From Collinsella sp. An268 (GTDB lineage: Bacteria > Actinomycetota > Coriobacteriia > Coriobacteriales > Coriobacteriaceae), in NCBI RefSeq assembly GCF_002159765.1, contig NZ_NFJH01000007.1:1-64000 (forward strand): 64,000 nucleotides of DNA, read 5' to 3'. Below the pieces are notes generated by a model. It did no database searches. It was not told where the DNA came from and saw nothing but the letters and a program-made list of their open reading frames with translations. Each line of letters opens with the position of its first letter. Position 1 is the first letter of the stretch. This document shows, one piece after another, positions 1-64,000 of the stretch. The position numbers and the translations under genes are program-made.

Positions 1-88
1 GGGGGGGAGTCCTGCGTCCGGGCGCTGCGGTTGTTGGGCGCGGCCGTCAGTGCCTTGCGGGGCTGCGCACAGCGGTTGTTTTGCGAAT
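1..88. other. window edge, no gene seen
   Basis: This short GC-rich stretch lies downstream of the leftward PTS gene. No start with a ribosome-binding site and no clear terminator is visible. A further gene of the same operon, such as a phosphoglycosidase, could begin beyond the edge, but nothing here shows it. Confidence 0.3.
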
Positions 89-1519
89 CTACGCGCGCTC
101 GCTCACAGGGCCGTTCTCGATCTCATCCTTGGTGAAGCCAAAGAACCACGTGACGATGAACGAGACAGCAAAACCGGCGGAAGCGGCGATGCAGGCGGAA
201 ACGAGGTTGCCCGTACCACCTCCCACGAACGTGAGGATGGAAAGCACGCTCGAGGGCAAGCCGGCGACATAAGCCGTCACGCCAAGAGCAAGCGCGAGGG
301 CGCCCGAGACAAAGCTGCCAACCATGCTGCATACGAAGAGCTTGGGGTAGCGGAAGTCCATGCCGTAGATGAACGGCTCGCCGACGCCACCAATGAGCTG
401 TGCGATCAGGTAGCCGGCGCAGGCGCTCTTCTCTTCAGCGAGCTTGAGCTTTAAGAACGAGGCAATCTCTGCGCCAAAGGCCGGCCACAGGCTGATGGTG
501 ATTGCCACAAAGATGAAGGGATCGGAACCTGCCTGGAGGAAGGCGACCTGTGCGATGCCGATGAGCGCCACATGCATGCCGGTGATGACCATGGGCAACC
601 AGGCAGCAGCGAGGATGCCGCCGCCGATGATAGAGATGATGCCGCCCGAGGTGCCAATGAAGTTGAACGCAGCGGCGAGTCCGTTACCGAGCCACGAGCC
701 AATCGGCGCGAGCAGGCAGAGCATAATGGGCAGCGTGATACCAAGCGTGAGGAACGGAGTGAAGACGGTCTGCAGCGCATCGGGCATGTTCTTGCGCAGG
801 ATGCGCTCGAGTGCGTAGGCAACGGGGATTGTCAGCAAAATGGGGAGCACGGTTTGAGCATAGCTGCCCGGGGTGCAGGGGAAAGCGCCATAAATGCTGA
901 ACGCAGTTCCCTCGCTGGCGAGTGCCGAGAAATTGGGCTCTATGAGCATGCCACCCAGAAACGCGCCGAGGATGGGCGTGAGGCCGATTTGTTTGGCAGC
1001 GTTGTAACCAAGGTAGATGGGCATGAAGTAGAACGCGGCGTTGTAGATCATGTCCATAAGGCGCACAACATCGCTATCGGCGGCGAGCACGCCCGTCATC
1101 GTTGGCCCGAGCACCACACCGACGGTCTTGAAGAGACCAGCTGCGAGAAGCACGGGAATCATAGGCGTCATGGAGCCGGCGAGGTAGTTCATGATGCGCT
1201 TGCCAACCACGGAAGGGGTCAGCTTCTCGGCAGGGGCATCGAGGTTCTCGTCGATGGCCGCCTGCTTGGCAAAACCACCCATGGCGCAGAGCTCGTCATA
1301 GACCTTCGGCACGTTCTGGCCGATGATGATCTGGAACTGTCCGCCGGATTCCTGAGCACCCAGCACGCCGTTGATCTTTTTGACGGCAGCGGCATCGGGT
1401 ACGGTGCGGTCCTTCAGCGTGAAGCGCAGGCGCGTCATGCAATGGGTTACGAAACTGACGTTGCTCTTGCCTCCCACAGCTTCGAGCACGTCTGCTGCGA
1501 TCTGCTTGTTGTCAGCCAC
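89..1519 (-). CDS. PTS beta-glucoside-type EIIBC permease
   Basis: Membrane permease of the phosphoenolpyruvate sugar phosphotransferase system, importing a beta-glucoside-like or amino sugar and phosphorylating it. From the GTG start it has 476 residues: an EIIB domain (about 1-85) with phosphorylatable Cys-27 in CMTRLRF, then a glucose/glucoside-superfamily EIIC domain with about ten hydrophobic segments and the GEPFIYG sugar-site motif in the last third. There is no EIIA domain, so it needs a separate EIIA such as the one at 7029-7529. The GTG start is chosen because AGAAAGGAG precedes it at good spacing; longer in-frame starts lack this. It lies downstream of a bglG-type gene on the same strand, so antitermination control is likely. 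The sugar cannot be read from sequence; with a MupG-like gene nearby, N-acetylmuramate-type substrates are possible. Confidence 0.9.
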   Translation of the reverse strand: MADNKQIAADVLEAVGGKSNVSFVTHCMTRLRFTLKDRTVPDAAAVKKINGVLGAQESGGQFQIIIGQNVPKVYDELCAMGGFAKQAAIDENLDAPAEKLTPSVVGKRIMNYLAGSMTPMIPVLLAAGLFKTVGVVLGPTMTGVLAADSDVVRLMDMIYNAAFYFMPIYLGYNAAKQIGLTPILGAFLGGMLIEPNFSALASEGTAFSIYGAFPCTPGSYAQTVLPILLTIPVAYALERILRKNMPDALQTVFTPFLTLGITLPIMLCLLAPIGSWLGNGLAAAFNFIGTSGGIISIIGGGILAAAWLPMVITGMHVALIGIAQVAFLQAGSDPFIFVAITISLWPAFGAEIASFLKLKLAEEKSACAGYLIAQLIGGVGEPFIYGMDFRYPKLFVCSMVGSFVSGALALALGVTAYVAGLPSSVLSILTFVGGGTGNLVSACIAASAGFAVSFIVTWFFGFTKDEIENGPVSERA

Positions 1520-1594
1520 GGCTGCTCCTTTCTCTGTCCGCCTTTGCAGGCGGTGGTCGTTTTGTTTCACGACCGCTGATGTTCCCTATGCCCT

Positions 1595-1653
1595 GGTCGG
1601 CGTGCGCGCCGCACCGACCCCGGATAGCAATCTTTTCGCGTCGAGCACCGGGG
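1595..1653 (-). promoter_or_regulatory. overlapping hairpins between bglG and EIIBC genes
   Basis: On the minus-strand transcript two inverted repeats follow one another: CCCCGG (1648-1653 with 1618-1623), then GGTCGG/TGCG paired with CGCA/CCGACC (1595-1619). They overlap at 1618-1619, so they could be alternative structures. No T-run follows, so this is not a plain terminator. A role in antitermination or mRNA processing is inference. Confidence 0.3.
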
Positions 1654-1655
1654 TA

Positions 1656-2501
1656 TTAACCCTCGTTGGCGCTTGGATGCGAGCAGATACGGTTGATATG
1701 GAGGATGAGGTAGAGCTTCTCCTCATCGGTAAGTTCTTGCTGGTACGTGCTCATCAACAGGGCCGCAATGGCTTCTACACAGGTGGATGCCTGCGGATTG
1801 TCGGTGGCTGCCAAGGCATACATGCCCGAGTTCTCGCTTGCGATGGCGTCTCCTGTCGCAACGCGCCGAATGAGGTATTGGACGTGCGTGGCAAAGCGCG
1901 CAAAACCAAAGCCCTCGCGATCGACCGCTGTGCCCATGGTCTCCTCAACAATGCGCGTGATGTCTTCCAGTAGGCGGTCCTGCGTCTCGGCGGAATCGCT
2001 GGATACGGCACCGGCGGAGCTGTATGCACCGTTGATGATGCACATAGCAATGCCGGCTATCTCGTTGCGAGGCAGCGTGACCTCAAACAGGTGGTCAATA
2101 CGTGTGAGCGCCCACTGCGCGATCTTATATTCCAGTGGATAGTTCTGCTGCAAATCGTAGGAAAGGGGCGTCGAGAGATAGATATGCTCTCGCATGCGCT
2201 GCACGGCAAATTGGATGTGGTCGGCTAGCGCTACCTCGATATTAGGCGAGAGCCCATAGGTGAGCATGCTGCGTGCCATGTCGATGATCTGAGCGCTTAC
2301 CTCCAGATAGGCAAGGTCGAGGTCGCGCATGAGCTCAACATAGCGCGGTTCAACGTCATAGAAGGTGTGGTCGACAAGGTCGAGGTCAAGCTCGCTGCCG
2401 AGTGTGGCCTGTGCGAGCCCGCGACCGAGCGCCACGACCTGATGGCCAGCGGAGTCCACGCAGAGCACGGCATTGTTGTTGATGCGCTTAACGACGACCA
2501 C
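1656..2501 (-). CDS. BglG/LicT-family transcription antiterminator
   Basis: RNA-binding antiterminator that stops premature termination in PTS sugar operons and is itself controlled by PTS phosphorylation. From the GTG start (281 residues) it has the co-antiterminator RNA-binding domain (about 1-55, opening VVVKRINNNAVL) and two PRD domains. Candidate phospho-histidines lie in LADHIQF (PRD1) and in ATHVQY and LHINRI (PRD2). The GTG is preferred over the upstream ATG because GGGGAGG sits six bases before it; the ATG has no ribosome-binding site. The EIIBC gene follows on the same strand, and a U-tailed terminator precedes this gene, so it may control its own leader as well as the PTS gene. Confidence 0.92.
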   Translation of the reverse strand: MVVVKRINNNAVLCVDSAGHQVVALGRGLAQATLGSELDLDLVDHTFYDVEPRYVELMRDLDLAYLEVSAQIIDMARSMLTYGLSPNIEVALADHIQFAVQRMREHIYLSTPLSYDLQQNYPLEYKIAQWALTRIDHLFEVTLPRNEIAGIAMCIINGAYSSAGAVSSDSAETQDRLLEDITRIVEETMGTAVDREGFGFARFATHVQYLIRRVATGDAIASENSGMYALAATDNPQASTCVEAIAALLMSTYQQELTDEEKLYLILHINRICSHPSANEG

Positions 2502-2520
2502 GGTGCCTCCCCTCGGCATG

Positions 2521-2569
2521 AAAAAACGGAACAGACATAGTACGCCTCTTAGCGTCCAGTCTGCCCCGT
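2521..2569 (-). terminator. leader terminator upstream of bglG
   Basis: On the minus strand an 11-base-pair stem (2559-2569 with 2526-2536, two G-U pairs) with an inner ACGC/GCGT hairpin is followed directly by six T. It lies only about 20 bases before the antiterminator gene, so it is a leader terminator rather than the end of another gene. A clear RAT consensus was not found in the preceding bases. Confidence 0.6.
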
Positions 2570-2720
2570 CGCGATTGCGTGGGTTACACCCTGTGCTCCC
2601 GCATAGTAGGAGCGCGGGCGCTGGTCTGTCAAGTAAGCTTTATCGCCTACCGCTCGGCGGCGAATTTCTACCGTTTGTCTCTTGTGGATCAGAGTCGGAT
2701 TCCAAAATAGACAGCTAATC

Positions 2721-2740
2721 ATATAGATAATTATCTATAT
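2721..2740. promoter_or_regulatory. perfect 20-bp palindrome, toxin-antitoxin operator
   Basis: ATATAGATAATTATCTATAT is a perfect palindrome 36 bases before the antitoxin start, in an AT-rich patch within GC-rich DNA. Part of it, TATAAT-like, could serve as a -10 box. A further ATAGAT half-site follows at 2752. Phd/YefM antitoxins bind such palindromes, so autorepression is likely. The second toxin-antitoxin locus has a related GATAAT/ATTATC site at 61508-61520. Confidence 0.7.
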
Positions 2741-2775
2741 AATGTAGGGAATATAGATTATCAGGGGAGGTCCCA

Positions 2776-3078
2776 ATGGTTTTTGAGCCGGCAAGCGTGT
2801 ATCCCATCAGCGCACTTCAGAAAAATCAGCGTGAAGTTCGTGAGGCGGCAAAGAGCAAGCTTCTGCGCATCACGGAAAACGGGGCCTCTGCCTATGTGTT
2901 CTGCTCGGAGGAAGTGCTCGAGCAGACCATCGAGCGCGCCGTAGCAGAGGCTCTTTATGAGCGCGAGTGCCTTGAGGCGTACGAGCGCGGGGAAAGCGAT
3001 ATTCGAGAGGGCCGCTATGTGGAGGGCGTCGATGCCCTAAAGTCCGCTGTTTCCGCGCGCCGTGCGCGAGTTGCCTAA
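2776..3078 (+). CDS. Phd/YefM-type antitoxin
   Basis: Small antitoxin of 100 residues expected to bind its own operator with the N-terminal half and to neutralise the downstream toxin with the C-terminal half. The N-terminus (YPISALQKNQREVREAAK, then LRITENGASAYVF) has the Phd/YefM pattern, and the C-terminal part is charged and likely helical. GGGGAGG precedes the ATG. The TAA stop overlaps the toxin ATG by one base (TAATG), giving translational coupling. It is clearly related to the antitoxin at 61184-61489, which shares the core RITENG-x-x-AYVF. Confidence 0.88.
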   Translation: MVFEPASVYPISALQKNQREVREAAKSKLLRITENGASAYVFCSEEVLEQTIERAVAEALYERECLEAYERGESDIREGRYVEGVDALKSAVSARRARVA

Positions 3079-3344
3079 TGACGCGCCTGATATTCTCCGA
3101 TACGTTTGTCGATGCGCTGGCAGACGTTCAGTCGGAGCGCGTCTATCAGCGCATCATTACGCTTGTGTCCTACCTTGAGCACATGCCAGAGATGGGCTCC
3201 CCCGATGTGCCTGAGGCGGCGCGTCGGCGTTTTGGCGAAGGTGCGCGCAAGCTGGTCGCGAGCCCCTTTGACGTGCTGTACCTATACGATGCCGACCGCG
3301 ATGAGGTGCATGTTGACGGGTTGGTGCACCAGCGTGCATTGTGA
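3078..3344 (+). CDS. RelE/ParE-family toxin
   Basis: Toxin of 88 residues paired with the upstream antitoxin; it starts on the last base of the antitoxin stop codon. Size, the central basic segment (RRRFGEGARKLVASPFDVLYLYDA) and the closing beta-strand pattern match the RelE/ParE fold. Family members are ribosome-dependent mRNA nucleases or gyrase poisons; which one this is cannot be decided by eye. The toxin at 60922-61191 has the same layout (RFGPTLR... YTIVYRYD), so the two loci look like diverged paralogues. Confidence 0.82.
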   Translation: MTRLIFSDTFVDALADVQSERVYQRIITLVSYLEHMPEMGSPDVPEAARRRFGEGARKLVASPFDVLYLYDADRDEVHVDGLVHQRAL

Positions 3345-3350
3345 CGAGCG

Positions 3351-3380
3351 GCCGGTTTCGAATACGTTCGAACCGCGTGC
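3351..3380. repeat. imperfect inverted repeat after the toxin gene
   Basis: CGGTTTCGAA and TTCGAACCG face each other around TACG, pairing except for one bulged base. No T-run follows in either direction. It may be a weak transcription end or a protein site; function unknown. Confidence 0.3.
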
Positions 3381-3515
3381 GATATAGCAGAGATGGCAGC
3401 CAGTCGCCGAATACGTGCGTGCCGTCCGCCGGTGTTCGCCGTCAGCTTGCGGCACAGAGGCAGTAGCTTCGATACAGTTGACTCGCTGTGCAGACAATTC
3501 GAGCCAGGAGGTTTT

Positions 3516-4691
3516 ATGGTCAAGCTGGGAGTCTCGGTCTACCCGGAGCAGGAGTCGGCGGAAGAGCTCGCTTCGTATCTCGAGCGTGTGGCGGCTGCCG
3601 GTTTCAAAAAGGTGTTTACCAGCATGTTCTCGGTCGACGAGGGGGCAGATGCTCTTGTGGAGCGTTTTGGGTCGCTCGCGGAGCGCGTACATGCGCTGGG
3701 GATGGAGCTCTCGGTTGACGTGAACCCCATGCTCTTTGACCGTATTGGGGCTGCGGCCGATAACCTCGAGATCTTCCACCGCATGGGCATCGACGTGCTG
3801 CGCATGGACATGCCGTTTTTCGATGAACGCAACGCCGCGCTGATAGAGAACCCCTATGGTATCGGCATCGAGTTCAACGCCATGATGGAGGATCTGCTCT
3901 GCCGCTTCATTCCGGCGGAGCTCATGCCCAAGGTCGCGGTGTGCCACAACTTCTACCCGCAGCGCTTCACAGCGGAGAGCGTCGAGGCCTACTGCCAGAT
4001 GAATACTTTCTGGAAGGCGCGCGGCGCGCGGGTGGGCATGTTCATCAGCAGCCGGAGCGAGGGCGCGCGCGGCCCCTGGCCGGTGCGCGAGGGCCTTCCC
4101 ACCGTGGAGGACCATCGCGACATGCCCCTTGAGCTGCAACTGCGCCATGCCCTGTTGCTGGGGGACGTCGACGAGATCCTGATCGGCAACGAGCCGGCGA
4201 CCGACGAGGAGCTTGTCGCCGTAGGCGCGCTCATGCGCAAGCTCGCCGGCGAGGACGAGCCGAAGGCTTCGGACGGCGCCGCATCGCAGTTCGACGGGAT
4301 CGCGGCGCTCTTCGGTGCGGGCGAGCGCACGCTCCTGCACGTCGACCTCGATGATGATATCTCGCCCATCGAGCGCTCGATCGCGCTGGACTACCGGCGC
4401 CACAGCGACGGCGGCGACGGCACCGCGTACATGCTGCGCTCCCGCATGACGCGCATGTCCTACCGCGGCCAGGCTATCGAGCCGCGTGCCTGGGCGGAGC
4501 CCATGTTCCATCGCGGTGATATCGTGGTGGTGAACGACAATCTCGCGCATTACCGCGCCGAGCTGCAGATCGTGCTCAAGGATATGCCCAACGATGGACA
4601 GCGCAACCACATCGGCCGCATCGCGCCCGAGGAGCTTTTCCTGCTCGATGCGCTGGGCCCGCGCGTCACGTTCCTGCTCGAGGAGGCGTAG
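3516..4691 (+). CDS. DUF871 / MupG-like 6-phospho-glycoside hydrolase
   Basis: Cytoplasmic protein of 391 residues in the DUF871 family, whose studied member MupG cleaves 6-phospho-N-acetylmuramyl disaccharides made by PTS uptake. Seen here: a TIM-barrel-like N-terminal part starting MVKLGVSVYP, with GFKKVFTSMFS, LSVDVNP and CHNFYP patterns of the family (about 1-245), and a smaller C-terminal domain (about 270-391) with GDIVVVNDN near the end. The start has AGGAGG at ideal spacing. It sits between the toxin-antitoxin pair and a convergent GH51 gene, and 2 kb from an EIIBC gene running the other way. A role in recycling peptidoglycan sugars is inferred from the family. Confidence 0.82.
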   Translation: MVKLGVSVYPEQESAEELASYLERVAAAGFKKVFTSMFSVDEGADALVERFGSLAERVHALGMELSVDVNPMLFDRIGAAADNLEIFHRMGIDVLRMDMPFFDERNAALIENPYGIGIEFNAMMEDLLCRFIPAELMPKVAVCHNFYPQRFTAESVEAYCQMNTFWKARGARVGMFISSRSEGARGPWPVREGLPTVEDHRDMPLELQLRHALLLGDVDEILIGNEPATDEELVAVGALMRKLAGEDEPKASDGAASQFDGIAALFGAGERTLLHVDLDDDISPIERSIALDYRRHSDGGDGTAYMLRSRMTRMSYRGQAIEPRAWAEPMFHRGDIVVVNDNLAHYRAELQIVLKDMPNDGQRNHIGRIAPEELFLLDALGPRVTFLLEEA

Positions 4692-4764
4692 CCGGCGGCT
4701 GCCGATGCAACAGTTGTACGCGCCCGCCTCATGATGGGGCGGGCACGTGTCTGTGCGGAGCGCC

Positions 4765-6306
4765 TTACCTTATGTGCAGGACCGTCCAGCTGATCGGCGG
4801 CAACGTGACGCGCACCGTGCCGGACGCGGCGTCGAGCGCGGCCGAATCGTTGGCGTAGGGAGCGACGCGCTCCCGGTCGTTAAGGGTGTTGGCGGCAAAC
4901 GGGTCGCTGTCGTGCAGGGTCGTCGCCTCGACGGTCTCCGCGGTGCCGGGCACCGTGACCTCGAAGGCGGCGGGGGCGTCTTGCGAGCGGTTGGTCGCGA
5001 ACACGGCCAGCGTGCCGTCCGCGCAGCGCACCGCCACGGCGTTCACGCCGTTGACCGCGCCGTAGCGCGGGGTCGCCACGGTGTCGGCGGTAAGCTTGGG
5101 CTCCAGCACGGTGCCGCCCTTCGCCAGGCGCGCGGTCAGGGCAAACGGCCAGAACGTGGTCTGGCGCCACGCCGGACCGCCCGGCTCGGTCATGATCGGG
5201 GCGATGACGTTCACGAGTTGCGCCACGCAGGCGGCGCGCACACGGTCGGCGTTTTTCAGCAGCGTGATAAGGAGGTCGCCGAAGACCACGGCGTCGGCGA
5301 CCGAGTAGATGTCCTCGAGCAGGCGCGGGGCGACCGGCCAGTTGCCCCTGCCCTCGGGGACCTTGCTCGGCTCCTCGCCCTGATACCAGACGTTCCACTC
5401 GTCAAACGAGATAGAGACGTCGTGCGTGCTTTTGAGGCGCGCCTTGGTGGCGTCGATGATGGCGGCGACGTCGTTGATGAAGCCGTCCATGTCCTCGCCC
5501 GACGCGAGGAAGCTCGCCATGTCGCGCGTGCCATCGTCGTTGAGGGCGGGCTGGTAGTACGCATGGCAGGAGATGAAATCCACGTTTTCGAAGGTCCGCT
5601 CCAGCACGGTCTGCTCCCAGGCGCCGAAGGTGGGCATGCCGTGCGACGAGGAGCCGCAGACGACCAGCTCGACATCTGGATCGATCTGGCGCATGCCGGC
5701 GGCGACGGAGGCCGCGAGCGTGCCGTAGTCCTCGGCGGTCTTGTGCCCGAGCTGCCAGGGCCCGTCCATCTCGTTGCCAAGGCACCACATGCGGATGTCG
5801 AACGGCTCGTCGGCGCCGTTGGCGCGCCGGCGCTCAGAGAGCGCCGTGCCACCGGGGATGTTGGCGTATTCCAGGAGGTCAAGGGCCTCTTCAAGGCCGC
5901 GCGTGCCGAGGTTCACGGCCTCCATCAGCTCGTTGCCGCCCGTGGCTGCGAGCCATGCGGCCATCTCGTGCAGGCCGAACTCGTTGGTCTCGGTCGAGTG
6001 CCAGGCAAGATCGAGTCGGCGCGGGCGCTCCTCCCGGGGGCCGACGCCGTCCTCCCAGCGGTATCCGGAGACGAAGTTCCCCCCGGGGTAGCGGACGGCG
6101 GTGACGCCGAGTTCGCGCACGAGCTCGATCACGTCGCGGCGAAAGCCATGCTCGTCGGCGGTGGGGTGCTCCGGCTCGTAGATGCCGGTGTATACGCAGC
6201 GGCCCAGGTGCTCTACAAACGAGCCGAACAGGCGGTCGTGAACGGCCCCCACTTGAAAATCGTCTTCAACGACAAGACGCGCCGAGAGATGGTTCTGCTG
6301 ATCCAT
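4765..6306 (-). CDS. GH51 alpha-L-arabinofuranosidase
   Basis: Intracellular retaining glycosidase of 513 residues that removes arabinofuranose from arabino-oligosaccharides. The acid/base Glu is in CLGNEMDGPW and the nucleophile Glu in SFDEWNVWY; FGSFVEHLGRCVYTGIY and TAVRYPGGNFVSGY are GH51 signatures. The catalytic barrel is followed by a C-terminal beta-sandwich ending PPISWTVLHIR. The ATG has GAAAGGAAG upstream; longer in-frame starts are Arg/Pro-rich and unlike the family. There is no signal peptide, so substrates must be imported. It is convergent with the MupG-like gene, and no transporter lies beside it, apart from the broken EIIC fragment at 6775. Confidence 0.93.
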   Translation of the reverse strand: MDQQNHLSARLVVEDDFQVGAVHDRLFGSFVEHLGRCVYTGIYEPEHPTADEHGFRRDVIELVRELGVTAVRYPGGNFVSGYRWEDGVGPREERPRRLDLAWHSTETNEFGLHEMAAWLAATGGNELMEAVNLGTRGLEEALDLLEYANIPGGTALSERRRANGADEPFDIRMWCLGNEMDGPWQLGHKTAEDYGTLAASVAAGMRQIDPDVELVVCGSSSHGMPTFGAWEQTVLERTFENVDFISCHAYYQPALNDDGTRDMASFLASGEDMDGFINDVAAIIDATKARLKSTHDVSISFDEWNVWYQGEEPSKVPEGRGNWPVAPRLLEDIYSVADAVVFGDLLITLLKNADRVRAACVAQLVNVIAPIMTEPGGPAWRQTTFWPFALTARLAKGGTVLEPKLTADTVATPRYGAVNGVNAVAVRCADGTLAVFATNRSQDAPAAFEVTVPGTAETVEATTLHDSDPFAANTLNDRERVAPYANDSAALDAASGTVRVTLPPISWTVLHIR

Positions 6307-6370
6307 GGGCTTCCTTTCACTTGGGTGTGCGCTCGGAGCGATGCGGACGGGCCGTTGGCGCGCGCCGACG

Positions 6371-6406
6371 CCCGGTACCGAAACCTTAGTACAACTCGGT
6401 GCCGGG
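6371..6406 (-). promoter_or_regulatory. inverted repeat upstream of GH51 gene
   Basis: CCCGGTACCGA and TCGGTGCCGGG form an 11-base stem with one G-T pair around a 14-base loop, 65 bases before the GH51 start. It could be an operator for a sugar regulator or an mRNA leader hairpin. No T-run follows. Confidence 0.35.
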
Positions 6407-6602
6407 GCAGGGGACTCATTTTTGCGGCGCCGCAAGCGATCCTTTCGCGGACGGCGGCGTGGGGCCGGGCCGGGCGAATCGGGGGGGTGCGTGCAGGGCG
6501 ATTGCGCCGGCGCCCGGCGGGCGGGCCGGTGACGGGATGGGCCGGTGCGCACCCTGTTTTTTCACCTTCTTGCCGCGAACGGTAGCAAACAGGTCGTGAA
6601 CG

Positions 6603-6626
6603 GCATTTTGCCGAAATGCATTTTTT
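6603..6626 (+). terminator. U-tailed hairpin upstream of broken EIIC gene
   Basis: GCATTT-TGCCG-AAATGC followed by ATTTTTT reads as a small intrinsic terminator on the plus strand. No plus-strand gene ends before it, so it would act on a leader transcript, as in antiterminator-controlled PTS operons. The downstream gene is broken, so it may be a relic. Confidence 0.35.
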
Positions 6627-6774
6627 CTGGGCCGGCGTCGTTCACGGAATCCCATCCTGTTCGAGCAAGTTGTACGCGACAGGCATAATGCAAATCGGAG
6701 TGAGATAGCGGCCGCGTTTCTCTAACCACAAATGTCCTAACTGAGACCCAATCAATTTGAGGGGAGTGGGGTCA

Positions 6775-7032
6775 ATGAAGGTAGATGTGGCTGGAGTCAT
6801 GAAGCGCTTTTCCGGCGCGATGATTCAACCTGTGATGCTCTTGTCGGTCGCCGGCATCATGTTGGCGCTTGCCTCGGTTCTGCGCCTGAAGAGGCGCGCC
6901 GGTGCGTCTCGGGTGCGTAAGACGAGAGCGCCCGGCGATGACCGGGCGCTCTCTTGTAGACGGATGGACGTCGGGCGCGAGCGATATGCCCGCCGCAGCG
7001 CGGCACGGGCGACGCTCCTTCTGCCCTCTTAG
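6775..7032 (+). pseudogene. truncated PTS EIIC, first ~37 residues only
   Basis: The reading frame begins MKVDVAGVMKRFSGAMIQPV and continues as a hydrophobic helix to about base 6890, which is the N-terminus of a glucose/maltose-type EIIC permease (a full protein has 400 or more residues). After ASVLRL the frame turns into a Lys/Arg-rich run with no PTS similarity and crosses the terminator of the convergent EIIA gene. The start codon and a good GAGGGGAG site remain, so loss of the 3' part by deletion is the simplest reading; the join lies near the GGCGCGCC palindrome at about 6893. A second broken EIIC occurs at 41515. Production of the short peptide is possible but unlikely to matter. Confidence 0.7.
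6924..6953 (-). terminator. terminator of the EIIA gene
   Basis: A perfect 12-base-pair stem (6924-6935 with 6942-6953) with a CGATGA loop lies about 75 bases beyond the EIIA stop codon. The T-run is weak on both strands. It falls inside the out-of-family tail of the broken EIIC frame, which supports calling that frame dead. Confidence 0.7.
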
Positions 7033-7529
7033 GCAAACCAGATGGCGGTGTCTTGCACAGTTACCGAGCCGTCGTCGTGCTTGTGGAGGTTGCCTGAGCA
7101 GGTGTGCTCGGCAACGAGGCACATGGTTACCGGGTCGTAGCCCGCGGCGCGGATCTTCTCGATATCGATATCGAGTAGCTTCTGGCCAGCCGTGACGCGG
7201 TCGCCCTGCGCAACGTGCAGTGTGAAGCCATCGCCCTGCATCTCAACGGTGTCGATGCCTACGTGGACCATGACGGTGATACCGTTGTCGCCGGTGATAC
7301 CAAAGGCGTGGCCCGTGGGGAAAAGCGCATCGACCGTGCCCGAGACCGGGGCGATAACAGCACCCTCGGTGGGCACGATGGCCACGCCGTCGCCCATGGC
7401 CTTACTGGCAAACGCCTGATCGGCGACGGTAGAGATGTCGGCCAGTGTGCCGGTGACCGGGCAGAGGACGCTCGGTGCGGGTGCGGAGGTATCGGCTTCT
7501 TTGGTGAAGAGCTTGGAGAAGAGTCCCAT
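7029..7529 (-). CDS. crr: PTS EIIA(Glc)-type phosphocarrier
   Basis: Cytoplasmic phosphocarrier of 166 residues that takes phosphate from HPr and passes it to EIIB domains of glucose-superfamily permeases. The active His is in the MVHVGIDTVEM motif, and the helper His in PTGHAFGI. The fold-typical pattern from APVSGTV to GDRVTAGQKLL is complete. AGAAAGGAAACACC precedes the ATG. It stands alone: its neighbour is a broken EIIC, so it probably now serves distant EIIBC proteins such as those at 89-1519 and 50421-51824, neither of which carries its own EIIA. A minus-strand terminator-like hairpin lies about 95 bases upstream. Confidence 0.93.
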   Translation of the reverse strand: MGLFSKLFTKEADTSAPAPSVLCPVTGTLADISTVADQAFASKAMGDGVAIVPTEGAVIAPVSGTVDALFPTGHAFGITGDNGITVMVHVGIDTVEMQGDGFTLHVAQGDRVTAGQKLLDIDIEKIRAAGYDPVTMCLVAEHTCSGNLHKHDDGSVTVQDTAIWFA

Positions 7530-7622
7530 GGTGTTTCCTTTCTAAGCGGGCGGCTGGCCAATGCACCGTGCCCGATGGATGTGGGCAATTGCCTGGGGCG
7601 GTACTTGAAACCCTAGGCATGC

Positions 7623-7649
7623 AAAAACCCCGGCTGAGCAAACCGGGTT
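7623..7649 (-). terminator. terminator between nikR and EIIA genes
   Basis: On the minus strand AACCCGG pairs with CCGGGGTT (one bulge), followed by TTTTT. It most simply ends the nikR transcript, although it is about 125 bases past that stop, and it could instead be a leader terminator of the EIIA gene. Confidence 0.5.
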
Positions 7650-7776
7650 CTGCGGAAACACGCGACTCTATGCAATTCTTGCGACAAGGACAGTGTAGTT
7701 GTCCGTCCTGCCCGCGTTGCGCAGCCATCCTCCGAGCGGGCGCAATCGCTCGGTAGACGGCTGCGGCACGCAGGCG

Positions 7777-8220
7777 TCAGCGCTCGAGGCTCTCTTCGGT
7801 GGCGGCGCAGGTGAGCTCGCCGTGCTTTACGCCCCGCAGCCCCAGGAGCTTGTCGGCAAGCTCGTATACGCGCTCGCCACGGCCCTTAAGGGCAAGAATC
7901 TCCAGGCAGTTATGGTGATCGAGGTGCACGTGCATGGTCGAGACGATCTCGTGCGTGTAATCGTGCTGGATGGCGTCGAGCCTGCGGGTGAGGTCGCCCG
8001 TGTGATGGTCGTAGATCATGGTGAGCGAGCCTATGACCTCGGCATTGGGCGTGCGCAGCTCGTCTTGCACCAGGGATGCGCGGATGAGGTCGCGAATCGC
8101 CTCGGACCGGTTGGCAGGGCCTCCGGCGCGCGCGATCTGCGCATCGAAAGCGGCAAGGAGCTCAGCCGGGATGGCGATGGAGAAGCGGGCAAGTTCGCCT
8201 GTGGTGCCGTGGGCTCCCAT
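7777..8220 (-). CDS. nikR: NikR-type nickel-responsive regulator
   Basis: DNA-binding protein of 147 residues: a ribbon-helix-helix domain (about 10-52, ARFSIAIPAELLAAFD) followed by an ACT-like metal-binding domain. The four nickel ligands are present with NikR spacing: His-86, His-97, His-99 and Cys-105 (HVHLDHHNCLE). Family members repress nickel uptake genes when nickel is bound. No nickel transporter, urease or hydrogenase gene lies in this window, so its targets are elsewhere. It starts two bases after the stop of an 82-residue gene and is surely co-transcribed with it. Confidence 0.93.
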   Translation of the reverse strand: MGAHGTTGELARFSIAIPAELLAAFDAQIARAGGPANRSEAIRDLIRASLVQDELRTPNAEVIGSLTMIYDHHTGDLTRRLDAIQHDYTHEIVSTMHVHLDHHNCLEILALKGRGERVYELADKLLGLRGVKHGELTCAATEESLER

Positions 8221-8222
8221 GG

Positions 8223-8471
8223 CTACACCAGGCGCACGGAGCCAACGGAGTTGTGGTCGGCCTCGATGGCGTCCTCGTAACCGGCGAGCGCTTCGCGCGC
8301 CTCGTCAAGCGCCTTCATGGCGCGGCTGAGCTTCTCCTCAATGCGCTGCATGTCAAAGGCCTCGGTGGCATGGTAGAGGTCGTGGCTCCACGTGCGGGCA
8401 AGCGCGATGGTGTCGTCTACCTGCTTGACGCTCATGGCGAGCTGACTCATGTTCATTCCAACGTCATGCAT
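8223..8471 (-). CDS. small helical protein co-transcribed with nikR
   Basis: 82 residues, not recognised. It is predicted to be almost wholly helical: an N-terminal part with Met and His (MHDVGMNMSQ, TWSHDLYHATEAFD) and an amphipathic coiled-coil-like segment (about 43-68, IEEKLSRAMKALDEAREAL). No signal peptide or membrane segment. GGAGA precedes the ATG. The stop lies two bases before the nikR ATG. The tight coupling suggests a job in metal sensing or nickel handling; that is inference from position only. Alternatively it is an unrelated gene sharing a promoter. Confidence 0.7.
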   Translation of the reverse strand: MHDVGMNMSQLAMSVKQVDDTIALARTWSHDLYHATEAFDMQRIEEKLSRAMKALDEAREALAGYEDAIEADHNSVGSVRLV

Positions 8472-8587
8472 GGTATGTCTCCTTACACGGCGGGGTTTCG
8501 CTGCCCTGCGCTTAGTTTAGGTGGTCGTCCCGATTGTACCAGCATCATCAACAGGCGGTGCATACCGTGAGAGGCCGTATATGCAAA

Positions 8588-8620
8588 CGCCCCGGGCCGC
8601 ATTGGTGCGGGCCCGGGGCG
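8588..8620 (-). terminator. terminator of thioredoxin gene
   Basis: CGCCCCGGGCC (8588-8598) pairs perfectly with 8610-8620; on the minus strand the stem is followed by TTT. It lies 55 bases beyond the trxA stop. Confidence 0.75.
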
Positions 8621-8674
8621 AGAGACGAGGCGCAAGCGCGGGCGGGGGAGTCGCGATCCCGCCCGACGCCGCGC

Positions 8675-8995
8675 TTACAGGTAGTTCTCGAGCTCGGCGG
8701 CAAGACGCGCCTTGGGCATGGCGCCCACGGTGCGGCCCACCTCCTGGCCGCCCTTGAACACCACGAGCGTGGGGATGGACATGACGCCAAACTTCATGGC
8801 GAGGTCCTGGTTCTCGTCGACGTTGCACTTGGCAACCTTGAGACGGCCGGCCAGCTCGTCGGCCAGCTCGTCGACGATGGGGGAAAGCGTGCGGCACGGG
8901 CCGCACCACGGTGCCCAGAAGTCGATAAGGACGGGCAGCTCCTCGGTCATGAGGGCATCAAAGGACTCGGCGGTTACCGTCGTGATATCTGCCAT
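8675..8995 (-). CDS. trxA: thioredoxin
   Basis: Small cytoplasmic disulphide reductant of 106 residues. Active-site Cys-31 and Cys-34 lie in FWAPWCGPC, with the cis-proline in SIPTLVVFKGG. The length is typical for thioredoxin 1. The start is chosen at MADITTVTAE, with GAGGAGGAACC upstream. It is divergent from the 192-residue gene at 9175 and single in its operon. Confidence 0.97.
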   Translation of the reverse strand: MADITTVTAESFDALMTEELPVLIDFWAPWCGPCRTLSPIVDELADELAGRLKVAKCNVDENQDLAMKFGVMSIPTLVVFKGGQEVGRTVGAMPKARLAAELENYL

Positions 8996-9174
8996 GGTTC
9001 CTCCTCGGGGGAGTGCGCTTATGCGGCGCTTCGGTTGGTTACGTTGGGGCTTATACCCATCCGGCGGCAGCTTACACAAAATGAGGGCGCACAAGAATCC
9101 TTTTTCTTGCGGCGAGCGCGTACAATGGGTGGCACGCGCCGCCGACCGGGCGGCGCAGATACGGAGGAGGATCG

Positions 9175-9753
9175 ATGGGCATATCGGCGCGCGAGACACG
9201 TGCGGCGTATCTAACTGCGGCGGAGGCCGAGCTCAAAAGCCTGGAGGCGCGGGGCGTCCGTATGGAGGGCGATGGTTTTTCGCCCATCGTGCTCGTTAAG
9301 GGTGAGCTCAATGACGCCGAGCGTGCCGGCGCGGCGCTTCTCTCCGGCGCCGACGGTACGGCCCTGCGCGCGGCGCTGCTGCGCCTCGGCTACGCTCCGG
9401 AGGATTTCTGCGCGCTCGCCACCGTTGCCGGGGATGCCGACGATGGCAGTCTTGCGGCCGGTGATGAGGTGCCCGTGGAGCTCTTTCGCGAGGCGCTGGA
9501 GGCGCTCGACCCCGAGGCGGTCGTGCTCCTCGACGGGAAGGCGGCGCATGCGATGCGCGAGGCGTATGCCGATGCGCTCGCGCATATCGAGCAGTTTGAA
9601 GTGGCGATGCTGGAGCCCGGGCTCGTTGCCCGCGTGCTTGGCCGCCGCGTGCTCGCCCTCGGGGGCTTTGAGGCGTCGCTTGCCGATGCGGCCTCCAAGC
9701 AGCGCGTGTGGGCCTATCTCAAGCAGCTCCCACCGCTCGGCTCACCATATTAG
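9175..9753 (+). CDS. unrecognised 192-residue protein, possibly uracil-DNA-glycosylase-like
   Basis: Function not recognised with certainty. No signal peptide or membrane helix. The layout (FSPIVLVKGELN early, ALRAALLRLGYAPEDF, then a hydrophobic strand PEAVVLLDGKAA, then GRRVLALGGFEASLAD, then a closing VWAYLKQLPPLG) faintly resembles a short uracil-DNA-glycosylase-superfamily fold, in which strands alternate with helices. A clear catalytic motif such as GQDPY is absent, so this is a weak guess. GGAGGAGG precedes the ATG. It is divergent from trxA and convergent with the ferredoxin gene across the GTACATT repeat cluster. Confidence 0.6.
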   Translation: MGISARETRAAYLTAAEAELKSLEARGVRMEGDGFSPIVLVKGELNDAERAGAALLSGADGTALRAALLRLGYAPEDFCALATVAGDADDGSLAAGDEVPVELFREALEALDPEAVVLLDGKAAHAMREAYADALAHIEQFEVAMLEPGLVARVLGRRVLALGGFEASLADAASKQRVWAYLKQLPPLGSPY

Positions 9754-9805
9754 CCCCATCTTTTTAACTGCATCTCTCTCAGCTCGGCCCCTCCGCTGCC
9801 CGGCC

Positions 9806-10048
9806 GTACATTAGCGCGTACATTGCCGCGTGTTTTGCCCGGGTGGCCGTACATTTTCTGCGGCAAAGAACCCGTCAATGTGCGCGCGAGTGTACGGTGC
9901 GTGAAACCGCAGGTAGCGGCCTGTACATTTCCCCTCGCAATGTGCCCTGGGCCCCGCCTCGGCCGTCGGAGCGCGTTTTGCCGTACATTGCGGCCGATAT
10001 TGCACCGCGGCCCCGGCAAAAGGGCCTGCAATGTACGCGGTAATGTGC
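9806..10048. repeat. cluster of nine GTACATT/GCACATT motifs
   Basis: Six GTACATT (or AATGTAC) copies lie at 9806, 9818, 9849, 9923, 9983 and 10030, and three GCACATT (or AATGTGC) copies at 9877, 9939 and 10042. Several share a longer GGCCGTACATT context. Copies to the left read mostly forward and those at the right end reverse, and the outer parts resemble each other as imperfect inverted repeats. The region (9754-10154, about 400 bases) has no gene and lies between two convergent genes, so these are not ordinary promoter sites. Function unknown. Confidence 0.7.
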
Positions 10049-10065
10049 GCAATGAGCCGGGCGTG

Positions 10066-10092
10066 AAAAAGGGGCTCCCCGCGGGGAGCCCC
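10066..10092 (-). terminator. terminator of ferredoxin gene
   Basis: GGGGCTCCCC (10071-10080) and its perfect complement (10083-10092) around a GC loop; on the minus strand TTTTT follows. A textbook intrinsic terminator 63 bases past the ferredoxin stop. Confidence 0.85.
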
Positions 10093-10154
10093 TATGTGAG
10101 CGATGTGCTCGAGTCGTGCGGGCAAAGCCGCCATCGACGATGCAAGGCTAAAGA

Positions 10155-10340
10155 CTAGTCCTCGGTGATCTCGGTGATGGCGCCGGCCGGGCAGTTGTCC
10201 TGGCAGATGCCACAGGCGATGCAGGAATCCTCATCAACCACGGTGGCAACGTCCTGCATCTCGAGGACGCCCTGCGGGCAGTCGTCAACGCAGACGCCAC
10301 AAGCGATGCAATCGTCGGCAGAAATAACGGGATGGGCCAT
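10155..10340 (-). CDS. 2[4Fe-4S] ferredoxin
   Basis: Electron carrier of 61 residues with two clostridial-type cluster motifs, CIACGVCVDDCP and CIACGICQDNCP. The ATG with GGAGGAAC upstream gives MAHPVISADD; the family usually starts just here. A monocistronic, probably abundant ferredoxin; it is a plausible partner of the Rnf complex at 56-60 kb and of pyruvate:ferredoxin oxidoreductase encoded elsewhere. Divergent from dnaK. Confidence 0.95.
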   Translation of the reverse strand: MAHPVISADDCIACGVCVDDCPQGVLEMQDVATVVDEDSCIACGICQDNCPAGAITEITED

Positions 10341-10839
10341 GGTAGTTCCTCCTCTAATAGCGCCCGGCGTCCCAGGCGAATGAGCCGGGTCTGATGGGTT
10401 CAATATACCCCGCGCGCGTCTATTTGCAAGACCCTAATGCGGCCAATTCATACCGTTCACCGAGTCAGCCATGGTAAACCTTTTGCAGGTCAATGGCCTA
10501 CGGGATACCGTAGCAGCTCAGAGGCTGCGCTATGGTGGAGCGCGAGCGGAGCGCGGTAACACGCGGGGTTCGTGCGCGCCACTGCGGTTTGTGGTTGGGC
10601 CCCTCGGGGATGGCCGCGCGCGGCAGCGCGGCCCATGCGCCTCCGTCGACCTGTTGGTGGTCACGCTAAAAAATCTTATATGAATTGACTTAGATTTTCT
10701 GAAACGTGGCGTATAGGGTGCCCCTATGCAGGATAAGATAGGACCGAACGACAACGATGTCGTGATGTTCCGGCGGCGTGCCGGGGCGCGCGGCAGCAAC
10801 CGGCGGGCGATGCGCCCCCGGCAAAAGGAGGGACATCCT
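10341..10839. other. 499-bp region between ferredoxin gene and dnaK
   Basis: Carries both divergent promoters. Visible structure: CTACGG-GATA-CCGTAG at 10498-10513, overlapped by a GCAGC/GCTGC hairpin, and the AT-rich block at 10654-10698 listed separately. Neither a CIRCE element nor a clear HAIR site (CTTGAGT-N7-ACTCAAG) was found. The upstream in-frame extension of dnaK is unlike Hsp70 and is not coding. Confidence 0.4.
10654..10698 (+). promoter_or_regulatory. candidate dnaK promoter with AT-rich inverted repeat
   Basis: TTGGTG (10654-10659) and TATATG (10677-10682) are 17 bases apart and look like -35 and -10 boxes. AAAATCT (10670-10676) and AGATTTT (10692-10698) form an inverted repeat straddling the -10 box. 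Its position suggests a repressor site, possibly for the HspR encoded at the end of the operon, though it does not match the known HAIR sequence. Confidence 0.35.
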
Positions 10840-12744
<1,905 letters not shown>

Positions 12745-12769
12745 TCATGTGCGCCCGGAACGCTCGCAC

Positions 12770-12794
12770 GGAGGCGGCTCACCCCGCCGCCTCC
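12770..12794 (+). promoter_or_regulatory. hairpin between dnaK and grpE
   Basis: GGAGGCGG (12770-12777) pairs with CCGCCTCC (12787-12794). It lies between the dnaK stop and the preferred GTG start of grpE and has no T-run. Such a hairpin could lower grpE output relative to dnaK or protect the upstream mRNA. Confidence 0.45.
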
Positions 12795-12815
12795 GCTGAC
12801 TCTGAGGAGAAGGAC

Positions 12816-13613
12816 GTGAAGATTCCCGTAGAGGACGCCGACGAGGTTCGTGCCGACACGCCTGCCGAGCCCGAGCCCGTGGAGGAGACGCCCGCTGAGG
12901 GCACGGACACCGCCGCCGCCGATGCGTCGGAGATGTCTGAGGAGGAGATGATCGAGGCCGCCATCCGCGCCGGCGAAGAGGCCGCGGAGAACGACTTCAA
13001 GCTGAAGTACGAGCAAGCGCAAAACGAGCTCGCCGAGGTGCGCCGTCAGCTTGCCGAGGCGGAGGAGGTGCGCGAGGGCGCCGATGCCCGCGTGCGCGAG
13101 GCGACCGAGCGCGCCGCCCGCCTGCAGGCCGACTGGGAGAACTTCCGTCGTCGCACGGCGGCTGAGCGCCTGGCCGAGCGCGAGCGCGCCACCGAGAAGC
13201 TCGTGACGGCGCTTCTGCCCGTGCTCGACGATATCGAGCGTGCCATCGACCATGCCCGCACGCAGGAGATGGCCGACGACATGAAGCAGTTTGTCGACGG
13301 TGTGGACGCGGTTCACACCAAGATGGTCGACGTGCTCGCGCACGAGGGCGTCGAGACCATCGATCCGGCCGGCGAGGCGTTCAACCCGCTCGAGCACCAG
13401 GCCGTGGGGCGCGTCGAGGACCCGAGCGTCTTTGACGAGACGGTGCGCGACGTGTACCAGAAGGGCTACCGGATGGCCGACCGTATCCTGCGCGCCGCGA
13501 TGGTGACGGTTACCTACGGCGGGGCAAAGCGCCCTGCGCCGGAGCCCGCGGATGTGGAGGAGCCGGCTCGGGAGCAGCCCTCGGACACGGCGACCGAGGC
13601 GCCTCAGGAGTAA
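12816..13613 (+). CDS. grpE: nucleotide exchange factor GrpE
   Basis: Dimeric exchange factor that releases ADP from DnaK. From the GTG it has 265 residues: an acidic disordered N-terminus, a long coiled coil (about 60-125, with RLQADWENFRRRTAAER), a helical bundle and the C-terminal beta wing (GYRMADRILRAAMVTVTYG). The start is uncertain: the ATG at 12747 would add 23 residues but has no close ribosome-binding site, and its codons form the dnaK-grpE hairpin, whereas GAGGAG sits six bases before the GTG. An unusual acidic tail follows the beta wing. A strong terminator follows the gene, so dnaJ may be expressed at a lower level. Confidence 0.93.
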   Translation: MKIPVEDADEVRADTPAEPEPVEETPAEGTDTAAADASEMSEEEMIEAAIRAGEEAAENDFKLKYEQAQNELAEVRRQLAEAEEVREGADARVREATERAARLQADWENFRRRTAAERLAERERATEKLVTALLPVLDDIERAIDHARTQEMADDMKQFVDGVDAVHTKMVDVLAHEGVETIDPAGEAFNPLEHQAVGRVEDPSVFDETVRDVYQKGYRMADRILRAAMVTVTYGGAKRPAPEPADVEEPAREQPSDTATEAPQE

Positions 13614-13618
13614 GGGCC

Positions 13619-13656
13619 AAGGGCTCCGGGCTGCAAGGCTCCGGAGCCCTTATTTT
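13619..13656 (+). terminator. terminator between grpE and dnaJ
   Basis: AAGGGCTCCGG (13619-13629) pairs perfectly with 13641-13651, followed by ATTTT. It splits the heat-shock operon, so dnaJ-hspR expression depends on read-through or an internal promoter. Confidence 0.75.
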
Positions 13657-13719
13657 CGAACGGCCCCGCAGCGCCCATGCGGCGCGTGCGGGGCGATAAT
13701 CTGAGAGGAGGCAAGGCGT

Positions 13720-14673
13720 ATGCCGCAAAAGAATTTCTACGATGTGCTCGGCGTCAAGCGCGACGCCTCCGAGAAGGAGATCAAGACCGCCTTTCGCAAG
13801 CTCGCGCAGAAATATCATCCCGACGCGGGCGGCGACGAGGCGAAGTTCAAGGAGATCAGCGAGGCGTACGAGACGCTCTCCGATCCCCAGAAGCGCAAAG
13901 AGTACGACCAGCTGCTCATGTTTGGCGGCATGCCCGGCGCCGGCGGACGACCCGGTGGCGCATACAGCTATGCGGGCGGCCCGGGCGCGGGCGGTTGGAG
14001 CGATATCTTTAGCAGCATCTTTAATGGCGACGGTGCGTTTGGCAGCGATTGGGCGCAGGGCTTCGGCAACATGGGCGGCGCCCGCGCATCGCGCCCGCAG
14101 CGCGGTAACGACCTGTCGCTCACGGTCGATGTCTCGGCTGAGGACGCCTTTATGGGCGCCACGCGCAAGGTGACCTACCGCATTCCCTCGACGGGCGAGC
14201 AGCAGGTCATCACCGTGTCGATTCCCGCGGGCGCCGTCGATGGCGGCAAGCTGCGCTACAAGCGCCGCGGTGAGTACGGCGCTAACGGTGGCGAGCGCGG
14301 CGATTTGGTGGTGACCACGCATGTCGAGGAGCATCCGCTCTTTAAGCGCAAGGGCGCCGATGTAACCATGACGCTGCCCATCTCGGTCGCCGAGGCGGCC
14401 CTCGGCTGCCAGGTGGACGTGCCCACCCCGGGCGGCGCGACGGTGCGCCTCAAGGTGCCGGCCGGCACACAGACGGGCAAGACGTTCCGCTTCAAAGAGA
14501 TGGGTGCGCCCGACGTGAAGCGCCGCGGGCGCACGGGAGCGCTTCTGGTGAAGATCGAGGTCGAGGTGCCAACGCGTCTGAGCGATGCCGAGCGCCGCGC
14601 CTTTGAGCAGTTGCGCGATGGCGATACCCGGGATTATCGTGAACAGGTGAACCGGTACCGTGCACGTGTCTAG
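13720..14673 (+). CDS. dnaJ: DnaJ-class co-chaperone without zinc finger
   Basis: J-domain protein of 317 residues that stimulates DnaK ATPase. The J domain (about 5-68) has HPD at 33-35 and a typical helix II/III pattern; a Gly-rich linker (about 66-110) follows, then the two beta-sandwich substrate domains ([20 protein letters not shown], then [19 protein letters not shown]). The CxxCxGxG zinc-finger domain of classical DnaJ is absent, so it is a CbpA-like (type B) protein. Actinobacteria often carry one of each kind, and the classical DnaJ would then be elsewhere. AGAGGAGG precedes the ATG. Followed by hspR. Confidence 0.95.
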
Positions 14674-14746
14674 CTGATGTGAGGTCTCGGCGGCCGTCGG
14701 CGCTCTCAGCGCGGGCGGCCGCCGGTTGTACGAGGAGTTGGTTGAG

Positions 14747-15202
14747 ATGGCTCAGGCGGATCGCGACAAGCCGCTGTACATGATCAGCGTGGCGGCGGAG
14801 CTGACGGGCATGCACCCGCAGACCCTGCGCGTCTACGAGTCGAAGGGGCTCGTGAACCCCAAGCGCTCGGGCGGCAACACCCGTCTGTACTCACGCTCGG
14901 ACATCGAGCGCCTGGAGCTCATCAATCAGCTGACGGACGAGGGCATCAACCTCGCCGGTGTGGTGCGCATTCTCGACATGAAGGAGCGCGCGGAGAAGCG
15001 CGAGGCAGAGATCGAGGAGCTCCGTGCCCGCGTGCGCGCGCTTGAGGATGAGGTCGCCGAGTACAAGGTGCAGAAGAAGATCACCGCGCTCGTGCCGCGC
15101 GGCGGTTCGGCCGACCCCGAGCAGGTTTTGCGCGGGCTTCTCGGCGGGGGGCGGCCTGTAAAACTGCGTCATTTGGGGACGGGGTCGAAACGCAGCATTT
15201 GA
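14747..15202 (+). CDS. hspR: HspR-type MerR-family heat-shock regulator
   Basis: MerR-like repressor of 151 residues. The winged helix-turn-helix (about 12-50: YMISVAAELTGMHPQTLRVYESKGLV, here cited by its ends YMISVAAEL and VYESKGL) is followed by a coiled coil (about 85-120) that mediates dimer formation. In actinobacteria HspR represses the dnaK operon it ends. ATG chosen with GAGGAG nine bases before; a TTG seven codons upstream is the alternative. The last ten codons and the stop lie inside the left arm and loop of a 23-bp inverted repeat (15171-15231), so the C-terminus HLGTGSKRSI is repeat-derived and unlike family members. Confidence 0.93.
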   Translation: MAQADRDKPLYMISVAAELTGMHPQTLRVYESKGLVNPKRSGGNTRLYSRSDIERLELINQLTDEGINLAGVVRILDMKERAEKREAEIEELRARVRALEDEVAEYKVQKKITALVPRGGSADPEQVLRGLLGGGRPVKLRHLGTGSKRSI

Positions 15203-15231
15203 TGTGCGGCGTTTCGACCCCGTCCCCAAAT
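15171..15231. repeat. perfect 23-bp inverted repeat over hspR end
   Basis: Arms 15171-15193 and 15209-15231 are exact reverse complements around a 15-base loop; the core is GGGGACGGGGTCG with TTT/AAA ends. It ends hspR on the left and abuts the ecfT stop on the right, so it probably terminates both convergent transcripts. A related GGGGACGGGGTCG occurs at 55686-55698. This looks like a REP/MITE-like element that inserted at a gene end. Confidence 0.75.
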
Positions 15232-15234
15232 AAG

Positions 15235-16041
15235 CTACGCGAGCAGCGAGAGAGCGACGAGCGCTGCGAGATACAGCGCGACCCCGAAGGCAAACGGCAG
15301 GTCGCGCCGGGCAACGAGCTTGAGTTCGTGATAGTGCGTGCGGCCCGCGCCGCCGGTGTAGCAGCGCGCCTCCATGGCGCGCCCGAGATTCTCCGCGTGG
15401 CGCAGGGCGCTGGCGAAAAGCGGTACGAGCAAGGGAACGCACGCGCGTGCGTACGCGATGGCGCCCTTGCCCTCAAGATCGGCTCCGCGCGCCGTTTGGG
15501 CCGCAACGATGTTTCTCGTCTCTTGCGAGAGCGTCGGCACGAAGCGCAGCGCGATCGAAAGAATGAGCGTGACCTGGCTCACGGGGACGCCCCACCGCTC
15601 GAGCGGAGCGAGAAGTTTTTCGGCGGCGTCGGTCAGCGCGACCGGCTGGGTGGTGAGCATCAGAAGCGATCCCGCGAGCAGCAGCAAGAAGAAGCGGAGC
15701 GTGTAGAGGAGCGCTGCCTCGATGCCGCCGGTGAAGATGCGGATGGGCCCGAGGCTCGCGGCAAGGTCGCCCGTCTGCACAAAGAACAGGTTGATAACCG
15801 AGGTGACCACTAAAAAGAGCGCGATGGGCTTGATCTGCGAGAGCAGGCGCCCCGCAGGCACATGGGCCAAGGCGATGCACGCGCCGACTGCCACTGCGGC
15901 CAGGGCGAGTGTCGCCGCGCTCGACACAAAAAAGCAACTCACCATGAAGACGACGGTGGCAGTGAGCTTGATGCGCGGGTCGAGGCGGTGGATGACGGAG
16001 TCTGCCGAGTAATATTGCCCGATGCTAACGCGCAGCGCCAT
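15235..16041 (-). CDS. ecfT: ECF transporter transmembrane subunit EcfT
   Basis: Membrane coupling subunit of 268 residues that joins the ATPases to a vitamin-binding S component. Five or so hydrophobic helices are followed by the coupling-helix region with AxRG-type motifs (QTARGADL and RAMEARCYTGG). The ATG overlaps the end of the ATPase gene by 17 bases and has GAGGAGGTG upstream, so translation is coupled. Last gene of the riboswitch-controlled ribU-ecfA-ecfT operon. A group II (shared) EcfT could also serve S components encoded elsewhere. Confidence 0.95.
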   Translation of the reverse strand: MALRVSIGQYYSADSVIHRLDPRIKLTATVVFMVSCFFVSSAATLALAAVAVGACIALAHVPAGRLLSQIKPIALFLVVTSVINLFFVQTGDLAASLGPIRIFTGGIEAALLYTLRFFLLLLAGSLLMLTTQPVALTDAAEKLLAPLERWGVPVSQVTLILSIALRFVPTLSQETRNIVAAQTARGADLEGKGAIAYARACVPLLVPLFASALRHAENLGRAMEARCYTGGAGRTHYHELKLVARRDLPFAFGVALYLAALVALSLLA

Positions 16042-17980
16042 GCGACACCTCCTCAGCAGACGATGCCTCCGCCGTGTGAGGGCGAACGAGCCCGCCAATC
16101 TCTGCGACGAGCTGGGAGCGGGTGAGCGGCTCGTGGGGGAGGGGTGCGCCTGCCTGCCCGAGGCGCCGGGCGAACGCGAGCGCGGCGGGAAGCCCCGGTG
16201 CGGGACTGTGCGGCGGGCAAAAGACGTCGCGGGGGCTGCCCAGCGCCGCCACGCGCCCGCGCGCCAGCACGATAACGCGATCGGCGAGCTCGGCCACGTC
16301 GTCCATGCTGTGCGTGACCATAAGGATGGTCACGCCGTCGGCGCGAAGCCGCCGGATGAGCGCATGCATGCGGCTGCGGCCCTGGGGATCGAGCCCCGCC
16401 ATCGGTTCGTCGAGGATGAGGATGGGCGTGCGCAGGGCAAGGACGCCGGCAAGGGCGACGCTGCGCTGCTGTCCGCCCGAAAGGGCGAAGGGGGAGCGTC
16501 GCAGCATCTCGGGCGTCGCGGAAAGCCCGACGAGCGCGAGCGCCTCTTCCACGCGCCCGCGCACCTCCTTTTCGGTGAGGCCGAGGTTGCGGGGGCCAAA
16601 GGCGATGTCGTCAAAAACGGTCTCGGCAAAGAGCTGGCGGTCGGGGAGCTGCGACACGTAGCCAACCTGCGCCCGCAGCTCGCGCCGTCGAGAGAGGTCG
16701 TCGGTAGCGATGCCCATGAGCTCGACGCTTCCTGTGCGGGGGAGCTTGAGCGCGCAGGCGAGCTCAACGGTGGTGGACTTTCCGGCGCCCGTGCATCCCA
16801 CGAGCGCGGTGAGGCTCCCGCGCGGAACGTCAAAGGCAAGGCCTTCGACGGCGAGGGGCGCACCGGCGCGCCCGCGTCGGCCAAGGCCCCGCCGGAGCAG
16901 ATGCCGTTTGCGGGCAGAGCGCTCATCCACATACGAGAACGACACGTCGCGGAAGACTATGGCGGGCGCCTGCGCGGACGGCGCCGTGCGGTCGGGCACG
17001 TGCGAGCCGGCGGGTTTCCCCGGCAGGCTGACGGCGTGGCTGCCGATGCGCTCGGCAAGCTCCTGCGCGAGCGTCGCCGCGTCCGTCTCGCGCGGCAGGG
17101 GGCCGAGCGCGGGCAGGTTGCGCTCGAGCGTCCAGGCGAGCTCCTCGGCAAAGGGCAGCTCGAGGCCGAGGCGATGCACCGTCTCGCGATGCTGAAAGAC
17201 CTCTGCCGGTGTGCCGTCGAGGGCGATGCGGCCCTGTTCGAGTACGATCACGCGACCGGCGGCGAGGGCGTCGTCCATAAAGTGCGTCACGTGGACGATG
17301 GTGATGCCGCGCGCGTTCAGCCTGCGCACGATGTCCCGGATTGCCCGTCTGCCGGCGTCGTCGAGCATCGCGGCCGGTTCGTCGAGCAGCAGCACCTCGG
17401 GCTCCATGGCGAGCGCGCCGGCGATGGCGACCCGTTGCTGCTGGCCGCCCGAGAGGTCGGCCGGGTCCGCCTGGGCGTGCTCGGACATGTCGACCGCCGT
17501 GAGCGCCGCATCGACGCGCGCGGCGATTTGAGCCGACGGCACCCCCAGGTTCTCGGGGCCAAAGGCAACGTCGTCGGCGACGATGCTCGTGACCATCTGG
17601 TCCTCGGGATGCTGAAAGACCATGGCTGCGCGCCGTCGGATGGCAGCGGCGGATGCCGGGTCGCCCGCGTTGAGGCCAAAGACCTCGACCGATCCCTCGG
17701 ACGCACAGATCAAGCCGTTGATGAGCTGGACGAGCGTCGACTTTCCGGATCCGTTTGCCCCGAGGATGCAGACGTGCTCGCCCGCGTTGATGGCAAGCGA
17801 GACGCCGGCGAGCGCTTCGGGCGCGTCGGGATCGGCTGCGGCGTCGAGTGCGGCGTCGGCGGCGGCCGAGGGCGCGCTTCCGGCCCTCTCGCCCGCCGTG
17901 CCGTACCGCACGTGCACATCACGCAGGACGATCTGCCCTATCGTCGCGTCGCTCGCTTCCACCTGCCTGCCTCTCGTCAT
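16025..17980 (-). CDS. fused ECF transporter ATPase (EcfA1-EcfA2 in one chain)
   Basis: 651-residue protein with two complete ABC ATPase domains, which in most bacteria are separate EcfA and EcfA' proteins. First domain: Walker A GANGSGKST, signature LSGGQQQRVA, Walker B VLLLDEP. Second domain: Walker A GCTGAGKST, signature LSGGQQRSVA, Walker B LILDEPMAGLDPQG. Both have the ECF-type Q-loop pattern (FQHPEDQ and SQLPDRQ) followed by AFGPxNLG. A roughly 90-residue linker and an insertion near RHLLRRGLGRRGR join them. Start MTRGRQ is chosen; a longer in-frame start overlaps ribU. Powers riboflavin uptake together with RibU and EcfT. Confidence 0.95.
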   Translation of the reverse strand: MTRGRQVEASDATIGQIVLRDVHVRYGTAGERAGSAPSAAADAALDAAADPDAPEALAGVSLAINAGEHVCILGANGSGKSTLVQLINGLICASEGSVEVFGLNAGDPASAAAIRRRAAMVFQHPEDQMVTSIVADDVAFGPENLGVPSAQIAARVDAALTAVDMSEHAQADPADLSGGQQQRVAIAGALAMEPEVLLLDEPAAMLDDAGRRAIRDIVRRLNARGITIVHVTHFMDDALAAGRVIVLEQGRIALDGTPAEVFQHRETVHRLGLELPFAEELAWTLERNLPALGPLPRETDAATLAQELAERIGSHAVSLPGKPAGSHVPDRTAPSAQAPAIVFRDVSFSYVDERSARKRHLLRRGLGRRGRAGAPLAVEGLAFDVPRGSLTALVGCTGAGKSTTVELACALKLPRTGSVELMGIATDDLSRRRELRAQVGYVSQLPDRQLFAETVFDDIAFGPRNLGLTEKEVRGRVEEALALVGLSATPEMLRRSPFALSGGQQRSVALAGVLALRTPILILDEPMAGLDPQGRSRMHALIRRLRADGVTILMVTHSMDDVAELADRVIVLARGRVAALGSPRDVFCPPHSPAPGLPAALAFARRLGQAGAPLPHEPLTRSQLVAEIGGLVRPHTAEASSAEEVSHGAAR

Positions 17981-18068
17981 CGTGCTGTGCGTATCCCCTT
18001 GCGGGTGCGCCCCGCTATCGGGCTCCTCGTACGGGAAGAACCCCGCCCTGCCGGTACGCGCGTCGGCG

Positions 18069-18614
18069 CTACGCCCGCTTGCTCGTAAGCGGTGCGCCCA
18101 GCGCATTCAGCGCGGGGGCGATGAGCACCTGGCCGGCGACCACATTGATAACCATCTTAAGCGTGTTGAAGGGGATGAGGATGGGCATGATCATCGCCAC
18201 CACATCCATCATGGAGACGGCGGTGTAGAGCGGCGTCACAAAGAGGTTGAGCACGCAGGCGACCGCGATGGAGAGCACGGCGCCGGCGATCATGCCCGCA
18301 AGGCTCGCCGCACGGGTGCGGTGCGTGCGGAAGATGAGCGCCGCGGGAATGATGAGCGCGCAGGTCGAGACCATGCCCATGGGTGCGCCAAACGGGTCGA
18401 GGAACACGCGCGGCAGCCACGAGATGATGGCGACGGCCGCCCCCATCTTGGGGCCGAAGGCGAGCGCCGCGATGAGGCAGACGATGCCCGACGGGTCGTA
18501 CATGAGCCACGGGGCGGCAGGGAAGATGGGAATCTGGATAAAGCTCAAGGCGAGCGATGCCGCCGTGAAGAGTGCCGCAAGGGCGATTTTCTTGGTGTCG
18601 ATAGAGCTGTGCAT
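18069..18614 (-). CDS. ribU: riboflavin ECF S component (RibU-like)
   Basis: Substrate-binding membrane protein of 181 residues with about six helices. The N-terminus (TKKIALAALFTAASLALSF) and the internal GPKMGAAVAIISW...DPFGAPMG layout follow the ECF S-component pattern (alanine-rich helix 1, Gly/Asp/Pro loop). Substrate is called as riboflavin because a full FMN riboswitch lies directly upstream and controls the gene. ATG chosen with GGAGGCTTCCTT before it. The ATPase and EcfT genes follow on the same strand. Confidence 0.88.
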   Translation of the reverse strand: MHSSIDTKKIALAALFTAASLALSFIQIPIFPAAPWLMYDPSGIVCLIAALAFGPKMGAAVAIISWLPRVFLDPFGAPMGMVSTCALIIPAALIFRTHRTRAASLAGMIAGAVLSIAVACVLNLFVTPLYTAVSMMDVVAMIMPILIPFNTLKMVINVVAGQVLIAPALNALGAPLTSKRA

Positions 18615-18630
18615 AAGGAAGCCTCCGTTT

Positions 18631-18779
18631 CTTCCATCCGGACTGTACCGTCGGCCCCGGACTCTCACCGGGTCAGCCGCTCGCGCGGGTCGCGGGCTTC
18701 TGGCGCGCTTGCGACGGAAATCTCGTCCCGCCGCTCCGCCAGTTACCGCCGGTAGGGAATTTCACCCAACCCTGAAACT
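18631..18779 (-). promoter_or_regulatory. FMN riboswitch (RFN element)
   Basis: On the minus strand the conserved parts read in order: AGGGTTGGGTGAAATTCCC, then ACCGGCGGTAA, then AGCCCGCGA, then CCGGTGAGAGTCCGG, then GGCCGACGGTACAGTCCGG and GATGGAAGA. These are the hallmark strands of the six-helix FMN aptamer. The element ends 16 bases before the ribU ATG, just before the GGAGG, so it likely blocks translation start (or transcription) when FMN is plentiful. Confidence 0.96.
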
Positions 18780-18882
18780 GTGCAGCGCCACTATACCCCT
18801 TTTTCGCGCCGAGATACAACCGCGCGCCGGCACGCACGCCCGCTTGTGGGGCTCAGGGCTGGATTCCGCGAACATATGAAGC

Positions 18883-18905
18883 TGTCTTGTCAGGTGTCTT
18901 GTCAG
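18883..18905 (+). promoter_or_regulatory. tandem NiaR-like operator upstream of nadA
   Basis: TGTCTTGTCAG occurs twice, at 18883-18893 and 18895-18905, one helical turn apart; the block is flanked by AAGCTG and CAGCTT, making it also a partial inverted repeat. It lies 58 bases before nadA. The operon's last gene is a NiaR-type regulator, whose known sites in Firmicutes resemble TGTCTTG-type halves, so nicotinate-dependent repression of the operon is the natural reading. Confidence 0.65.
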
Positions 18906-18962
18906 CTTGCGGCAACCGTGCCATACTTGCCCGCGATCAACCGTTGTCATTCAGGGGGACGT

Positions 18963-19925
18963 ATGGAGTACCGACAGCCGTCATCGCGCTCCGCCGCGCC
19001 GGGCGCCGATGCGCTCGCCGTGCAGGTGCGCCGTCTCGCCGCCGCGCGCGACGCCGTAATCCTTGCGCACTACTACGCGCCGGCCGAGGTCCAGGCCGTG
19101 GCCGATTATGTGGGAGACTCGTTTTACCTGGCAAAGCTCGCCGTGGAGCTGCCGCAGCAGGCGGTGGTGCTTGCGGGCGTCGCCTTCATGGGTGAGAGCG
19201 TCAAGCTGCTGAACCCCGCAAAGACGGTGCTCATGCCCGAACCCGCCGCCGACTGCCCCATGGCCCATATGGTGCGCCCCGAGACCATTGCGCGGGCGCG
19301 GGAGCGGTGGGGGAGCGACCTCGCCGTGGCGTGCTACGTGAACTCGACCGTGGCTGCCAAGGCGGCGAGCGATGTGTGCGTGACCTCCTCCAACGCCGTC
19401 AAGATCGTGCGGGAGCTCCCGCAGCGCCACGTGCTGTTCATCCCCGACCGCAACCTCGGACGCTATGTGGCCGAGCAGGTCCCGGAGAAGGACATCATCC
19501 TGAACGACGGCTGCTGCCCGCGCCATGAGGCGGTGGCGCTTGCCGAGGTGCGCGCGCTCAAGGCGGGGCATCCCGCGGCGCCGGTCCTCGCGCATCCCGA
19601 GTGCACCGCCGAGGTGCTTGCCGAGGCGGACTATATCGGTTCGACGGCGGGTATCATCGGCTATGCCGAGCAGAGCCCGGCCGAGGAGCTCATCGTACTT
19701 ACCGTGCGAGGCGTGGGCTATGAGCTCGCCCGGCGTTGCCCCACCAAGCGCTTCATCTTCCCTCCTACGCCGCTTACCTGCGCCGATATGGATTCGGTGA
19801 CGCTCGAGAAGGTCGCTCGCTGCCTCGAGACGGGCGCGGGCGAGGTCGTGCTGGACGCGGCGTCGCCTGAGGCGGTTGCCGCCCAGCGCGCGCTCGACCG
19901 CATGCTCGAGTTGGCGGGGCGGTAG
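18963..19925 (+). CDS. nadA: quinolinate synthase
   Basis: Makes quinolinate from iminoaspartate and dihydroxyacetone phosphate, the second step of de novo NAD synthesis. 320 residues. The HYYAPAEVQAVADYVGDS opening is the family signature, and the three [4Fe-4S] cysteines are in VACYVNS, NDGCCPRHE and PLTCADMDS. AGGGGG precedes the ATG; the long upstream in-frame stretch is rejected because it crosses the promoter and the NiaR boxes. First gene of nadA-nadB-nadC-niaR. The enzyme is oxygen-sensitive, which suits an anaerobe. Confidence 0.97.
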   Translation: MEYRQPSSRSAAPGADALAVQVRRLAAARDAVILAHYYAPAEVQAVADYVGDSFYLAKLAVELPQQAVVLAGVAFMGESVKLLNPAKTVLMPEPAADCPMAHMVRPETIARARERWGSDLAVACYVNSTVAAKAASDVCVTSSNAVKIVRELPQRHVLFIPDRNLGRYVAEQVPEKDIILNDGCCPRHEAVALAEVRALKAGHPAAPVLAHPECTAEVLAEADYIGSTAGIIGYAEQSPAEELIVLTVRGVGYELARRCPTKRFIFPPTPLTCADMDSVTLEKVARCLETGAGEVVLDAASPEAVAAQRALDRMLELAGR

Positions 19926-19927
19926 CG

Positions 19928-21331
19928 GTGGCAGGCGTGCGCGCGGAGGAGACGGCCTGCGACGTGCTCATCGCCGGCTGCGGCGTGGCGGGGCTCTATG
20001 CCGCGCTCAACCTGCCCGCAACCTATCGAGTGGTCCTGCTCTCCAAGGGAGCGGTGGACGAGTGCGACTCCATGCTCGCCCAAGGAGGCATCTGCGTGCT
20101 TCCCGAGGCGGGCGATTACCAGGCGTTCTTCGACGATACCCTGCGCGCTGGGCATGGCGAGAACCGCCGCGAGAGCGTGGACATCATGATTCGCTCGAGC
20201 CGTGCGGTCATCAACGACCTCGTGGCGCTCGGCGTCGATTTTGAGCGCGAGCGCGACGGCTCGCTCGCCTTCACGCGCGAGGGCGCGCACTCCCGACCGC
20301 GCATCTGCTACCGTGCCGACATCACCGGCCGCGAGATCACGACCAAGCTCCTCGCCCAGGTGCGCCGCTTGCCCAACGTGGAGATCTGGGAGCACGTGGC
20401 GCTCATCGACGTCATCGAGGAGCGCGACGCCACTACGGGCGTGCGCCGCTGCACGGGGGCTCTGGTGCGCCGCGTGAACGAGGAGGAGTCCACGCAGACG
20501 GTCGAGGAGCTGCGCGTCGCCCCGCCGTGTTCTGCGGCGGCAGGTAGCGCCGGGCCGACGGGGGAGGTGCGCGCCATCCGGGCGCGGGCGACCATCCTCG
20601 CCTGCGGTGGCATCGGCGGCGTGTACGCGCACTCGACCAACTACCCACAGCTCACGGGCGATGCGTGCGTCATCGCGCACGAGCACGGCATCGCGCTCGA
20701 GAACCCCGATTACGTGCAGATTCACCCCACGGGCCTCTACTCGACCAAACCCGGGCGGACGTTCCTCATCTCGGAGAGCTGCCGTGGCGAGGGCGCGGTC
20801 CTGCTCAACCGGCAGGGCGAGCGCTTCTGCGACGAGCTGCAGCCGCGCGACGTGGTGGCCGCGGCGATCCGCGAGCAGATGCGCGCCGACGGCACCGACC
20901 ACGAATGGCTGTCATTCGCGCCGGTCGAGCCAGAGGTCGTGCGCACGCATTTTGCAAACATCCGGGCGCACTGCCAGGACGAGGAGGGCATCGACATCTT
21001 GGAGCGGCCCGTGCCCGTGGTCCCCACGCAGCATTACTTTATGGGCGGCATCCATGTTGACCGCGACTCGGCAACGTCGCTCGCCGGGCTCTTTGCGGCG
21101 GGCGAGACGAGCTGCAACGGCGTGCACGGTGCCAACCGGCTGGCGAGCAACAGCCTGCTCGAGTCGCTCGTGTTCGCCCGGCGCGCGGCGGCGCGCATCG
21201 CCACGGGCGCATCGCTTGCGGTTGAGGAGATCGGAGAGCCCGCGCTCGACGGGCGCCACCGCTCGACGGGCGTTGCCGGAGCCGCAATCGATATACTGTG
21301 CGGAGCGGACGGAACAGTGCGAAAGGACTGA
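19928..21331 (+). CDS. nadB: L-aspartate oxidase
   Basis: FAD enzyme of 467 residues that oxidises aspartate to iminoaspartate for NadA; in anaerobes fumarate is the likely electron acceptor. FAD site IAGCGVAGLYAAL, substrate-site motifs QIHPTGLYSTK and GGIHVDRDS, and NRLASNSLLE near the end are all present. It is shorter than typical NadB (about 530) because the C-terminal helical domain is missing. The GTG start lies two bases after the nadA stop, with AGCGG only as a weak ribosome-binding site, so translational coupling is expected. Confidence 0.95.
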   Translation: MAGVRAEETACDVLIAGCGVAGLYAALNLPATYRVVLLSKGAVDECDSMLAQGGICVLPEAGDYQAFFDDTLRAGHGENRRESVDIMIRSSRAVINDLVALGVDFERERDGSLAFTREGAHSRPRICYRADITGREITTKLLAQVRRLPNVEIWEHVALIDVIEERDATTGVRRCTGALVRRVNEEESTQTVEELRVAPPCSAAAGSAGPTGEVRAIRARATILACGGIGGVYAHSTNYPQLTGDACVIAHEHGIALENPDYVQIHPTGLYSTKPGRTFLISESCRGEGAVLLNRQGERFCDELQPRDVVAAAIREQMRADGTDHEWLSFAPVEPEVVRTHFANIRAHCQDEEGIDILERPVPVVPTQHYFMGGIHVDRDSATSLAGLFAAGETSCNGVHGANRLASNSLLESLVFARRAAARIATGASLAVEEIGEPALDGRHRSTGVAGAAIDILCGADGTVRKD

Positions 21332-21333
21332 CG

Positions 21334-22230
21334 ATGGACCCTATCTATATGCGCCTTCACGGTGACGAGGTGCTGTTGCGCGCCCTGCGCGAGGATATCA
21401 CCTACGAGGACGTGAGCACGGACGCCGTCTGCCCGACGGCGCGGCCCGCGTGTGTGGATCTGATCGCCAAGGCGCCGGGGGTCATTGCGGGGCTTGCCGT
21501 GTTCGAGCGCGTCTTCGCGCTGCTCGACCCGGCGACGCGCGTGGAGGCGCGGGTGGCAGACGGCGATGAGGTCGTGCCGGGCGAGCTTCTGGCGACGGTG
21601 CGCGGCGACGCCCGGGTGCTGCTCTCCGGCGAGCGGGTGGCCCTCAACTTCCTGCAGCGCATGAGCGGCATCGCCACCTACACGCGCCGCATGGCCGCGG
21701 CGCTCGAGGGAACGCGCACCCGCTTGGTGGACACGCGCAAGACGACGCCGGGGCTCCGCGCCTTCGAGCGAGCGGCGGTGGCCGCAGGCGGCGGGCACAA
21801 CCACCGCTACAACCTCTCGACCGCGGTGATGCTCAAGGACAACCATATCGACGCCGCGGGCGGCGTGGCCGAGGCGGTGGCGGCCGCCCGGGAGCGCGCC
21901 CCCTTCACCTGTACCGTCGAGGTCGAGTGCGAGAATCTCGAGATGGTGCGCGAGGCGGTCGAGGCGGGCGCCGATATCATCATGTTCGATAACATGACGC
22001 ACGACGAGATGGCGCGCGCCATCGCGCTCATCGACGGCCGCGCGCGCACCGAGTGCTCCGGCAACGTGGACGCCGGGAGCATCCGCGCCCTTGCCGACCT
22101 CGGGGTCGACTACATCTCGTCCGGCGCCCTCACGCATTCCGCACCCATCCTCGACATCTCGCTCAAGCACCTGCGCCTGCTCGACGAGGCGTCTGCCGAT
22201 GCAAACCCGCTCTCGGAGGACGCGCGATGA
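21334..22230 (+). CDS. nadC: quinolinate phosphoribosyltransferase
   Basis: Converts quinolinate and PRPP to nicotinate mononucleotide. 298 residues, usual for the family. RVALNFLQRMSGIAT, TRKTTPGLRAFE, GGGHNHRYNL and the MLKDNHI segment carry the Arg/Lys/His ligands for substrate. Starts three bases after nadB with GAAAGGACTGACG upstream; its stop overlaps the niaR ATG (ATGA). Confidence 0.97.
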   Translation: MDPIYMRLHGDEVLLRALREDITYEDVSTDAVCPTARPACVDLIAKAPGVIAGLAVFERVFALLDPATRVEARVADGDEVVPGELLATVRGDARVLLSGERVALNFLQRMSGIATYTRRMAAALEGTRTRLVDTRKTTPGLRAFERAAVAAGGGHNHRYNLSTAVMLKDNHIDAAGGVAEAVAAARERAPFTCTVEVECENLEMVREAVEAGADIIMFDNMTHDEMARAIALIDGRARTECSGNVDAGSIRALADLGVDYISSGALTHSAPILDISLKHLRLLDEASADANPLSEDAR

Positions 22231-22775
22231 GCGCCGGGTCGGGGCGGGGGCGCCGCGAGCGCATCGTCGAGCTGCTGCGCGCCTCCGAGCTCCCGCTCTC
22301 GGGCGGGGCGCTCGCGCGCGAGGTGGGCGTGAGCCGCCAGGTGGTGGTGCAGGATATCGCGCTTTTGCGTGCGGACGGTCGCGATATCGTCGCCACGAGT
22401 CGCGGGTACGTGCTCCGTGAGGGCAGCGCGCCCGCCGTGCCCACGCGGCTCGTCAAGGTCCACCACACCCCCGAGCAGCTCGGCGATGAACTCACCTGCA
22501 TCGTCGACTTGGGCGGAACGGTGCTGAACGTCATGGTGAACCACCGCGTGTACGGCATGATCTCGGCCGACCTCAACGTGCGCACGCGCCGGGATGTGGA
22601 GCGCTACCTCGAGGGGATCCGTTCGGGCAAGAGTTGTCCGCTCATGACGGTGACCTCGGGATATCACTTTCACCGGATTATGGCGGACACCGAGGAGGCC
22701 CTCGATGAGATCGAGGCCGCCCTCGCCGCGCGCGGCTACCTTGCCGAGGTCTTTCCCTACGAGTTGGAGATGTGA
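22227..22775 (+). CDS. niaR: NiaR-type nicotinate-responsive repressor (HTH plus 3H domain)
   Basis: 182 residues. An N-terminal winged helix (about 8-60, LSGGALAREVGVSRQVVVQDI) and the 3H domain, named for three conserved His that are seen in VHHTPEQLGDE, VNHRVYG and GYHFHRIM. In studied bacteria NiaR binds nicotinate and represses NAD synthesis and niacin uptake genes. ATGA overlap with nadC shows co-translation, and tandem boxes before nadA are the likely operator. Confidence 0.92.
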   Translation: MSAGSGRGRRERIVELLRASELPLSGGALAREVGVSRQVVVQDIALLRADGRDIVATSRGYVLREGSAPAVPTRLVKVHHTPEQLGDELTCIVDLGGTVLNVMVNHRVYGMISADLNVRTRRDVERYLEGIRSGKSCPLMTVTSGYHFHRIMADTEEALDEIEAALAARGYLAEVFPYELEM

Positions 22776-22883
22776 CGGAGCGGCGCCGTCTGCGCCGCGC
22801 TGCCCCGCTGGGGTAGAATCGGGGGCGGCTGCCGTCCACTGTCGGGCGGCGATTCCGTGACGCAGCGACCCGAAGGGGTATCC

Positions 22884-23843
22884 ATGCACGATTACGATAG
22901 CTTCAACGAGGACGTCATCTGCACGCTCGCCATGGCGGTAGGCGAGGACAACGTGGCGCTCGTCGAGCCCATGAGCCGGCACACCACGTTCAAGATCGGC
23001 GGTCCGGCCGATGTGCTGGTAACGCCCGAGACCCCCGAGGCGCTCGTCAAAGCGCTCGATACCTGCGCGATCGCCGGGGTGCCGGTGACCGTGGTGGGCA
23101 ACGGGAGCGACCTTTTGGTGGGTGACCGCGGCATCCGCGGTGTGGTGGTGCTTCTGCGCGAGAACTTCTCCGGCATCTCGGTCGAGGGCACGCGTGTGAC
23201 TGCCGAGGCGGGCGCGCTGCTGCGCGACGTGGCGCTCGCGGCGGCCGATGCGGGGCTCTCGGGTCTGGAGCCACTCTGGGGCATCCCTGCCACCGTGGGC
23301 GGCGCGTGCTTCATGAACGCGGGCGCCTACGACGCCTGCACGGCCGACGTGCTGGAATCGGTGACGGTTTACGTGCCGGGCGGTCCCGACGAGGGCGGTG
23401 CGCGCCTGCGTGGGACGGTCCGCACCCTCGGGCGTGACGAGCTGGGCATGGGGTACCGCAAGAGCCGCGTGGCGAGCGAGGGGCTCGTCGTCATCTCTGC
23501 CACCTTTGCGCTCGCGCCCGGCAACAGCGCCATGATTCGGGCGGACATGGACAGCTACCAGCGCCGTCGCGAGGAGAAACAGCCGCTCGAGCTGCCGAGC
23601 GCCGGCTCCACCTTCAAGCGGCCGCAGGGTTATTTTGCCGGCAAGCTCATCATGGACGCCGGTCTCGCCGGTGCGCGCGTGGGCGCCGCCGAGGTCTCGA
23701 CCAAGCACTGCGGCTTTGTGGTCAACGCGGGAGGTGCCACCGCCGCCGACGTTCGCGGGCTCATCGCCCACGTGCAGGATACGGTGCGCGAGAAGTTTGG
23801 CGTGGAGCTCGAGCCCGAGGTGCGGATGATCGGCGAGTTTTAG
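22884..23843 (+). CDS. murB: UDP-N-acetylenolpyruvoylglucosamine reductase
   Basis: FAD- and NADPH-dependent reductase that makes UDP-N-acetylmuramate for peptidoglycan. 319 residues. FAD-binding VVGNGSDLLVGD, GIPATVGGACFMNAGAY, the substrate motif GYRKSRV, the general acid Ser in PSAGSTFKRP and the C-terminal Glu in LEPEVRMIGEF are present. ATG chosen with AAGGGG upstream; a GTG nine codons earlier is possible. A single gene between the NAD operon and the surface-protein gene. Confidence 0.96.
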   Translation: MHDYDSFNEDVICTLAMAVGEDNVALVEPMSRHTTFKIGGPADVLVTPETPEALVKALDTCAIAGVPVTVVGNGSDLLVGDRGIRGVVVLLRENFSGISVEGTRVTAEAGALLRDVALAAADAGLSGLEPLWGIPATVGGACFMNAGAYDACTADVLESVTVYVPGGPDEGGARLRGTVRTLGRDELGMGYRKSRVASEGLVVISATFALAPGNSAMIRADMDSYQRRREEKQPLELPSAGSTFKRPQGYFAGKLIMDAGLAGARVGAAEVSTKHCGFVVNAGGATAADVRGLIAHVQDTVREKFGVELEPEVRMIGEF

Positions 23844-24065
23844 CGCTCGGTGTCGTCGCGTGGCGTGCTGTGTGACGCCCCACGCCCCGTCTCCGTTTCT
23901 GCGGTTTGACGCGTCTCGCGCTCCATCGCTTGCAACCTGTCACAAACGATCCGTTCGATGTCATAAACAGTAACCTCCCCTCCCCTGGTCGCGGATACCC
24001 CGCCGATACAATGGATGGGTATCGTGACCAGCCATATCTCTGTGGCTGGCTGGGAAGGGGATACC

Positions 24066-27000
24066 ATGAACCGAACCGGGTTGATCCGTGCGGCGCTCGC
24101 CGTGCTTCTGATGGGGGTCGCGGTGTGCGCACCGGCGGCCGTGTGGGCCGCGCAGCAGGCAGACGGCCAAGCGAGCTTGCAGGAAAGCGCTGCTCGGACC
24201 GACGCGCAAGAGGGCGCCACCCAAGCAGGGGAGCAAGACTCGAGCGCGGCGGTCCTGCAGGATGACCAGTCGTCCGACTTCGTGATTGACGAGAACGGCG
24301 TGCTCACCGCGTACGTGGGCCCGGGCGGCGACGTGGTCATTCCCGATGGTGTGACCAAGATTGAAAGCTGGGCGTTTCAAGATCAGACCAGTGTTACCTC
24401 GGTGGTCATTCCCGATTCCGTGAAGGAAATTGGGCTTGGGGCGTTCTCGGGCTGTTCTTCGATATCGAGCGTTGACCTAGGGCATGGTGTTGAGTACCTT
24501 GGCACGGCCGCGTTTGAAAACCTGAACGTGCAAAAGTTGGTCATTCCCTCGTCAATTACGAAAGGCGGGGGCGTCGGTGGCTTTTTGGGCGCTACGATCG
24601 ATACGGTCATCTTTGAAGAGGGGACAGAGGTCATCCCTCACTTCATGTTTGGTAATGGTAGTTCCATCGGGAATGTTGTCATCCCTGACGGCGTGACCAA
24701 GATCGGGTATGACGCATTTAGTTATGTTGCCGGACTAGAGGAGATTGCTCTCCCGGATTCCGTTACCATCATCGAGCATAATGCCTTTGCGCATATGCCC
24801 GACCTGCGCTCCGTCCACATCTCAGCAGGTCTTGGTTTGGATGAGGCGTCGGTAGCAAACCCCTTTGAGGGTAGTTTCGGCATCGAGTCCGTTACGTTTG
24901 GTGGGGGTATCGCATCGCTTCCCGATACACTCTTCGATGGTGCGGGTATTACTGAGCTGCATATTCCCGATACCGTTACTTCCATCGGCTCTCAGGTCTT
25001 CACGTGTTCGAATGACGACGAGACAGGAGCGGGCATCGGAGATCTGTACCTTCCCGCATCTGTTGCGCTCATTGATGAGTCGAACACACTCGACGGCGTG
25101 ACGGTCCACTGTGTGAAAAACTCGGTTGCCTGCCAGTTTGCCGAGCCGCGGGGATACACGTGTGTTCATGATATGACGCACGAGCATGAGTATGGGGACT
25201 GGACGACGGTCAAGGAGCCTACGTGCACCGAGCCTGGTGCGCAGCAGCGCGTTTGCTGGTGTGAGGCGATCGACGAGCGCGCCTACCCCGAGGCACTCGG
25301 GCATGACTTCTCGGGCGAGGTCGTGGTCGACACCGAGCCGACCTGCACGGAGCCCGGATTGGGGCATAGGGTGTGCACGCGTTGCCAGGTGGCGTCTGCC
25401 GCCGAGGAGATCGCGCCTCTCGGCCATGCCTACGCCGATGAGTGGACCGTCGACACCGAGCCCACCTGCACCACGCCCGGCGAGCGTTCGCACCATTGCG
25501 AGCGCTGCGGAGACCGCGCCGATGTGGAGGCCGTGGATGCGCTTGGCCACGACTACGGCGACTATGTGATCGACACCGCGCCCACCTGCACCGAGCCCGG
25601 CGAGCGCTCTCGCTACTGCAGTCGCTGCAACGACCGCACCGATGTGGAGACGGTCGACGCGCTCGGTCACAGCTACGGCGACTGGATCGTCGACACGCCG
25701 GCAACCTACTTTGCCGCCGGCGCGCACCACCGCGTCTGCGACCGTTGCGCTGTGCGCGAGGACGGCGTGATCGCCCAGCTCGAGCCTGACTTTGAGGCGC
25801 ATCCCGACTACACCTTCGCCACCTTCCGGGTGGTTAACGCTCAGACGCTCGAGCCGCTCACGGGCGCGACCATCACCCTCACGCCCACGAGCGGCTCGGC
25901 CGAGTCCCAAGAGCTCACAACCGAGGACCTCGGCCGCGCGGCCCTCTTTGCCCCGGCGGGGACGTATGACATCACGGTCGAGTACAGTCAGTTCCAGGTG
26001 CGCGGGTTTACGTACACCTTTGCGGTGGGCGAGGTCGAGGTGCCCGACATCGGCCTTTCGCCTGAGGCGCTCGTCCAGGGTGAGCTCACCGGTCGCGAGA
26101 TGACGCGAGAGGAGATCGAGGCGGCGGGCATCGACACCTCCGACCCCGACAACAACCACGTCTACCAATATGGTGGGGCAATCCGCTTCAATCAGGGTAT
26201 CGAGGGCATCGACCTCGGGTTTGATACCTACGTCTACAAAAACGAGAAAGGCGAGACCGTCGGTGCCGTCTTTGACGGCGAGCGCGTCGAGCAGGACGAG
26301 GACGGCAACGATAGGCCCATGACCATCACCGTGAGCGACCCGGAGGAAGAGGCGCCCACCAAGGTCACCCGTATCAACGAGTACCTCTATCTCGTGACGC
26401 AGGGCGAGGTCAAGTGGCTGAAGGAGATGTTCCACGTCCAGCTCATTGTGGTCAACATGTCCAACACCGACACACTTGCCGGTTGCACCGCCGCGCTTAA
26501 CCTGCCGAGCGGTCTTACGCTCGCCAGCCTGACCACAGGTGAGCAGAGGGCGGAGCAGGAGGTCGGCACCGTCGGCCACCTCGAGACCAAGACGGTCGAC
26601 TGGTACGTGCGCGGCGACAGCGCGGGCGACTTTACGCTCGAGGCCTCGCTCACGGGTATGTTCCAAGAGCTCGGTGCGCCCTTTGCCTATACCTTCCGCA
26701 GCGCCGAGCCGCTGCACGTCTATGCCGGCAGCGACATGCGGCTCACCATTCACCTGTCGGACGCGGCCTACTACAACGAGCCCTACACCGTGCTCTACGA
26801 GCTCAAGAACGTCTCGGACCGCACTATCTACAATGTCTCGCACAGGATCAAAGAGCTCTCGCAGTTTGAGGGGCAGTACACGCACCTCACGAGCGACGAG
26901 GCGGTTGAGGACGCGCAAGACTGGACCGAACTCACCACCGAGGAGCTCGGGAAAGGTGCAACGATAGAGGCTGACGAACTCAAGCCCGGCGAGCGGCTGA

Positions 27001-29582
27001 TGGTCGCGCTCACCACCAACGTCATCTGGAAGTCGTCCATGGTGCAGGCGGGTGAGAACGCCGAGATCACGCACAAGATCATGGTGGCGATCGGCGCCAA
27101 CAAGGGCCTTGGGGCGGGCATCGATACGATGCTGCAGATCATGGCCAACATAGACATCCGCTATTACCTGGAAGATACTGTGATCTCCACGCTCGAGGGC
27201 TCGACGGCGGAGATTCCCACCGACTTTGAGATTGATCATCACGCAGGGCCGTCGCTCACGGACGTGGCGGTCAGCACCGCGATCGAGCAGGTGTGGGACA
27301 AGGGGTCGAGCTTTGGACTCAAGTACCTGATGGGCGGCATGTACGACACCCTTTCGTGGGTCAAGCGGACCTACAAGGGCATCACGAGCATCTTTAGCGT
27401 CGAGACGGCCGAGGAGAGCCAGCGCTGCATAGCGTGGGTCGAGACGCAGGAGGGCTCCAACGTGATCCAGGTGAGCATCGACGGCCTCGAGCCCGACGAG
27501 AACGGGCGCTACACCTTTACGGGTGATACCGAGATTTCGGTCGATGCGCTCAACACCGGCACGGCCTACCTCATGGTGCAGGACGAGGACGGCAATGTGA
27601 CGGCGCAACGGTTTGAAGTGGCGGAGACCTTCCCCGGGCAGGAGCACATCTTAAGCTCCATCCAGGACCCCGTGGGCCTGAACGACCTGCTGATGCCGTC
27701 GGGCAGCGTCTTTACCGAGGACTACTACGAGCTCCTCGACGAGATGGGCTGGGAACTCTTCTACGGTGACCGGGAGCTCAAGGACGGCGACGTGATTCCC
27801 ACCGGGGCGGTGCTACGCGACCCGGTGAGCGGGGCCGAGGTAAACATCTTTGTACCGGGCGATGTGACCGAGGACGGCGCGGTCGACGTGGCCGACGCGG
27901 CGGCGATGGCGGCGGCGCAAGCAGGCGGCGGCGTGTCGCGCGCGCGGGTGGCGGCGACGGCCGGGGCGGCGCGGGATGCCGGCGATGGCCTCGATGCCAT
28001 GCAGCAGCTCGCGGGCGATCTGAACGGCGACGACCTCGTTGACTACCAAGATGCGCTCGAGCTTATGGCGTACCTGACCAACGGGGGCATCAACACGCGT
28101 CTGACTGATGCCGAGGCATCTGCCGGCGGCGATGAGGGCACAGTGCTTACGGCGACGCGCGTCGAGGACGCGGAGGGACGGCCCATGGTGGCGCTCGACC
28201 TGTCCGGTCTTCTTGAGGGCGCGACGGCCGTGCAGGTAGACCTGCTCGATCCCGCGGCTGCGGGGCTCGAGGGACTTACCGTGGAGCTCGCAGGGACCGG
28301 GGACGCCGATTTCTCTGGTGCCGCGGTGAGCGACGCGGGCGACTACGTCCGTGCGATCGCTGCGGATGCGGACGGTGCGCTCGAAACGTCGGGTGCGGTG
28401 CTGCGCCTCTCGTGCGATGCGGTGCCGGAGGCCGGCTCGGTAACGCTGCCTGCGCGGGTGGTTGTGCAGACGGCGTCGGGCGCAACGGTCGCTGCGGTGC
28501 GCGCGGTGACGCTCGACTTTACCGAGCCGGAGCCCGAGCCGGTGCCGGGTGAGACGACGCTTGCGGTCGACCTCCCGGCCGAAGGCTTCACTTATACGGG
28601 TGAGCCGCTCGACCTGTCCGGGCGAGTGACGGCCGCGTATGGGGACGAGGATGCTACAGCGAAGGTCATGTGGTCGTGGCGCACAGCCGATGCGGCCGAT
28701 GATGCGGCGTGGCAGGCGGGCCTTCCGAGCGACGCGGGCGCGTACGAGCTCCGGGCCGAGCTGCCGGCGCGTCCGGCTGAGGACGGCGTGTACTTCGATG
28801 GGACCTCATGGGAGGGCGAGACCGTGATTGCGGCCGCGCCCACGGAGGCGCCCGAAGGTGTCACCGGCATTGCGGAGTCCGTGGTCGGGTCGGGCGGTAC
28901 GCTCAGCGATTTGCCCGCGGGCGCCGAGTGGCGGCTCAAGGGTACGGATACCTGGACGGCCGCGACCGGCGATGCCGTTTCGGTGGCGCCCGGCGTGTAC
29001 GAAGTGCGCCTCGCGGCGTCGGCCGATGGAAACCATGCGGCGTCCGCGATCGTCGAGGTGCGCGTGGCGTCCTTTGCAGACGAGCACGGCAGCATCACCT
29101 TCCCCACGGGCTCGACCGAGGACGATGCCGGTCTCGTAGTGCTTCCCGCAGAGGGCGGCGCGGTGGTGTTCCCCGACGGCTCGTCGGTCACCCTGCCCGG
29201 GGACTCGCGGGTGGATAGCGAGAACCAGCTTGCCGAGCTGCCCGGGGGCGCGACCGTGGCGCCCGATGGCAACGGGAGCTTTACGGTGACGCGGCCGGAC
29301 GGTACCGAGGAGACGGTTTCGAGTGGCGCAGAGCTTGCCGAAGACGGATCGGTGGTACAGACGGGCGAGCCGGATCCGGATGAGCCCACCGTGCCCGGTG
29401 GCTCGACGGAAGACGGGGACGGCAGCCAGACCGGTGGCGACGGCGGCCAGACAGGGGGCAATCAGGCCGGCGGCACCGCGCAGGGTATGCCCGCCACGGG
29501 CGATCCCGCCTTTGCGTGGTGCGCTGCGAGCGCGCTCGGTGGCGTCGCCGTACTCGTCGCGGCGCGGCGCCGGCGGCGGTAA
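24066..29582 (+). CDS. giant sortase-anchored surface protein: LRR, Cys-rich repeats, dockerin
   Basis: 1838 residues. A signal peptide (about 1-33, ending VWAAQ) is followed by a BspA-type leucine-rich region (about 70-365, units such as VVIPDSVKEIGLGAFSGC). Next come four tandem Cys-rich units (about 375-540, each with PTCTEPG and a Cys-x-x-Cys), then a degenerate fifth. A long beta-rich region with Ig-like segments follows. A dockerin-like pair of calcium loops (GDVTEDGAVDVADAAA and GDLNGDDLVDYQDALE) lies near 1268-1340. The C-terminus has a Gly/Thr-rich spacer, a MPATGD sortase motif near 1810, a hydrophobic helix and a RRRR tail. It is therefore exported and fixed to the cell wall. Adhesion or carbohydrate scaffolding is plausible. 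The LRR part is visibly less GC-rich than the rest, which hints at a separate origin of that module. Confidence 0.88.
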   Translation: MNRTGLIRAALAVLLMGVAVCAPAAVWAAQQADGQASLQESAARTDAQEGATQAGEQDSSAAVLQDDQSSDFVIDENGVLTAYVGPGGDVVIPDGVTKIESWAFQDQTSVTSVVIPDSVKEIGLGAFSGCSSISSVDLGHGVEYLGTAAFENLNVQKLVIPSSITKGGGVGGFLGATIDTVIFEEGTEVIPHFMFGNGSSIGNVVIPDGVTKIGYDAFSYVAGLEEIALPDSVTIIEHNAFAHMPDLRSVHISAGLGLDEASVANPFEGSFGIESVTFGGGIASLPDTLFDGAGITELHIPDTVTSIGSQVFTCSNDDETGAGIGDLYLPASVALIDESNTLDGVTVHCVKNSVACQFAEPRGYTCVHDMTHEHEYGDWTTVKEPTCTEPGAQQRVCWCEAIDERAYPEALGHDFSGEVVVDTEPTCTEPGLGHRVCTRCQVASAAEEIAPLGHAYADEWTVDTEPTCTTPGERSHHCERCGDRADVEAVDALGHDYGDYVIDTAPTCTEPGERSRYCSRCNDRTDVETVDALGHSYGDWIVDTPATYFAAGAHHRVCDRCAVREDGVIAQLEPDFEAHPDYTFATFRVVNAQTLEPLTGATITLTPTSGSAESQELTTEDLGRAALFAPAGTYDITVEYSQFQVRGFTYTFAVGEVEVPDIGLSPEALVQGELTGREMTREEIEAAGIDTSDPDNNHVYQYGGAIRFNQGIEGIDLGFDTYVYKNEKGETVGAVFDGERVEQDEDGNDRPMTITVSDPEEEAPTKVTRINEYLYLVTQGEVKWLKEMFHVQLIVVNMSNTDTLAGCTAALNLPSGLTLASLTTGEQRAEQEVGTVGHLETKTVDWYVRGDSAGDFTLEASLTGMFQELGAPFAYTFRSAEPLHVYAGSDMRLTIHLSDAAYYNEPYTVLYELKNVSDRTIYNVSHRIKELSQFEGQYTHLTSDEAVEDAQDWTELTTEELGKGATIEADELKPGERLMVALTTNVIWKSSMVQAGENAEITHKIMVAIGANKGLGAGIDTMLQIMANIDIRYYLEDTVISTLEGSTAEIPTDFEIDHHAGPSLTDVAVSTAIEQVWDKGSSFGLKYLMGGMYDTLSWVKRTYKGITSIFSVETAEESQRCIAWVETQEGSNVIQVSIDGLEPDENGRYTFTGDTEISVDALNTGTAYLMVQDEDGNVTAQRFEVAETFPGQEHILSSIQDPVGLNDLLMPSGSVFTEDYYELLDEMGWELFYGDRELKDGDVIPTGAVLRDPVSGAEVNIFVPGDVTEDGAVDVADAAAMAAAQAGGGVSRARVAATAGAARDAGDGLDAMQQLAGDLNGDDLVDYQDALELMAYLTNGGINTRLTDAEASAGGDEGTVLTATRVEDAEGRPMVALDLSGLLEGATAVQVDLLDPAAAGLEGLTVELAGTGDADFSGAAVSDAGDYVRAIAADADGALETSGAVLRLSCDAVPEAGSVTLPARVVVQTASGATVAAVRAVTLDFTEPEPEPVPGETTLAVDLPAEGFTYTGEPLDLSGRVTAAYGDEDATAKVMWSWRTADAADDAAWQAGLPSDAGAYELRAELPARPAEDGVYFDGTSWEGETVIAAAPTEAPEGVTGIAESVVGSGGTLSDLPAGAEWRLKGTDTWTAATGDAVSVAPGVYEVRLAASADGNHAASAIVEVRVASFADEHGSITFPTGSTEDDAGLVVLPAEGGAVVFPDGSSVTLPGDSRVDSENQLAELPGGATVAPDGNGSFTVTRPDGTEETVSSGAELAEDGSVVQTGEPDPDEPTVPGGSTEDGDGSQTGGDGGQTGGNQAGGTAQGMPATGDPAFAWCAASALGGVAVLVAARRRRR

Positions 29583-29591
29583 CGCGCCGGT

Positions 29592-30725
29592 CTACGCTTC
29601 GAAGTCCGTCAGCGCGTCCCAGCGCGCGCTCTCACGGACGGTGCCGTCGGTAAGGATGAAGTACGCCGCCGTGTCATCATAGGCGTCCGCGACCTCGGCG
29701 CCGCGGACGCTGCCGTCCACAAAGAGCGTGGTGGAGAGAGCGTCTGCCTGCGTGGACGAGGGCGATACCACGGTCACGCTCGCGGTGTCGGTAGCGACGG
29801 GCATGCCCGTTGCGGGGTCGAGGATATGCCAGTAGGTGACTCCGTCGAGCTCGAAGGTGCGCTCGTAGAGGCCGCTCGTCACAAGCGAGACCGCCTCGCC
29901 TGCACCCACCGACAACCGCGCCGTTCCCACGGTGGCCGTGCCGCCGGGGTCATTAGGGTCGCGCACGCCAACGCTCCAGGCCGTGCCGTCCGGCTTCTCG
30001 CCCCAGCAGACGATGTTGCCGCCGAGCGAGATGATGGCGGCCGTGGCGTCGGTCTCGGCGCGCAGGGTCTCCACCAGTTTGTCGGCGATAAACCCCTTGG
30101 CGATGCCGCCGAGGTCGAGCGCTGCCGCGGGGTCGGCGAGGGTGATGGTGGGAGCGGTGGGGTCGGTGGTATCGACCGTCACGCCGCGCCAGTCGACGTG
30201 GGCGAGTGCCGCCGCGACCTCTTCGTCGGTGGGGCGGACGCCCTCCTCAAAATCCCAGAGGCGCGAGACGGCGCCAATGGTGATATCAAAGCGTCCGTCT
30301 GCCTCGGCGCAGAAGGTGAGCGCCCGTTCGACGACCTCGGCCGTTGCGGGATCCACCTGCGTGGGCGCGCCGCCGGCGGCGTTGACGCGCGCGATATCGC
30401 TCTCGGCGTCGTACAGGTCGAATAGCCCGTCATAGCGCGCGCACTCCCGGGCGAGGAGGGCGGGCGCGGCGTCGTCGCCGTAGATGGAGAACGTGCAATA
30501 GGTGTCGAAGGCAAAGGTAGAGCTCGTCGCGGGTTCAGATGCGGCGTCGCCTTGCCCCGCAGCGCCCGATCCTTCGGTCTTCTCGCGCACGCAACCGGCG
30601 ACGAGCGGCGCGCCGGCGAGGAGGGCGAGCGCCGCCCCCAGGGCCCCGGCGCGCGCCGCAAAGGCTCGGCGCGTGCAGGTAGCGGCGGTGCGAAGGGACA
30701 CAGGGGTCTCAGGCTGATTAGGCAT
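29592..30725 (-). CDS. apbE: FAD:protein FMN transferase, lipoprotein
   Basis: Extracytoplasmic enzyme of 377 residues that attaches FMN to threonine in proteins such as RnfG, RnfD and fumarate reductases. The N-terminus has a twin Arg (TRRAFAARAG), a hydrophobic stretch and a lipobox ending VAGC, so it is a lipoprotein, possibly Tat-exported. Motifs: TFAFDTYCTFSIYG, LDLGGIAKGFIADK, SLGGNIVCWGE and YWHILDPATGMPV. The ATG overlaps the end of the upstream membrane gene by eight bases. Its likely clients are the SGAT sites of RnfG and RnfD at 57.8-59.3 kb. Confidence 0.95.
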   Translation of the reverse strand: MPNQPETPVSLRTAATCTRRAFAARAGALGAALALLAGAPLVAGCVREKTEGSGAAGQGDAASEPATSSTFAFDTYCTFSIYGDDAAPALLARECARYDGLFDLYDAESDIARVNAAGGAPTQVDPATAEVVERALTFCAEADGRFDITIGAVSRLWDFEEGVRPTDEEVAAALAHVDWRGVTVDTTDPTAPTITLADPAAALDLGGIAKGFIADKLVETLRAETDATAAIISLGGNIVCWGEKPDGTAWSVGVRDPNDPGGTATVGTARLSVGAGEAVSLVTSGLYERTFELDGVTYWHILDPATGMPVATDTASVTVVSPSSTQADALSTTLFVDGSVRGAEVADAYDDTAAYFILTDGTVRESARWDALTDFEA

Positions 30726-31245
30726 GGCGGTTCTCCTCGGGTACGGCGCGCAGGATAGCGTGCACGAGCAGGCCCACGGCGGCTCCGCAGATAAGGCCTG
30801 CCACGGCCAGAACCGGCGCGTTGACGAGGGCGACATGGGGCGAGAGCACGAGTGCGACCGCAAGCAGCTGACCGGCATTGTGCGCTATGCCGCCGAGAAT
30901 CGAGGTAGCGAGGACGGAAAAGAGGCCGCTGCGCCACGCAAGCGACATAACGGCCCAAGAGACCACGCCGCCCGCGAGGCTGAAGACGAACATCTGCGGG
31001 TTGGCGAAGAGAATCGTCGAGCAGAGCACCTTGGCGAGCATGAGGAGGCCGGCGGGGCGCGCCCCCAAGCGCACGAGGGCAAAGAGCACCACGGTGTTGC
31101 CGAGGCCGAGCTTCACGCCCGCCACGGTGACGGGAAGCGGCACGAGCACCTCCACGTAACCGGCAACGAGCGCAAGCGCGGTGAGAGCGCCCATGAGCGC
31201 GGCGCGCCGAGCAGGGGAGGTGGGTATGGTTTCGCGTTTCGTCAT
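30718..31245 (-). CDS. Gx-type / heptaprenyl-diphosphate-synthase-component-I-like membrane protein
   Basis: Membrane protein of 175 residues with about five helices. The run KLGLGNTVVLFALVRLGARP and the later GGIAHNAGQLLAVALVL are typical of the Gx transporter family (Pfam Hpre_diP_synt_I), which has an S-component-like fold. The substrate is unknown; family members often sit beside apbE, as here, where the genes overlap by eight bases. A role in supplying a flavin or quinone-related compound to the envelope is speculation. Start MTKRETIP is chosen over longer basic extensions. Confidence 0.75.
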   Translation of the reverse strand: MTKRETIPTSPARRAALMGALTALALVAGYVEVLVPLPVTVAGVKLGLGNTVVLFALVRLGARPAGLLMLAKVLCSTILFANPQMFVFSLAGGVVSWAVMSLAWRSGLFSVLATSILGGIAHNAGQLLAVALVLSPHVALVNAPVLAVAGLICGAAVGLLVHAILRAVPEENRHA

Positions 31246-31345
31246 GCGCACCAGTATACCTATGTCCAGCGTGTTACCGGAAGGGATATGGTTTCCGCAT
31301 AGGGCACTCCAGTATGCTAAAGTATCGCGAACGATTGTCGCTTGT

Positions 31346-31379
31346 CCGTGCGGGGCATGCCGAATCTCTTCCCGCACGG
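31346..31379 (+). promoter_or_regulatory. leader hairpin before hisZG
   Basis: CCGTGCGGG (31346-31354) pairs perfectly with CCCGCACGG (31371-31379), ending about 10 bases before the ribosome-binding site. There is no T-run. It may tune translation of the histidine enzyme; no His-codon leader peptide was recognised. Confidence 0.35.
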
Positions 31380-31402
31380 TGCCTGACGAGGAGGCCCTGG
31401 TA

Positions 31403-33091
31403 ATGTCAGCTACGCCGAGGGGATTTCGCGATATCCTGCCCGAGGAGGCGCTGGTGCGCGAGGATATCGCCGATACCGTACGCCGCGTATTGCGCAAGGC
31501 GGGTTACCTGCCGGTCGAAACGCCGCTTCTGGAGGACCGTGCGGCGCTCGAAGGGCGGGGCCGCGCCGCAGAGACGCCATTTCAGCTGTTTGATGACGAT
31601 GGGCGCCTCATGGTGGTGCGCCCCGACAACACGCGCTCGGTCGCGCGTCTCGTGACGGCGCGCCTGCGCGAGGCCGCCTTGCCGCTGCGTTTGCGCTACG
31701 AGGCGCCCGTGGTGCGAGGGCGGGTGCGCTTGGCGGGCGGCGCGCGCCAGTTCACCCAGCTCGGCTTCGAGCTCATCGGCGCCGGGGGGGCGGTGGGCGA
31801 TGCCGAGGCCGTGCGGCTCGTCCTCACCGCTCTCCAGGCGCTCGACATTTCCGACGTGCGCCTGGTGTGCGGGAGCGTGCGCCCCTTTACGGCCTTGCTG
31901 GCGCACGCCAACGATGCGGAGCTCGCCCGTGACGCGCTCGCCCTCGTGCACGCCAACAACTTGGTCGACCTGGACGAGCGCGTGGCCGAGGCGGGGCTTG
32001 CACCGGAGCTTGCGCGGGCCATCTCGCAGGTGCCGCGCTTGGCGGGCGGCGTCGAGGTGCTCGACGAGGTCGACGCCCTGAGTGCGGCGGCGGGCGCAGG
32101 CACGGGGTCCACAGACGAGCTGCGCGCGCTTCTGGACGAGCTCGCACGGACGGGGGTAGACGCTGCGCCCCTCACGTTCGACTTTTCCGTCATGAGCTCG
32201 TTTGCGTATTACACGGGTCTTGTGCTCGAGGTCTATGCGGCGGGGCTTGCCGACCCCGTGGGGTCGGGAGGTCGGTACGACGCCACGTTCGAGGGTGCGT
32301 TTGCAGCCGCGCCGCACGTGCCCGCCGCTGGCTTCGCCTTCTCGCTCGAGCAACTGGCGGCGGCGCGCGCCGCGTCGCGGAGACGCTGCTCGGCATCGGG
32401 CGGTGCCTGCGACGAGGACCCCTTGCGCATAGCGGTGCCCAAGGGGTCGCTGTTTGCGGACACGCTTGCGGCTCTTGAGGCGGCGGGGCTCTCGGTGGAC
32501 GAGCTGCGCGATCCGGGCAGGCGCCTTATCGTGCGCGGCGCCGACTGCGCGCCGGGAGCGCCCGGCGGGCACGTGGGGCCGGTGGAGTATGTGATCGTGC
32601 GCGCCTCCGATGCACCCGCCTTTGTAGCCTGCGGAGGCGCCGCCTGCGGTCTGTGCGGACGCGACTCGCTCATCGAGGCGGGTCTCGACCAGCTCGAGCT
32701 GCTCGATATGGGCTACGGTGCCTGCCGGTTCATCGAGGCGGAGAGCGCCGACCGTGCCGGCGAGGCAGAGCGCGCCTACGCGCAGCGGGGGAGTCTCCGC
32801 GTCGCCACCAAGTACCCCCGCATCGCCGCGGCGTGGTACGAGGGGCGCGGCATCACGGCGGATATCATCGCCTTGCACGGCAATATCGAGCTCGGTCCCA
32901 TCGTGGGGCTCTCGGATCGCATTGTCGACATCACGGCTACGGGGACGACGCTCAGGGAGAACAACCTGGTCGTGACGGGCGAGGTCATGGCCTGCACGGC
33001 GCGCTTCTTCGCCAATCCGGGTCCCGCCCGGCTCGATCCGCGCGTGCGTGCGCTCGCCGCGCGCCTGTCGGCCGTCGCGGCGGCGCGCTAA
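31403..33091 (+). CDS. HisZ-HisG fusion: ATP phosphoribosyltransferase with regulatory domain
   Basis: 562 residues combining two proteins that are normally separate. Residues about 1-335 are HisZ-like (TPRGFRDILPEEA, RPDNTRSVARLVTARL, FTQLGFELIG, GSGGRYDATFEGAF), the histidyl-tRNA-synthetase-like regulator. Residues about 350-562 are short-form HisG (LRIAVPKGSLFADTL, LDMGYGACRF, LRVATKYPRIAAAWYEG, the PRPP loop DITATGTTLRENNL). Together they catalyse and regulate the first step of histidine synthesis. A linker with CSASGGACDED and extra cysteines (CGGAACGLCGRD) is unusual. GAGGAGG precedes the ATG. No other his gene is adjacent. Confidence 0.93.
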   Translation: MSATPRGFRDILPEEALVREDIADTVRRVLRKAGYLPVETPLLEDRAALEGRGRAAETPFQLFDDDGRLMVVRPDNTRSVARLVTARLREAALPLRLRYEAPVVRGRVRLAGGARQFTQLGFELIGAGGAVGDAEAVRLVLTALQALDISDVRLVCGSVRPFTALLAHANDAELARDALALVHANNLVDLDERVAEAGLAPELARAISQVPRLAGGVEVLDEVDALSAAAGAGTGSTDELRALLDELARTGVDAAPLTFDFSVMSSFAYYTGLVLEVYAAGLADPVGSGGRYDATFEGAFAAAPHVPAAGFAFSLEQLAAARAASRRRCSASGGACDEDPLRIAVPKGSLFADTLAALEAAGLSVDELRDPGRRLIVRGADCAPGAPGGHVGPVEYVIVRASDAPAFVACGGAACGLCGRDSLIEAGLDQLELLDMGYGACRFIEAESADRAGEAERAYAQRGSLRVATKYPRIAAAWYEGRGITADIIALHGNIELGPIVGLSDRIVDITATGTTLRENNLVVTGEVMACTARFFANPGPARLDPRVRALAARLSAVAAAR

Positions 33092-33155
33092 CGGTCGGCG
33101 CGCCCGCGCCGCCATCGTCTTTCGCTGGGCGCGTCGGCGGTACGCTGGGCGCGTT

Positions 33156-33171
33156 ACAATAGACGTATTGT
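33156..33171. promoter_or_regulatory. inverted repeat ACAATA-GACG-TATTGT upstream of HPr gene
   Basis: A perfect 6-bp inverted repeat 38 bases before the HPr start, in otherwise GC-rich DNA. TACAAT resembles a -10 box, so promoter and operator may overlap. Confidence 0.4.
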
Positions 33172-33208
33172 CAAGAAGAGCGCAGGCACGAGGCGGAGGG
33201 TTTCACCT

Positions 33209-33466
33209 ATGATCACCATATCGCATGTCATCCTATCGCCGCAGGGCCTGCATGCGCGGCCCATCGCGCAGCTCTGCCGCTGCGCGCTCGACCACGCGAG
33301 CGCCATCGCCGTGGCGACGCGCGGCAATGAGGCGGATGCCCGCGATATGGTCGCCCTCATGGGGCTCGATGCGCGCGCGGGCGACGAGCTCATCATCACG
33401 GTGGAGGGACCGGACGAGGAACCGTGCGCTGCGGCCGTCCGTGAGCTCTGCGCGACCGCGCTCTGA
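33209..33466 (+). CDS. HPr-family phosphocarrier with Asp at position 46
   Basis: 85 residues. GLHARP with phosphorylatable His-15 shows it can carry phosphate from Enzyme I to EIIA proteins. At the place of regulatory Ser-46 in Gram-positive HPr there is Asp-46 (ADARDMVALMGL), so HPr kinase cannot act here and the protein may be locked in a phospho-serine-like state. GGAGGG lies upstream of the ATG. Enzyme I is not in this window. It could be the general HPr or a specialised paralogue; a second HPr elsewhere would settle that. Confidence 0.88.
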   Translation: MITISHVILSPQGLHARPIAQLCRCALDHASAIAVATRGNEADARDMVALMGLDARAGDELIITVEGPDEEPCAAAVRELCATAL

Positions 33467-33524
33467 GGCGCTGCGCCTGCACCTGCGGCCCTCTTACGGA
33501 CCCATCGCCGGTCTCCCTATGGTC

Positions 33525-35756
33525 TTATCTCAGCCCGAGCGCGCGAGCGGTATCGAGCCGCTGCTGCAGTCGCTCGTGCAACGTGGCGATATCAAAAGCG
33601 CCCTCGTCGACGGTGACGCGTGCAATGGTGCCGTCGCGCATGGCTGCGATCACTGCCGAGCCATCCGGGCTGAACGCCAGCGCCCGCACCTCACTTGCCT
33701 GCTCGCGCACCGTCGAGCCGGGACAGAGGTCGCTCTCGCGCAGGAACGCCACCGTGCCGTCGGAAAACCCAGCGGCAAAGACCGAGCCATCGGGCGAGAC
33801 GGCGAGTGCCCGGGCCTGCTGTGCCTGCGTAGGTGTCCAGAACGCAAGGTAGCCTGTCGTGAGTCGCCACGATCCATCGACATTCGTCAACGCAAGCGAG
33901 CCGTTCTCCGCAAAGCCATCGCCCACGCTCACGGCATGCGTGGCACCCACGGCGAGCGCCCGCGGTGAGGCCCCCGGCGTCGGAGAGGTGCTCGAAATCC
34001 CGTCGATGCCGACCGCCTCGGTCTTTGCCGGTACGATCGAGCCGGGTTCCACCACCGAGAGTCCGCCACCGCCCAAGCTGCCGATAAACACGCGGCCCTC
34101 CACGTCAACGGCGAGCGCGGAAACAGAAACGCCCTCGATACGCCGCTCCTCCTCTCCGCTGGCGAGATCGAGCACCACGGTCTGCGCCCCATCGCTCAGC
34201 GCCATGATCCCCGCCTCAGGGGAGGTGGCGACGTAGAGTGGTGCAAGGTCCTCCGGCACCGCAACGGGCTGTGCCGTGTGCGCGGTAAGATCTACCAGGC
34301 AGAGCAGCGGTGCTCCCTCAGTATCGGCACCCACTACGTAGACCTCGTTTGCCGAGATGCCCGGTGCGATGTCTGTTGCCAGCGTCAGGGTATCCACCAG
34401 GCACGTCTCGGTACCGAGCAGCTCGCCCGTCGTTGCATCCACTACGGCAAGCGAGCCATCGCGCGCAAGGAAGACCGCCTGCGCGCCGCCCACGGCGGAC
34501 ACCCCGTCCATGAACCAGAGCCCCGTGTGTGCGGTCACCGTCGTGCGGGGATGCGGCTCCCACACCGCCGCAGAACCGTCGGGCGCGCGCATAGCGAGAC
34601 GCTCGCCGTCTGCGCTCCATGCGAGCACGCAGCCTTTTGAAGTCGGTGCCCCCGTGAGTTCTGTGAAGCACGTGCCGAGCTTGGGGTCGAAGAGCTCTAC
34701 ACCGCGCGCGGTCACCACCGCAAGCGTGCGCCCGTCGGGTGAGGCGACTATGTCATCGCACGGTGCGTCGAGCGCGACCGTCACCGCGGGGGCTGCGGAG
34801 ACGGCGCCGGCGGCATCCGTCCGCCTCACGTAAAGGTTTCTCCTGTTGGGGGAGCTCGTGGCGTACCAGCCCGCGCCGCTCGCCTCGGCACGCCCCGCCT
34901 CGGGGAAGGCGAACGCCTCCGCATCCACGGTCGCCCCGCTCGCGGTGGGTGCCCCACCTCCCGCCATGTAAGCCACCGGCACGCACCGCTCGAGCGCCTG
35001 CTGGGCGTCGACGAGTGTCGTGTATCCGTCCGACGATGCGTCTTCGGCAAGCGCCGCCTCGGCACCGGCGTAGGGGCTAGCGGCAAGTGCGGCCTCAAAC
35101 GTCGCGCGCTGCGCAAGCAGTGCGCCGTTGGCCCGATCGGCTTCGTCGACGCGCGCCGTCTGATAGGCGCCGAGCGTCACGAACGCCCCGCTTGTGATGA
35201 CGCCCACCGCAAGCGTGGCAAGCGCTAAGCGCACGATCCGCCGCCAACGCCGCGACTGGCGCACAAAGTCCTCCGCCAACTCCGTCACCGTGTCCGCGCG
35301 GGATGTCAGAGGTACAAAACGGCGCAGGTTCTGGCGACGGGCAAGGTCGCGCACCCGCCGTCCGCCCTCCGCCCATTGCGCAGCTTGTACCTCAAGGTCG
35401 GCCACCACGTCGCCCTCCGGCGGGCGCGCGGCAAACCGACCGGCTACAAAAGCGGCTGCCGCTTCGAGATCGAGCGCCTCGTCGTGCGCTGAGAGCGTCA
35501 CGATGGGCCGGTGGTAGTAGCGCGCCTGGTCGGCCTCGCTTCGGCACGGTCCGGAGGCAAACCAATCCTCCGACTGAAAGAGCACGACCATGGCCGCCCC
35601 GCGAATCGCCGCCGTCACGCGGGAATCCCACGCGGTGCCAAAACGCAGTTGCTCGGTGTCGCGCCAGACCTCAATGCTGCGTGCCTCGAGAAGCGCTTGC
35701 AGGCGGGTGACCACCTCGGCTTGACGGCGCGGGTACGAGATAAAGAGATACGCCAT
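33525..35756 (-). CDS. TIR / transmembrane / WD40-like propeller protein A
   Basis: 743 residues. An N-terminal TIR fold (about 1-130; YLFISYPRR box 1, WRDTEQLRFG, then GPCRSEADQARYY with Glu-74 in the place of the catalytic Glu of NAD-cleaving TIRs). A linker (130-170) and one transmembrane helix (about 174-197) lead to an extracellular part with a short helical stretch and a roughly seven-bladed propeller (units such as DDIVASPDGRTLAVVTARG and VRALAFSPDGSAVIAAMRDG). So the TIR faces the cytoplasm and the propeller the outside. It begins eight bases after the stop of a paralogous gene. Function unknown: sensing with TIR output, or a scaffold. Confidence 0.8.
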   Translation of the reverse strand: MAYLFISYPRRQAEVVTRLQALLEARSIEVWRDTEQLRFGTAWDSRVTAAIRGAAMVVLFQSEDWFASGPCRSEADQARYYHRPIVTLSAHDEALDLEAAAAFVAGRFAARPPEGDVVADLEVQAAQWAEGGRRVRDLARRQNLRRFVPLTSRADTVTELAEDFVRQSRRWRRIVRLALATLAVGVITSGAFVTLGAYQTARVDEADRANGALLAQRATFEAALAASPYAGAEAALAEDASSDGYTTLVDAQQALERCVPVAYMAGGGAPTASGATVDAEAFAFPEAGRAEASGAGWYATSSPNRRNLYVRRTDAAGAVSAAPAVTVALDAPCDDIVASPDGRTLAVVTARGVELFDPKLGTCFTELTGAPTSKGCVLAWSADGERLAMRAPDGSAAVWEPHPRTTVTAHTGLWFMDGVSAVGGAQAVFLARDGSLAVVDATTGELLGTETCLVDTLTLATDIAPGISANEVYVVGADTEGAPLLCLVDLTAHTAQPVAVPEDLAPLYVATSPEAGIMALSDGAQTVVLDLASGEEERRIEGVSVSALAVDVEGRVFIGSLGGGGLSVVEPGSIVPAKTEAVGIDGISSTSPTPGASPRALAVGATHAVSVGDGFAENGSLALTNVDGSWRLTTGYLAFWTPTQAQQARALAVSPDGSVFAAGFSDGTVAFLRESDLCPGSTVREQASEVRALAFSPDGSAVIAAMRDGTIARVTVDEGAFDIATLHERLQQRLDTARALGLR

Positions 35757-35764
35757 GGTGACCC

Positions 35765-38125
35765 CTACCGTTCCGCCGGCGCCGCGGTTGCGCACATCAT
35801 TCCCAATTGCTGGCGAACGTCTTTGGGAAACGTCTGCCACTGTGCGAGCGGCCAACGCTTGGGCTGTCGCGCGCGCAGCAGCGAGACGAGGCCCTCCATG
35901 CTCGTACAGCCGCTGTTAGACCAGGGATGCCACCAGCGACCGGCGGCCTCCACTATAAGTCGCGCGCCGTCGCTGGAGAACCCCACCTGCTCCACGCCAT
36001 CCGCCGTCGGCACCTGCCAAGCGCGGCACAGGTACGCCTGTCCGTTTGACGCGAGGTCGAACACAAGCACGTGTCCCGTGTCAAAACCGAGGGCGACCGC
36101 ACCTCCATACGGAGCTATGCACACACTGGTTGCCGTGCCGAGGTCGCCGTACGGAGCAAGTGGTATATCGAGCGTTGTGGGCTGGGTGGCTGACACGGGG
36201 GAATCTCCCTCGACTGCCTCCGGGGCCGCGTCAGATGCGCTTCCAGACGCACCCAAGGCAAATTCTGGTTGCGCGATGCGCAGCGTCTCGGCGTCCGCGA
36301 GCTCCGCTGTTGCGCTTTCTGCCGCATAGGTGGTTTTCGCCGAGGTGACGCCAGAGACCGTGGCGATGTCGGGTGCAATCGGCAGGAGCGACCAGATGCT
36401 CGTAACAAAGCCGTTTCCGCAGGCCACGACGCCGGTGTCCGAGATGGAAAGATAGCAGACGCCCGCCAGGTCGCGCGCGATGGTCTCGAGTACCGTGCCC
36501 GTGGCGAGGTCGACCACCTGCACGCCGTCTTGCTCGGTGGCCACCACCAGCACGTTGCCGTCCGACGCGAGGGCAGACGGCGCGTCGCGCGTGGTGAATC
36601 CCACGGGCTCGAGCGCGCTGGCGGCAGAGAGGCGCGAGACGGTACCGTTCGAACATACGAGCGCCTCGCCTGCGGGTAGGATGGTTCCCGTGAGTATCTC
36701 GGCAGCGGGAAGCGGCGCCTGCGCGACGACTTCGCCCATGGTAAGGTCGATGAGCTGCACCGTTTCCCCGGCGGCGGTTTCTTCGGCCGTTGTCGCGGTG
36801 CCCGCCGCTTCCGCTGAGGTCGCACGGAGCGCCCGAAGGCCCGCCGCGGCGCGGGTGAGCGCCAAGACGTCCGTCCCGGCGAGGTCGATCTCGCGCGCTC
36901 GCGCGCCATTTTCGTATACCGCAATCGCGCTTGCGGTTTGTACGGCGATCTGGCTGCCGTCCTCGCTGCACGCTATGGCGACGCTATCGGTGCACGCCGT
37001 GTCAAGCGCTGTGCGCTCCCCGGTTTTAAGGTCGATCATGGCCACGCCATCGGCATCGGCCACCACGGCGGCTGCGCCGTCGGCCGTCACGTCGAAGACG
37101 AACGCGTCTGAGGACGACACACGGATAGTACTGACGGGTTCGAACGCGAGGATGTTCCACTGTTGGAGCGTCCCGCCATCCGCGCGCACCCAATACTGCG
37201 CCCCCGTTTGCGCAAAGACGCCCTCGCCCTGCCAGCCGCCGGCGTTGAAGTCTTCCGTTCCCAAGATGCCCATCGCCCACGGGCGCTCAAGCCCCGCGGT
37301 GAGGGCGTGCACCTGCTCTGGCTCGACCCCGCCCGCATCCCTCATGGCGCAATACGTTTGGAAGGAAAAGAACGCTGGATCAGTCTCGAGACGCATGCTG
37401 TAGGCCGACTGCGCGGATTGAACCGCATGCTCGACGTGCGCTGCTACGACGCCGCGCACGATGACGACCGTCGCGACCGCCGCTGCAATCGCCGCGACGA
37501 GCACGAGGCTGTGCCGGCGGGTGCGCTTCCGCTGCCGCCGCGCAAACGTGTGGGAGGCATGCGCGTACCGGACCATGGCGTCGGACGGGCGCTGAAAGGA
37601 GTCGTCGCGCATCTCGTCGATGAGGGCACAGGCTTGCTTTGCCTGGTTGACGCTTTGCATGAGAAAGCTGTCGTCGCGCCCGCAGGTTTCCCAGCGCGCC
37701 GTACGGGCGGCGAGGTCGTCGTAGGCGGGGTAGAGCCAGACGTGCGAATGGAAGATCTCCTGCCAGATGCTCGGATGGTTCCGAGCGTCCGCCCAGTGCC
37801 GCTCGCGGATAGGGGAGCCGGGTGCACCGCACCGCTCCGGGGTAATGCCGTCGAGCCGGACGGGAATGGTCGCCGGCATGTGCTCGGCGAGGGCGTTGGC
37901 ACGTTCGAGAAAACCGGGCGCGGCGGCAGCCTCCTCGGAGAGGAGCACCACGCAGAGCGTGATGTCACACGGGGTGTCGCAAGGCTGGTTAGAAGTCGGG
38001 GCGAGGTTCTCGCGTCGCACCTCGTACCCCGCACGACGCGCCGCGACGGCAGCCGTCGCAGCGGCTTCCTCGTCCGCATCGCACGCACAGAGCAACACAC
38101 CATGCTCCCGCAGACGGGCATCCAT
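35765..38125 (-). CDS. TIR-like / transmembrane / propeller protein B
   Basis: 786 residues with the same plan as the downstream gene. An N-terminal domain (about 1-145) has alternating strands and helices (HGVLLCACDADEE, then ITLCVVLLSEEAAAAPGFLERA) and looks like a diverged TIR domain; the box-1 pattern and the catalytic-Glu region are not clear, so it may be enzymatically dead. A basic stretch (RRQRKRTRRH) precedes a transmembrane helix (about 205-227). The extracellular part is propeller-like (ACSEDGSQIAVQTASAIAVYENG; GTVLETIARDLAGVCYLSIS) with a low-complexity Ala/Thr insertion. ATG preferred to the TTG four codons earlier. First gene of the pair; they probably act together. Confidence 0.75.
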   Translation of the reverse strand: MDARLREHGVLLCACDADEEAAATAAVAARRAGYEVRRENLAPTSNQPCDTPCDITLCVVLLSEEAAAAPGFLERANALAEHMPATIPVRLDGITPERCGAPGSPIRERHWADARNHPSIWQEIFHSHVWLYPAYDDLAARTARWETCGRDDSFLMQSVNQAKQACALIDEMRDDSFQRPSDAMVRYAHASHTFARRQRKRTRRHSLVLVAAIAAAVATVVIVRGVVAAHVEHAVQSAQSAYSMRLETDPAFFSFQTYCAMRDAGGVEPEQVHALTAGLERPWAMGILGTEDFNAGGWQGEGVFAQTGAQYWVRADGGTLQQWNILAFEPVSTIRVSSSDAFVFDVTADGAAAVVADADGVAMIDLKTGERTALDTACTDSVAIACSEDGSQIAVQTASAIAVYENGARAREIDLAGTDVLALTRAAAGLRALRATSAEAAGTATTAEETAAGETVQLIDLTMGEVVAQAPLPAAEILTGTILPAGEALVCSNGTVSRLSAASALEPVGFTTRDAPSALASDGNVLVVATEQDGVQVVDLATGTVLETIARDLAGVCYLSISDTGVVACGNGFVTSIWSLLPIAPDIATVSGVTSAKTTYAAESATAELADAETLRIAQPEFALGASGSASDAAPEAVEGDSPVSATQPTTLDIPLAPYGDLGTATSVCIAPYGGAVALGFDTGHVLVFDLASNGQAYLCRAWQVPTADGVEQVGFSSDGARLIVEAAGRWWHPWSNSGCTSMEGLVSLLRARQPKRWPLAQWQTFPKDVRQQLGMMCATAAPAER

Positions 38126-38337
38126 AGGCTCCCCCAACCCTCGTGGCCGTTGCGACCATCATAGCGCACCGCCGTACGGAGAGCTCGGGTCCGTCGCCGT
38201 GGGGAAGGCGCGTCCGCTGAGAGCGCCTCGCTCCCTTTGGTGGGGCGGGGGCACTGGCTTGACAACCTGCGCTTCTCAAGATAGTCTGAATACGGACTAA
38301 AATACCGTTCTCGTATCCCCTCAGGAGGATTGATACC

Positions 38338-39027
38338 ATGCCGGCGGAGCGCGTATCTCGCCCGCAGGTGGCGCCGCATGCCGTGCGTCACGCCCTTTCT
38401 AGCCTTTACACCCGCGCCCTCACGCGACGCAATCTGCGCCGCGTGGCCATGATCGCGCTGGGGGCGGCCATCCTCACCTTCGGCATCCACAACGTCCATC
38501 AGGTCACGGGCATCACCGAGGGCGGTATCATCGGCGGCATGCTCCTCATCAACCACTGGTTCGGCATCCCGTCATCGGCGGCGACGTTTGCGCTCGATGC
38601 CCTCTGCTACGTGCTTGCCCTGCGCTACCTGGGCTGGCGCTTTCTCGTGTGGTCGGCCGTCGCCACGTCGTGCACGTCGCTGTGCTACACCCTTTGGGAT
38701 CAGCTGCCGCACCTGTTGCCCGACCTTGCGGCGCATCCGCTGGCGGCAGCGCTGGTGGGCGGCTGCTTTGTCGGCATCGGCTGCGGCCTCATCGTCCGGC
38801 AGGGCGGCTCGTCGGGTGGCGATGACGCCCTCGCCCTCGTTATCTCGCAGACAACGGGTATGCGCCTTTCCCGCTGCTATCTGGCAACGGACCTGTCGGT
38901 GCTCGCTCTGTCGCTCACGTATATCCCCGCTGGCAAGATCGCCTGCTCGCTCGTCACGGTTACGCTCTCGTCCCTGCTGATCGATCGTGTGGTGACGGCG
39001 GGCCGCGCCGACGGCGACGCAGCGTAG
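38338..39027 (+). CDS. YitT-family membrane protein
   Basis: 229 residues with five to six helices. The ITEGGIIGGMLLINHWFGIPSS segment and the GGSSGGDDALALVIS loop are hallmarks of the YitT (DUF161) family. It lacks the C-terminal cytoplasmic DUF2179 domain of longer members. The role of the family is not firmly known; some members act as transporters or exporters. CTCAGGAGG precedes the ATG. Divergent from the TIR-propeller operon across about 210 bases. Confidence 0.85.
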   Translation: MPAERVSRPQVAPHAVRHALSSLYTRALTRRNLRRVAMIALGAAILTFGIHNVHQVTGITEGGIIGGMLLINHWFGIPSSAATFALDALCYVLALRYLGWRFLVWSAVATSCTSLCYTLWDQLPHLLPDLAAHPLAAALVGGCFVGIGCGLIVRQGGSSGGDDALALVISQTTGMRLSRCYLATDLSVLALSLTYIPAGKIACSLVTVTLSSLLIDRVVTAGRADGDAA

Positions 39028-39110
39028 GAGCGCGGCCTGTCACGCGTGCGGCGCGCGAGCGGTCGTATGGGCGGCTGCGTGCCGCGATATGCGCTGCGGG
39101 CGCGCCGCCG

Positions 39111-39827
39111 CTATGCCAGCACGATGTTGTGCAGGGTATAGCGCTCGCCTACGTTGTGCGAGATGGAGTACTCAAAGGGCTCGCCGTTATCGAGATACCC
39201 TACCTGCTCAAATTCCAAGAGGGGCGCCCCTGCTGCCACGTCGAGGCGCTCGGCCTCCTCGGGCGTGGCTGCCACGGCGCGCACGGCGCGGTTGAAGTTG
39301 GCGATCTTGAGCCCCAGGTCTTCGCGGATGTAGCGGTAGATGGAGCCCTCCACATGCGAGCGCTTGAGGCCGGGGATGACATCGATGGGCATGTAGGTGT
39401 ACTCGATGCAGATGGGCACATCGTCAAGGCGGCGCACACGGCAGTCGTAATACGCAAAGGCGTCGGGGGCGATGTCGAGGCACTGGGCGATCTCTGCCGT
39501 GGGGTTGACCACGCAGAAGTCGTAGACATCCGAGGTGACCGGGGCGCCCTCGTGCTCCTCGGTAAAGCCGCTCGCGCGGTCTGAGCGGGCAAATTGCAGG
39601 GCGTCGCGTTTGATGGCGCTCGCGTTTTTCACATAGGTGCCCGATCCGCGCCGGCTGCTCACCAGGCCCAATTCAGTTAAGAGGTCGATGGCGCGGCGCA
39701 CGGTGATCTTGCTCACGCCGTAAAGGCTGCACAGCTCGACCACGGTGGGGAGCTTGTCGTTGGGGGCCAGCGTGCCATCCTCGATGCTTTGCTGCAGGTC
39801 ACGCGCAATGGATTCGAATTTGAGCAT
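39111..39827 (-). CDS. GntR-family (HutC/UTRA) sugar regulator
   Basis: 238 residues. Winged helix at about 5-70 (LPTVVELCSLYGVSKITVRRAI) and a UTRA ligand domain at about 90-235 ending FEYSISHNVGERYTLHNIV. UTRA regulators of this type sense phosphosugars. Divergent from the GH1 phospho-beta-glucosidase, whose promoter carries a palindrome, so it most likely represses that gene until the phosphoglucoside appears. The ATG is chosen with AGGAAAGGTGG upstream. Confidence 0.93.
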   Translation of the reverse strand: MLKFESIARDLQQSIEDGTLAPNDKLPTVVELCSLYGVSKITVRRAIDLLTELGLVSSRRGSGTYVKNASAIKRDALQFARSDRASGFTEEHEGAPVTSDVYDFCVVNPTAEIAQCLDIAPDAFAYYDCRVRRLDDVPICIEYTYMPIDVIPGLKRSHVEGSIYRYIREDLGLKIANFNRAVRAVAATPEEAERLDVAAGAPLLEFEQVGYLDNGEPFEYSISHNVGERYTLHNIVLA

Positions 39828-39922
39828 GGCACCACCTTTCCTAGGGTCGACAAGGGACATGATGAGCCTATGCCCATGTTGCCGGTTTTTGCAAAGTGCG
39901 AGACAAAAAATAAGAAACACGC

Positions 39923-39950
39923 TTCACAGTGAGAAGTATAGCGCTATATT
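39923..39950 (+). promoter_or_regulatory. GH1 promoter with palindromic operator
   Basis: TTCACA (39923-39928) and TATATT (39945-39950), 16 bases apart, read as -35 and -10. The perfect palindrome TATAGCGCTATA (39937-39948) overlaps the -10 box and is a natural site for the divergent GntR regulator. Confidence 0.5.
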
Positions 39951-39998
39951 TTGAAACCGACGCGAGACCGAACGCGATCCTAGATGAAAGGGGGAGGC

Positions 39999-41405
39999 AT
40001 GGCGCAGTACGAGCTCCCGCAGAATTTCTTCTTTGGCGCGGCGATGTCCGGCCCGCAGACCGAGGGCGGCTGGAACACCGGCGGCAAGCTTGAGAACCTG
40101 TGGGACACCTGGTCTAACGAGGACATCTCCTCGTTCTACAACCGCGTGGGCAGCTACGTGGGCAACGATTTCATGCATCACTACAAGGAGGACCTGGCCC
40201 TGCTGAAGGACCTCGGTCTCGACAGCTACCGCACCTCGATCCAGTGGAGCCGCCTGATTGACCAGGACGGCAACATCAACCCCGAGGGCGCCGCTTGGTA
40301 CCACGAGCTCTTCCGCGCCTCCCGCGAGGCCGGCCTCGAGGTCTTCGTCAATCTGTATCACTTCGATATGCCCACCTACCTCTTCCGCCGCGGCGGCTGG
40401 CAGAACCGTGAGGTCTGCGAGGCGTACGCCAACTACGCCGCGAAGGCGTTTGAGGAGTTTGGGCAGGAGATCCGGTACTGGTTCACGTTTAACGAGCCCA
40501 TCGTCGAGCCCGAGCAGCGCTACTGGCACGGCGTGTGGTATCCCAGGCACCACAACTTCCAGGAGGCCTGCGAGGTCCAGTACAACATCTCCATCGCGCA
40601 CGCACTCGCCGTTAGTCGCTACCGCGAGCTTTACCGTGCCGGCAAGATCCGCGAGGACGCCCGCATCGGCATGATCTGCAACTTCAGCCCGAGCTACACC
40701 AAAGACGACCCCTCCGAGGCGGACCTCGAGGCGCTTCGCATGAACGACGGCCTCACCAACCGCTGGTGGCTCGACCTCGTGACGCGCGGCAAGCTTCCCG
40801 CAGACGTCATCAAGACGCTCGTCGACGACCTCGGCATCGTGCTGCCGCAGCGCCCCTATGACGAGGCAGTGCTCGCTGGCGGCGTGGTGGACTGGATCGG
40901 CTGCAACTACTACCAGCCGAGCCGCGTGCAGGCGCCCTCGAAGACGCATGACGAGTGGGGCAACCCGCTTTTTGCCGAGCCCTATATCTGGCCCGAGCGC
41001 GTTATGAACGAGAGCCGCGGCTGGGAGATCTATCCCAAGGGCATCTACGACTTTGGCATGAAGTGCAAAAACGAGTATCCCGAGCTCGAATGGTTCGTGT
41101 CGGAGAACGGCATCGGCATCGAGCGCGAGTACCTCAACAAGGACCCCGAGACCCAGCAGGTGATGGACGACTACCGCATCGACTTCGTGCGCGACCACCT
41201 CACCTGGGTCGCCCGCGCCATCGCCGACGGCGCCCGCTGCGTGGGCTATCACTACTGGGGCCTCATCGACAACTGGAGCTGGGCCAACGCCTTCAAGAAC
41301 CGCTACGGCTTTGTGGAGGTCGACCTCATGGAGAACTATGAGCGCCGGCCCAAGAAGTCCGCGACGTGGCTCAAGCAGGTCGCCGAGACGCACGTGGTCG
41401 CGTAG
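39999..41405 (+). CDS. GH1 6-phospho-beta-glucosidase
   Basis: Cytoplasmic retaining glycosidase of 468 residues. The acid/base Glu-166 is in WFTFNEP and the nucleophile Glu-369 in FVSENGIGI; the FFFGAAMSGPQTEGG opening is typical. Phospho-sugar specificity is suggested by the family branch and by the PTS remnant downstream. GGGGGAGG precedes the ATG. The next gene is a broken EIIC, so its own transporter is lost and its substrate must now come through another PTS. Confidence 0.92.
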   Translation: MAQYELPQNFFFGAAMSGPQTEGGWNTGGKLENLWDTWSNEDISSFYNRVGSYVGNDFMHHYKEDLALLKDLGLDSYRTSIQWSRLIDQDGNINPEGAAWYHELFRASREAGLEVFVNLYHFDMPTYLFRRGGWQNREVCEAYANYAAKAFEEFGQEIRYWFTFNEPIVEPEQRYWHGVWYPRHHNFQEACEVQYNISIAHALAVSRYRELYRAGKIREDARIGMICNFSPSYTKDDPSEADLEALRMNDGLTNRWWLDLVTRGKLPADVIKTLVDDLGIVLPQRPYDEAVLAGGVVDWIGCNYYQPSRVQAPSKTHDEWGNPLFAEPYIWPERVMNESRGWEIYPKGIYDFGMKCKNEYPELEWFVSENGIGIEREYLNKDPETQQVMDDYRIDFVRDHLTWVARAIADGARCVGYHYWGLIDNWSWANAFKNRYGFVEVDLMENYERRPKKSATWLKQVAETHVVA

Positions 41406-41514
41406 GCCCGCGCCGGCAAGAGACCGAGCCCATAGGGGCACATCGGCCGCGGGGGAGGGGGAACCTCCGCGGCTGTGCAGATGGGGAAGCCAGATTCAAC
41501 AGTTAAGAGCAATC

Positions 41515-41922
41515 ATGGCTAATCAGAAGGGGCGGGCGTTCCTCGACAAATTTGCCGAGATCTCTGCCAGGGTGGGCAACCAGGTCCACCTGAGGACGCT
41601 GTGCGACTCGTTCGCGGCCATCATGCCGCTGTACATCCTCGCCGGCATCGCCGTCCTCATCAACAACGTCGTCTTTGCCTGCATCTGGGGCGAGACGGGC
41701 TTCATGCCCAACGCCGAGATCCTCGCCAACGCGCAGGAGGGGATAGTCGATGGGCGCGTGGCCTTTGTCGATGCGTATCCGGCGCTGCTGGATGCCGCGG
41801 GCTCCCCGCTGGCGACACTCTACCGCCCGGGCGACGGCCTGCACATCAACGATGCTGGCTACGACCGCGTAACCGCCGTGCTCGAATCGAAGCTGCGCGC
41901 GTTGCTCGCGGCCGCCGATTAG
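41515..41922 (+). pseudogene. in-frame chimera: EIIC start joined to SGNH-esterase end
   Basis: 135 residues. Residues 1 to about 60 (FLDKFAEISARVGNQVHLRT, then a hydrophobic helix MPLYILAGIAVLINNVVFA) are the start of a cellobiose-type EIIC. Residues from about 80 on (RVAFVDAYPALLDAAG, then GDGLHINDAGYDRV with the catalytic Asp and His of an SGNH/GDSL esterase) are the end of an unrelated enzyme. An internal deletion that kept the frame joined them near base 41740. Neither part is complete: the catalytic Ser block and nearly all EIIC helices are gone. It lies in the GH1 operon, where a full EIIC would be expected. Confidence 0.75.
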
Positions 41923-42019
41923 TTGTAGACCCCCAGGGGCATAGGGCACTAACCGGGGTATGCTGACTACCGTAGGGGCGGCACCCGCCGGTGCCGCCTG
42001 AGACCGAGAAAGGGTTGCC

Positions 42020-42949
42020 ATGGATTCCATCATCACGCTCGAGCCCGTCTTCAAGAACATGCTGTGGGGCGGGCGCAAGCTCGAGACCGAGTTCGGTTAC
42101 GACATCCCCGAGGGGCAGGTGGGCGAGTGCTGGGCCATCTCGGCGCACCCCAACGGCGACTGCACCATCGCGAGCGGGGCATACGCCGGCCATACCCTCT
42201 CGTGGCTTTGGGCCGAGCACCGCGAGCTCTTCGGCAACGCCGAGGGCGATCGGTTCCCGCTGCTCATCAAGATTATCGATGCGGCTGACGACCTCTCCAT
42301 CCAGGTGCATCCCGATGACGCCTACGCCGCGGAGCACGAGGACGGGTCGCTCGGTAAGAAGGAATGCTGGTACGTGCTCTCCGCCGAGCCGGGCGGCACG
42401 ATCATCGTGGGGCAGCGCGCCCGCTCGCGCGAGGAGTTTGCCCAGATGGTTGAGGCAGGCCGCTGGGATGAGCTCGTGTACGAGATTCCCGTGCATGCGG
42501 GCGATTTCTTCCAGATCGATGCGGGCACCGTCCACGCTATCAAGGGCGGCACCGTCATCCTGGAGACGCAGCAGTCGAGCGACATCACCTATCGCGTGTA
42601 CGATTTCGATCGCAAGCAGGCAGATGGCAGCCTCCGCGAGCTCCATCTCGATAAGGCGCTCGATGTCATTAACTACGGCGCCGAGCTGCCGGCATCCGGT
42701 GAGGTCGCCGCTTCGGAGGGCCCGCTCACCACGCTCGAGCAAAATGAGTGCTACACCGTGGTGCGCGCTACCGTTGCCGGAGAGCTCGCCGTGCCGGTCT
42801 CCTATCCCTTCACCTGCGTGAGCGTCATCGAGGGCGAGGGCACGCTCTGCGGCGAACCGGTGCGCAAGGGCTCTAACCTGCTGGCGCTCTCCGCCTGCAG
42901 GGAGCTGGTGTTTGCGGGCGACATGCAGGTGATCATCTCGCATCCGTAA
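42020..42949 (+). CDS. manA: mannose-6-phosphate isomerase, class I
   Basis: Zinc isomerase of 309 residues converting mannose-6-phosphate to fructose-6-phosphate. Zinc ligands are in LSIQVHPDD and in FQIDAGTVHAIKGG with Glu nearby; LEPVFKNMLWGGRKL and GECWAISAHPNG are family signatures. AAAGGG precedes the ATG. It follows the GH1 remnant locus and has its own terminator. Confidence 0.95.
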   Translation: MDSIITLEPVFKNMLWGGRKLETEFGYDIPEGQVGECWAISAHPNGDCTIASGAYAGHTLSWLWAEHRELFGNAEGDRFPLLIKIIDAADDLSIQVHPDDAYAAEHEDGSLGKKECWYVLSAEPGGTIIVGQRARSREEFAQMVEAGRWDELVYEIPVHAGDFFQIDAGTVHAIKGGTVILETQQSSDITYRVYDFDRKQADGSLRELHLDKALDVINYGAELPASGEVAASEGPLTTLEQNECYTVVRATVAGELAVPVSYPFTCVSVIEGEGTLCGEPVRKGSNLLALSACRELVFAGDMQVIISHP

Positions 42950-42988
42950 GGGTTGCGCTGCGACCCGCACAGCAAGGTGGCAGGCACG

Positions 42989-43024
42989 CGGCGCGGCGGC
43001 GTTGAGCCTCCGCGCCGTTTCTTG
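42989..43024 (+). terminator. manA terminator
   Basis: CGGCGCGG (42989-42996) pairs with CCGCGCCG (43010-43017), followed by TTTCTT. Confidence 0.75.
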
Positions 43025-43060
43025 TGCGCAGAAGCGAGCATACGCGTCACTTACAGAAAA

Positions 43061-43279
43061 AATAACCCCCCTTGACCAAAAAAGCGCTTCAAATAGCGAT
43101 TGGACGCGGCAATGAGCCGCTCTGACGGGTTCGAACGGTCGGGCTGTGCCATGGTAGAAGCGCGTTTCCTGCGGAAACGCCAGCTCGGGCGGAGTCGTAT
43201 GCTGTTCAGGCGTCCGGATCGGCCGTCAATCGAGGGGCGAATCGTTATTTCGATACACTTTTTGTCCACGGGGGTATCC
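43061..43279. repeat. 219-bp element with inverted ~40-bp arms, copy A
   Basis: The left arm (43061-43101, AATAACCCCCC then TTGACCAAAAAAGCGC) and right arm (43240-43279) face each other; the right arm read backwards gives ATACCCCC-GTGGACAAAAA-GTGTATCGAAATAACGATT, matching the left arm over about 38 bases with several differences. The interior has no gene. Copy B at 55423-55640 has the same arms and almost the same length. Confidence 0.7.
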
Positions 43280-43462
43280 ATCTCCCCATCGGTTCGGTCA
43301 TGATTCCTTTTTGTTACCTATGGCTAATTTGTGCTTCACATGACAGCTTCGCCGTGGTAGTTTACTGAGGTGAACAAACACGTGAGCGCGTGCCCCTGCA
43401 TGGGCAGCGCCTGCGTGCTTGGCTTGACGGTCGGGATGACGAGCGCAAAGAAGGTGATAGTA

Positions 43463-43702
43463 ATGGCAGCAGGTCCCACGATGCCGGCAATGCCGCTCTC
43501 GTTGGTGCGTGCTGGCGAGACGGTCACCGTTGCGCGCGTGCGGGGCAACGAGGATATGAAGCACCACCTCGGGAACCTCGGGTTTGTCGAGGGATCAGAG
43601 GTCCATGTGGTCTCTGCCAGCGGCGGCAATATCATCGTGACCGTCAAGGGCGCGCGCTTTGGCCTTGACGCCAAAGTGGCGCAGCACGTCATGACCGTGT
43701 AG
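43463..43702 (+). CDS. feoA: FeoA-domain protein, first copy
   Basis: SH3-like FeoA protein of 79 residues that supports ferrous-iron uptake by FeoB. MPLSLVRAGETVTVARVRG, LGNLGFVEGSEVHVV and GGNIIVTVKGARFGLD follow the FeoA pattern. ATG chosen with AAGGTG upstream. A GTG at 43370 would add 31 residues with CPCMGSACVLG; that extension has no good ribosome-binding site but its Cys content is odd and could be real. First gene of feoA-feoA-feoB. Confidence 0.85.
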   Translation: MAAGPTMPAMPLSLVRAGETVTVARVRGNEDMKHHLGNLGFVEGSEVHVVSASGGNIIVTVKGARFGLDAKVAQHVMTV

Positions 43703-43764
43703 CCTCTTGCGTCAGCGTTTGCGCTTTGGCGGGGCAGGTAGATGAGGTTGAAAGGGGGAAACCA

Positions 43765-43986
43765 ATGAAGACGATGGGAGACGTGGCAATCGGCGACTCC
43801 GCGACGATTGTCAAGCTTCATGGCGACGGTGCGCTGCGCCGCCACCTCATGGACCTGGGTCTTATCAAGGGGACGCAGTTCAAGGTGGTCAAGGTGGCGC
43901 CGCTTGGCGATCCGATCCAGATCACCGTGCGCGGATACGAGCTCTCCATCCGCAAGGAGGAGGCCGCTATCGTCGAGGTGCAGTAG
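43765..43986 (+). CDS. feoA: FeoA-domain protein, second copy
   Basis: 73 residues with the FeoA layout (VAIGDSATIVKLHGDGALRRHL, LGLIKGTQFKVVKVAPLGDP, YELSIRKEEAAIVEV). AAAGGGGGAAACCA precedes the ATG. Two FeoA proteins before FeoB are common in Firmicutes and anaerobes; they may form a mixed complex on the FeoB cytoplasmic domain. Confidence 0.93.
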   Translation: MKTMGDVAIGDSATIVKLHGDGALRRHLMDLGLIKGTQFKVVKVAPLGDPIQITVRGYELSIRKEEAAIVEVQ

Positions 43987-44008
43987 GGCCTCTTTTTTTA
44001 CCGGTAGA

Positions 44009-44057
44009 GTTAGGCGTGTCTAACAATTGATACTGCAGAGGCATCATTTGTTAGACA
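44009..44057. promoter_or_regulatory. nested inverted repeats before feoB, iron-regulator site candidate
   Basis: TGTCTAACAA (44017-44026) pairs with TTGTTAGACA (44048-44057); with the inner bases the match is 14 of 15. GTTAG (44009-44013) also faces CTAAC (44020-44024), giving TTAGGCGTGTCTAA, which resembles a DtxR/IdeR-type site. It could be an operator or an RNA hairpin that sets feoB level. A weak GAGG/CCTC hairpin with seven T (43974-43998) lies just before, at the end of the second feoA. Confidence 0.5.
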
Positions 44058-44133
44058 AGGCAAATTTCCTCGCGCCCACGCGGTGCGCCGCCCAGCTCAG
44101 AACATTCGTTTCAAAGCCAAGGAAGAAGGACAC

Positions 44134-46365
44134 ATGGCAGCTTCAGAGCTTCATGTCGCGTTGGCGGGTAACCCCAACTGCGGAAAAACAACCCTCTTCA
44201 ACCTGATCACCGGCCAAAACGGCTACGTGGGCAACTGGCCCGGCGTGACGGTTGAGAAGAAGGAGGCGCGCCTCTCGAGCGACAAGAGCGTCATCGTGAC
44301 GGACCTCCCCGGCATCTACTCGCTTTCCCCGTACAGCCCCGAGGAGCGCGTGAGCCGCGACTATCTGATGAGCGGCGAGCCCGACGTCGTCGTCCAGCTG
44401 ATCGACGCCACCAATCTCGAGCGCAACCTCTATCTCGCGCTCCAGGTCATCGAGACGGGCCTGCCCGTTGTCGTGGCACTCAACATGGCCGACCTCGTGG
44501 AGAAAAACGGCGACAAGATCGACACCCGGGCCCTCTCCCGTCGGCTCGGCTGCCCGGTGCTCATGGTCTCCGCCCTTAAGAACAAGGGCATCGACGAGCT
44601 CTTCGCCGAGGTCAAGCGTGCTGCGGGCAACAAGGGTAAGGTTGCCGAGCACAAGTTTGACTCCGCCATCGAGGAGGTGCTCGACAAGATCGAGGCGCTC
44701 CTGCCGGGCTCTGTTCCTGCAGAGAAGCGCCGCTACTGGGCCGTCAAGCTCTTCGAGCGCGACGCGGACGCCCAGAGGCTCGTCAATCTCACCAAAGATG
44801 CGTCCGCGGCGGTCGAGCGCCTCATCGCGCAGTGCGAGCAGGACTGCGACGACGACGCCGAGTCCATCATTACCGGTGAGCGCTACGCCGTCATCGCGCA
44901 CATCATGGACGAGTGCGTAAAAAAGGCGCCGTCGCGCATGTCGACCTCCGAGAAGATCGACCGGATCGTGACGAACCGCATCCTGGGTCTTCCCATCTTC
45001 ATCCTCATCATGTGGGCGGTGTACAGCATCGCCACCGGTGCGGACGCCTTCGGCACCGCGGGCACCGATTGGGTGAACGACAACCTCTTTGGCGAGGGTT
45101 TCGAGCTCTTCGGCATGGCGTTCCCCTCTATTCCGGGCGCCATCGAGGGCTGGCTCGTCTCCCTCGGGGCGAGCGATCTTGTCCAGAGCCTCATCTTGGA
45201 CGGCGTCGTTGCGGGCGTGGGCGCGGTGCTCGGCTTCATTCCGCAGATGTTCGTGCTTTTCGTGTTGCTCTCCTTCCTCGAGGACTGCGGCTATATGGCG
45301 CGCGTCGCCTTTGTGATGGACCGCGTGTTCCGTCGCTTCGGCCTCTCCGGCAAGTCGTTCATCCCCATGCTCGTCGCCACCGGCTGCGGCGTGCCCGGCG
45401 TGCTCGCCACCAAGACCATCGAGAACGAGAAGGACCGCCGTATGACGGTCATGACCACGACGTTCATCCCCTGCGGCGCCAAGTTGCCCATCATCGCGCT
45501 GCTCATGGGCGCGCTGGTGGACGATGCCGAGGCGAACTGGATCAGCCCGCTCTTCTACTTCCTCGGCGTCCTCGCGGTCATCGTCTCGGGCGTCATGCTC
45601 AAGAAGACCAAGCTCTTCGCCGGCCGCCCGACCCCGTTTGTCATGGAGCTCCCGAGCTACCACTTCCCTTCGGTCCGCTCGTGGGCGCTGCACGTGTGGG
45701 AGCGCGTCTCCGCCTACATCAAGAAGGCCTTCACGATCATCTTCGCGTCGACCGTGGTGGTGTGGTTCCTCACCAACTTCGGCGTGTTCGAGGGCGCCTT
45801 CGGCTTCCTTCCCGCCATGGAGGGCATCCCGGAGGAGTTCACCGACTACTCTGTGCTCGCCATGCTCGGTGGCGCCATCGCCTTCATCTTCAACCCGCTT
45901 GGCTTTGACACCTGGCAGGCGACGGCTATGTCCATCACGGGCCTCGTTGCCAAGGAGAACGTCGTCGCGACGGCGAGCTCGCTGCTCCACATCGCCGACG
46001 GCACCGAGACCGACCCGAACCTCTGGGCTGCGTTTGCCGGCATGTTCCCCACGGTGGGCGCCATCGCGGCCTTTGGCGCGTTCAATCTGCTCTGCGCCCC
46101 GTGCTTCGCGGCCATGGGCACGATCCGCGCCCAGATGAACTCCGCCAAGTGGACCGCTATCGCCATCGGGTACGAGTGCGGTTTCGCATGGGTCGTCGGT
46201 CTTATCATCAACCAGTTCTACCTGGCTGCTACCGGCGTGTTCAGCTTCTGGACCATCGTTGCCGTGCTGTTTGCGGCCGCAATTCTCTTCCAGCTCTTCC
46301 GTCCTATGCCCAAGTACGCTTGGACCGACGAGCATGACGATGCAATGGCACCGGCTGCTGCGTAG
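44134..46365 (+). CDS. feoB: ferrous iron transporter FeoB
   Basis: Inner-membrane Fe(II) transporter of 743 residues. The N-terminal G domain has G1 GNPNCGKTT, G3 DLPGIYSL and G4 NMAD; a helical GDI-like spacer (about 165-270) leads to the membrane part, with two Gate motifs (GYMARVAFVMDR...GKSFIPMLVATGCGVPG region, and GFDTWQATAMSITGLVAKE). The length is typical. GGAAGAAGGACAC precedes the ATG. In an anaerobe this is the main iron uptake route. Confidence 0.97.
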   Translation: MAASELHVALAGNPNCGKTTLFNLITGQNGYVGNWPGVTVEKKEARLSSDKSVIVTDLPGIYSLSPYSPEERVSRDYLMSGEPDVVVQLIDATNLERNLYLALQVIETGLPVVVALNMADLVEKNGDKIDTRALSRRLGCPVLMVSALKNKGIDELFAEVKRAAGNKGKVAEHKFDSAIEEVLDKIEALLPGSVPAEKRRYWAVKLFERDADAQRLVNLTKDASAAVERLIAQCEQDCDDDAESIITGERYAVIAHIMDECVKKAPSRMSTSEKIDRIVTNRILGLPIFILIMWAVYSIATGADAFGTAGTDWVNDNLFGEGFELFGMAFPSIPGAIEGWLVSLGASDLVQSLILDGVVAGVGAVLGFIPQMFVLFVLLSFLEDCGYMARVAFVMDRVFRRFGLSGKSFIPMLVATGCGVPGVLATKTIENEKDRRMTVMTTTFIPCGAKLPIIALLMGALVDDAEANWISPLFYFLGVLAVIVSGVMLKKTKLFAGRPTPFVMELPSYHFPSVRSWALHVWERVSAYIKKAFTIIFASTVVVWFLTNFGVFEGAFGFLPAMEGIPEEFTDYSVLAMLGGAIAFIFNPLGFDTWQATAMSITGLVAKENVVATASSLLHIADGTETDPNLWAAFAGMFPTVGAIAAFGAFNLLCAPCFAAMGTIRAQMNSAKWTAIAIGYECGFAWVVGLIINQFYLAATGVFSFWTIVAVLFAAAILFQLFRPMPKYAWTDEHDDAMAPAAA

Positions 46366-46412
46366 CGCGAGCGCGCGGTGATGCGCTCCGGCTCACCAAT
46401 GGATTGTCGAGG

Positions 46413-46445
46413 CGGCGGGTGCCCTGGGGTGCCCGCCGTCTTCCT
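46413..46445 (+). terminator. probable feoB terminator
   Basis: CGGCGGG and CCCGCCG pair (46413-46419 with 46432-46438), followed by TCTTCCTGTT. The T-run is broken, so termination may be partial and the next small gene could be read through. Confidence 0.45.
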
Positions 46446-46562
46446 GTTGCGGGTGGGGCGGGGCGTCGGTGCGCTAGACGGCGGGGGAGCCCCTGACGGG
46501 TCGTCGGTGTTTTTGCCGACGTTCGGCAATGTCGCTGACGGAGGTCTCGTAAACGGGTAAAG

Positions 46563-46580
46563 TTAGCAATAGCAAACTAA
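46563..46580 (+). promoter_or_regulatory. TTAG-N10-CTAA site before Cys-rich feo partner
   Basis: TTAG (46563-46566) and CTAA (46577-46580) face each other immediately before the ribosome-binding site, like the TTAG/CTAA halves before feoB. A shared metal regulator is possible. Confidence 0.3.
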
Positions 46581-46589
46581 GGAGGGGCT

Positions 46590-46796
46590 ATGTCTCTTGC
46601 AGATATCGTCATACTGGCTCTGGTTGCCGCGGCCTTTGCGGCGGTGTGCGTGCGCATCTGGCGCAAGGGCACGTGCGCAGACTGTGCAGATGCCGACGCG
46701 TGTACCGGGCACTGCTCTTCGGCGCAGAAAAAAAGCTGCCCCGCCTGTAAGGGTGTGGATGCCATCGCCGACGAGCTGGGCCGCGGTGTGAGGTAG
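46590..46796 (+). CDS. FeoB-associated Cys-rich membrane protein
   Basis: 68 residues: one N-terminal membrane helix (DIVILALVAAAFAAVCVRIW), then a cytoplasmic tail with seven Cys (CADCADADACTGHC and SCPACKG). This is the pattern of the small FeoB-associated Cys-rich membrane proteins (p12-like) seen after feoB in Firmicutes. It may bind iron or sense redox state; the exact role is unknown. AAGGAGG precedes the ATG. Confidence 0.85.
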   Translation: MSLADIVILALVAAAFAAVCVRIWRKGTCADCADADACTGHCSSAQKKSCPACKGVDAIADELGRGVR

Positions 46797-46819
46797 CGGT
46801 CCTCCGCTGGTATGTAGTT

Positions 46820-46850
46820 ATACTCACGAGTGTAATACTCGTGAGTATAC
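46820..46850. promoter_or_regulatory. perfect 13-bp inverted repeat upstream of glnA
   Basis: TATACTCACGAGT (46820-46832) and ACTCGTGAGTATA (46838-46850) are exact complements around GTAAT. Each half also contains ACTC-NN-GAGT, so the block holds two tandem small palindromes. It lies 24 bases after the Cys-rich feo gene and 209 bases before glnA, with no T-run. A dimeric repressor site is likely; the regulator is unknown. Confidence 0.55.
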
Positions 46851-47058
46851 ATAGTGCCGCGTAGGGTCCGTTGCGTTGCCGACGCCAACGAGCTCTATCG
46901 CGAGCGGTAGCCTGCGGATGGAGTGCGCGTCCCGTCCGCGCCGCACGTTGGGCGCATGGGCATCCTAGGTGAGAAACGCCGCCGTAACAAACATATGAGA
47001 GAGTTAACCAGTTCTGTGACATGCCGGAAGGTGCCGGCTGCGGGGCGAAAGGATTCCC

Positions 47059-48399
47059 ATGGACCAGCAGCAGTACATCGACTTCGTTCTGCGTACCGTT
47101 GAGGAGCGTGACATCCGCTTCATCCGCCTGTGGTTCTGCGACGTGCTCGGACGCCTCAAGAGCTTCGCCATCGCGCCCGAGGATCTCGAGGCTGCCTTTG
47201 AGGAGGGTATCGGGTTCGACGGCTCCGCCATCGAGGGCTTCACGCCCAAAGAAGAGGCCGACATGCTCGCCTTCCCCGATCCGTCGACCTTCCAGGTGCT
47301 GCCCTGGCGTCCCAAGCACGATGGCGCGGCGCGCATGTTCTGCGACATCTGCACCCCCGACCGCCAGTTCTTTGCCGGCGACCCGCGCGAGGTGCTGCGC
47401 CGCATGTTCTATCGCGCCGAGGCGCGCGGCTATCTGCTTAACGTGGGCGCCGAGCTCGAGTATTACTACTTTCCCAACGACCATACGCCCGAGCCGCTCG
47501 ACGAGGTGGGGTATTTCGACCTCACGCCGGACGACTCGGCGCGCGACCTGCGTCGCGAGACCGTGCTCATGCTCGAGAAGATGAGCATTCCCGTCGAGTA
47601 CACGTTCCACTCCTCCGGTCGCTCGCAGCACGGCATCTCGCTGCGCCACGCCGAGGCGCTGACGGCCTCAGATGCCATCACCACGGCCAAGCACGTCGTC
47701 CGTCTGGTGGCATATCAGGCGGGCATCCATGCGTCGTTTATGCCCAAGCCCATCAAGGGCGAGGCGGCGAGCGCCATGATGCTCCACCAGTCGCTCTTCG
47801 ACCACGACGGCAACAACGTCTTCTGGGGTCCGGATGATCCGGTCTACCATCTATCGCCCATCGCTAAGAGCTACATGGCGGGCATCTTGGCCCATGCGCG
47901 CGAGATGGCGGCAATCACCAACCCCACCGTCAACTCCTACAAGCGCATCTTGGGCGACGAGGGCCCGACGCCCAAGGCGGCGACGTGGGGCCTGCGCAAC
48001 CGCGCGGCGATGATCCGCGTGCCCATCTACAAGCCCGACAAGGAGCTCTCCACGCGCATCGAGCTGCGCTCGCCCGATCCGATGGCCAACCCCTATCTCG
48101 TCAACGCCGTTACCCTGGCGGCGGGCCTCGACGGCATCGAGCGCGGGCTCACGCTTCCGGCGGAGACCACGTCGGACGTACTCAGCATGTCGTCTGACGA
48201 GCTCGAGGCGGCGGGCATCGCGCCGTTGCCGCGCAATCTCGACGAGGCGCTCGACATCTTTGAGGAGTCCGCGTTCATGCGCGACGCGCTGGGCGAGCAC
48301 ATCCACACGTTCTTCTTGGCCAAGAAGCGTGACGAGTGGAATAAGTTCGCCTCGACGGTCACGGAGTGGGAGATTAAGCACTACCTGGCCAATTCGTAG
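47059..48399 (+). CDS. glnA: glutamine synthetase type I
   Basis: Makes glutamine from glutamate, ammonia and ATP; forms a dodecamer. 446 residues, the size of the GSI-alpha group, which lacks the 25-residue insertion and the adenylylation tyrosine loop of GSI-beta. Signature parts: GFDGSAIEGF, the ATP-site region EYTFHSSGRSQHGISLRH, KPIKGEAASAMMLHQSLFD, NPTVNSYKRI and RSPDPMANPYL. Regulation is therefore probably by transcription, and the orphan response regulator that follows is GlnR-like. A 31-base operator-like repeat lies upstream. Confidence 0.96.
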   Translation: MDQQQYIDFVLRTVEERDIRFIRLWFCDVLGRLKSFAIAPEDLEAAFEEGIGFDGSAIEGFTPKEEADMLAFPDPSTFQVLPWRPKHDGAARMFCDICTPDRQFFAGDPREVLRRMFYRAEARGYLLNVGAELEYYYFPNDHTPEPLDEVGYFDLTPDDSARDLRRETVLMLEKMSIPVEYTFHSSGRSQHGISLRHAEALTASDAITTAKHVVRLVAYQAGIHASFMPKPIKGEAASAMMLHQSLFDHDGNNVFWGPDDPVYHLSPIAKSYMAGILAHAREMAAITNPTVNSYKRILGDEGPTPKAATWGLRNRAAMIRVPIYKPDKELSTRIELRSPDPMANPYLVNAVTLAAGLDGIERGLTLPAETTSDVLSMSSDELEAAGIAPLPRNLDEALDIFEESAFMRDALGEHIHTFFLAKKRDEWNKFASTVTEWEIKHYLANS

Positions 48400-48516
48400 C
48401 CTATCCTGTGGAGATTTGACCGGCGAGACGCGTTTTACGACATAAAAACAAGCGCTAAGCTCCGGTCGGAGACCCTGCCTGCGCTAGTATGAAATCCAAG
48501 TTTGAGGAGGTTGAGC

Positions 48517-49179
48517 ATGGCGGAGAACAGCATCTTGTTTATGGCGCGCACGACGCGCTTCAACGACTTCGCCCGCACGCTCGCCGAGACCGGTGTCTAC
48601 GAGGTGGTTCTTGCCACACCCGATTCGCCGCATGCCGTGCACGATTTCTGTCTGCTGCTGCTTGATGCCGATGGCGTGCGCAACGATCGCGTCGAGCAGA
48701 TCGCCAAGTGGCTCGAGGACCGCGGCGGCATTCCCATGCTCGTGATCGCCGACGACGAGGCGCTCTCCTCGCTCAGGCTGCCGGCTCATTCGCATTCCGA
48801 TTTCATCTGCCCCACGGCCACGCCTACCGAGCTTGCCGTGCGCGTGCAGCGCCTTGTGGGGCATGAGGAGACCTACGCGGCAGACGATGTGCTCCGCATC
48901 GACAACATGGTGGTTAACCTCGCAACCTACCAGGTGACGATCGATGACGAACCCGTCGACCTCACGCTGATGGAATACTCGCTCCTCTCGTTTTTGGCAA
49001 CGCATCCCAACCGTGCCTACAGCCGCGAGGTGCTGCTCCATCGCGTGTGGGGCTTCGAGTATTGCGGCGGCACGCGCACCGTGGACGTGCATATCCGTCG
49101 CATCCGCTCCAAGGTGGGCCCGCAGATCGCGGCGCACATCACCACGGTTCGCGGCGTGGGGTACCTGTTTAAGGACTAA
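48517..49179 (+). CDS. glnR: GlnR-like orphan OmpR-type regulator
   Basis: 220 residues. A degenerate receiver domain (1-115) keeps an Asp at position 50 (LLLLDADG) but lacks the usual acidic pair near the N-terminus (ARTTRF instead), so it is not expected to take phosphate from a kinase. The OmpR/PhoB winged helix (about 125-218) has YSREVLLHRVWGFEYCGGTRTVDVH (cited by its ends YSREVLLHRV and TRTVDVHIRR). No histidine kinase is adjacent. These traits and the place after glnA match actinobacterial GlnR, the nitrogen regulator. Start MAENSILF has GAGGAGG upstream. Confidence 0.82.
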   Translation: MAENSILFMARTTRFNDFARTLAETGVYEVVLATPDSPHAVHDFCLLLLDADGVRNDRVEQIAKWLEDRGGIPMLVIADDEALSSLRLPAHSHSDFICPTATPTELAVRVQRLVGHEETYAADDVLRIDNMVVNLATYQVTIDDEPVDLTLMEYSLLSFLATHPNRAYSREVLLHRVWGFEYCGGTRTVDVHIRRIRSKVGPQIAAHITTVRGVGYLFKD

Positions 49180-49180
49180 G

Positions 49181-50164
49181 ATGGCGACTATACAGGACAT
49201 CGCGGATGAGGTTGGCATCTCTAAGGCTGCCGTCTCCCGTATCCTCAACAACAAGGGATCGTTTAGCCAAGAGACGATACGCAAAGTTGAGCGAGCTGCC
49301 CGCCGCCTCAATTACGTTTCTGCTCACGCCCTGCGCGATGCTCTCGAGCGCGACGTCCGCCGTATCGCTGTGGTGCTTCCACCCAGTCATGCACCGTATT
49401 ATGGGCTGCTCGCCACACAGATCGAACGTGTTGCGTTTGATTATCAATATGAAGTTGTGCTCTGCGGCTCCCTTTTTGACCGGGGAAACGAGGACCAGTT
49501 TTTCACGGAGCTTGCCAACCGCGGCGTAAGCGGCGTGTTCATGGCGACGTTCGTAAACAACGCATCGACCATTGTAGATCAAGGCATACCAGTGGTGACC
49601 CTCGGCTTCTCCTGTTCGCCAGATGTGTGTTCGGTGCGCTCGATGAACGTAACGGCGGGTAAGTTGGCGGCGCGGCACCTAGTGAGTCGTGGCTGCGAGC
49701 GGCTGCTGTATGCGACGCGTTTTCCCGACGGACTGAAATACGATGAGCGATGGCGTGGCTTCGAGGCTGAGGCCGCATCGGTGGGCGCGGTGGTATATCC
49801 CTATCAGTTTTCGACGCACGGTGCGTTTTGGCAAGAGAAAAACGTCATGACCCAAATGCTGCTCGACCACCCCGATGCGCAGGGCATATTTCTCGAGTCG
49901 TTCCGGCTTATGGCTTGTGCGTATCAGACGTTCTGCGAGCTTGGTTGCAATATTCCAGCCGACCTCAAGATGATCGGTCACGGCACGCCGGAGCTGGCGT
50001 CGTACAGCGGGATCGATTTCTCCTATATCCAAGAGAATATGCAGCAGATTGTGGATGAGGCGGTTGCGCTGCTGGTTGACATGATTGAGAACCCCGGTCA
50101 GCGCCGGGCCGCCTCAACGCAACTGCAGGTACCGGTTTCTCTGCATGTGGGAAGCACGAGTTAG
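49181..50164 (+). CDS. LacI-family regulator of the downstream PTS operon
   Basis: 327 residues: a LacI helix-turn-helix (TIQDIADEVGISKAAVSRIL) and a periplasmic-binding-protein-like sugar domain. It starts one base after the glnR-like stop, with AAGGA upstream, so it may be partly co-transcribed, although the functions differ. It lies directly before an EIIBC and two esterase genes, and matching AT-rich palindromes flank that promoter. Its base composition is clearly lower in GC than the genes before it, and this continues to about 53.6 kb, which suggests that the LacI-PTS-esterase block was acquired as a unit. Confidence 0.92.
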   Translation: MATIQDIADEVGISKAAVSRILNNKGSFSQETIRKVERAARRLNYVSAHALRDALERDVRRIAVVLPPSHAPYYGLLATQIERVAFDYQYEVVLCGSLFDRGNEDQFFTELANRGVSGVFMATFVNNASTIVDQGIPVVTLGFSCSPDVCSVRSMNVTAGKLAARHLVSRGCERLLYATRFPDGLKYDERWRGFEAEAASVGAVVYPYQFSTHGAFWQEKNVMTQMLLDHPDAQGIFLESFRLMACAYQTFCELGCNIPADLKMIGHGTPELASYSGIDFSYIQENMQQIVDEAVALLVDMIENPGQRRAASTQLQVPVSLHVGSTS

Positions 50165-50190
50165 TTGCCCAGCGGCTTCGCGCCTCTAAG

Positions 50191-50205
50191 TTGCTTAATA
50201 AGTAA
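50191..50205. promoter_or_regulatory. LacI operator candidate 1
   Basis: TTGCTTAATAAGTAA is a near-perfect palindrome (CTTA/TAAG core) in the gap between the LacI gene and EIIBC. A second related copy follows 140 bases later. Confidence 0.5.
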
Positions 50206-50304
50206 ACAAATTGCGTAAGAATATCAGCGTATGTAAATTGCGTTATGCTGGTAATTCGCTTACTTTGAGACCGTTTGCCGTCTGGAAGCGACCATTTGCA
50301 GATT

Positions 50305-50346
50305 TGTAGGAATTACTACAGATAAAATAGTTGACTAAATAAGTAA
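50305..50346. promoter_or_regulatory. LacI operator candidate 2 and adjoining inverted repeat
   Basis: TTGACTAAATAAGTAA (50331-50346) resembles the first site; both share AGTTG at the left and AATAAGTAAA. TTGACT may double as a -35 box. TGTAG-GAATTA-CTACA (50305-50320) is a separate inverted repeat just before it. Two copies 140 bases apart would suit looping by a tetrameric LacI-type repressor. Confidence 0.45.
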
Positions 50347-50420
50347 AACAGTTGAGTATCAAGTCACTTCGAATGCGCGTTTCGATAGTTCCAAGAGGAT
50401 GCTGGTCTAAGGAGAGCGGT

Positions 50421-51824
50421 ATGGCGAGTAAAGACTATGCGCAGCTGGCCAAGATGGTTGTGGAGTTGGTTGGCGGTAAGAATAACGTAGTCAAGGCGTT
50501 TCATTGCGTGACTCGATTGCGTTTCAACCTGCGTGATGAGACGAAGGCGGATGAAGAGGGGCTCAAGGCGACCGAGGGTGTGCTCGGAATTGCCCATGCC
50601 GGCGGGCAGTTTCAGGTTATCATCGGGCCGGATGTAGAGAATGTCTACAACGAGGTGGTGGAGGTGCTCGGGGTCAATCCAGAAATGGCCATTGAGGAGA
50701 ATCTCGACGCTAAGAAACCCCTGACGCCTAAGGCGGTCGGCTCGGCAATCTTGGACGGTTTGACTGGAAGCTTGGTCCCTATTATTCCCGCCATCGTTGC
50801 GTGCGCCTTCTTTAAGATGTTGGCATCGCTGCTCGGCCCCGACATGTTCAACGTTATTTCGACGGAGAGCTCGCTTTATACCGTCTTTACGTTTGTAGGC
50901 GATGCGGGATTCTACTTCTTCCCGGTGCTTATTGGCTGGTCTGCGGCGAAGAAGTTCAACGTGATGCCCGTCTTGGGCATTTTGCTCGGGTGCATTATGA
51001 TGCATCCAACGTTCGTCGGTATGGTCGACCAGCCATTCGATGTGTTTGGTATACCTTGCGATGTTCAGAATTACAGCTCTACGGTTCTTCCTATTATCGT
51101 ATCCGTGTGGGTTATGTCCTACGTCGCGAAGTTCTTTGACAGGGTGCTGCCTTCGTCTATTCGCAGCGTGTTCTCGCCGGCTTTCACGATTCTCGTAATG
51201 CTCCCCATCACCCTGTGCATCGTGGGTCCGGCAGGTGCCTTCTTGGGCAATTACGTGGTTGCCCTGCTGCTCGGCATCGGAAATATAAGCGGAGTACTGG
51301 GAGTTGTCGTCATCGCCGCGCTGTATCCGTTCCTCGTGATGACCGGCATGCATATGGTGCTTATCGCTGCTATGTTTCAGATTTGGGCTGCACAAGGGTT
51401 TGATGGGTTAGCAAGCCCGGCTTGTGCTGTTGAGGCCTGCGCCATCATGGGTGTGTGCATCGGTGCAATGTTGCGCATTCGCAATCGCGAGCAGAAATCC
51501 CTTGCCGCGGAGTTTGCGGCGACGGCAGTCCTTGCCGGAACCTCAGAACCGTGTCTCTATGGCATCTGCATGCGCTATCGCCGTCCGTTTATTGGTCTCG
51601 TTGCCGGCAGTGCCATCGGCGCGCTCTATATCGGCATCACGGGCGCGTACTCGGCAACCATGATTCCCTCGACGAATTTCCTCACATTGCTGAACTTCGT
51701 TGGCGCTTCGAATGCGAACCTGATTAACGGTGTCATCGGCTGCGCTATCGGCTTGGTGGTCGCAGCTGCAATCACGTTTTTCTTTGGCTTTGCCAAAGAC
51801 GATCCGGCACTGCAGAAGGAGTAG
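50421..51824 (+). CDS. PTS glucose/glucoside-superfamily EIIBC permease
   Basis: 467 residues: EIIB (about 1-88) with phosphorylatable Cys-29 in FHCVTRLRF, then EIIC (about 105-455) with ten or so helices and the GTSEPCLYGICMRYR loop, a variant of GEPxIYG. No EIIA domain. AAGGAGAG precedes the ATG; an upstream in-frame extension overlaps the operator region. The gene is followed within seven bases by two esterases, so the sugar is probably an acylated glucoside. It differs from the EIIBC at 89-1519 but shares the ENLDA linker before EIIC. Confidence 0.92.
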   Translation: MASKDYAQLAKMVVELVGGKNNVVKAFHCVTRLRFNLRDETKADEEGLKATEGVLGIAHAGGQFQVIIGPDVENVYNEVVEVLGVNPEMAIEENLDAKKPLTPKAVGSAILDGLTGSLVPIIPAIVACAFFKMLASLLGPDMFNVISTESSLYTVFTFVGDAGFYFFPVLIGWSAAKKFNVMPVLGILLGCIMMHPTFVGMVDQPFDVFGIPCDVQNYSSTVLPIIVSVWVMSYVAKFFDRVLPSSIRSVFSPAFTILVMLPITLCIVGPAGAFLGNYVVALLLGIGNISGVLGVVVIAALYPFLVMTGMHMVLIAAMFQIWAAQGFDGLASPACAVEACAIMGVCIGAMLRIRNREQKSLAAEFAATAVLAGTSEPCLYGICMRYRRPFIGLVAGSAIGALYIGITGAYSATMIPSTNFLTLLNFVGASNANLINGVIGCAIGLVVAAAITFFFGFAKDDPALQKE

Positions 51825-51831
51825 GTTATAG

Positions 51832-52719
51832 ATGCTGTGCGAGCGAATCTCGCTGCAGACGGGTGGCGAGCTCATCACCTATGTGCAGGACTCCGAGATA
51901 GGACACGGGTCGTACCGGGAGAAGCCTGCGCTCATCATCTGTCCCGGGGGCGCGTATCTCATCTTGGCAACGCGAGAGGGCGAGCCAGTGGCCGTGGAGT
52001 TTATGGCGCATGGATTCCAGTGTTTTGTACTGCGGTATACCACGGGTATCGATCGCGTCCATCCCGAGCGGCCCTTTAACGACCGCACGCCGTATCCCGC
52101 GCAGGTGTTACAGCTGATGGAGGCACTCCATGTGGTGCGAATGCATGCTGCGGCGTGGCACGTGGATCCAAAGCAGGTGTATACGATGGGCTTCTCGGCA
52201 GGCGGACACGTGTGTGCGACTGAAGGTGCGCGCTATGCCGATCCCGCGTTGCTGCGGCAGCTCCCGTTTGCCGTGGAAGGCGATGAGCTAAAGCCGACAG
52301 GCGTTCTGCTGGGTTATCCGATGTTGCGCGCAAACGATGAAGCATGGCCAGCAAGTCAAGACGCTCGAGATAACACACACGCTATGTATCGCGCGCTATT
52401 GGGTACGGCGCATCCAACGAGTGACCAGGTGCGGGCGCTAGAAGTAAGGTCTTACGTGACGCCGGACGCGGCGCCCACGTTCATATGGGGAGCGGTCGAT
52501 GACGAGGTGGTTGACTGGCACGGAGCGCTTGCGTACGTACGCGCCCTGGCGGATGCGGGCGTGTCTTGCGAGTATCATTTATTTAGTCGCGGAGGGCATG
52601 GGCAACCGCTCGATAACGTGCTAACGCTTAAAGATAACGAAAGAAGAGATGGCGGCCTTACGCTATGGATTGAGCTTGCTTTGCGGTGGCTGGCGGCACT
52701 GAGGGAGGGGGCACGGTGA
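51832..52719 (+). CDS. alpha/beta-hydrolase, probable sugar acetyl esterase
   Basis: 295 residues. ICPGGAYLILATREGEPVA is the xylan/sugar-esterase type oxyanion region, the nucleophile Ser is in MGFSAGGHVC, the Asp in WGAVDDEVVD and the His in FSRGGHGQPL. No signal peptide, so it acts in the cytoplasm on imported acylated sugars or their phosphates. It starts seven bases after the EIIBC stop. Its GTGA overlap with the next gene shows a tight operon. Confidence 0.88.
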   Translation: MLCERISLQTGGELITYVQDSEIGHGSYREKPALIICPGGAYLILATREGEPVAVEFMAHGFQCFVLRYTTGIDRVHPERPFNDRTPYPAQVLQLMEALHVVRMHAAAWHVDPKQVYTMGFSAGGHVCATEGARYADPALLRQLPFAVEGDELKPTGVLLGYPMLRANDEAWPASQDARDNTHAMYRALLGTAHPTSDQVRALEVRSYVTPDAAPTFIWGAVDDEVVDWHGALAYVRALADAGVSCEYHLFSRGGHGQPLDNVLTLKDNERRDGGLTLWIELALRWLAALREGAR

Positions 52720-53603
52720 ACGAATCGGACGCGGCGGTGTTTGCCTATCGAGCTGAAAAAGCGGAGAAGTATGCATCTGTGCTTAAGGAAGAGCGGTTGC
52801 ATGGCATCTATGTAAAGGACACAGTTCGTACAAAGACAGCCGGTTATGTCGACTTCTGCGTGTATCGCCCTGTTGAGGCGCCGCAAGGTAGGCTGCCAGT
52901 CGTTTTCAGCTTCCATGGCGGTGGGTTTGTTTTGGGTTTTTACGAAGCGGACGGCAAATATTGCCAACGCCTTGCGGACGCTACGGGTTGTGCTGTCGTA
53001 AATGTAGACTACCCATTGGCGCCGGAGTTCAAGTATCCCAAGCCCCCGCTGGCGACATATGAGGCTGTGGCTGGAATTGTGCGCCGAGCGGCTGAGTGGA
53101 ACCTCGACCCCGATAGGGTGTTTGTACTGGGCCATAGTGCGGGCGGCTGCATCGCAGCGGATCTCTGCCTTCTTGACCGTGATCGTCAGGAGATTGGCAT
53201 CTCAGGACAGATTCTGGATTACGCTCCGTTGCGCCAAACGGTTAGCGAGGAACACCGCAAGGTGCTGGACGCGAGCAAAGCGATTAAGCACGAGCGCGTC
53301 CTCCAGTATCTGGGCTGGTATTTTGAAAACAGTGCTCAACTTGATGAGCCCCTTGCGTCACCGGCGACGGCCGACTTGCACGACCTACCTGACACCTTGG
53401 TGATATCGGCGGAATATGATTCGCTGGCAGGTGAGGAGGAGGAATTTGCGCGGCGCGCGGCAGAGGCGGGCACTACGGTGACACGGGAGGTCTTTCTCGG
53501 TTGCCAGCACGGCTTTACACACGAGGAGTTTAAGGAACATCAACCTGTCCAAGCGGCGCGTGCTTGGGAGCTCATGGCTTCTTTTATTCGCGAGAGGTTG
53601 TAG
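52716..53603 (+). CDS. alpha/beta-hydrolase of the hormone-sensitive-lipase type
   Basis: 295 residues. VVFSFHGGGFVLGF carries the HGGG oxyanion motif, GHSAGGCIAADL the nucleophile Ser, SAEYDSLAGEEEEFA the Asp and GCQHGFTHEEF the His. Translation starts at GTG overlapping the previous stop (GTGA), with GAGGGAGGGGG before it. A second, differently built esterase beside the first suggests that acyl groups at two positions or of two kinds are removed. A strong terminator follows. Confidence 0.9.
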   Translation: MNESDAAVFAYRAEKAEKYASVLKEERLHGIYVKDTVRTKTAGYVDFCVYRPVEAPQGRLPVVFSFHGGGFVLGFYEADGKYCQRLADATGCAVVNVDYPLAPEFKYPKPPLATYEAVAGIVRRAAEWNLDPDRVFVLGHSAGGCIAADLCLLDRDRQEIGISGQILDYAPLRQTVSEEHRKVLDASKAIKHERVLQYLGWYFENSAQLDEPLASPATADLHDLPDTLVISAEYDSLAGEEEEFARRAAEAGTTVTREVFLGCQHGFTHEEFKEHQPVQAARAWELMASFIRERL

Positions 53604-53926
53604 CGTCAGGCTGCCCTCGGGCAGTCGGCGACGTTCGGGCGCGCCCAATCTCGGAGATTGGGCGCGCCGCTCTTTTGCGGACGGGCGCCGTGTGCGCGGC
53701 AATAGGGATGGCAAACATCGGGGGCCGTGCAACCGAACCGCCGACATACCCAGGAGTTGGCGGCCGGATGCTGCCGTGCAGGCATCCTATAGCTCCGTCC
53801 CGCCGCTGCTCAGTCGCCCCGTTTCGCTATCTTAAGAACCAATAAAAACTCGATTAGTCGGTGCTTATGGTAAGCGGGTAGGGTACAACGTAGCCGTACT
53901 TCACGTGTTGGAAAGGAAGCACAGCT
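53604..53926. other. 323-bp gap before the HtrA gene
   Basis: Contains the esterase-operon terminator (53638-53677) and an AT-rich leader from about 53820 with the htrA promoter region. No CIRCE or HAIR stress site was seen. Nothing else supported. Confidence 0.4.
53638..53677 (+). terminator. strong terminator of the LacI-PTS-esterase operon
   Basis: Perfect 14-base-pair stem (53638-53651 with 53655-53668) around CGG, followed by GCTCTTTTG. Likely bidirectional in effect because the stem is long. Confidence 0.85.
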
Positions 53927-55327
53927 ATGGATTCCGAACACACCCCCGAGCGTCCCGAGGCGACGTCCACCGGTAACGGCCCCACGCCTCCGCGCATGTC
54001 TGTTGAACCCACCCCCGAGCCCGATCACACCGAGGGGACGGATAGCGCCGGCAAGACCGACTACATCCCCTTTGTCCCGTCGACGGCGACCGAGCGGCAT
54101 ACCGTCGTTAAGACCAAAACGAAGAAGCTCCCCGTCTTCTTGGCTTCGCTTGGCGGTCTCGTCGTGGGCGCGGTGCTCGTGATCGCGCTTGTCATGACGG
54201 GCGCCTTCCGCATCTCGGATACCGACGTGACGGCCGACGTGCCGACCACGCAGACTATCGATATCGACGCCGAGGATACGACGCTGGCCGAGGCCGTCGC
54301 CGCCAAGTGCCTGCCCTCGGTCGTCTCCATCTCAACCGAGACGCAGGAGGGCGGCGGTGTTGGCTCTGGTGCCATCATCGATGCGGACGGGAACATCCTC
54401 ACCAACTACCATGTCATCGAGGGTGCGACTGCCATCTCGGTCACCGTTAACGACGAGACGAGCTACGAGGCCGAGGTCGTGGGCACCGACGAGTCGAGCG
54501 ACCTTGCCGTCATACGTCTGGCGAACGCCGATGATGCGCAGCTCACGCCCATCGAGATCGGAGATTCCGACAACCTCACCGTCGGCGAGTGGGTCATGGC
54601 CATCGGCAGCCCGTTTGGCAACGAGCAGTCCGTCTCGACGGGCATCGTGAGCGCGCTCTATCGCTCGACCGCCATGCAGTCCTCCACGGGAACGTCGATT
54701 TACGCCAACATGATCCAGACGGACGCCGCCATCAACCCGGGTAACTCCGGCGGCGCGCTCGTCAACGCCGAGGGCCAGCTCATCGGCATCAACTCCATCA
54801 TCGAAAGCTACTCGGGCTCCAGCTCGGGCGTGGGCTTCGCCATCCCCATCAACTACGCCATGCAGATCGCCAGCCAGATCATCGCCGGCGAGACGCCCGC
54901 GCACCCGTACCTCGGTGTGAGCGTGAGCTCCGTCAACGCCTTCACCGCACGGCGCGAGAACCTCTCCGTCTCCGAGGGCGCGCTCGTGTCCCAGGTGAAC
55001 GAGGGGACGCCGGCGGCGGACGCGGGTCTTCAGGTGAACGACATCATCACCGCGGTCGACGGCGATGCGGTGACGTCTGCCGACGGCCTCATCATCGCGC
55101 TGCGCGAACATGCGGTGGGGGACACGGTGACGCTCACGGTCGTGCGCGGCAGCGACACGATGGAGGTCGACGTGACGCTCGGCTCCGATGCGGATCTTCA
55201 GACCGAGCAGCAGGATACGTCCTCGGGTAACGGTTCCACCATGACCGAAGAGGAGTTCCTACAGTATCTGGAGGAGCTCATGGGCGGTCGCTACGGCATG
55301 GGCGACCAGGGCGGCCAGATCGGCTAG
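53927..55327 (+). CDS. membrane-anchored HtrA/DegP-type serine protease with PDZ
   Basis: 466 residues. Cytoplasmic Pro/Thr-rich N-terminus, one transmembrane helix (about 69-91), trypsin-like domain with triad His-162 (TNYHVIEG), Asp-192 (SSDLAVIRL) and Ser-274 (NPGNSGGAL), one PDZ domain (about 330-425) and an acidic/Gln-rich tail. It degrades or guards misfolded exported proteins outside the membrane. GGAAAGGAAGCACAGCT precedes the ATG. A single-gene unit. Confidence 0.95.
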   Translation: MDSEHTPERPEATSTGNGPTPPRMSVEPTPEPDHTEGTDSAGKTDYIPFVPSTATERHTVVKTKTKKLPVFLASLGGLVVGAVLVIALVMTGAFRISDTDVTADVPTTQTIDIDAEDTTLAEAVAAKCLPSVVSISTETQEGGGVGSGAIIDADGNILTNYHVIEGATAISVTVNDETSYEAEVVGTDESSDLAVIRLANADDAQLTPIEIGDSDNLTVGEWVMAIGSPFGNEQSVSTGIVSALYRSTAMQSSTGTSIYANMIQTDAAINPGNSGGALVNAEGQLIGINSIIESYSGSSSGVGFAIPINYAMQIASQIIAGETPAHPYLGVSVSSVNAFTARRENLSVSEGALVSQVNEGTPAADAGLQVNDIITAVDGDAVTSADGLIIALREHAVGDTVTLTVVRGSDTMEVDVTLGSDADLQTEQQDTSSGNGSTMTEEEFLQYLEELMGGRYGMGDQGGQIG

Positions 55328-55422
55328 CGATGCGCAGCAACACGAGGAAACGGTATCTACGCTATCCCGAAGGGAGTGTCTTGTCGTGGTAAGCGTCCAC
55401 GTGACGCTTGGGAATAGAAATA

Positions 55423-55640
55423 AATAACCCCCTATGGACAAAAACGCCACCGCAATAATAAAGAACCCCCTGCAGAAGCCGTGTCTGTGCGGCCAAGCAC
55501 TGCGAATCGGGCGCTGATCGGCATCATTTACCGGCGTCCTGGTCGCAAAGTGACTATATGGAGGTGGCTTCGAGCGGTATTTCTGGTAATTGCTAGGGGG
55601 TCATTTATTATTGCGATGCGGTTTTTGTCCATGGGGTGTC
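55423..55640. repeat. 218-bp element with inverted ~50-bp arms, copy B
   Basis: The left arm (55423-55474: AATAACCCCC, then ATGGACAAAAACGCC, then GCAATAATAAAG, then ACCCCCTGCA) is matched by the reverse complement of the right arm (55591-55640: GACACCCCATGGACAAAAAC, GCATCGCAATAATAAA, GACCCCCTAGCA) over roughly 50 bases with few differences. The interior of about 116 bases has no gene. It shares its arms and length with copy A at 43061-43279; the interiors do not visibly match. Confidence 0.75.
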
Positions 55641-55685
55641 AATTAATTAGGCGAGATAAGTTGCGGATGGCTAAATGACTCATGT

Positions 55686-55744
55686 GGGGACGGGGTCGTT
55701 TTGAGCCACGTTGGGCCCGGCTGTGTTTGCGACACGGCCGGGCC
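55686..55744 (+). promoter_or_regulatory. GGGGACGGGGTCG core and hairpin before comEB
   Basis: GGGGACGGGGTCG at 55686-55698 equals the core of the hspR-end repeat but lacks its partner arm. GGCCCGGC (55714-55721) pairs with GCCGGGCC (55737-55744), with GTGT/ACAC inside, ending about 27 bases before the ribosome-binding site of comEB. Confidence 0.4.
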
Positions 55745-55784
55745 TTGGTAGAATGGCGCTATCGTCGTGAGGAGGAGGTCGGCT

Positions 55785-56255
55785 ATGCCGGGCAAGCGTC
55801 AAGACGTCATCAGCTGGGACGAGTTTTTCATGCGCGCCGCCATCGCGGCGAGCCTGCGCTCTAAGGACCCCAACACGCAGGTGGGGGCCTGCATCGCCGA
55901 CACCAACCACCGCATCCTCTCGGTGGGGTACAACGGCACGCCCTCAGCGCTCAACGACGACGATTTTCCGTGGGGTACGGCCGACGACCCGCTGCATGAC
56001 AAGCACAACTATGTGATCCACGCCGAGGCAAACGCGATCTTGAACTACCGCGGCTCGCTCAAAGACATGGCAGGGGCGACCGTCTACGTAACGCTCTTCC
56101 CGTGTCACGAGTGCGCCAAGACCCTCGTGCAAGCGGGCATCGGCGAGGTCGTCTACCTCGATGACAAGTACGCTGGCACCGAGGACAACCTCATCTCCAA
56201 GAACATTTTTGATCGGTGCGGGATCACGTATCGACAGGTCGAGCTAGAGGGCTGA
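55785..56255 (+). CDS. dCMP deaminase
   Basis: Zinc-dependent deoxycytidylate deaminase of 156 residues (ComEB-like), giving dUMP for thymidylate synthesis. Zinc site: HAEANAILN with catalytic Glu, and FPCHECAKTL. GYNGTPSALNDDD is typical of the dCMP branch. GAGGAGGAGG precedes the ATG. Monocistronic. Confidence 0.95.
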   Translation: MPGKRQDVISWDEFFMRAAIAASLRSKDPNTQVGACIADTNHRILSVGYNGTPSALNDDDFPWGTADDPLHDKHNYVIHAEANAILNYRGSLKDMAGATVYVTLFPCHECAKTLVQAGIGEVVYLDDKYAGTEDNLISKNIFDRCGITYRQVELEG

Positions 56256-56443
56256 GACGGCAGCCGAATCGCCATCTTTATCCTCCAAATAGAATAATAA
56301 AGAGCGCATCTGGACGGTTTACCCCTCTAATCGTGTGTTCAAAATGTGCAGCCATCTCGTTACAATAGAGAGCATGCATGTGTAAACACCGTCTATCCGG
56401 CTGCTTCGTCTACGCGCCGGATAACGAGGGGGAAGGGGAGTTG

Positions 56444-57781
56444 ATGTTCTCTCTGCACAAGACGTTAGGCGGTGTGCATCCGCCGCAGTGCAAGGACACG
56501 CGCGACTGCCCCGTCACGTCGATTGAGCCGCCCCGGCAGGTACGCATTCCGCTGAACATGCACATCGGTGCACCTGCCAAGCCGGTGGTAAACGTGGGCG
56601 ACCACGTTTACATCGGTACGCTCATCGGCGATGGCGAGGGGCTGTGCGCACCCGTGCACGCCACTGTCTCGGGCACCGTTACCTCGGTGGCCGAGGAGAC
56701 GCTGCCTACCGGGCAGCACGCTCCGGTCGTCCAGATCGAGTCTGACGGCAAGATGGAGAACGATCCGGCGCTCGAGAAGCCGACGTACGCCAACAAGGAC
56801 GAGTTCATCGAGTGCGTCCGCAAGTCGGGCGTCGTGGGCCTCGGCGGCGCATCGTTCCCGTCGTGGTTCAAGATGAAGTGCCCGCCGGGCAAGAAGTTCG
56901 AGTTCCTCGTCGTCAACGCCATGGAGTGCGAGCCGTTCATCACGAGCGACTACCGCCAGATGATGGAGCATGCCGAGCGCATTATCGACGGCGTGACGCG
57001 CATCGCCCGCGCCCTCGAAATTCCGGCTGCCGTTATCGGCGTGGAGGACAACAAGCCTGAGGCTGTCGACAAGCTCAACGCCACCATTCAGGAGAAGGGC
57101 GTCGGCGACATCGTCGAGGTTCTCATGGTTCCCACCCGCTACCCCATGGGCGGCGAGAAGGTCCTCATCCAGACCACCACGGGCCGCGCGGTGCCTGCCG
57201 GCGGGCTTCCCGTCGACGCGGGCTGCCTGGTGTTGAACGTCACGACCGTCTCGCGCATCGAGGAGTACTTCCGCTACGGTGTGCCGCTCGTGCGCAAGAC
57301 CGTCACCATCGCCGGTGACTGCGTCAAGAACCCGGGCAACTACCGTATTCCCATCGGTATGAGCGTGCACGACGTGGTCGAGGCCACGGGCGGCCTCATC
57401 AAGGAGCCGCGCAAGATCATCATGGGCGGCCCCATGATGGGTCGCACGATCACCGACATCGACTGCCCGATTCTGAAGGCCAACAACGCCATCCTCTGCC
57501 TGGAGGACAAGGCGATCCTGCCCGACGAGACGCCCTGCATCCGTTGCGGCCGCTGCGTGAGCGTGTGCCCTCTGGGCCTCATGCCCTTCCAGCTCGACGC
57601 CGCCTCGCGCAGCCATGACGTGGTCAAGCTCGACGAGTTTGCGGTCATGAACTGCATGGAGTGCGGCAGCTGCGCCTACACCTGCCCGGCGCACCGCCGC
57701 ATCACCGCTTCGATTCGCGAGGGCAAGGGCTACTACCGCAACGAGTCCCGCCGGCTCACCGAACCTGCGAAGGAGGCGTAA
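56444..57781 (+). CDS. rnfC: Rnf complex subunit C
   Basis: NADH-binding peripheral subunit of the ferredoxin:NAD oxidoreductase that pumps Na+ or H+. 445 residues. N-terminal barrel-sandwich region with GGVHPPQCKD, the NADH/FMN fold with GLGGASFPSWFKM and NAMECEPFITSDYR, and two [4Fe-4S] motifs near the end, CIRCGRCVSVCP and CMECGSCAYTCP. The ATG with GGGGAG before it is chosen. First gene of rnfCDGEA and a short RnfB-like gene. A GATTAGA-like AT-rich region at 56280-56340 probably holds the promoter. Confidence 0.96.
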   Translation: MFSLHKTLGGVHPPQCKDTRDCPVTSIEPPRQVRIPLNMHIGAPAKPVVNVGDHVYIGTLIGDGEGLCAPVHATVSGTVTSVAEETLPTGQHAPVVQIESDGKMENDPALEKPTYANKDEFIECVRKSGVVGLGGASFPSWFKMKCPPGKKFEFLVVNAMECEPFITSDYRQMMEHAERIIDGVTRIARALEIPAAVIGVEDNKPEAVDKLNATIQEKGVGDIVEVLMVPTRYPMGGEKVLIQTTTGRAVPAGGLPVDAGCLVLNVTTVSRIEEYFRYGVPLVRKTVTIAGDCVKNPGNYRIPIGMSVHDVVEATGGLIKEPRKIIMGGPMMGRTITDIDCPILKANNAILCLEDKAILPDETPCIRCGRCVSVCPLGLMPFQLDAASRSHDVVKLDEFAVMNCMECGSCAYTCPAHRRITASIREGKGYYRNESRRLTEPAKEA

Positions 57782-57787
57782 CCGCGC

Positions 57788-58720
57788 ATGAATCTGATTA
57801 ACGAGGCCTCCCCGCATTTCCACGGGGAGTCGCGCACGTGGAAGATCATGGGTGCCGTTTGCCTGGCGCTCGTGCCCACCCTCATCGCGGCGACCGCGCT
57901 CTACGGTCTTGCCGCTCCGCTCGTGGTGCTGGTCTGCATCGCCACGGCGCTCGTCTGCGAGCACCTGTGCTGCATCATCATGCACCGCGAGTCCACCGCC
58001 GGAGATTTCTCCTGCGTGGTGACGGCGATGCTGTTCGCCTACACCCTGCCGGCGACCTGCCCGGTCCACGTGGCGGTTGCGGGCACCGCGTTTGCGATCA
58101 TCGTCGCCAAGATGCTCTTCGGCGGCATCGGCGCGAATGTGTTCAACCCCGCCGTCGCCGGCCGCGTCTTCATCATGGTGGCCTTCCCGTCGGCGCTTTC
58201 GAGCTATCCGGCCGTTCAGGGCACGCCGCTCGACGCCATCACGGGCGCCACGCCGCTTGCCGAGGCCGCCTCGGGCGCGCCGGTTGCGAGCTATACGGAC
58301 CTGCTCTTTGGTCTGCATGCGGGCGCGCTGGGCGAGACCTGCATCATCACGCTTCTCATCGGCTATGTGTTCCTGCTCGCCGTCAAGGTGGTTGACGCTT
58401 GGGCCACGGTTCCCTTCATCGCCACGGTCGCCCTCATTACGGGCATCGGCGGCGAGGACGTCGTCTACCAGGTGCTCGCCGGCGGTCTTGCCCTCGGCGC
58501 CTTCTTCATGGCGACGGATTACACCACCACGCCCATGACGTGGAAGGGCAAGATTATCTTCGGCGTCGGCTGCGGTGTCATCACCGCGCTCGTGCGCCTG
58601 TTTGCCTCCGCTCCCGAGGGCGTGGCGTTCTCCATCCTCTTCATGAACATGTTCGTTCCGCTGATCGACCGCTACACGCGGACGCAGCCGGTGGGAGGTG
58701 TCAAGCATGCCCTCGTCTAA
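57788..58720 (+). CDS. rnfD: Rnf complex subunit D
   Basis: Integral membrane subunit of 310 residues with about nine helices and a covalently bound FMN: DAITGATPLAEA carries the flavinylation Thr of the SGAT-like motif. GGIGANVFNPAVAGRVF is a family signature. It starts six bases after the rnfC stop. Electron path and ion movement run through this subunit. Confidence 0.96.
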   Translation: MNLINEASPHFHGESRTWKIMGAVCLALVPTLIAATALYGLAAPLVVLVCIATALVCEHLCCIIMHRESTAGDFSCVVTAMLFAYTLPATCPVHVAVAGTAFAIIVAKMLFGGIGANVFNPAVAGRVFIMVAFPSALSSYPAVQGTPLDAITGATPLAEAASGAPVASYTDLLFGLHAGALGETCIITLLIGYVFLLAVKVVDAWATVPFIATVALITGIGGEDVVYQVLAGGLALGAFFMATDYTTTPMTWKGKIIFGVGCGVITALVRLFASAPEGVAFSILFMNMFVPLIDRYTRTQPVGGVKHALV

Positions 58721-59324
58721 CACGACCCCCGCGTCCGGCGCCAAGCTCTCTTGGATCGCCCGCCATCGCAACGGCTCGCTCTACGCGTTTGTGACCGTGC
58801 TCGTTGCCGCCGTGGTGTGCGGCGGCGTCCTCGGCTTCGCCTATTACCAGGGCCAGTGGGCGACCACGGCGTTTACCGACGCCGACGCTCGTCTCGACGA
58901 GGCCCAGGGCGGCGCCCAGCGCGCGCTGCTCTTCCCGGAGGCCGCGAGCTTCGAGAAGCTCGACGCCCCGGCCATCGAGGGCCTCAACTCCGCGTACGTG
59001 ACCGATGCCGGCGACTATGTCTTCGACGTGCAGTCGGCCGGTTATGCGGGCGACGTCCAGCTTATGATCGGCATCGCGTCCGACGGTACCGTTGCGGGCA
59101 TTCAGATCGTCTCCGAGAACGAGACGGACGGCATCGGCACCAACGCGCTTACCGAGGACTTCTTCGGTACCTTCACGGGTCTCGCGGCCGAGGGCTCGCT
59201 CTCGCTCGACGGCTCTGAGGGCACGCAGGTCGACGGCGTTTCCGGCGCGACCTTCACCTCCACGGCCGTGGTGGAAGACCTCAACATCGCCTTCGAGGCG
59301 TACGCACAGTTGGGAGGTAACTAA
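58707..59324 (+). CDS. rnfG: Rnf complex subunit G
   Basis: 205 residues: one N-terminal membrane helix (about 24-46) and an extracytoplasmic FMN-binding domain. GVSGATFTSTAV carries the Thr flavinylated by ApbE, and QIVSENETDGIGTNAL is typical. ATG chosen with GGGAGG eight bases before; overlaps the end of rnfD by 14 bases. Confidence 0.95.
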   Translation: MPSSNTTPASGAKLSWIARHRNGSLYAFVTVLVAAVVCGGVLGFAYYQGQWATTAFTDADARLDEAQGGAQRALLFPEAASFEKLDAPAIEGLNSAYVTDAGDYVFDVQSAGYAGDVQLMIGIASDGTVAGIQIVSENETDGIGTNALTEDFFGTFTGLAAEGSLSLDGSEGTQVDGVSGATFTSTAVVEDLNIAFEAYAQLGGN

Positions 59325-59325
59325 C

Positions 59326-59967
59326 ATGGCTCTCAATGAGAACGTGGTGCGCGAGCAGAACGAGCGCATCGCCGAGCTCGTGCGCACGCCGGCCTTCTTG
59401 GTGGCGGCGAGTTCGCTCACGGGCCTTGCGGTGGCGACCTCGGTCGAGAACGGCATCGCCATCGGCGCCGTGAGCGCGGTTGCCATCGTGGCTATGGCGC
59501 TCGTCGCCCGCCCGCTCCGTGCCCTCACCGGCATCTGGGCGCGCATCCCGGTGCTTCTGATGGTGAGCGCGACCATCGTGACCTTGGTGTCGTTTGCCGT
59601 GCGCATCATCGACCCGCTCATCTACCAGAACCTCGGCATCTACCTGCCGCTCGCTGCAGTGAACGGCATCGTTGCCGCCTTCATCTACGATGACGGCTTT
59701 GCGGGAGGCCCCGCTAAGGGCTCAACCATGGGGACGGCGCTCTTCTGCGCGGTGTGCGCGTTCTGCACGCTTACCTTTGTGGGTTTCATCAACGGCATGT
59801 TCGCTACCGGCGCGGTCTTTGGCCTCACCATGAACGAGCTCGCCGCTTCGCCCATCGCGATTTTCGGTACGCCCGCCGGGTCGCTTCTCGTGCTCGCGCT
59901 CGTGTGCGCGTTTGTGAACTCCATCGTCGACGCTGCGCGCAAGAGCGCAGAGGGAGGTGAGCGCTAA
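59326..59967 (+). CDS. rnfE: Rnf complex subunit E
   Basis: Membrane subunit of 213 residues with about six helices, paired with RnfA in the complex core. RTPAFLVAASSLTGLAVATS and the YLPLAAVNGIVAA...GFAGGP region match RnfE/NqrD. Cys residues in FCAVCAFCTLTF are near the RnfA/E iron-sulfur site. TGGGAGG precedes the ATG; the TAA overlaps the rnfA ATG (TAATG). Confidence 0.94.
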   Translation: MALNENVVREQNERIAELVRTPAFLVAASSLTGLAVATSVENGIAIGAVSAVAIVAMALVARPLRALTGIWARIPVLLMVSATIVTLVSFAVRIIDPLIYQNLGIYLPLAAVNGIVAAFIYDDGFAGGPAKGSTMGTALFCAVCAFCTLTFVGFINGMFATGAVFGLTMNELAASPIAIFGTPAGSLLVLALVCAFVNSIVDAARKSAEGGER

Positions 59968-60563
59968 TGGCGTTTCTGAATGCGCTCTTCTCGGCGGCGC
60001 TCGACCAGAACATCGTCTTTGGCCAGCTTGTTGGCATGGTCATCGTGTTTCTGGCAGCTGAGCGCCCGCAGGACGCCTTCCGTCTGGGCGGCGCCCTCTG
60101 GGTCGCCACCTTTGCGGCGGGGCTCATCGGCTGGCCGCTCTACACCTACGTGCTCGCCCCCTGGGGCATCGATTACATGGCGCCGGTGGTGTATGTGCTC
60201 GTGAGCGCTGCCGTGATCTTTGCTCTGGGTGCTGCTGTCGCGGCGCCGCGCGCTAAGGCGGAGCGCTCGCGCATCTATCAGCTCTGTGCGCTTCTCGCCG
60301 TCAACGCCGCCGTGCTCGCCGTGCCGCTCTCCATGGCGGCATCTGCCGACGTGACCACGTTCGATACCGCCCTCGGCGCCGCCATCGGCGCCGGCATGGG
60401 CCTCTTTATCGCCGTGGTCGCCTTTGCCTTCATTCATGACCGCATCGACGAGCGCCTCGTGCCCGGCGTGCTCCGTGGTGTGCCCATCTCGCTCGTCACG
60501 GCCGCCCTCATGGCGCTCGCGTTCACGGGCGTCGCGGGCATCGCCGGCGGGCTCTTTGTGTAA
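59967..60563 (+). CDS. rnfA: Rnf complex subunit A
   Basis: Membrane subunit of 198 residues with about six helices. NIVFGQLVGMVIVFLAAERP opens it; QLCALLAVNAAVLAVPLS is the conserved Cys-bearing segment of RnfA. Coupled to rnfE by TAATG. Its N-terminal loop lacks the usual ALLVNNFVL...LGICP pattern, so it is somewhat diverged. Confidence 0.88.
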   Translation: MAFLNALFSAALDQNIVFGQLVGMVIVFLAAERPQDAFRLGGALWVATFAAGLIGWPLYTYVLAPWGIDYMAPVVYVLVSAAVIFALGAAVAAPRAKAERSRIYQLCALLAVNAAVLAVPLSMAASADVTTFDTALGAAIGAGMGLFIAVVAFAFIHDRIDERLVPGVLRGVPISLVTAALMALAFTGVAGIAGGLFV

Positions 60564-60576
60564 GGGGGTATGTGCT

Positions 60577-60741
60577 ATGGGAATCTACGTTGTCGCACCG
60601 CCGATCATCCTTGCCGTGCTCGCCTTCATTCCGGCCGCCGTCATCGGCTTCGCGTCGCGCGCGGCGCGTCGCGCCGATTGGCTCGAAGAGCAGGCCGCTG
60701 CTGAGGCTGCCGAGGCTTCTCAGGCAGAGGACGCCGCCTAG
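60577..60741 (+). CDS. RnfB-like membrane stub without iron-sulfur domain
   Basis: 54 residues: one hydrophobic helix (VVAPPIILAVLAFIPAAVIG) then a short basic and Glu/Ala-rich tail ending QAEDAA. Place (last in the operon) and the helix fit the N-terminal anchor of RnfB, but the whole ferredoxin-like part that normally accepts electrons from ferredoxin is missing. The TAG stop is followed by the operon terminator, and no cysteine motif continues in any frame before it. It is either a true short subunit that recruits a separate ferredoxin, or a truncated gene with an RnfB elsewhere. Confidence 0.6.
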   Translation: MGIYVVAPPIILAVLAFIPAAVIGFASRAARRADWLEEQAAAEAAEASQAEDAA

Positions 60742-60780
60742 GCAACTGCGGAGTAGCGTCTGGTTATATAGCGCGTGTAG

Positions 60781-60815
60781 GGGCGCGGCACCTGTTGCGG
60801 GTGCCGCGCCCTTGC
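60781..60815 (+). terminator. Rnf operon terminator
   Basis: GGGCGCGGCACC (60781-60792) pairs perfectly with 60800-60811, loop TGTTGCG, followed by TTGCT. Confidence 0.8.
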
Positions 60816-60921
60816 TAGATGTATGCAATGCGTATGGCGAGGCGCTAGCACGGAAGCTGCGTGACACGCATCTCGACTGCTGGCCCAAAGCACGCCGATA
60901 TTCCCAAGCCGCTATGTTTAG

Positions 60922-61191
60922 CTACCAAACCGAGTGATCGTAGGGCAAGGAGAGAAACTCCAGCCGGTCACGCTCGTCGTCGTAGCGGTACACGATGGTA
61001 TAGGGCGGCACGGGAAAGGTGCGGAGTGTCGGTCCAAAGCGCTCGGTAAGCGAGGGCCGCACGTTAGGGTTGCCGATGAAGGGGTGAGATTCGATGGCGG
61101 CAAGGCGCCGGTCGAGGAGGGAAAGCACCCGGTGGGAGTATATTGCCGCTACGTTGTCAGCAAAGTTGTCGGCATACACGACGCTACGCAT
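60922..61191 (-). CDS. RelE/ParE-family toxin, second locus
   Basis: 89 residues starting MRSVVYADNFADN, ending in the beta hairpin FPVPPYTIVYRYDDERDRLEFLSLPYD region typical of RelE/ParE toxins. It overlaps the upstream antitoxin by eight bases; longer in-frame starts overlap the antitoxin body. Related in layout to the toxin at 3078. Target not predictable by eye. Confidence 0.82.
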   Translation of the reverse strand: MRSVVYADNFADNVAAIYSHRVLSLLDRRLAAIESHPFIGNPNVRPSLTERFGPTLRTFPVPPYTIVYRYDDERDRLEFLSLPYDHSVW

Positions 61192-61489
61192 AGCGAGCCC
61201 TCCGCTCACATGCGCGCTGGAACATCTCCTCGCGCGAGGTGGAGTAGCGACCCTCCTCAATGTCGGTTGCGCCCCGCTGCACGGCATCAAGCAGGTATGC
61301 CTCGTAGGCGGCATCGGCGCGCTCGCGCTCAATCAGGTCGTTGAGGGCCTGCTCGCTCATAAACACATAGGCGCCACGGCCGTTCTCGGTAATGCGTACG
61401 GGACCCTTGTCGGCGGCATCTTTTACCTCTTTTGACTGTTTGGAGAGCGCCGTGATGGGAAAGATGGGTGCGGTGATGCTGGTATTCAT
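61184..61489 (-). CDS. Phd/YefM-type antitoxin, second locus
   Basis: 101 residues from MNTSITAPIFPITALSK, with VRITENGRGAYVFMSEQAL as in the first locus, and a charged C-terminal part for toxin binding. GGAG lies six bases before this ATG; an ATG four codons upstream is the alternative. Its operator-like repeat lies just upstream. Confidence 0.88.
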   Translation of the reverse strand: MNTSITAPIFPITALSKQSKEVKDAADKGPVRITENGRGAYVFMSEQALNDLIERERADAAYEAYLLDAVQRGATDIEEGRYSTSREEMFQRACERRARYA

Positions 61490-61507
61490 AGGCTGCTCCA
61501 TCAGATG

Positions 61508-61520
61508 ATTATCAGATAAT
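61508..61520. promoter_or_regulatory. antitoxin operator, second locus
   Basis: ATTATC-A-GATAAT is an exact inverted repeat in an AT-rich patch about 20 bases before the antitoxin start, with a further AATAAG/GATTAT-rich tail. It shares the GATAAT/ATTATC halves with the operator at 2721-2740, in agreement with the related antitoxins. Confidence 0.6.
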
Positions 61521-61522
61521 AA

Positions 61523-63955
<2,433 letters not shown>

Positions 63956-64000
63956 GCGCGTCTTACCGATTCCTTACCAAATCCGTCATCTCCCCTTACC

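Follow-up and report, generated by a model that had tools for sequence, protein, structure and literature searches.

The 64,000-nucleotide stretch of DNA from the gut bacterium Collinsella sp. An268 analysed here (the window) carries two adjacent genes on its minus strand, which we call A and B. They are spaced by eight bases, with B upstream of A and transcribed first; the first-pass annotation had described two such frames, and they were confirmed at 33525–35756 and 35765–38125. The features of the locus are as follows.

33525..35756, minus strand: gene A, 743 aa, with TIR domain, linker, membrane helix, stalk and WD40 propeller (reading frame, Pfam, AlphaFold, VIA-align)
35444..35756, minus strand: TIR domain of A, residues about 1–104 (PF13676, 49.2 bits; profile matches to NAD-cleaving TIRs of known structure)
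35535..35537, minus strand: Glu-74 codon of A; the residue aligns with the catalytic Glu of NAD-cleaving TIRs and is invariant in all A homologues examined (alignments)
35241..35423, minus strand: cytoplasmic linker of A, residues 112–172, common to B and to single-gene TIR-TM-WD40 proteins (alignments)
35172..35228, minus strand: predicted membrane helix of A, residues 177–195 (hydropathy and charge bias, 11 orthologues)
33603..34901, minus strand: WD40-type propeller region of A, residues about 286–718 (Pfam, AlphaFold, VIA-align)
35765..38125, minus strand: gene B, 786 aa, with Glu-less TIR-like domain, linker, membrane helix, stalk and propeller (reading frame, AlphaFold, VIA-align, profile comparison)
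37760..38125, minus strand: TIR-like domain of B, residues 1–122, without conserved catalytic Glu (hhalign against TIRs, alignment)
37526..37759, minus strand: cytoplasmic linker of B, residues 123–200 (alignments)
37457..37513, minus strand: predicted membrane helix of B, residues 205–223 (hydropathy and charge bias in orthologues)
35921..37240, minus strand: propeller region of B, residues about 296–735 (AlphaFold, VIA-align)
33467..38258, no strand: two-gene unit as delimited by comparison with the empty HisZG-HPr-YitT site in four other species, boundaries approximate (site comparison)

The distribution of differences over codon positions shows that both frames are constrained as coding sequence: relative to G006, the sister species, with an amino-acid identity of 94–95%, the differences at the three positions are 27/16/54 for A and 22/16/52 for B. 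Since full-length orthologues of both are also present in ten other genomes, we regard A and B as real genes. A scan for promoters and terminators at the pair gave results no better than those from shuffled sequences. The earlier proposal that the two genes are paralogues is supported across the linker, membrane helix and propeller, which align between A and B in an hhalign comparison (P 1.4e-7).

Domain structure of the two proteins

The TIR domain of A belongs to PF13676 (49.2 bits with a cut-off of 28, and 52.6 bits in the genome search), and Pfam also recognises WD40 repeats in the same protein. While phmmer with the single A-TIR sequence returned nothing useful from the PDB, a profile of A-type TIRs retrieved the solved TIRs 3h16, the CRISPR-associated TIR Cat1, TIR-SAVED, AbTIR and SARM1. 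In the profile alignment with these structures Glu-74, which had been singled out as a catalytic-type residue, falls on the Glu of the Cat1 C--E motif, the catalytic position in NAD-cleaving TIRs. All 13 A homologues have this residue, which is also the usual one in its column among about 50 other TIRs. Moreover, it is one of five positions, together with Cys-71, Trp-31, Asp-33 and Trp-43, that are invariant in a set of ten TIRs including one from a single-gene relative in a different genus of the phylum. On the basis of Glu-74 and of the family to which the domain belongs, we infer that A carries an intact-looking, NAD-cleaving TIR as its effector.

The N-terminus of B was harder to place: Pfam and family models gave no TIR family match up to an E value of 1, the domain stays below the PF13676 cut-off, and phmmer with its single sequence found nothing useful in the PDB. 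However, a profile of 14 B homologues compared with a TIR set that excludes A reached an hhalign score of 44.5 (P 9e-8), against at most 17.7 for 200 column-shuffled TIR profiles and 21.3 for receiver domains, which represent another alpha/beta fold. Subsets of the B profile taken alone score lower (34.4 and 22.2), so that the kinship with TIRs rests on the joint profile. These comparisons support a distant TIR relative at the N-terminus of B. The Glu of the catalytic position is not conserved in the 14 homologues, whereas the TIR-like and linker features are kept throughout, in agreement with the first impression of B as a diverged partner.

Structure prediction, which the first-pass annotation had proposed as a check, bore out the WD40 propeller in each protein; for the N-terminal fold it was less telling, as residues 1–130 of B lie mostly under pLDDT 50, a region of low confidence. 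In VIA-align the AlphaFold model of A reaches Z 28.9 over residues 403–717 (277–287 residues aligned, rmsd 2.7–2.8, best matches WD40 chains), and that of B reaches Z 23.2 over residues 282–576 (273 aligned, rmsd 3.4). The model of A has about 40 strands between residues 262 and 715; seven blades would need fewer. The Foldseek and VIA-align lists for both models are filled by WD40 chains and are therefore uninformative on the TIR parts. With regard to topology, the residues ahead of the membrane helix carry positive charge in almost every orthologue of A and of B, and this charge bias suggests that the TIR parts face the cytoplasm and the propellers the outside.

Further TIR genes were seen in the course of the analysis. 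The window genome has a second TIR domain above the Pfam cut-off, in a 617-aa frame (G000:C10:5702-6022; L002, L031). Genome G138 (L069:5446-9750) has two adjacent TIR genes of a different design, one encoding a TIR with a membrane helix (552 aa) and the other a TIR with a long C-terminal part that ends in a CPCGSGKKFKACHG motif (881 aa).

Distribution and conservation of the gene pair

Of the 397 genomes of the order that were searched, 11 encode A in full length, and exactly these 11 also encode full-length B. The genes are adjacent and in the same order in 11 of 11, with B directly upstream of A, across two families and at several sites. The paired arrangement for which a survey of related genomes had been suggested was thus found wherever either gene occurs in full length, and the association of an intact-looking TIR with a Glu-less one, each on a predicted single-pass propeller protein, is well supported and kept in other genomes. 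Divergent pairs were also detected in three more genomes from other genera (G184, G343 and G038), where an A-like gene follows right behind a B-like gene; in G038 the latter is split across two frames. A profile of two of the divergent B proteins recovers the window B at E 2.3e-6. A weak B match of 25 residues in G223 was taken as chance.

Wherever they are resolved, the A tree and the B tree agree in topology, with G152 as a long branch. The pair is missing from three of the nine genomes of the window genus. Searches with A gave no match in plasmid and phage collections, viral contigs held no relative of the A profile, and a genome-contig collection searched with A yielded a single locus, that of the sister species G006. 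In G048 (L029, near 9804-9809) gene B contains one in-frame TGA where its orthologues have Cys, so that the gene may be broken or recoded, or the sequence in error.

Mobility and genomic neighbourhood

In the window genome (G000) and in G006, the pair has HisZ-HisG/HPr on one side and YitT on the other. These genes adjoin each other without the pair in four other species of the genus, where homology resumes close to both gene ends. In these four (G002, G003, G005 and G007) the pair is found beside MetQ instead, a site that is empty in G001, G004 and G008. G000 (C22, L171:3327-6713) and G006 (C45, L172) carry a metallophosphoesterase/Laminin-G surface-protein gene at the MetQ site instead of the pair, and this spot is a possible insertion hotspot. 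In a second genus, its neighbours are PurL at one site, a DUF512 protein gene and Der at another, and DUF4062/DUF3825 and TPR genes at a third. For two of the chromosomal sites an empty counterpart was identified, and no gene for a recombinase could be recognised next to the pair. As read from these site comparisons, the two genes alone move between sites as a unit. Furthermore, identity between G000 and G003 is only about 41% for A, compared with 73% for HisZG and 93% for MetQ, indicating that the pair evolves faster, or has been exchanged more, than its genome.

The first-pass annotation had raised nearness to defence genes as a point to check, and this was not borne out: the window neighbours of the pair are housekeeping, metabolic or ordinary accessory genes without a defence island within the window. 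PADLOC reported no complete system; A matched only in part, through its TIR or repeats, and B not at all. Among the neighbour genes at several sites we recognised no gene for a secreted partner, a toxin or an immunity protein. Genes of the DUF4062/DUF3825 and TPR kind are often seen in conflict systems; those that adjoin the pair in G048 (L029:11984-17236) had no PADLOC match. Two other genes of the window may be mentioned. At 31406-33088, a HisZ-like domain (a histidyl-tRNA synthetase paralogue) and HisG are fused in one frame, a fusion kept in all 15 genomes examined. Near the pair, at 24015-29579, lies the gene for an 1855-aa protein with BspA-type leucine-rich repeats, which is likely a surface protein.

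Matched tracts in the membrane and stalk segments

Comparison of the pair between the genomes of two sister species, G153 and G154 (L064:4971-9434 against L065), revealed a divergent tract in each gene. In A, residues 109–256, comprising the end of the linker, the helix and the stalk, are 51% identical compared with 95% elsewhere; in B, residues 189–261 (helix and stalk) are 48% identical compared with 98% elsewhere. Within the tracts, identity at third codon positions falls to about 30–65%, with no changes in length. We ruled out the simple picture of two nearly identical genomes with two dips, as identity outside the block is often 60–80% in wider windows. Judged by these identities, the pair and its near neighbours are a recently shared, that is exchanged, block. 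Since the near-identity of G153 and G154 is confined to this block, comparison with the outgroup G048 provides the better evidence for the tracts. In G154, the tracts are as similar to G048 as the rest of the genes (72 vs 71 and 70 vs 69), whereas in G153 they are less similar than the rest (52 vs 71 and 47 vs 70). Therefore, G153 is the carrier of the divergent, foreign-looking segments, in both genes and at an equivalent place. No donor of its divergent membrane tract was found in 140 genomes of its family. A weaker pattern of the same kind between G003 and G007/G002 (A 181–220, B 241–280) is accompanied by dips outside the pair as well.

If they are due neither to chance nor to an assembly fault, the matched tracts suggest that A and B must match, or meet, in the membrane. 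A more far-reaching reading is that membrane and stalk segments, matched between the two chains and exchangeable, are the means by which an active and a dead TIR chain find each other. Such allele-specific pairing in the membrane would determine what the alarm responds to, and A and B would exchange their specificity module jointly. We consider this rather unlikely; if true, it would describe a bacterial two-chain TIR receptor.

Comparison with known TIR systems

The first-pass annotation knew of no described system with exactly this plan, a claim that agrees with the papers searched as regards the pair and goes too far for the single protein. In a sample of 248 Actinomycetota genomes searched for related architectures, two single genes that were read with their surroundings, L134 (G568) and L135 (G556), encode a TIR, a linker of the same type, one membrane helix and WD40-like repeats. 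Their N-terminal TIR has the Glu, as in A, and the linker of L134 is of the same juxtamembrane kind (RAEEWDHGDRDASLLLRGSDLRQAERW...PTPLQAEYVLCSR). Unlike the A/B locus, both are one-gene arrangements, and the open frames listed around them include no recognisable second gene of TIR type. Long proteins of ~1,400 aa from other Actinomycetota (L117-L120, L124 and L125) likewise follow the A/B plan in having an N-terminal TIR, a membrane helix near residue 690 and WD40-like repeats; they differ in being single genes with a large middle domain that A and B do not have and that presumably resembles STAND NTPases. By these domain assignments, the single-protein TIR-TM-WD40 architecture is not new and occurs elsewhere in Actinomycetota, and the distinctive feature of the locus is the conserved A/B pair. 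We know of no report of such a conserved pair with a Glu-less partner. No paper on a membrane pair of TIR and pseudo-TIR was found in the literature searched, in which subscription papers are poorly covered, so that this is weak evidence of absence.

A shares the catalytic Glu column with the NAD-cleaving TIR effectors Cat1, TIR-SAVED, Thoeris and TIR-APAZ/Ago, all of which act on intracellular triggers. Cat1, TIR-SAVED and Thoeris respond to nucleotide signals inside the cell. TIR-APAZ/Ago is triggered inside the cell by guide and target nucleic acid (PMC10474274). In contrast, A is predicted to be membrane-anchored and to carry an external propeller. Its match to the Thoeris ThcB4 model of NCBIfam is restricted to the TIR part (25.8 bits with a cut-off of 220), and none of the anti-phage systems in PADLOC matched A or B over the full length. 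Animal Toll-like receptors resemble A and B in plan only, with an external sensing domain, one membrane helix and an internal TIR; they have leucine-rich repeats instead of a propeller and their TIR is at the opposite end of the chain, and we are aware of no sign of common descent between the two plans.

Discussion

Our comparative analysis revealed a conserved pair of membrane proteins in which an intact-looking TIR is accompanied by a Glu-less relative. From the domain order, the shared linker, the Glu-74 column, the Glu-less B, the pairing, the congruent trees and the movement as a unit, we infer, with a probability of roughly 45%, that A and B form a heteromeric, single-pass surface receptor in which the NADase A is restrained or templated by B; contact, topology, NADase activity, the part played by B, the cue and what follows from it are all predictions. 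In such a receptor, the outer propellers, together with the stalks, would sense a cue at the level of the envelope, for which contact with a phage or with a second cell is the most plausible candidate, and the paired membrane helices would carry the signal inward. In the resting state the Glu-less TIR of B would hold apart or scaffold the TIR of A, which upon triggering would assemble and either cleave NAD or make an NAD-derived signal, so that the cell might be arrested or killed. A contact between the segments of A and B would fit the tracts of G153, which are divergent at equivalent places in both proteins. On the other hand, matched replacement is clear in this one genome only, the window has no defence island and no complete PADLOC system, and the N-terminal fold of B is predicted with low confidence. 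A role of the pair in defence is plausible, since the unit is patchy, mobile and TIR-bearing.

The main rival explanation is that B acts as a co-activator and not as a restraint, its Glu-less TIR supplying a neighbouring surface or template without which A would be inactive. The active sites of TIR NADases often form between two protomers, and composite sites are established for other TIRs. Such a role would also fit the conservation of the TIR-like and linker features in all B homologues and the finding that full-length A never occurs without B in the 397 genomes. However, the TIR-like domain of B is strongly diverged and short, and we regard this alternative as somewhat unlikely.

It is quite improbable that A and B are a housekeeping envelope sensor which reports the state of the cell wall or nutrients and uses its TIRs as assembly modules in place of NADases. 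Metabolic genes do adjoin the pair in the window, and the PADLOC matches to the TIR are only partial. An accessory effector nevertheless fits better, because the pair is patchy (11 of 397 genomes), is lacking in three of the nine genomes of its genus and changes its chromosomal site, while Glu-74 is invariant. The predicted surface propellers and the matched membrane and stalk alleles, which differ between sister species, could also point to kin or contact recognition between gut bacteria rather than to an action against phages, although with no secreted partner, toxin or immunity gene recognised beside the pair we think this very unlikely. TIR and WD40-like families expand and shuffle in bacteria, and two such genes might be neighbours without a joint function, yet adjacency and order held in 11 of 11 genomes, over two families and several sites, together with congruent trees of A and B make mere coincidence highly implausible.

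To our knowledge, the bacterial NAD-cleaving TIR effectors described so far are mostly soluble and triggered from inside the cell. If the receptor reading is true, a conserved two-chain membrane TIR with predicted external sensors, one chain of which is apparently dead, would represent a bacterial receptor that triggers a TIR from outside. The A/B pair would also be a compact model for direct tests of regulation by a pseudo-TIR partner.
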